In this document: positions 1 through 12,326 of the stretch, one piece after another
Layout: every line of letters begins with the position of its first letter
Numbering within the stretch: position 1 is the first letter of the stretch
Source: an uncultured Clostridia bacterium
Lineage (GTDB): Bacteria > Bacillota > Clostridia > Oscillospirales > Oscillospiraceae
Direction: 5' to 3'
Length of the DNA stretch: 12,326 nucleotides
Assembly (NCBI GenBank): GCA_945926565.1
Contig: CAMELY010000025.1
Location: forward strand, 1-12,326
The notes under the pieces: model-generated
Seen by the model: the letters and a program-made list of their open reading frames with translations, nothing else
Database searches by the model: none
What the model was told of the DNA's origin: nothing
Position numbers and translations under genes: made by a program

Positions 1-25
1 CGCCGATGCCCTGAATGGTGAGCAT
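1..25 (-). CDS. ptsI: Enzyme I of the PTS (ptsI), 5' end only
   Basis: Only the first eight codons are inside the window. On the minus strand they read ATG CTC ACC ATT CAG GGC ATC GGC (M-L-T-I-Q-G-I-G), which fits the N-terminus of Enzyme I, where a short strand leads into a G-I-(G/A) motif. The start is supported by a purine-rich ribosome binding site (CGGGGGAGC on the minus strand, 31-39) six bases upstream. It lies 43 bases downstream of ptsH, the expected partner: Enzyme I takes phosphate from phosphoenolpyruvate and passes it to His15 of HPr. The identity rests mainly on position after ptsH, because the catalytic region is outside the window. Confidence 0.8.
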
Positions 26-30
26 GGATG

Positions 31-39
31 GCTCCCCCG
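31..39 (-). promoter_or_regulatory. Ribosome binding site of ptsI
   Basis: The minus strand reads CGGGGGAGC ending six bases before the ATG at 25. It is the feature that marks the truncated reading frame at the left edge as a real gene start. Confidence 0.7.
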
Positions 40-68
40 CTCAGAATGGAACGGATGGAGAGACGTTC

Positions 69-326
69 TTACAGGTTTGCCTGGAAGAATGCCTCGAGTG
101 CCTCGATTGCCGCGTCCTCGTCCGGACCCTCGGCCTTGATCGTGACGACGTCGCCCTGCTTGACGCCCATGCTCATGAGCATCATGAGCTGGGTCAGCTT
201 TTTGGTGACATCGCCCTTGGTGATCGTGCAGACCGACTGGAACTGCTTGGCCTCCTTGGCCAGCAGGCCGGCGGGACGAGCGTGGATACCCAGAGCGTCG
301 GTGATGGTGTAATCGAACTGTTTCAT
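69..326 (-). CDS. ptsH: Phosphocarrier protein HPr
   Basis: An 85-residue HPr of normal length. It is the cytoplasmic phosphocarrier that takes phosphate from Enzyme I and gives it to sugar-specific EIIA domains, here the EIIA part of the neighbouring permease. The catalytic motif G-I-H-A-R-P-A-G places the active histidine at His15 with Arg17 next to it, exactly as in the family. The region around residue 46, where Bacillus HPr has the serine phosphorylated by HPr kinase, reads K-K-L-T-Q-L-M-M-L-M-S-M-G-V, so position 46 is Gln. The serine at position 52 aligns with Ser52 of B. subtilis HPr, not Ser46. The ATG at 326 has a GGAGG eight bases upstream (335-339). The gene follows ptsG by 56 bases and precedes ptsI by 43 bases, as in the B. 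subtilis ptsGHI operon. Identification is secure; loss of Ser46 regulation is inference. Confidence 0.96.
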   Translation of the reverse strand: MKQFDYTITDALGIHARPAGLLAKEAKQFQSVCTITKGDVTKKLTQLMMLMSMGVKQGDVVTIKAEGPDEDAAIEALEAFFQANL

Positions 327-376
327 GATAAATTCCTCCGTTTTATTCTACGATACTACTGTTTGACTGATTGGAA

Positions 377-390
377 AGGGCTTCAGCCCT
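377..390 (-). other. Small hairpin over the ptsG stop codon
   Basis: The minus strand reads AGGGCTGAAGCCCT, a six-base-pair inverted repeat around the TGA stop of ptsG, followed by TTTCC. It is too short, and its U-run too weak, for a convincing terminator. It may be a processing or mRNA-stability element between ptsG and ptsH, which would help raise HPr and EI levels independently of the permease. That role is a guess. Confidence 0.3.
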
Positions 391-2524
391 CGACCTTGAG
401 CAGGTCTGCGCCCGCCTTGACCGCGCCCTCGGCGAGCGGCTGGACGGATGCGTAATCGTCCGAGTTGCAGACGATCATGGGGGTGACGAGCGGGTAACCG
501 GCCGCCTTGATGGCGTCCACGTCGAACGAGATGAGCAGGTCGCCCTTCTTGACGGACTGCTCGGCCTCGACGTGCGCTTCAAAATGCTGGCCGCCCAGCT
601 TGACGGTGTCGATGCCGATGTGGAGCAGGATCTCGACGCCCTCGGTGGTGGTCAGGCTGACCGCGTGTTTGGTGTCGAACACGGCCTCGATCACGCCGTC
701 GGCGGGCGCGTACAGCTTGCCCTCGCTGGGGTCGATGGCGATGCCTTCGCCCATGACGCCCGAGGCGAACGCCTCATCGGGCACATCGGCCAGCTTGACG
801 ATCTGACCGTTCAGGTGCGCGCCCAGAACCGCACTCTGCTTGGTCTGGGCGGGCGCTGCCGGTGCTGCGGGAGCGGCAGGAGCTTCCGCGGTAACGGGAG
901 CGGCGCTAATCTGATCGGCCTCCGGGGTCTCCAAGAAGTCGACCAGGTTGGACTTGATGACCGCGACCTGAGGTCCGTAGATGACCTGCACGCCGTTGCC
1001 CTTGTGGATGACGCCGGATGCGCCCGAGCGCTTCAGCATCGCGTCGGAGACCTTTTCCGCGTCGCGGACGGTGACGCGCAGGCGGGTCGCGCAGCAGTCA
1101 ACGTCAGAGAGGTTCTGCTTGCCGCCCAGACCCTGCAGGATCATCGCGGAAACGGGGTCGGAAACAGCGGCGGGGGAAGAGCCATCCGGGCCGATGCCGG
1201 TCTTGGCCTTGAAATCGGAGCGGGTGTACAGCTTGGTCTCCTCATCGTCCTCCTCACGGCCCGGGGTCTTGAGGTTCATCTTGCGGATCATGAAGGAGAA
1301 GGTGAAATAGTAGAGGAAGAAGTATACAACGCCGACAACGACGATCCAGATCCAGTGGGTCTTGGCGTTGCCCTGCAGGATGCCGAACAGGGTCAGGTCG
1401 ATGATGCCGCCCGAGAAGGTCATGCCGACGCCGACGTTCAGGATGTGCATCAGCATATAGGACAGGCCGGCGTAAACGCAGTGTACGGCGTACATCAGGG
1501 GCGCGACGAACAGGAAGGTGAACTCGATGGGCTCGGTGATGCCGGTCAGCATCGCGGTCAGCGCGGCCGAGAAGAGCAGGCCGCCGACGACCTTCTTCTT
1601 TTCAGGACGCGCGCAGCGGTACATCGCGAGGGACGCGCCGACCAGACCGAAGATCATGAAGGGGAACTTGCCGGACATGAAGCGGGTCGCGGAGACCGAG
1701 AAGACCTCGGTGCTCTTGGAGGCCAGCTCGGCGAAGAAGATGTTCTGCGCGCCCTGAACGAGCACGCCGTCGATCGTGGCCGAGCCGCCCAGCGCGGTCT
1801 GCCAGAAGGGCATATAGAACACATGGTGCAGGCCGAAGGGGATCAGCGCGCGCTCGATGATGCCGTAGATCCAGGTGCCCACATAGCCGGAGTTGATGAC
1901 CAGATTGCCCAGCAGAGCGATGCCGCCCTGAACCACTGGCCAGATATAGAACATGACGATGCCGACGACCAGATAGACGGCGGTGGAGATGATGGGGACA
2001 AACCGGGTGCCGCCGAAGAAGGAGAGCACCTGGGGCAGCTGGATCTTATAAAAGCGGTTGTGCAGGGCGGCCACGCCCAGGCCGACGATAATGCCGCCGA
2101 ACACGCCCATCTGCAATGTGGTAATGCCCAGGGTGGAGGTGGTGGTGTTCTCCGCCATGGCCTCCACGCCGCCTGCGGCGTTGATCATGGCGCTGATGGC
2201 GGTGTTCATCACCAGGTAGGCGATGGCGCCGGACAGAGCGGCCACTTCCTTCTCCTTTTTCGCCATGCCGATAGCCACGCCCATGGCAAAGAGCAGGGCC
2301 AGGTTGTTGAACACGGCGCTGCCGCACTGGTTCATAATGTCCAGAACGGTGTAGATGGGGCTGCCGGGATAGATGACGCCGGTCAGGTTGTAGGCCTCCA
2401 GCATGGTTTCGTTGGTGAAGGAACTGCCGATTCCCAGCAGCAGGCCGGCCACCGGGAGCAGGGCGATGGGCAGCATGAAGGAGCGGCCCACGCGCTGCAG
2501 TACGCCAAAAATTTTGTCTTTCAT
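383..2524 (-). CDS. ptsG: PTS glucose-type permease, EIICBA fusion
   Basis: A 713-residue membrane permease that imports a hexose and phosphorylates it with phosphate from HPr. Domains in order: EIIC membrane domain (about 1-415) with the family motifs L-P-F/I-P-F-G-L-H-H near residues 228-234 and T-G-I-T-E-P-I-E-F near 327-335; EIIB (about 455-535), whose motif D-C-C-A-T-R-L-R places the phosphorylated cysteine at about Cys478; an Ala/Pro-rich linker near 543-560; and EIIA (about 565-713) with histidines at about 620 and 635, the second in L-L-H-I-G-I-D-T-V being the phosphorylated one. Two adjacent ATGs occur. The one at 2524 sits six bases after AGGAGG and is preferred; the one at 2527 is only three bases away. 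A further upstream in-frame codon at 2584 lies inside the leader RNA and lacks a ribosome site. The leader carries a GlcT-type RAT and terminator. Glucose is the likely substrate because of the glcT-ptsGHI order; N-acetylglucosamine (NagE) cannot be excluded. Confidence 0.92.
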   Translation of the reverse strand: MKDKIFGVLQRVGRSFMLPIALLPVAGLLLGIGSSFTNETMLEAYNLTGVIYPGSPIYTVLDIMNQCGSAVFNNLALLFAMGVAIGMAKKEKEVAALSGAIAYLVMNTAISAMINAAGGVEAMAENTTTSTLGITTLQMGVFGGIIVGLGVAALHNRFYKIQLPQVLSFFGGTRFVPIISTAVYLVVGIVMFYIWPVVQGGIALLGNLVINSGYVGTWIYGIIERALIPFGLHHVFYMPFWQTALGGSATIDGVLVQGAQNIFFAELASKSTEVFSVSATRFMSGKFPFMIFGLVGASLAMYRCARPEKKKVVGGLLFSAALTAMLTGITEPIEFTFLFVAPLMYAVHCVYAGLSYMLMHILNVGVGMTFSGGIIDLTLFGILQGNAKTHWIWIVVVGVVYFFLYYFTFSFMIRKMNLKTPGREEDDEETKLYTRSDFKAKTGIGPDGSSPAAVSDPVSAMILQGLGGKQNLSDVDCCATRLRVTVRDAEKVSDAMLKRSGASGVIHKGNGVQVIYGPQVAVIKSNLVDFLETPEADQISAAPVTAEAPAAPAAPAAPAQTKQSAVLGAHLNGQIVKLADVPDEAFASGVMGEGIAIDPSEGKLYAPADGVIEAVFDTKHAVSLTTTEGVEILLHIGIDTVKLGGQHFEAHVEAEQSVKKGDLLISFDVDAIKAAGYPLVTPMIVCNSDDYASVQPLAEGAVKAGADLLKVEG

Positions 2525-2530
2525 CATGTA

Positions 2531-2536
2531 CCTCCT
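2531..2536 (-). promoter_or_regulatory. Ribosome binding site of ptsG
   Basis: A perfect AGGAGG on the minus strand. It is six bases before the second of two tandem ATGs and three before the first, so it favours the start at 2524. Confidence 0.8.
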
Positions 2537-2603
2537 CAAAAAATTGTGGAATCGTGGCGGGCAGCGGCTGCCGCAGCTGCGCAACTGCGAGAGAGACTGC
2601 CTG

Positions 2604-2663
2604 AAAATATATAAAACCCATCCCCGGCGGGCAGAACGTTACTTGCTCACCGGACATGGGTTT
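2604..2663 (-). terminator. Conditional terminator in the ptsG leader
   Basis: On the minus strand the arms at 2663-2650 (AAACCCATGTCCGG) and 2627-2614 (CCGGGGATGGGTTT) pair over 14 positions with one G/G mismatch and one G-U pair. A U-rich run (TTTTATATATTTT) follows. The 5' arm shares six bases (2658-2663) with the 3' strand of the upstream RAT, so the two structures exclude each other. This is the arrangement of LicT/GlcT-controlled sugar operons: without active GlcT, transcripts should end about 80 bases before ptsG. Confidence 0.88.
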
Positions 2664-2692
2664 AGCCCGCTTTCAAAAACGGTAACTATCCC
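2658..2692 (-). promoter_or_regulatory. Ribonucleic antiterminator (RAT) before ptsG
   Basis: The minus strand reads GGGATAGTTACCG, a ten-base apical loop, then CGGGCTAAACCC. It matches my recollection of the RAT pattern bound by BglG/LicT/SacT-family proteins (GGATTGTTACTG...GCAGGCAAAACC). Three short stems are visible: GGG/CCC, TAG/CTA and CCG/CGG. They are separated by asymmetric internal loops typical of RATs. It lies between the glcT stop and the ptsG start and overlaps the terminator 5' arm. Bound GlcT would stabilise it and let transcription run into ptsG. The family assignment is strong; the cognate protein is inferred to be the adjacent GlcT. Confidence 0.9.
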
Positions 2693-2725
2693 AACACCGC
2701 TAGTATTTTGCGGCTGGAGATTCAA

Positions 2726-3574
2726 TTATTCAGAGCCGAGATTAATTCGCTTCAGGTGGATGGTCAGGTAGATCAGCTCCTCGTCGGAGAGCTCCTTCTG
2801 ATAGGTGTTTTTGATATATTCCCCGATGCACTGGGCGCATTTGAAATGCTGCCGGCAGTTTTTCATGATCAGCTGGCGGAACAGGACGTCGTGCTCGCCT
2901 TGATCGTCCGGCATCAGCCTGCCCTGGAACAGGCGCTGGGCGAAGTAACGCAGGTGAACTACAAAACGGCTGAAATTCAGCGATTCCCGGTCAAATTCCT
3001 TTTGATAGAAGTATTCCACCACCGAGATCGTCCCCTCAATGAGCTTTGTGATGTCGTACATCTCGCTCATATTGGTGTTCAGCTCCGCGTTGACGATGTG
3101 CAGGGCGATGAAGGCCGCCTCGTCCTCGTGGAGTTCGACGCCCAATTGCTGTTGAATGGCTTTCAGGCAGTAGAGCCCCAGCTGATACTCGGAAGGGTAG
3201 TAGCACATGACGGCGCCCTTGAGGGGGTTGCTGAACTCAATTCCATCCTCCTTGCGCTTGATGGCAAAGCTGATATGGTCGGCCAGTGTGATCAGCAAAG
3301 ACTCGTTCAGCTTCTGGGGAATCTGCTGCCGGATGTGGGTGATCAGCTCCTCGGTGAGGTTCAGGTGCTCGATGGGAATCTTCTCCACCAGCTCCCGGAG
3401 CTTTTTCTGCTCGGTTTTCTCCTCCATCCGATAGGTGCGCTCAATCAGCGCCGGATCCAGAATCTCGCCCCGGTGGCGCTGGAAACCAATGCCCCGGCCG
3501 GTGACGATCAGTTCGCTGCCCTTTTCGTCCACGGTACACAAAATGTTGTTGTTGATGACTTTCTTGATCCGCAC
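2726..3574 (-). CDS. glcT: BglG/LicT-family transcription antiterminator, GlcT-like
   Basis: A 282-residue antiterminator that binds RAT hairpins in nascent sugar-operon RNA and prevents termination. Layout: N-terminal CAT RNA-binding domain (about 1-55, beginning M-R-I-K-K-V-I-N-N-N, a hallmark start), PRD1 (about 65-170) and PRD2 (about 175-282). The four regulatory histidines phosphorylated by the PTS are visible at about His100 (A-D-H-I-S-F), His159 (A-L-H-I-V-N-A-E), His207 (V-V-H-L-R-Y-F) and His273 (T-I-H-L-K-R-I). The first three fall at the positions I recall for B. subtilis LicT. That agreement supports the GTG start at 3574, which has an AAGGGGTGA ribosome site about eight bases upstream. 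The earlier in-frame GTG at 3586 overlaps that site and is unlikely. The gene lies just upstream of ptsG, as glcT does in Bacillus, and its own leader also has a RAT and terminator. GlcT is preferred over LicT because of the ptsGHI context. Confidence 0.92.
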   Translation of the reverse strand: MRIKKVINNNILCTVDEKGSELIVTGRGIGFQRHRGEILDPALIERTYRMEEKTEQKKLRELVEKIPIEHLNLTEELITHIRQQIPQKLNESLLITLADHISFAIKRKEDGIEFSNPLKGAVMCYYPSEYQLGLYCLKAIQQQLGVELHEDEAAFIALHIVNAELNTNMSEMYDITKLIEGTISVVEYFYQKEFDRESLNFSRFVVHLRYFAQRLFQGRLMPDDQGEHDVLFRQLIMKNCRQHFKCAQCIGEYIKNTYQKELSDEELIYLTIHLKRINLGSE

Positions 3575-3596
3575 TGCGCTGCTCACCCCTTACAAC

Positions 3597-3651
3597 AAAA
3601 AAACCAGCTCCATCCAATATCCCCAACCCAGAGATACTAAATAGAGTTGGT
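3597..3651 (-). terminator. Conditional terminator in the glcT leader
   Basis: On the minus strand, ACCAACTCTAT (3651-3641) pairs with ATGGAGCTGGT (3613-3603) over 11 positions with one mismatch and one G-U pair, and a run of seven T follows (3603-3597). It ends about 10 bases before the glcT ribosome site. The 5' arm overlaps the 3' strand of the RAT at 3646-3680, so it should form only when that RAT is not stabilised. Confidence 0.78.
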
Positions 3652-3680
3652 CAAGCCCGCTTTACCGGTAACATTCCAAC
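3646..3680 (-). promoter_or_regulatory. Second RAT, in the glcT leader
   Basis: The minus strand reads GTTGGAATGTTACCG, a six-base loop, then CGGGCTTGACCAAC. It shares GTTACCG and AAAGCGGGCT with the ptsG RAT in the same relative positions. Outer GTTGG/CCAAC and inner CCG/CGG stems form; the middle stem is weaker than in the ptsG copy. It begins only about eight bases after the predicted transcription start and overlaps the next terminator, implying that GlcT stimulates its own synthesis. Confidence 0.8.
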
Positions 3681-3694
3681 ATTTCGTTACAGGA

Positions 3695-3723
3695 ATCATA
3701 GCACGAACCCGGGTGGCTGTCAA
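3695..3723 (-). promoter_or_regulatory. Sigma-A promoter of glcT
   Basis: The minus strand has a perfect -35 TTGACA (3723-3718), a 17-base spacer and -10 TATGAT (3700-3695). Transcription should begin near 3688. A/T-rich tracts lie upstream and could act as an UP element. Such a strong promoter fits a gene whose expression is then limited by leader termination. Confidence 0.88.
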
Positions 3724-3766
3724 TTGACCAAATTTGGAAAGCAAACTTTTTGTAGCATTGTACAAT
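3719..3766. repeat. Three short palindromes upstream of glcT
   Basis: Three perfect 10-base palindromes lie here: GTCAATTGAC (3719-3728, overlapping the glcT -35), CCAAATTTGG (3728-3737) and ATTGTACAAT (3757-3766). They could be operator sites or chance A/T symmetry. None matches the catabolite cre consensus. The gap between glcT and the next gene (3575-3881) otherwise holds the glcT leader elements, its promoter and the promoter of the small plus-strand gene; 3767-3821 shows nothing recognisable. Confidence 0.3.
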
Positions 3767-3821
3767 TTGATGGTGGTGTTTTTGGTGAATTGGCCCAGCG
3801 GCAGATGCAGCGGCCCGCAGC

Positions 3822-3850
3822 TTGCCCTTTCAGGGCCCGACTGCTATAAT
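3822..3850 (+). promoter_or_regulatory. Promoter of the small membrane-protein gene
   Basis: A -35 TTGCCC (3822-3827), a 17-base spacer and a consensus -10 TATAAT (3845-3850). Transcription would begin near 3857, about 10 bases before the ribosome site of the following short gene. This rules out the longer reading frame that begins with TTG at 3822. Confidence 0.75.
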
Positions 3851-3881
3851 GAAGAAAAAACCAGAACGGGAGGGGATGCCT

Positions 3882-4070
3882 GTGGAAATGCCGGAAAAAG
3901 GCCAGCCGCCTCATCTCCAGGAGCAGCTGGAGCAGGAGTGGCGGAAGGAGATGGGCCTGCCCCTCAAGCTGCTCATGCTGCTGCTGGTGCTGATCACCTA
4001 CGGAGCGTCCATGACCATGATCGGCCTGTGCCGTGTGGGGGAAAAGCTCAGACAGTGGCGGCAGAGCTGA
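3882..4070 (+). CDS. Small single-pass membrane protein of unknown function
   Basis: A 62-residue protein with a GTG start at 3882, eight bases after the GGAGG core of GGGAGGGG (3868-3875). In-frame ATG codons at 3849 and 3876 are, respectively, without a ribosome site and too close to it. The N-terminal 24 residues are charged and Gln/Glu-rich (Q-E-Q-L-E-Q-E-W-R-K-E), then one hydrophobic helix runs from about residue 26 to 50 (L-P-L-K-L-L-M-L-L-L-V-L-I-T-Y). A short basic tail ends R-Q-W-R-Q-S. I do not recognise a family. A single helix with a basic tail suggests a small inner-membrane protein. Its own promoter, good ribosome site and sensible composition argue that it is real. No terminator is visible after it, so it could be read together with the next gene. 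Confidence 0.65.
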   Translation: MEMPEKGQPPHLQEQLEQEWRKEMGLPLKLLMLLLVLITYGASMTMIGLCRVGEKLRQWRQS

Positions 4071-4114
4071 TCCTTCGGTTTAAGCAGATTTTAACCCAAT
4101 ATGCCGAGATTCTG

Positions 4115-4123
4115 TGCTATAAT
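4115..4123 (+). promoter_or_regulatory. Extended -10 promoter of the YbjQ-family gene
   Basis: A consensus TATAAT at 4118-4123 is preceded by TGC, an extended -10. No good -35 is seen at 16-18 bases. The start of transcription would be near 4130, about 25 bases before the AGGAGG ribosome site. Confidence 0.55.
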
Positions 4124-4169
4124 CAAGTCATCAATTCTGCGCCCAGGCGCAGCACAGGAGGGAATTTTC

Positions 4170-4490
4170 ATGATTGTTGTCACAACCCCCAGCATTGCGG
4201 GAAAAGAGATTGTGGGCTACCGGGGCGTCGTCTTCGGCGAGGTGGTGGCCGGCGTCAACTTTGTCAAGGACTTTGCGGCAGGGCTGTCCAACTTCTTCGG
4301 CGGCCGCTCCAGCAGCTATGAGGATGAGCTGATTCAGGCCCGGGAGCAGGCCATGAGCGAGATGATGCAGCGGGCCCACCAGGCCGGGGCCAACGCCATC
4401 GTGGGCGTGGACATCGACTATGAGGTGCTGGGTGCTGACAACGGCATGCTCATGGTCACCGCCTCGGGCACCGCCGTTGTGGTGGAATAA
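4170..4490 (+). CDS. YbjQ/UPF0145 family protein
   Basis: A 106-residue protein of the YbjQ (UPF0145) family, usual length 100-110. Seen: an N-terminal strand [10 protein letters not shown], then the characteristic [15 protein letters not shown] block, a helix with [10 protein letters not shown], and the hallmark [15 protein letters not shown] followed by a C-terminal strand [11 protein letters not shown]. The family is sometimes called a heavy-metal-binding domain and forms pentameric rings; its biological role is not established. It has no signal peptide or membrane helix. The ATG at 4170 has AGGAGGG seven bases upstream (4156-4162). A longer frame from 4101 includes the promoter and is rejected. 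The gene is a single unit ending at a strong terminator. Confidence 0.9.
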
Positions 4491-4514
4491 GCGGGCATCA
4501 AGTGCACAGGCTGT

Positions 4515-4548
4515 GGCCGGACATCGCTGAGGTGTCCGGCCCTTTTCC
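4515..4548 (+). terminator. Intrinsic terminator after the YbjQ-family gene
   Basis: GGCCGGACA (4515-4523) pairs perfectly with TGTCCGGCC (4533-4541) over nine base pairs with a nine-base loop, followed by CTTTTCC. It is 24 bases after the stop codon. Confidence 0.88.
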
Positions 4549-4566
4549 GTCTGAGGGTGGTTTTTC

Positions 4567-4595
4567 TTGCAATATGGGGACAATATTGGTAGAAT
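4567..4595 (+). promoter_or_regulatory. Promoter of the EamA transporter operon
   Basis: A -35 TTGCAA (4567-4572), a 17-base spacer and -10 TAGAAT (4590-4595). It follows the upstream terminator and leaves a short leader of about 20 bases before the start at 4623. Likely it also drives mrnC, rqcH and the acetyltransferase gene. Confidence 0.75.
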
Positions 4596-4622
4596 AGACC
4601 CCGACAGAAAGAAGGAATTGAC

Positions 4623-5495
4623 ATGTCCAACCGCACGAAAGGAATTGTGTGCATCATCCTCTCCGCCCTTTGCTTTGCCCTGATGAACGCCTTTGTCCGC
4701 CTCTCCGGCGACCTGCCCAGCGTCCAGAAGAGCTTTTTCCGCAATTTTGTGGCCCTCTTTGTGGCTCTGTTTATCCTGCTCCGGGAGGGAGGGGGCTTCC
4801 GGCTGAAGCAGGGCACGCTGCCCTTTCACCTGCTCCGCTCCATTGCGGGGACGGTGGGCATCCTCTGCAACTTCTACGCCGTGGATCATCTGGTGCTTGC
4901 CAACGCCTCCATGCTCAACAAGATGTCCCCCTTCTTTGTGCTCATCTTCTCCTACCTGATTCTCCGGGAGAAGCTGAAGCCCGCCCAGGTGCTTATCGTC
5001 ATCGCGGCCTTTGCGGGGAGCCTGTTCATCATTAAGCCAACCCCCGCCAACCTGGAGCTGATGCCCTCTCTGCTGGGCCTGCTGGGAGGACTGGGGGCCG
5101 GCTTTGCCTACACTATGGTGCGGAAAATGGGCCTTATGGGGGAGCGGAGCGCGCTGATCGTCTTCTTTTTCTCCACCTTCTCCTGCGTGGTGACCCTGCC
5201 CTGGGTGATCGCTCACTATGTCCCCATGACCGGGGGGCAGGTGCGCACCCTGCTGGGGGCGGGGCTGGCCGCCGCCGGGGGACAGTTCGGCATCACCAAG
5301 GCCTACACCTACGCCCCGGGCAAGGAGGTCAGCGTCTACGACTACACCCAGATTCTCTTCTCCGCCCTGCTGGGTTACTTCCTCTTCGGCCAGGTGCCGG
5401 ACGGCTGGAGCTTTTTGGGCTATGTGCTGATCATCGGCGCGGCAGTGGTCATGTTCCTCTATAACAATGGGAAGCTGGGAAAGCGGGCGGCCTGA
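4623..5495 (+). CDS. EamA/DMT-superfamily transporter
   Basis: A 290-residue polytopic membrane protein of the drug/metabolite transporter superfamily, with two EamA repeats. About ten hydrophobic helices are visible, starting with G-I-V-C-I-I-L-S-A-L-C-F-A-L-M-N. The first repeat ends in the family pattern of helices around A-N-A-S-M-L-N-K-M-S-P-F-F-V and L-I-L-R-E-K-L-K-P-A-Q. The second repeat has G-G-Q-F-G-I-T-K-A-Y-T-Y-A-P-G-K and ends with a lysine/arginine-rich tail (G-K-L-G-K-R-A-A). Members export or import amino acids, nucleotides, sugars or cofactors; the substrate cannot be told from sequence. The ATG at 4623 has GAAGGA six bases upstream. It is the first gene of a probable four-gene transcription unit, with mrnC beginning 28-40 bases later. 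Confidence 0.9.
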   Translation: MSNRTKGIVCIILSALCFALMNAFVRLSGDLPSVQKSFFRNFVALFVALFILLREGGGFRLKQGTLPFHLLRSIAGTVGILCNFYAVDHLVLANASMLNKMSPFFVLIFSYLILREKLKPAQVLIVIAAFAGSLFIIKPTPANLELMPSLLGLLGGLGAGFAYTMVRKMGLMGERSALIVFFFSTFSCVVTLPWVIAHYVPMTGGQVRTLLGAGLAAAGGQFGITKAYTYAPGKEVSVYDYTQILFSALLGYFLFGQVPDGWSFLGYVLIIGAAVVMFLYNNGKLGKRAA

Positions 5496-5535
5496 CCCCG
5501 CTTACAGCGACTGATACAGTAAAATGGGTGAAACG

Positions 5536-5958
5536 ATGAGAGACTACTTTGACATTCAGCTGACCCCCGACCAGCTCCGGGCTATGAGCAGCCTGGCCCT
5601 GGCCCACATGGGGGACTGCGTATATGAGATCTTAGTGCGGGGCTGGCTGTGCAGCGGCGGCCTGGAGGTGAACAAAAACCTCCACCGGGAGACGGTGGCT
5701 CTGGTGCGGGCGGGCGCCCAGGCGGACGCCCTGGACAAAATTCTCCCCCTGCTCACCCCAGAGGAGACCGGGGTGGTGCACCGGGGCCGCAACGCCAACG
5801 TCCATATGATTCCCAAGGGCGCCAGCCGGGGGGAGTATCGCAAGGCCACCGCCCTGGAGGCCCTGTTCGGCTGGCTCTACCTCCAGCACAAAACCGAGCG
5901 GATCAACCAGCTCTTTGACGCCATTATGACCCCGGCCGGGGGAGAGGAGGATGCCTGA
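5536..5958 (+). CDS. mrnC: Mini-ribonuclease III
   Basis: A 140-residue RNase III-like enzyme lacking the double-stranded RNA-binding domain. In Bacillus, MrnC finishes maturation of the 23S rRNA ends. Seen: the catalytic signature L-A-H-M-G-D-C-V-Y-E near residues 22-31 (Asp and Glu binding metal), the conserved R-G-R-N-A-N-V-H block and the second acidic motif T-A-L-E-A-L-F-G-W-L-Y-L near 112-123. The start is uncertain. ATG at 5536 has GGTGA four bases upstream, while ATG at 5524, four codons earlier, has no ribosome site in front; 5536 is preferred. The stop TGA shares its A with the ATG of rqcH, so the two are translationally coupled. Both gene products act on ribosomes. Confidence 0.93.
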   Translation: MRDYFDIQLTPDQLRAMSSLALAHMGDCVYEILVRGWLCSGGLEVNKNLHRETVALVRAGAQADALDKILPLLTPEETGVVHRGRNANVHMIPKGASRGEYRKATALEALFGWLYLQHKTERINQLFDAIMTPAGGEEDA

Positions 5959-7718
5959 TGCCATTGGATGCCGCCTGCCTCACCGCCCTGGTGGGGGAGC
6001 TGCGCCCCACGCTGGAGGGGGCCAAGGTCGATAAAATCTTCCAGCCGGGACAGAACGAGGTAGTGCTCAACCTCCGCACCAAGGCGGGGAACCAGAAGCT
6101 GCTGCTCACCGCCAATCCCTCCCATCCCAGATTGCAGTTTACCGAGCTGAACCGGGAGAATCCCGCGGCGCCCCCCATGTTCTGCATGCTGCTGCGCAAG
6201 CATCTCACCGGGGCCCGGGTGCTGTCCGTCACCCAGCCCCCCATGGAGCGGGTGGTGGATCTGGAGCTGGAGACGCTGAATGAGCTGGGGGATCGGGTCA
6301 GCCGCCACCTGATTCTGGAGGCCATGGGCCGCCGCTCCAACCTGATTCTCACCGACGAGAACGGCCGGATCACCGACTGCCTGCGCAAGGTGGACGCGGA
6401 GCTGTCCCAGCTCCGTCCGGTGCTCCCCGGTCTCTATTACCACCTGCCCCCCGCCCGGGAGGACAAGCGGAACCCCCTGGAGACGGATCAGGAGACGCTG
6501 ACCGCCCTGCTCTCTGCCGCCCCGGCGGAGACGGAGGTCAGCGCCTGGCTGCTGGACACCTTCGCCGGGCTCTCTCCCCTCCTCTGCCGGGAGATCGCCC
6601 ATCGGGCGGGCGGGGACGTGGGGATCCGGCTGAACGCCCTGGATGAGCCGGGCCGGGAACGGCTGCTGGACAGCTTCCAGACCGTGCTGGAGGGCATTCA
6701 CGCGCCCCAGCCCACCGCCCTCTTCAAAGCGGGGGAGCCCAAGGACTTCTCCTTCCTGCCCATCGGGCAGTACGAGGGCTATCTGGAGGCGAAGGGCTAC
6801 GACAGCTTCTCCCAGCTTCTGGACGATTTCTACGCCGCCCGGGAGACCGGGGAGCGGGTGAAGCAGAAGGGGCAGTCCCTCATCAAGAGCCTGACCAACG
6901 CCCGGAACCGCCTGGCCAGGAAGATACAGCTCCAGACCAAGGAGCTGGCTCAGGCCCGGGACCGGGAGCAGTACCGGATCAGCGGCGACCTGATCACCGC
7001 CAACCTCTATCAGATGCGCAAGGGACAGAAGTCGTTGACTGCCGTCAACTATTATGATCCGGAGTGCAAAGAGCTGACCGTGGCCCTGGATCCCCTGCTC
7101 ACTCCCCAGCAGAACGCCGCCAAGTACTATAAGCGCTACACCAAGGCCAAGACGGCGGACGCCGTCCTCACCGAGCAGCTGGCCCAGGGCCGGGAGGAGC
7201 TGGACTACCTGGACAGCGTGCTGGAATCCCTTCAGCGGGCAGAGGGGGAGCGGGATCTGAACGAGATCCGCCAGGAGCTGGAGGACGGGGGCTATCTCCG
7301 CACCCAGAAGAACGCCAAAAAACAGGCGAAGCGACCCCGGCCCCAGCCATTGGAATTTACCTCCTCCGCCGGACTGCGCATCTCGGTGGGGCGGAACAAC
7401 ACCCAGAACGACCAGCTCACCTGCAAGCTGGCGGGGAAGGGGGACATCTGGCTGCACACCCAGGGCATCCACGGGGCCCACGTCATCCTCTGGGCCCAGG
7501 GACAGGAGCCGGACGGGGAGAGCCTGTTGGAGGCCGCCCAGCTGGCCGCCTGGTTCTCCCAGGGCAGGGGCGGCAGCAAGATTCCGGTGGACTACACCCC
7601 GGTGAAATATGTGAAAAAGCCCGGCGGCGCCCGGCCCGGCATGGTGGTCTACACCACCTACCGTACCGCCTATGTGACGCCGGAGGAGACGCTGGTCAAG
7701 CGGCTGGCGGGAAAGTGA
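5958..7718 (+). CDS. rqcH: RqcH, ribosome quality control factor (NFACT family)
   Basis: A 586-residue protein of the RqcH/Rqc2/NEMF (NFACT) family, formerly annotated as fibronectin-binding protein. On stalled 50S subunits RqcH recruits tRNA-Ala and adds C-terminal alanine tails, marking the nascent chain for degradation. Domains: NFACT-N (about 1-200, with N-E-L-G-D and M-G-R-R-S-N-L-I-L), helix-hairpin-helix and coiled coil (about 200-440, charged and Gln/Glu-rich), and NFACT-R (about 455-575, with [13 protein letters not shown] and [14 protein letters not shown]). Residues 97-98, which carry the D-R motif needed for tRNA binding in B. subtilis, read E-R here. Length is close to the usual 570. 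The ribosome site is GGAGAGGAGG (5941-5950), seven bases before the ATG and inside mrnC. Coupling to mrnC suggests joint expression. Confidence 0.95.
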
Positions 7719-7726
7719 GGGGAGCG

Positions 7727-8251
7727 ATGGAACTGGAGACCAAACGGTTGATCCTCCGACCCTGGCGGGAATCGGACGCCGAAGCCCTTTACAAGTATGC
7801 CCGGGATCCCCGGGTGGGGCCTGCCGCTGGCTGGCCGGTGCACACCAGCGTGGAGAACAGCCGGGAGATCATCCGCACCGTCCTCTCTGAGCCGGAGACC
7901 TACGCCGTGGTGCTCAAGGAGACGGGAGAGCCGGTGGGCAGTGCAGGACTGATGCTGCCCCCGGACGGCAATCTCCCCATGGGGCCGGGCGAGGGGGAGA
8001 TCGGCTACTGGATCGGCGTCCCCTACTGGGGACAGGGCCTGATCCCCGAGGCAGTGGAGGCGCTGCTGGATCGGGGCTTTCAGGAGCTGGGCCTGCACAC
8101 CGTCTGGTGCGGCTATTTTGAAGGTAACGACAAATCCCGCCGGGTACAGGTGAAGTGCGGCTTTCGCTTTCACCACATCCAGGCAGATGAACGAAGGACT
8201 TATGTAAACCTGATGACCCGGGCAGAGTGGGAGGCCCGACGGAAGGGATAA
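7727..8251 (+). CDS. GNAT-family N-acetyltransferase, RimJ/RimL type
   Basis: A 174-residue acetyltransferase using acetyl-CoA, of the RimJ/RimL group that acetylates protein N-termini or small molecules. Seen: the typical start [14 protein letters not shown], the central strand [16 protein letters not shown] (the RimJ-type version of the acetyl-CoA loop, residues about 90-105), and the end motif [13 protein letters not shown] (N-x-x-S near 137-140). The ATG at 7727 has GAGGGGA shortly upstream; the GTG at 7715 overlaps the rqcH stop and lacks a site. It begins eight bases after the rqcH stop, so it is probably the last gene of the operon. The substrate is unknown; ribosomal proteins are possible given the neighbours, but this is speculation. 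Confidence 0.9.
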
Positions 8252-8253
8252 AG

Positions 8254-8293
8254 AATCCCCGGCAGACAGTTTTGGGCGTCTGCCGGGGATTTT
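8254..8293. terminator. Bidirectional intrinsic terminator
   Basis: A perfect 14-bp inverted repeat, AATCCCCGGCAGAC (8254-8267) and GTCTGCCGGGGATT (8278-8291), with a ten-base loop. It is followed by T's on the plus strand and by TTCTTTAT on the minus strand. It sits between the plus-strand acetyltransferase gene and the end of the minus-strand nhaC gene and probably ends both units. Confidence 0.9.
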
Positions 8294-8323
8294 GCATGTC
8301 TCGGGATAGGATGTTGCGGAAGA

Positions 8324-9850
8324 TTACTTGTCCCCGCCGACAGGAGCGCTCTCCTGCTTGCGGGAGGAGAGGACCTTGAGCACCGCCAGCACCAGGGCCA
8401 GGAGAACCAGACCCACCAGGAAGCTGACCACGACGTTTTTGACGAAGCCGGCCACAATGTAGGTGACAAAGGAGATGCAGGCCACCAGGATGGCGTAGGG
8501 CATCTGAGTGGAGACGTGGTTGACGTGCTCGCACTGGGCGCCGGCAGAGGCCATAATGGTGGTGTCGGAGATGGGGGAGCAGTGGTCGCCGCAGACGGCG
8601 CCGGCCATGCAGGCGGAGATGCAGACGATGGCCATGGGGTTATCCATGGAGAACACGTTCTGCACGATGGGGATCAGGATGCCGAAGGTGCCCCAGGAGG
8701 TGCCGGTGGCGAAGGCCAGCAGGCAGCCGATGACAAAGATGATGGCGGGCAGGAAGGCCTGGAAGCCCTGGGCGTAGGTCTCCACCACGGCGGCCACATA
8801 CTCGGCGGCGCCCAGGCTGTCGGTCATGGCCTTCAGCGTCCAGGCGAAGGAGAGAATCAGGATGGCGGGCACCATGGCCTTGAAGCCCTCGGGCAGGCAG
8901 CCCATGCAGCTGTGGAAGGAGAGCACCTTCCGGGAGACATAGAAGGCGATGGTCAGCAGCAGGGCAATGGAGGAGCCGATGACCAGGCCCACAGAGGCGT
9001 CGCTGTTGGCGAAGGCCTCCACAAAGCTGGCGCCGCTGAAGAAGCCGCCGGTGTAGATCATGCCCAGCACGCAGCTGACGATGAGGATAATGATGGGCAA
9101 AATCAGGTCGATGACAGAGCCCTTGCCCTTGACGTCGTCCTCAGCCAGCACATAGCCGGAGGGGCCGGTGGTGAGCAGGTCGCCCTTCTCCTGGGCGTTG
9201 CGCTCATGGAGGGCCATGGAGCCGAAGTCCACCTTGAGCAGGATAATGCCCACCATAAAGATGAGGGTGAACAGGGCGTAATAGTTGTAGGGGATGGCGC
9301 TGATGAACAGGCCCAGGCCGTCAGCTCCGTCCACGAAGCCGGTGACGGCGGCCGCCCAGGAGGAGATGGGGGCGATGATGCACACCGGAGCGGCGGTGGC
9401 GTCGATCAGATAGGCCAGCTTGGCCCGGGAGACCTTGTGGTTGTCGGTGACAGGCCGCATAACGCTGCCCACGGTGAGGCAGTTGAAGTAGTCGTCGATG
9501 AAGATGACCACGCCCAGCAGCACGGTGGCCAGCTGCGCGCCCACCCGGGACTTGATGTGGGTCTGGGCCCAGCGGCCGAAGGCGGCGGAGCCGCCCGCAT
9601 TGTTCATCAGGCAGACCATGGCGCCCAGAATGACCAGGAAGATGAGAATGCCCATGTTCCAGGAGTCGGAGAGCACCGAGATAAAACCGTCGTTGATGAT
9701 ATGGGTCAGCGTGCCTTCAAAGCTGAAGCCGGCGTAGAACAGGCCGCCCACCAGGATGCCGACGAACAGGGAGCTGTAGACCTCCTTGGTGATCAGCGCC
9801 AGCGCAATGGCCACGATGGGCGGAACCAGCGCCCAAAAAGTAGCGTACAT
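8324..9850 (-). CDS. Na+/H+ antiporter NhaC-family transporter
   Basis: A 508-residue polytopic membrane protein of the NhaC superfamily. Seen: 11-13 hydrophobic helices, starting M-Y-A-T-F-W-A-L-V-P-P-I-V-A; the family core with V-V-I-F-I-D-D-Y-F-N-C-L-T-V-G (about 118-132), S-R-A-K-L-A-Y-L-I-D-A-T-A-A-P-V (about 146-161), F-A-T-G-T-S-W-G-T-F-G (about 396-406) and C-G-D-H-C-S-P-I-S-D-T-T (about 439-450). The paired Asp residues in helices are candidate ion-binding sites. Family members include Na+/H+ antiporters, malate/lactate antiporters (MleN) and amino acid carriers (MetT, LysW), so the substrate is open. The ATG at 9850 has AAGGA seven bases upstream. It has its own promoter and a leader with a terminator-like hairpin. 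Confidence 0.88.
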   Translation of the reverse strand: MYATFWALVPPIVAIALALITKEVYSSLFVGILVGGLFYAGFSFEGTLTHIINDGFISVLSDSWNMGILIFLVILGAMVCLMNNAGGSAAFGRWAQTHIKSRVGAQLATVLLGVVIFIDDYFNCLTVGSVMRPVTDNHKVSRAKLAYLIDATAAPVCIIAPISSWAAAVTGFVDGADGLGLFISAIPYNYYALFTLIFMVGIILLKVDFGSMALHERNAQEKGDLLTTGPSGYVLAEDDVKGKGSVIDLILPIIILIVSCVLGMIYTGGFFSGASFVEAFANSDASVGLVIGSSIALLLTIAFYVSRKVLSFHSCMGCLPEGFKAMVPAILILSFAWTLKAMTDSLGAAEYVAAVVETYAQGFQAFLPAIIFVIGCLLAFATGTSWGTFGILIPIVQNVFSMDNPMAIVCISACMAGAVCGDHCSPISDTTIMASAGAQCEHVNHVSTQMPYAILVACISFVTYIVAGFVKNVVVSFLVGLVLLALVLAVLKVLSSRKQESAPVGGDK

Positions 9851-9876
9851 AGTTGTTTCCTTCCTCTCATATCGTT

Positions 9877-9917
9877 TTCTCTTTTTGACAGTATTCGCCG
9901 TCCTGAAAAAAAGAGAA
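9877..9917 (-). other. Second hairpin in the nhaC leader
   Basis: Minus-strand TTCTCTTTTT (9917-9908) pairs perfectly with AAAAAGAGAA (9886-9877) across a 21-base loop. It takes up the U-run of the preceding hairpin, so the two would compete for it. It leaves the ribosome site free. Confidence 0.45.
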
Positions 9918-9947
9918 GGGGGGCCAGGGTACCTATACCCCAGCCCC
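9902..9947 (-). terminator. Terminator-like hairpin in the nhaC leader
   Basis: On the minus strand GGGGCTGGGGTA (9947-9936) pairs with TACCCTGGCCCC (9931-9920) over 12 positions including two G-U pairs, with loop TAGG. CCTTCTC and seven T's follow. It begins about seven bases after the predicted nhaC start of transcription. It may stop read-through from the two-component genes, attenuate nhaC, or both. The T-run is slightly offset from the stem, so strength is uncertain. Confidence 0.65.
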
Positions 9948-9960
9948 TTTGCTGTAGCTT

Positions 9961-9989
9961 ATTTTACAATAGTGCTCGGCCTGTGTCAA
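9961..9989 (-). promoter_or_regulatory. Promoter of the nhaC gene
   Basis: A perfect -35 TTGACA (9989-9984), a 17-base spacer and -10 TAAAAT (9966-9961) on the minus strand. Transcription should begin near 9954, giving a leader of about 100 bases. No alternative promoter is seen between the hairpin and the ATG. Confidence 0.85.
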
Positions 9990-10052
9990 TTTTTTCCTGA
10001 AAATTTTCGATATTTTTGTGGAGAAAACGAAAAACAGAGCGCAGGAAGAGGG

Positions 10053-11501
10053 TCAATTGGTCTGATTTTGCGGTTCCCGGCAGACCGGAATGGTGAGGAC
10101 TGCGGAAAATTCCGTCTCCTCCTTCCGGTATTGGAAGACGCCGCCCAGCTGCTGAACGATCCGCTCGCAGGTCTTGAGGCCGATGTTGGTGCTCTCCACC
10201 GGGTTGGGATTGTGGGGGACGAAGTTGTGCAGGGACACCCGGATGCAGTCGCCCTCCAGCTTCTGTTCAATGGACACCGGACGGCCGGGATCGGCGTACT
10301 TTTCGATATTGGAAAACAGGTTGTCAAACAGCCGCTTGACATAGACCGGATCCACCTCCACCAGGACCTGGCTTTCCAGACGCCGGTTTTCCACCTGCCA
10401 GCCCTGCTCCTGGAGCAGCACCTCGTGCTCGCCGATGAGCTGATCCAGCAGCACCCGGGCGTCGGTGAGCTCCAGGTTCAGGTCACAGTCCCGGTGGCCG
10501 AAGACCAGAAAGTACTGGAACAGCTTGTCCGCCAGCTCCTTGAGCTGAAAGGCGTTCTTTTTGCAGATGCCCAGATAGCTCCGGTAGGTCTCCTCCTGGC
10601 TGAAATCCCCCTCGTCCAGCAGCTCCAGGAAGCCCAGCAGGACGGTGAGAGGGGTGCGGATGTCATGGCTCATCCGGGTGATCAGGTCGCTGTTGGCGTT
10701 CCAGGCCTCCTGTTCCGCCCGCATCTCCCGCATAATGGAGTAGCGCATGGAGTCCACATGCTGGGCCAGGACGCCGATCTCATCCCGGTTGCGCACGGTG
10801 ATGTGCCCCTCCAGATTGCCGCCGGCGATCTTTTCCACCTCCCGGGAGAGCTTGATGATCTGCTGAATGGTGCTCTGGTGATACCAGAGCATGACAAAGA
10901 CAAAGATGGCGATGGACACCGCATAGGTGGCGATGGTGACGATCTCATAGAGAGGTTCCTCGGAGAAATCATAGATCGAGACCAGATAGGTACCGTCAGC
11001 AAATTCCACCGGGGCGCTGCCCATGCCGTAGCCGAAGGACTCCTCCATACTGTCGTCCTGAGTTGCCACCTCCGGGTTGTCCGCGGACTTCTCCAGAGAG
11101 GCGGCGGGAATCTCATCACTCTGGGCGGCATCGGAGATACCGTCGCCCTCCCCGGCGAAGGCGGAATAATAGGTGGCTTCATCCCACCAGCCGGAGTCCA
11201 CCAGCACCTTGCCGCTCTTATCCTCCACCATCAGATAGATGTGGTTCTGATTTTTGGCCCAACGGACGATTTCCCGGGCGTTGTCCACATGCAGCTGCTT
11301 CTCCTGGACGAACTGAGAGAAATGGTTCAGCGCCTTCCGGCAGCGCTCGTTAGAAGCTTCCTCATCCAGATAGATATGATCAATGCTGTAGTCGCCCACG
11401 ATTTTGACCGTGGCGCCGCAGGCCAGGCCCACTGCCAGGGCCAGCAGCAGGACGATGATAAACTTGATCTGGAGAGAATGGAAGCTGCCCCGCTTAGTCA
11501 A
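10053..11501 (-). CDS. Sensor histidine kinase
   Basis: A 482-residue membrane histidine kinase partnered with the upstream response regulator. Layout: helix 1 (about 14-33), an extracytoplasmic sensor of about 150 residues with an acidic low-complexity stretch near 115-160, helix 2 (about 186-207), HAMP (about 208-256), HisKA with M-S-H-D-I-R-T-P (phospho-acceptor His279) and HATPase_c with the N-box L-F-D-N-L-F-S-N-I-E-K-Y-A (about 391-403). The usual D-x-G-x-G box is not recognisable (L-H-N-F-V-P-H-N-P-N near 424-433), and the G2 region is S-T-N-I-G-L-K-T-C. The start is taken as TTG at 11501, inside the regulator's last codons. GGGAGGGGG lies about ten bases upstream, and the frame then begins M-T-K-R-G-S-F, a cytoplasmic tail before helix 1. 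The longer frame to 11642 lies within the regulator gene. The stimulus is unknown. Confidence 0.9.
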   Translation of the reverse strand: MTKRGSFHSLQIKFIIVLLLALAVGLACGATVKIVGDYSIDHIYLDEEASNERCRKALNHFSQFVQEKQLHVDNAREIVRWAKNQNHIYLMVEDKSGKVLVDSGWWDEATYYSAFAGEGDGISDAAQSDEIPAASLEKSADNPEVATQDDSMEESFGYGMGSAPVEFADGTYLVSIYDFSEEPLYEIVTIATYAVSIAIFVFVMLWYHQSTIQQIIKLSREVEKIAGGNLEGHITVRNRDEIGVLAQHVDSMRYSIMREMRAEQEAWNANSDLITRMSHDIRTPLTVLLGFLELLDEGDFSQEETYRSYLGICKKNAFQLKELADKLFQYFLVFGHRDCDLNLELTDARVLLDQLIGEHEVLLQEQGWQVENRRLESQVLVEVDPVYVKRLFDNLFSNIEKYADPGRPVSIEQKLEGDCIRVSLHNFVPHNPNPVESTNIGLKTCERIVQQLGGVFQYRKEETEFSAVLTIPVCREPQNQTN

Positions 11502-12213
11502 TTTGGTACCCCCTCCCGTAGACGGTACGGATGAGGACGGGGTTGGCCGGGTCGTCTTCCAGCTTTTTGCGCAGCCGCTGGATATAGACCATAATGTTGT
11601 TGTCTGAGGAGGGCATATACTTGCTCTGCCATACCGCCTCATAGAGGGTCTTCACATCCAGAATCTCCCCCCGGTGGCTGAGCAGGAAGAGGAGGAGATC
11701 CATCTCCTTGTCAGTAAGCTTGATCTCCTGGCCGTGCTTTTTCACCTTGCGCAGCCGGGTATCCACCGACAGGGCGTCGGCAGCGCTGCCCCACAGGGTG
11801 GAGACGCTCTTCATGCCTCCGTAGACCCGGTAGCGGCGGATGAGGGAGCTCACCTTCATCAGCAGCTCGCTCTGGGAGAAGGGCTTGGCCAGGTAGTCGT
11901 CGCCTCCGTTTTCATAGGCCATGGCCTTGTCCTGCTCGGTGTTCCGGGCAGTGAGAAAGAGCAGGGGGGCCTTGGTGAAGATCCGGATCTGGCGGCAGGC
12001 CTCCAGGCCGGAGAGACCGGGCATCATAATGTCCATCAGAATCAGATCCAGCTCCGGATAGCGCTCGGCCATTTTCACCGCCTCCTGTCCGTTGGCGGCC
12101 TCCAGAACCTGATAGTTCTTGTTCTGCAGCAGAATGCGCAGCAGCTGCCGGATTTCCGGCTCATCATCTGCCACCAGAATGGTGCCGTTGGAGGGTTGCT
12201 TTTCCGCGCTCAT
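11494..12213 (-). CDS. OmpR-family response regulator
   Basis: A 239-residue DNA-binding response regulator. The receiver domain (about 10-125) has the acidic pair D-D near 16-17, the phospho-acceptor Asp61 in L-I-L-M-D-I-M-M-P, Thr88 in F-L-T-A-R and Lys110 in Y-L-A-K-P-F. The C-terminal winged helix (about 145-239) shows L-T-D-K-E-M-D-L-L-L-F-L, the recognition helix region D-N-N-I-M-V-Y-I-Q-R-L-R-K-K-L and the end wing R-T-V-Y-G-R-G-Y-Q. All phosphorylation residues are intact. The ATG at 12213 has AAGGA about nine bases upstream. Its last eight bases overlap the kinase start. Targets are unknown; the neighbouring nhaC is one candidate. Confidence 0.95.
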   Translation of the reverse strand: MSAEKQPSNGTILVADDEPEIRQLLRILLQNKNYQVLEAANGQEAVKMAERYPELDLILMDIMMPGLSGLEACRQIRIFTKAPLLFLTARNTEQDKAMAYENGGDDYLAKPFSQSELLMKVSSLIRRYRVYGGMKSVSTLWGSAADALSVDTRLRKVKKHGQEIKLTDKEMDLLLFLLSHRGEILDVKTLYEAVWQSKYMPSSDNNIMVYIQRLRKKLEDDPANPVLIRTVYGRGYQID

Positions 12214-12231
12214 ATCACTCGTTCCTTCCGG

Positions 12232-12259
12232 AGAGCCGGGCCGGCGGAGGCCCGGCTCT
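12232..12259. other. Strong GC-rich hairpin in the regulator leader
   Basis: AGAGCCGGGCC (12232-12242) and GGCCCGGCTCT (12249-12259) form a perfect 11-bp stem with a six-base loop. In the regulator transcript it lies just upstream of the ribosome site (AAGGA), with no U-run after it, so it is not a terminator in that direction. It could stabilise the 5' end or affect translation. On the plus strand GTTTGATTGCTTTATT follows, which is a poor terminator, and there is no plus-strand gene to end. Confidence 0.6.
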
Positions 12260-12272
12260 GTTTGATTGCTTT

Positions 12273-12278
12273 ATTATA
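12273..12278 (-). promoter_or_regulatory. -10 element of the two-component operon
   Basis: A consensus TATAAT on the minus strand, about 60 bases before the regulator start. No convincing -35 is seen at 16-18 bases (TTTCGG at 17), so an activator may help. The plus strand also has TATAAT at 12275-12280, by local symmetry. Confidence 0.6.
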
Positions 12279-12297
12279 ATGCGTACTGAACAAAGCC

Positions 12298-12326
12298 GAA
12301 AGCCTTGAAAGCCAAGGCTTTCAAGG
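12298..12326. repeat. Overlapping inverted repeats at the window edge
   Basis: Two mutually exclusive hairpins can form. GAAAGCCTTG (12298-12307) pairs with CAAGGCTTTC (12313-12322), 10 bp with a five-base loop. CCTTGAAAGCC (12303-12313) pairs with GGCTTTCAAGG (12316-12326), 11 bp with a two-base loop. The motif GAAAGCC is repeated at 12298 and 12307. It may be the terminator of a gene outside the window or an operator upstream of the regulator gene; the sequence is cut here. Confidence 0.5.

Follow-up and report, generated by a model that had tools for sequence, protein, structure and literature searches.

An antiterminator encoded in the window, the whole 12,326-nt stretch of DNA that was analysed, very probably opens both RAT switches of its own operon, RAT1 in its own leader and RAT2 ahead of a PTS transporter gene, and so forms an autogenous positive loop in which two gates follow one another. 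The switch is real and conserved, is most likely autogenous, and follows a known design that is found here with a glucose-family transporter. All features of the antiterminator system in the window lie on the minus strand, to which the coordinates given for it below refer. Protein binding, control by phosphorylation and read-through at RAT1 and RAT2 are expected by analogy with known members of the BglG/LicT family.

The leader starts with a sigma-70-type promoter (TTGACA-17-TATGAT, 3723-3695), which agrees with the consensus at 11 of 12 positions and carries TG ahead of the -10 element, as the description of a near-perfect promoter in the first-pass annotation had implied. It is the only promoter-like site on the minus strand of window positions 1-6500, and sites scoring at least 9/12 are present within 70 nt upstream of the RAT in 60 of 67 leaders, the window included. 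With the start of transcription placed 7 nt past the -10 element, at about 3688, the stem of RAT1 (TTGGAATGTTACCGGTAAAGCGGGCTTGACCAA, 3679-3647) begins some 8 nt downstream, in agreement with the hairpin position originally proposed. RAT1 was recognised by pattern, alignment, covariation and a model built from related leaders (R1). Also correctly described was an overlapping intrinsic terminator (3652-3597), the 5' arm of which uses the last bases of RAT1, from 3652, and the seven T's of which end at 3597. The leader from 3688 to 3597 folds at -30.4 kcal/mol (z -4.3; 0/200 shuffles equally good), and its best fold is the terminator hairpin of 22 pairs, 3652-3602, running into the T's. RAT1 folded alone reaches -9.8 kcal/mol, and since z is only -1.4 and 19/200 shuffles do as well, it is distinctive by its sequence and not by its fold alone. 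RAT and terminator compete for ACCAA(C). Forcing the RAT state in the window costs 3.6 kcal/mol (-26.8 versus -30.4 kcal/mol; median cost over 69 leaders, 4.9), and termination is therefore the predicted default, which protein binding could tip; a cost of this size is compatible with a protein-stabilised switch. In computed structures with the RAT held closed, an inner hairpin is still possible that no longer abuts the T-run.

The gene behind this leader (2726..3574) encodes a protein of the LicT subfamily of BglG/SacY antiterminators, with an N-terminal CAT RNA-binding domain (CAT_RBD, 68.2 bits; cut-off 25) followed by two PRDs (117.9 bits in two stretches; cut-off 23). Histidines 100, 159, 207 and 273, which we take to be the PRD phosphorylation sites, each align with a histidine of the LicT chain 1tlv. 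The NCBIfam equivalog model for LicT gives 329.5 bits, above its cut-off of 300, with a query that began at GTG 3586; the corresponding GlcT model was rejected at 228.4 bits (cut-off 320). The gene had at first been called glcT, a name that is not tenable for a protein that fails the curated GlcT model and passes that for LicT, and B. subtilis glcT is therefore no orthologue. Translation more likely starts at GTG 3574 than at the first in-frame GTG, 3586: the codon at 3574 stands behind AAGGGG, and the resulting N-terminus, MRIKKVINNN, aligns with the start of the CAT domain in a solved BglG-family protein.

A second RAT beside the same antiterminator gene, which the first-pass annotation had also reported, was found by pattern, alignment and a second model (R2) at 2692-2658, ahead of the EIICBA gene. 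The 3' end of this RAT2 overlaps a second terminator (2663-2604) that consists of a hairpin at 2663-2614 and a T-rich tail. Folded alone, RAT2 has a z of -2.2, with 6/200 shuffles as good, and it scores 46 bits with R2, a model that has the window in its training set. The two leader RNAs do share GTTACCG and AAAGCGGGCT, as had been pointed out, although the AAA is a loop position that is not conserved in relatives. Downstream lie the PTS EIICBA gene (383..2527, start ATG 2527), assigned by profile models to the glucose family (ptsG-like), and an HPr gene (69..326, domain match), the last of the putative operon. Judging from known BglG/LicT members, the antiterminator, EIICBA and HPr genes would be co-transcribed as an operon from the promoter at 3723-3695; a search near RAT2 turned up no promoter that would serve the EII gene alone, though this gene may still be transcribed separately. 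The HPr gene at 69-326 may specify a dedicated or inducible HPr. The genome of the window has four further HPr-domain matches elsewhere, two of them near full-length and two partial.

In the proposed mechanism, RNA polymerase would by default be halted by the leader terminator, and a second checkpoint would lie ahead of the EII gene. On transport of the sugar, the EII would cease to keep the antiterminator phosphorylated, and the antiterminator dimer would bind RAT1 and RAT2, holding each hairpin closed. The base of each terminator could then not form, transcription would read through, and the antiterminator would raise its own synthesis along with that of the transporter.

The inducing sugar is most likely glucose, by comparison with known BglG/LicT systems. 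By sequence, the EIICBA is closest in kind to glucose-specific EII proteins and is not a member by cut-off: its best profile, the glucose IIBC model TIGR02002, gives 540.3 bits, under the cut-off of 591.8, and the other substrate models also stay under theirs (malX, 463 of 632; nag, 452 of 553). The closest solved chain is E. coli glucose EIICB at 308 bits, and the next kind of EII, 5iws, presumably a maltose transporter, follows at 181 bits. The same switch could respond to another sugar, such as N-acetylglucosamine or an alpha-glucoside, and the failure of every substrate-specific IIBC or IIABC model to reach its curated cut-off, together with the identical gene order of the known nagY-nagE operon, lends this some weight; it is nevertheless unlikely, as the best model and the best solved homologue are both glucose-specific.

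Conservation of the leader in related genomes, suggested at the outset as a check, was clear: RAT1 precedes 66 of 67 related genes, these being the loci, out of 79, with a best segment of at least 54% identity, and the search used a fuzzy RAT pattern with up to four substitutions that matched 0/1340 shuffled leaders. Record names among the related loci include Gemmiger, Faecalibacterium and Oscillibacter. The sole exception by pattern is L095, in which R1 finds only RAT2. Among the 12 loci below 54% identity, which were left out of this count, the RAT1 pattern was matched in L096, L097, L100, L104 and L108 and was lacking in L101 (with only 15 upstream bases), L102, L103, L105, L106, L109 and L110. 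A scan over all T-runs, from which the five low-identity matching loci were left out, detected a terminator overlapping the 3' end of the RAT in 67/67 leaders (the 66 and the window), with 6 to 8 of eight bases, namely the RAT's final five and the three that follow, pairing into the terminator in each. A cruder script that cut the leader at the first T-rich stretch found the overlap in 63/69; its six misses (L072, L081, L084, L089, L093, L107) are read as cuts made before the real terminator, because the all-T-run scan finds the overlap in each of them.

RAT1 is kept in nearly all related loci, more widely than RAT2. In the interval that separates the antiterminator gene from the one after it, RAT2 was found in 45/70 loci at E<=1 and in 36/70 at E<=0.001, a count in which 29 of the loci had built the RAT2 model; in L091 and L094 the locus is cut off by a contig edge. 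An overlapping terminator accompanies RAT2 in 25/30 rows, with none found by script for L043, L051, L053, L072 and L073. Some loci, for example L057, L085 and L087, have the leader RAT alone; if their genes are co-transcribed, the self-acting RAT must therefore govern the entire operon there.

The canonical LicT RAT core served as the comparison for these hairpins. Their core has two internal loops, and its pairs are kept across relatives. In RAT1, pair 4-25 is A-U in 41/67 and U-A in 26/67 leaders, the search pattern having left its two letters free of each other, and pair 11-20 is C-G in 62/67 and U-A in 5/67. Over 41 distinct rows, both sides change in 5/11 pairs, and 93.5% of cells are paired versus 89.0% in shuffles, none of which (0/500) reached the observed pairing or covariation score; sliding the partners lowers pairing to 13-60%. 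Further pair types are no more numerous than in shuffles (221/500), and pair 18-23 is unpaired in 25/38 rows. For RAT2 the picture is similar, with changes on both sides in 6/10 pairs, 90.0% paired versus 82.4% shuffled, 0/500 shuffles reaching pairing or score, and further pair types again not above shuffles (500/500). The covariation expected of related leaders was thus seen in that paired positions change together, but the independent events on the tree are few: the protein tree needs only two changes at each of the two main RAT1 covarying pairs, which is too few for a sign test and weakens the claim.

In the genome of the window, which is 76.5% complete, one CAT_RBD protein was found, and at this completeness another could have been missed. 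Scanned with R1 at E<=10, with 150 of 584 first-look candidates scored, the same genome gave only RAT1 (61.6 bits) and RAT2 (20.4 bits). Across 28 genomes of the genus, this one included, R1 at E<=0.1 gave five matches in four genomes, each within about 150 nt upstream of a related gene. In 395 genomes of the order a match at E<=0.01 occurred in 22; ten matches of at least 39 bits (window included) all lie ahead of a related gene, and the other 12, at 30-37 bits, are canonical RATs at other genes: seven precede EIIA-type genes, four a gene of the glucosamine-isomerase family (one protein tested) and one another antiterminator gene. Since R1 was built from 67 rows, the window among them, with training loci partly from the same genomes or near kin, its matches are not independent discoveries. 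The informative part is the absence of strong matches at other genes, within the limits of a filter that scored at most 150 (genus and own genome) or 17 (order) candidates per genome and may have lost weak matches.

These scans bear on the possibility that RAT1 is opened in trans by a different BglG-family antiterminator encoded elsewhere, with no self-control. The incompleteness of the genome, and the three CAT proteins found in each of two relatives (G009 and G028), leave room for such a protein. It is improbable all the same, given that G025 (96% complete) and G026 (98%) retain the leader RAT and yielded no CAT_RBD protein besides the related one, which makes autogenous control the simplest reading, and given that position 24 of the RAT, U in 66/67 RAT1 leaders and G in one, is A (GGCAA; all 12 by eye) in the 12 weaker matches of the order, those at other genes. 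Less probable still is that the likeness to a RAT has no regulatory role, the hairpins being a common attenuator or terminating a gene upstream: the unremarkable fold of RAT1 alone and the lack of an Rfam family at gathering score in the window would suit this, but the strong promoter directly upstream implies that no other gene ends at the hairpins, the gene immediately downstream encodes a CAT-domain protein, and the RAT core is nearly invariant over the 67 leaders, in part through selection of the rows by pattern, while loop and terminator vary.

Other arrangements and copies were met in the same genomes. Six genus genomes (G015, G020, G023, G027, G028, G031) have a more distant antiterminator (30-31% identity) with an R2 match behind its gene, and no RAT was found by a loose pattern in the 400 bases before it; by sequence, this appears to be a layout in which the regulator gene is followed, but not preceded, by a RAT. 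Of the two copies of the related antiterminator in G009, the one on C84 (L130) matches in two pieces (161 and 92 residues) and keeps its leader RAT. In four genomes that belong to a single genus (g17, family f13), the canonical RATs of L144, L146, L148 and L151 (RAT at 1501) have another antiterminator gene upstream and, downstream, a gene of the glucosamine-6-phosphate isomerase family, with one of the four proteins tested.

RAT1 differs in detail from canonical RATs. A U·U mismatch at 5-24, between pairs 4-25 and 6-23, is present in 63/67 RAT1 leaders; G at position 24 recurs in L138. In RAT2 the same positions are C-G in 15/30, A-U in 14/30 and U·U in 1/30 rows, and the U-A read in the 12 canonical RATs of the order was seen in neither RAT1 nor RAT2. 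On the protein side, the CAT domains of the clade have C13 in 67/67, T25 in 66/67 and M50 in 67/67 members, none of which is shared by more than a fifth of the 24 other CAT domains compared. The U at position 24 and these three residues suggest a private recognition code; C13, T25 and M50 could match the RAT variant and, if so, would keep the glucose loop separate from any other LicT-type circuits that the cell contains. It is tentatively proposed, as a possibility rather than an expectation, that the self-acting RAT is the primary gate of a glucose-type operon in this Oscillospirales clade, better kept than the RAT before the EII gene and diverged into a code of its own. What is new here is possibly this clade-specific variant, U·U at 5-24, on a glucose-family PTS.

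Comparable systems have been described, and are compared here from the available portions of the cited papers. The bglG-bglT-bglH operon of C. acetobutylicum is similar to that of the window in having a RAT and terminator both before the antiterminator gene and before the PTS gene, with one upstream promoter, and BglG-dependent read-through is reported at both RATs; it differs in its beta-glucoside PTS and in a RAT consensus of GGATTGTTACTG-N6or7-CAGGCGAGACC, versus GGGCTTGACC for the RAT1 form, and bglG itself is reported to respond less to sugar than do the genes downstream of the second RAT (PMC12628678). In E. coli bglGFB, two terminators likewise flank the antiterminator gene and are bypassed with inducer, in a distant bacterium and under beta-glucosides, CRP and H-NS (PMC9499468). 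The nagY-nagE operon of E. faecalis also combines antiterminator and EII, and has a RAT overlapping a terminator before nagY, the product of which binds its own leader with a Kd of 4.18 nM; the sugar there is GlcNAc, and no RAT before nagE was seen in the accessible text (PMC9981650, PMC12502629). In S. mutans, a LicT-type gene is followed by a RAT and a PTS gene as in the window, but the RAT between licT and bglP has its own promoter, and no RAT before licT was seen in the part of the paper at hand (PMC1489936). The glcT-ptsGHI locus of B. subtilis resembles the window in that the antiterminator gene lies directly upstream of the glucose EII gene with a RAT before ptsG, and differs in a constitutive promoter and in belonging to the GlcT subfamily, which the window protein fails by cut-off (PMC12445079).

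An antiterminator gene behind its own RAT is, on the available text of these papers, already known from C. acetobutylicum bglGT and E. faecalis nagYE, with flanking terminators in E. coli bglG. Of the positive feedback proposed in the first-pass annotation, the loop itself stands as the likeliest reading, with a RAT-terminator switch that gates the antiterminator gene and is kept in relatives with paired changes, and with no other CAT-domain protein found in two near-complete relatives; the contrast with B. subtilis is overstated. The possible all-or-none glucose response raised there is conjectural, to be set against the smaller response to sugar reported for bglG of C. acetobutylicum. That contrast is right in so far as glcT is called constitutively expressed in the excerpted source (PMC12445079), but it sets different subfamilies side by side, the window protein being LicT-like. 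No published account of this leader was found in the open-access literature, as far as its text was available, on Faecalibacterium antiterminators, a RAT upstream of glcT, or GlcT/LicT regulons in Clostridia.

With this locus, autogenous antitermination, so far described for beta-glucoside and GlcNAc operons, would reach a glucose-family PTS of gut Oscillospirales. If RAT1 gates the regulator, sugar uptake in these bacteria forms part of a positive loop, which sets them apart from B. subtilis, and the presence of two RATs permits a direct test of a graded versus an all-or-none response. A model of RAT1 would also allow annotation of a leader that no Rfam family matches at gathering score in the window. 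RF03530, bglG-cis-reg, represents a cis element that precedes bglG or licT genes of Bacillota, according to the available part of its description (PMC11477304). Membership of the window leader in this family was rejected at 19.9 bits (gathering score 80; E 1.4), a weak match that appears at relaxed E-values amid chance-level ones. At gathering score, 20 of the related loci gave only OLE and tRNA, with no bglG-cis-reg.

Elsewhere in the window, positions 10053-12213 of the minus strand encode a two-component system, with a sensor kinase (HisKA, HAMP) and a response regulator with a Trans_reg_C domain. On the plus strand, 5524-7718 holds the gene of a 144-aa RNase III-domain protein, which we take to be Mini-III-like, and then an NFACT-domain gene. 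Long plus-strand open frames at 371-2614 and 8516-10000, opposite the EII gene and a Na+/H+ antiporter gene, look like shadow frames of coding DNA and not genes. In L098, the closest relative by protein identity (84%), an OLE RNA (RF01071, 454.9 bits; 1745-2373, minus strand) lies on the strand opposite to the leader RAT, some 0.5 kb ahead of it.
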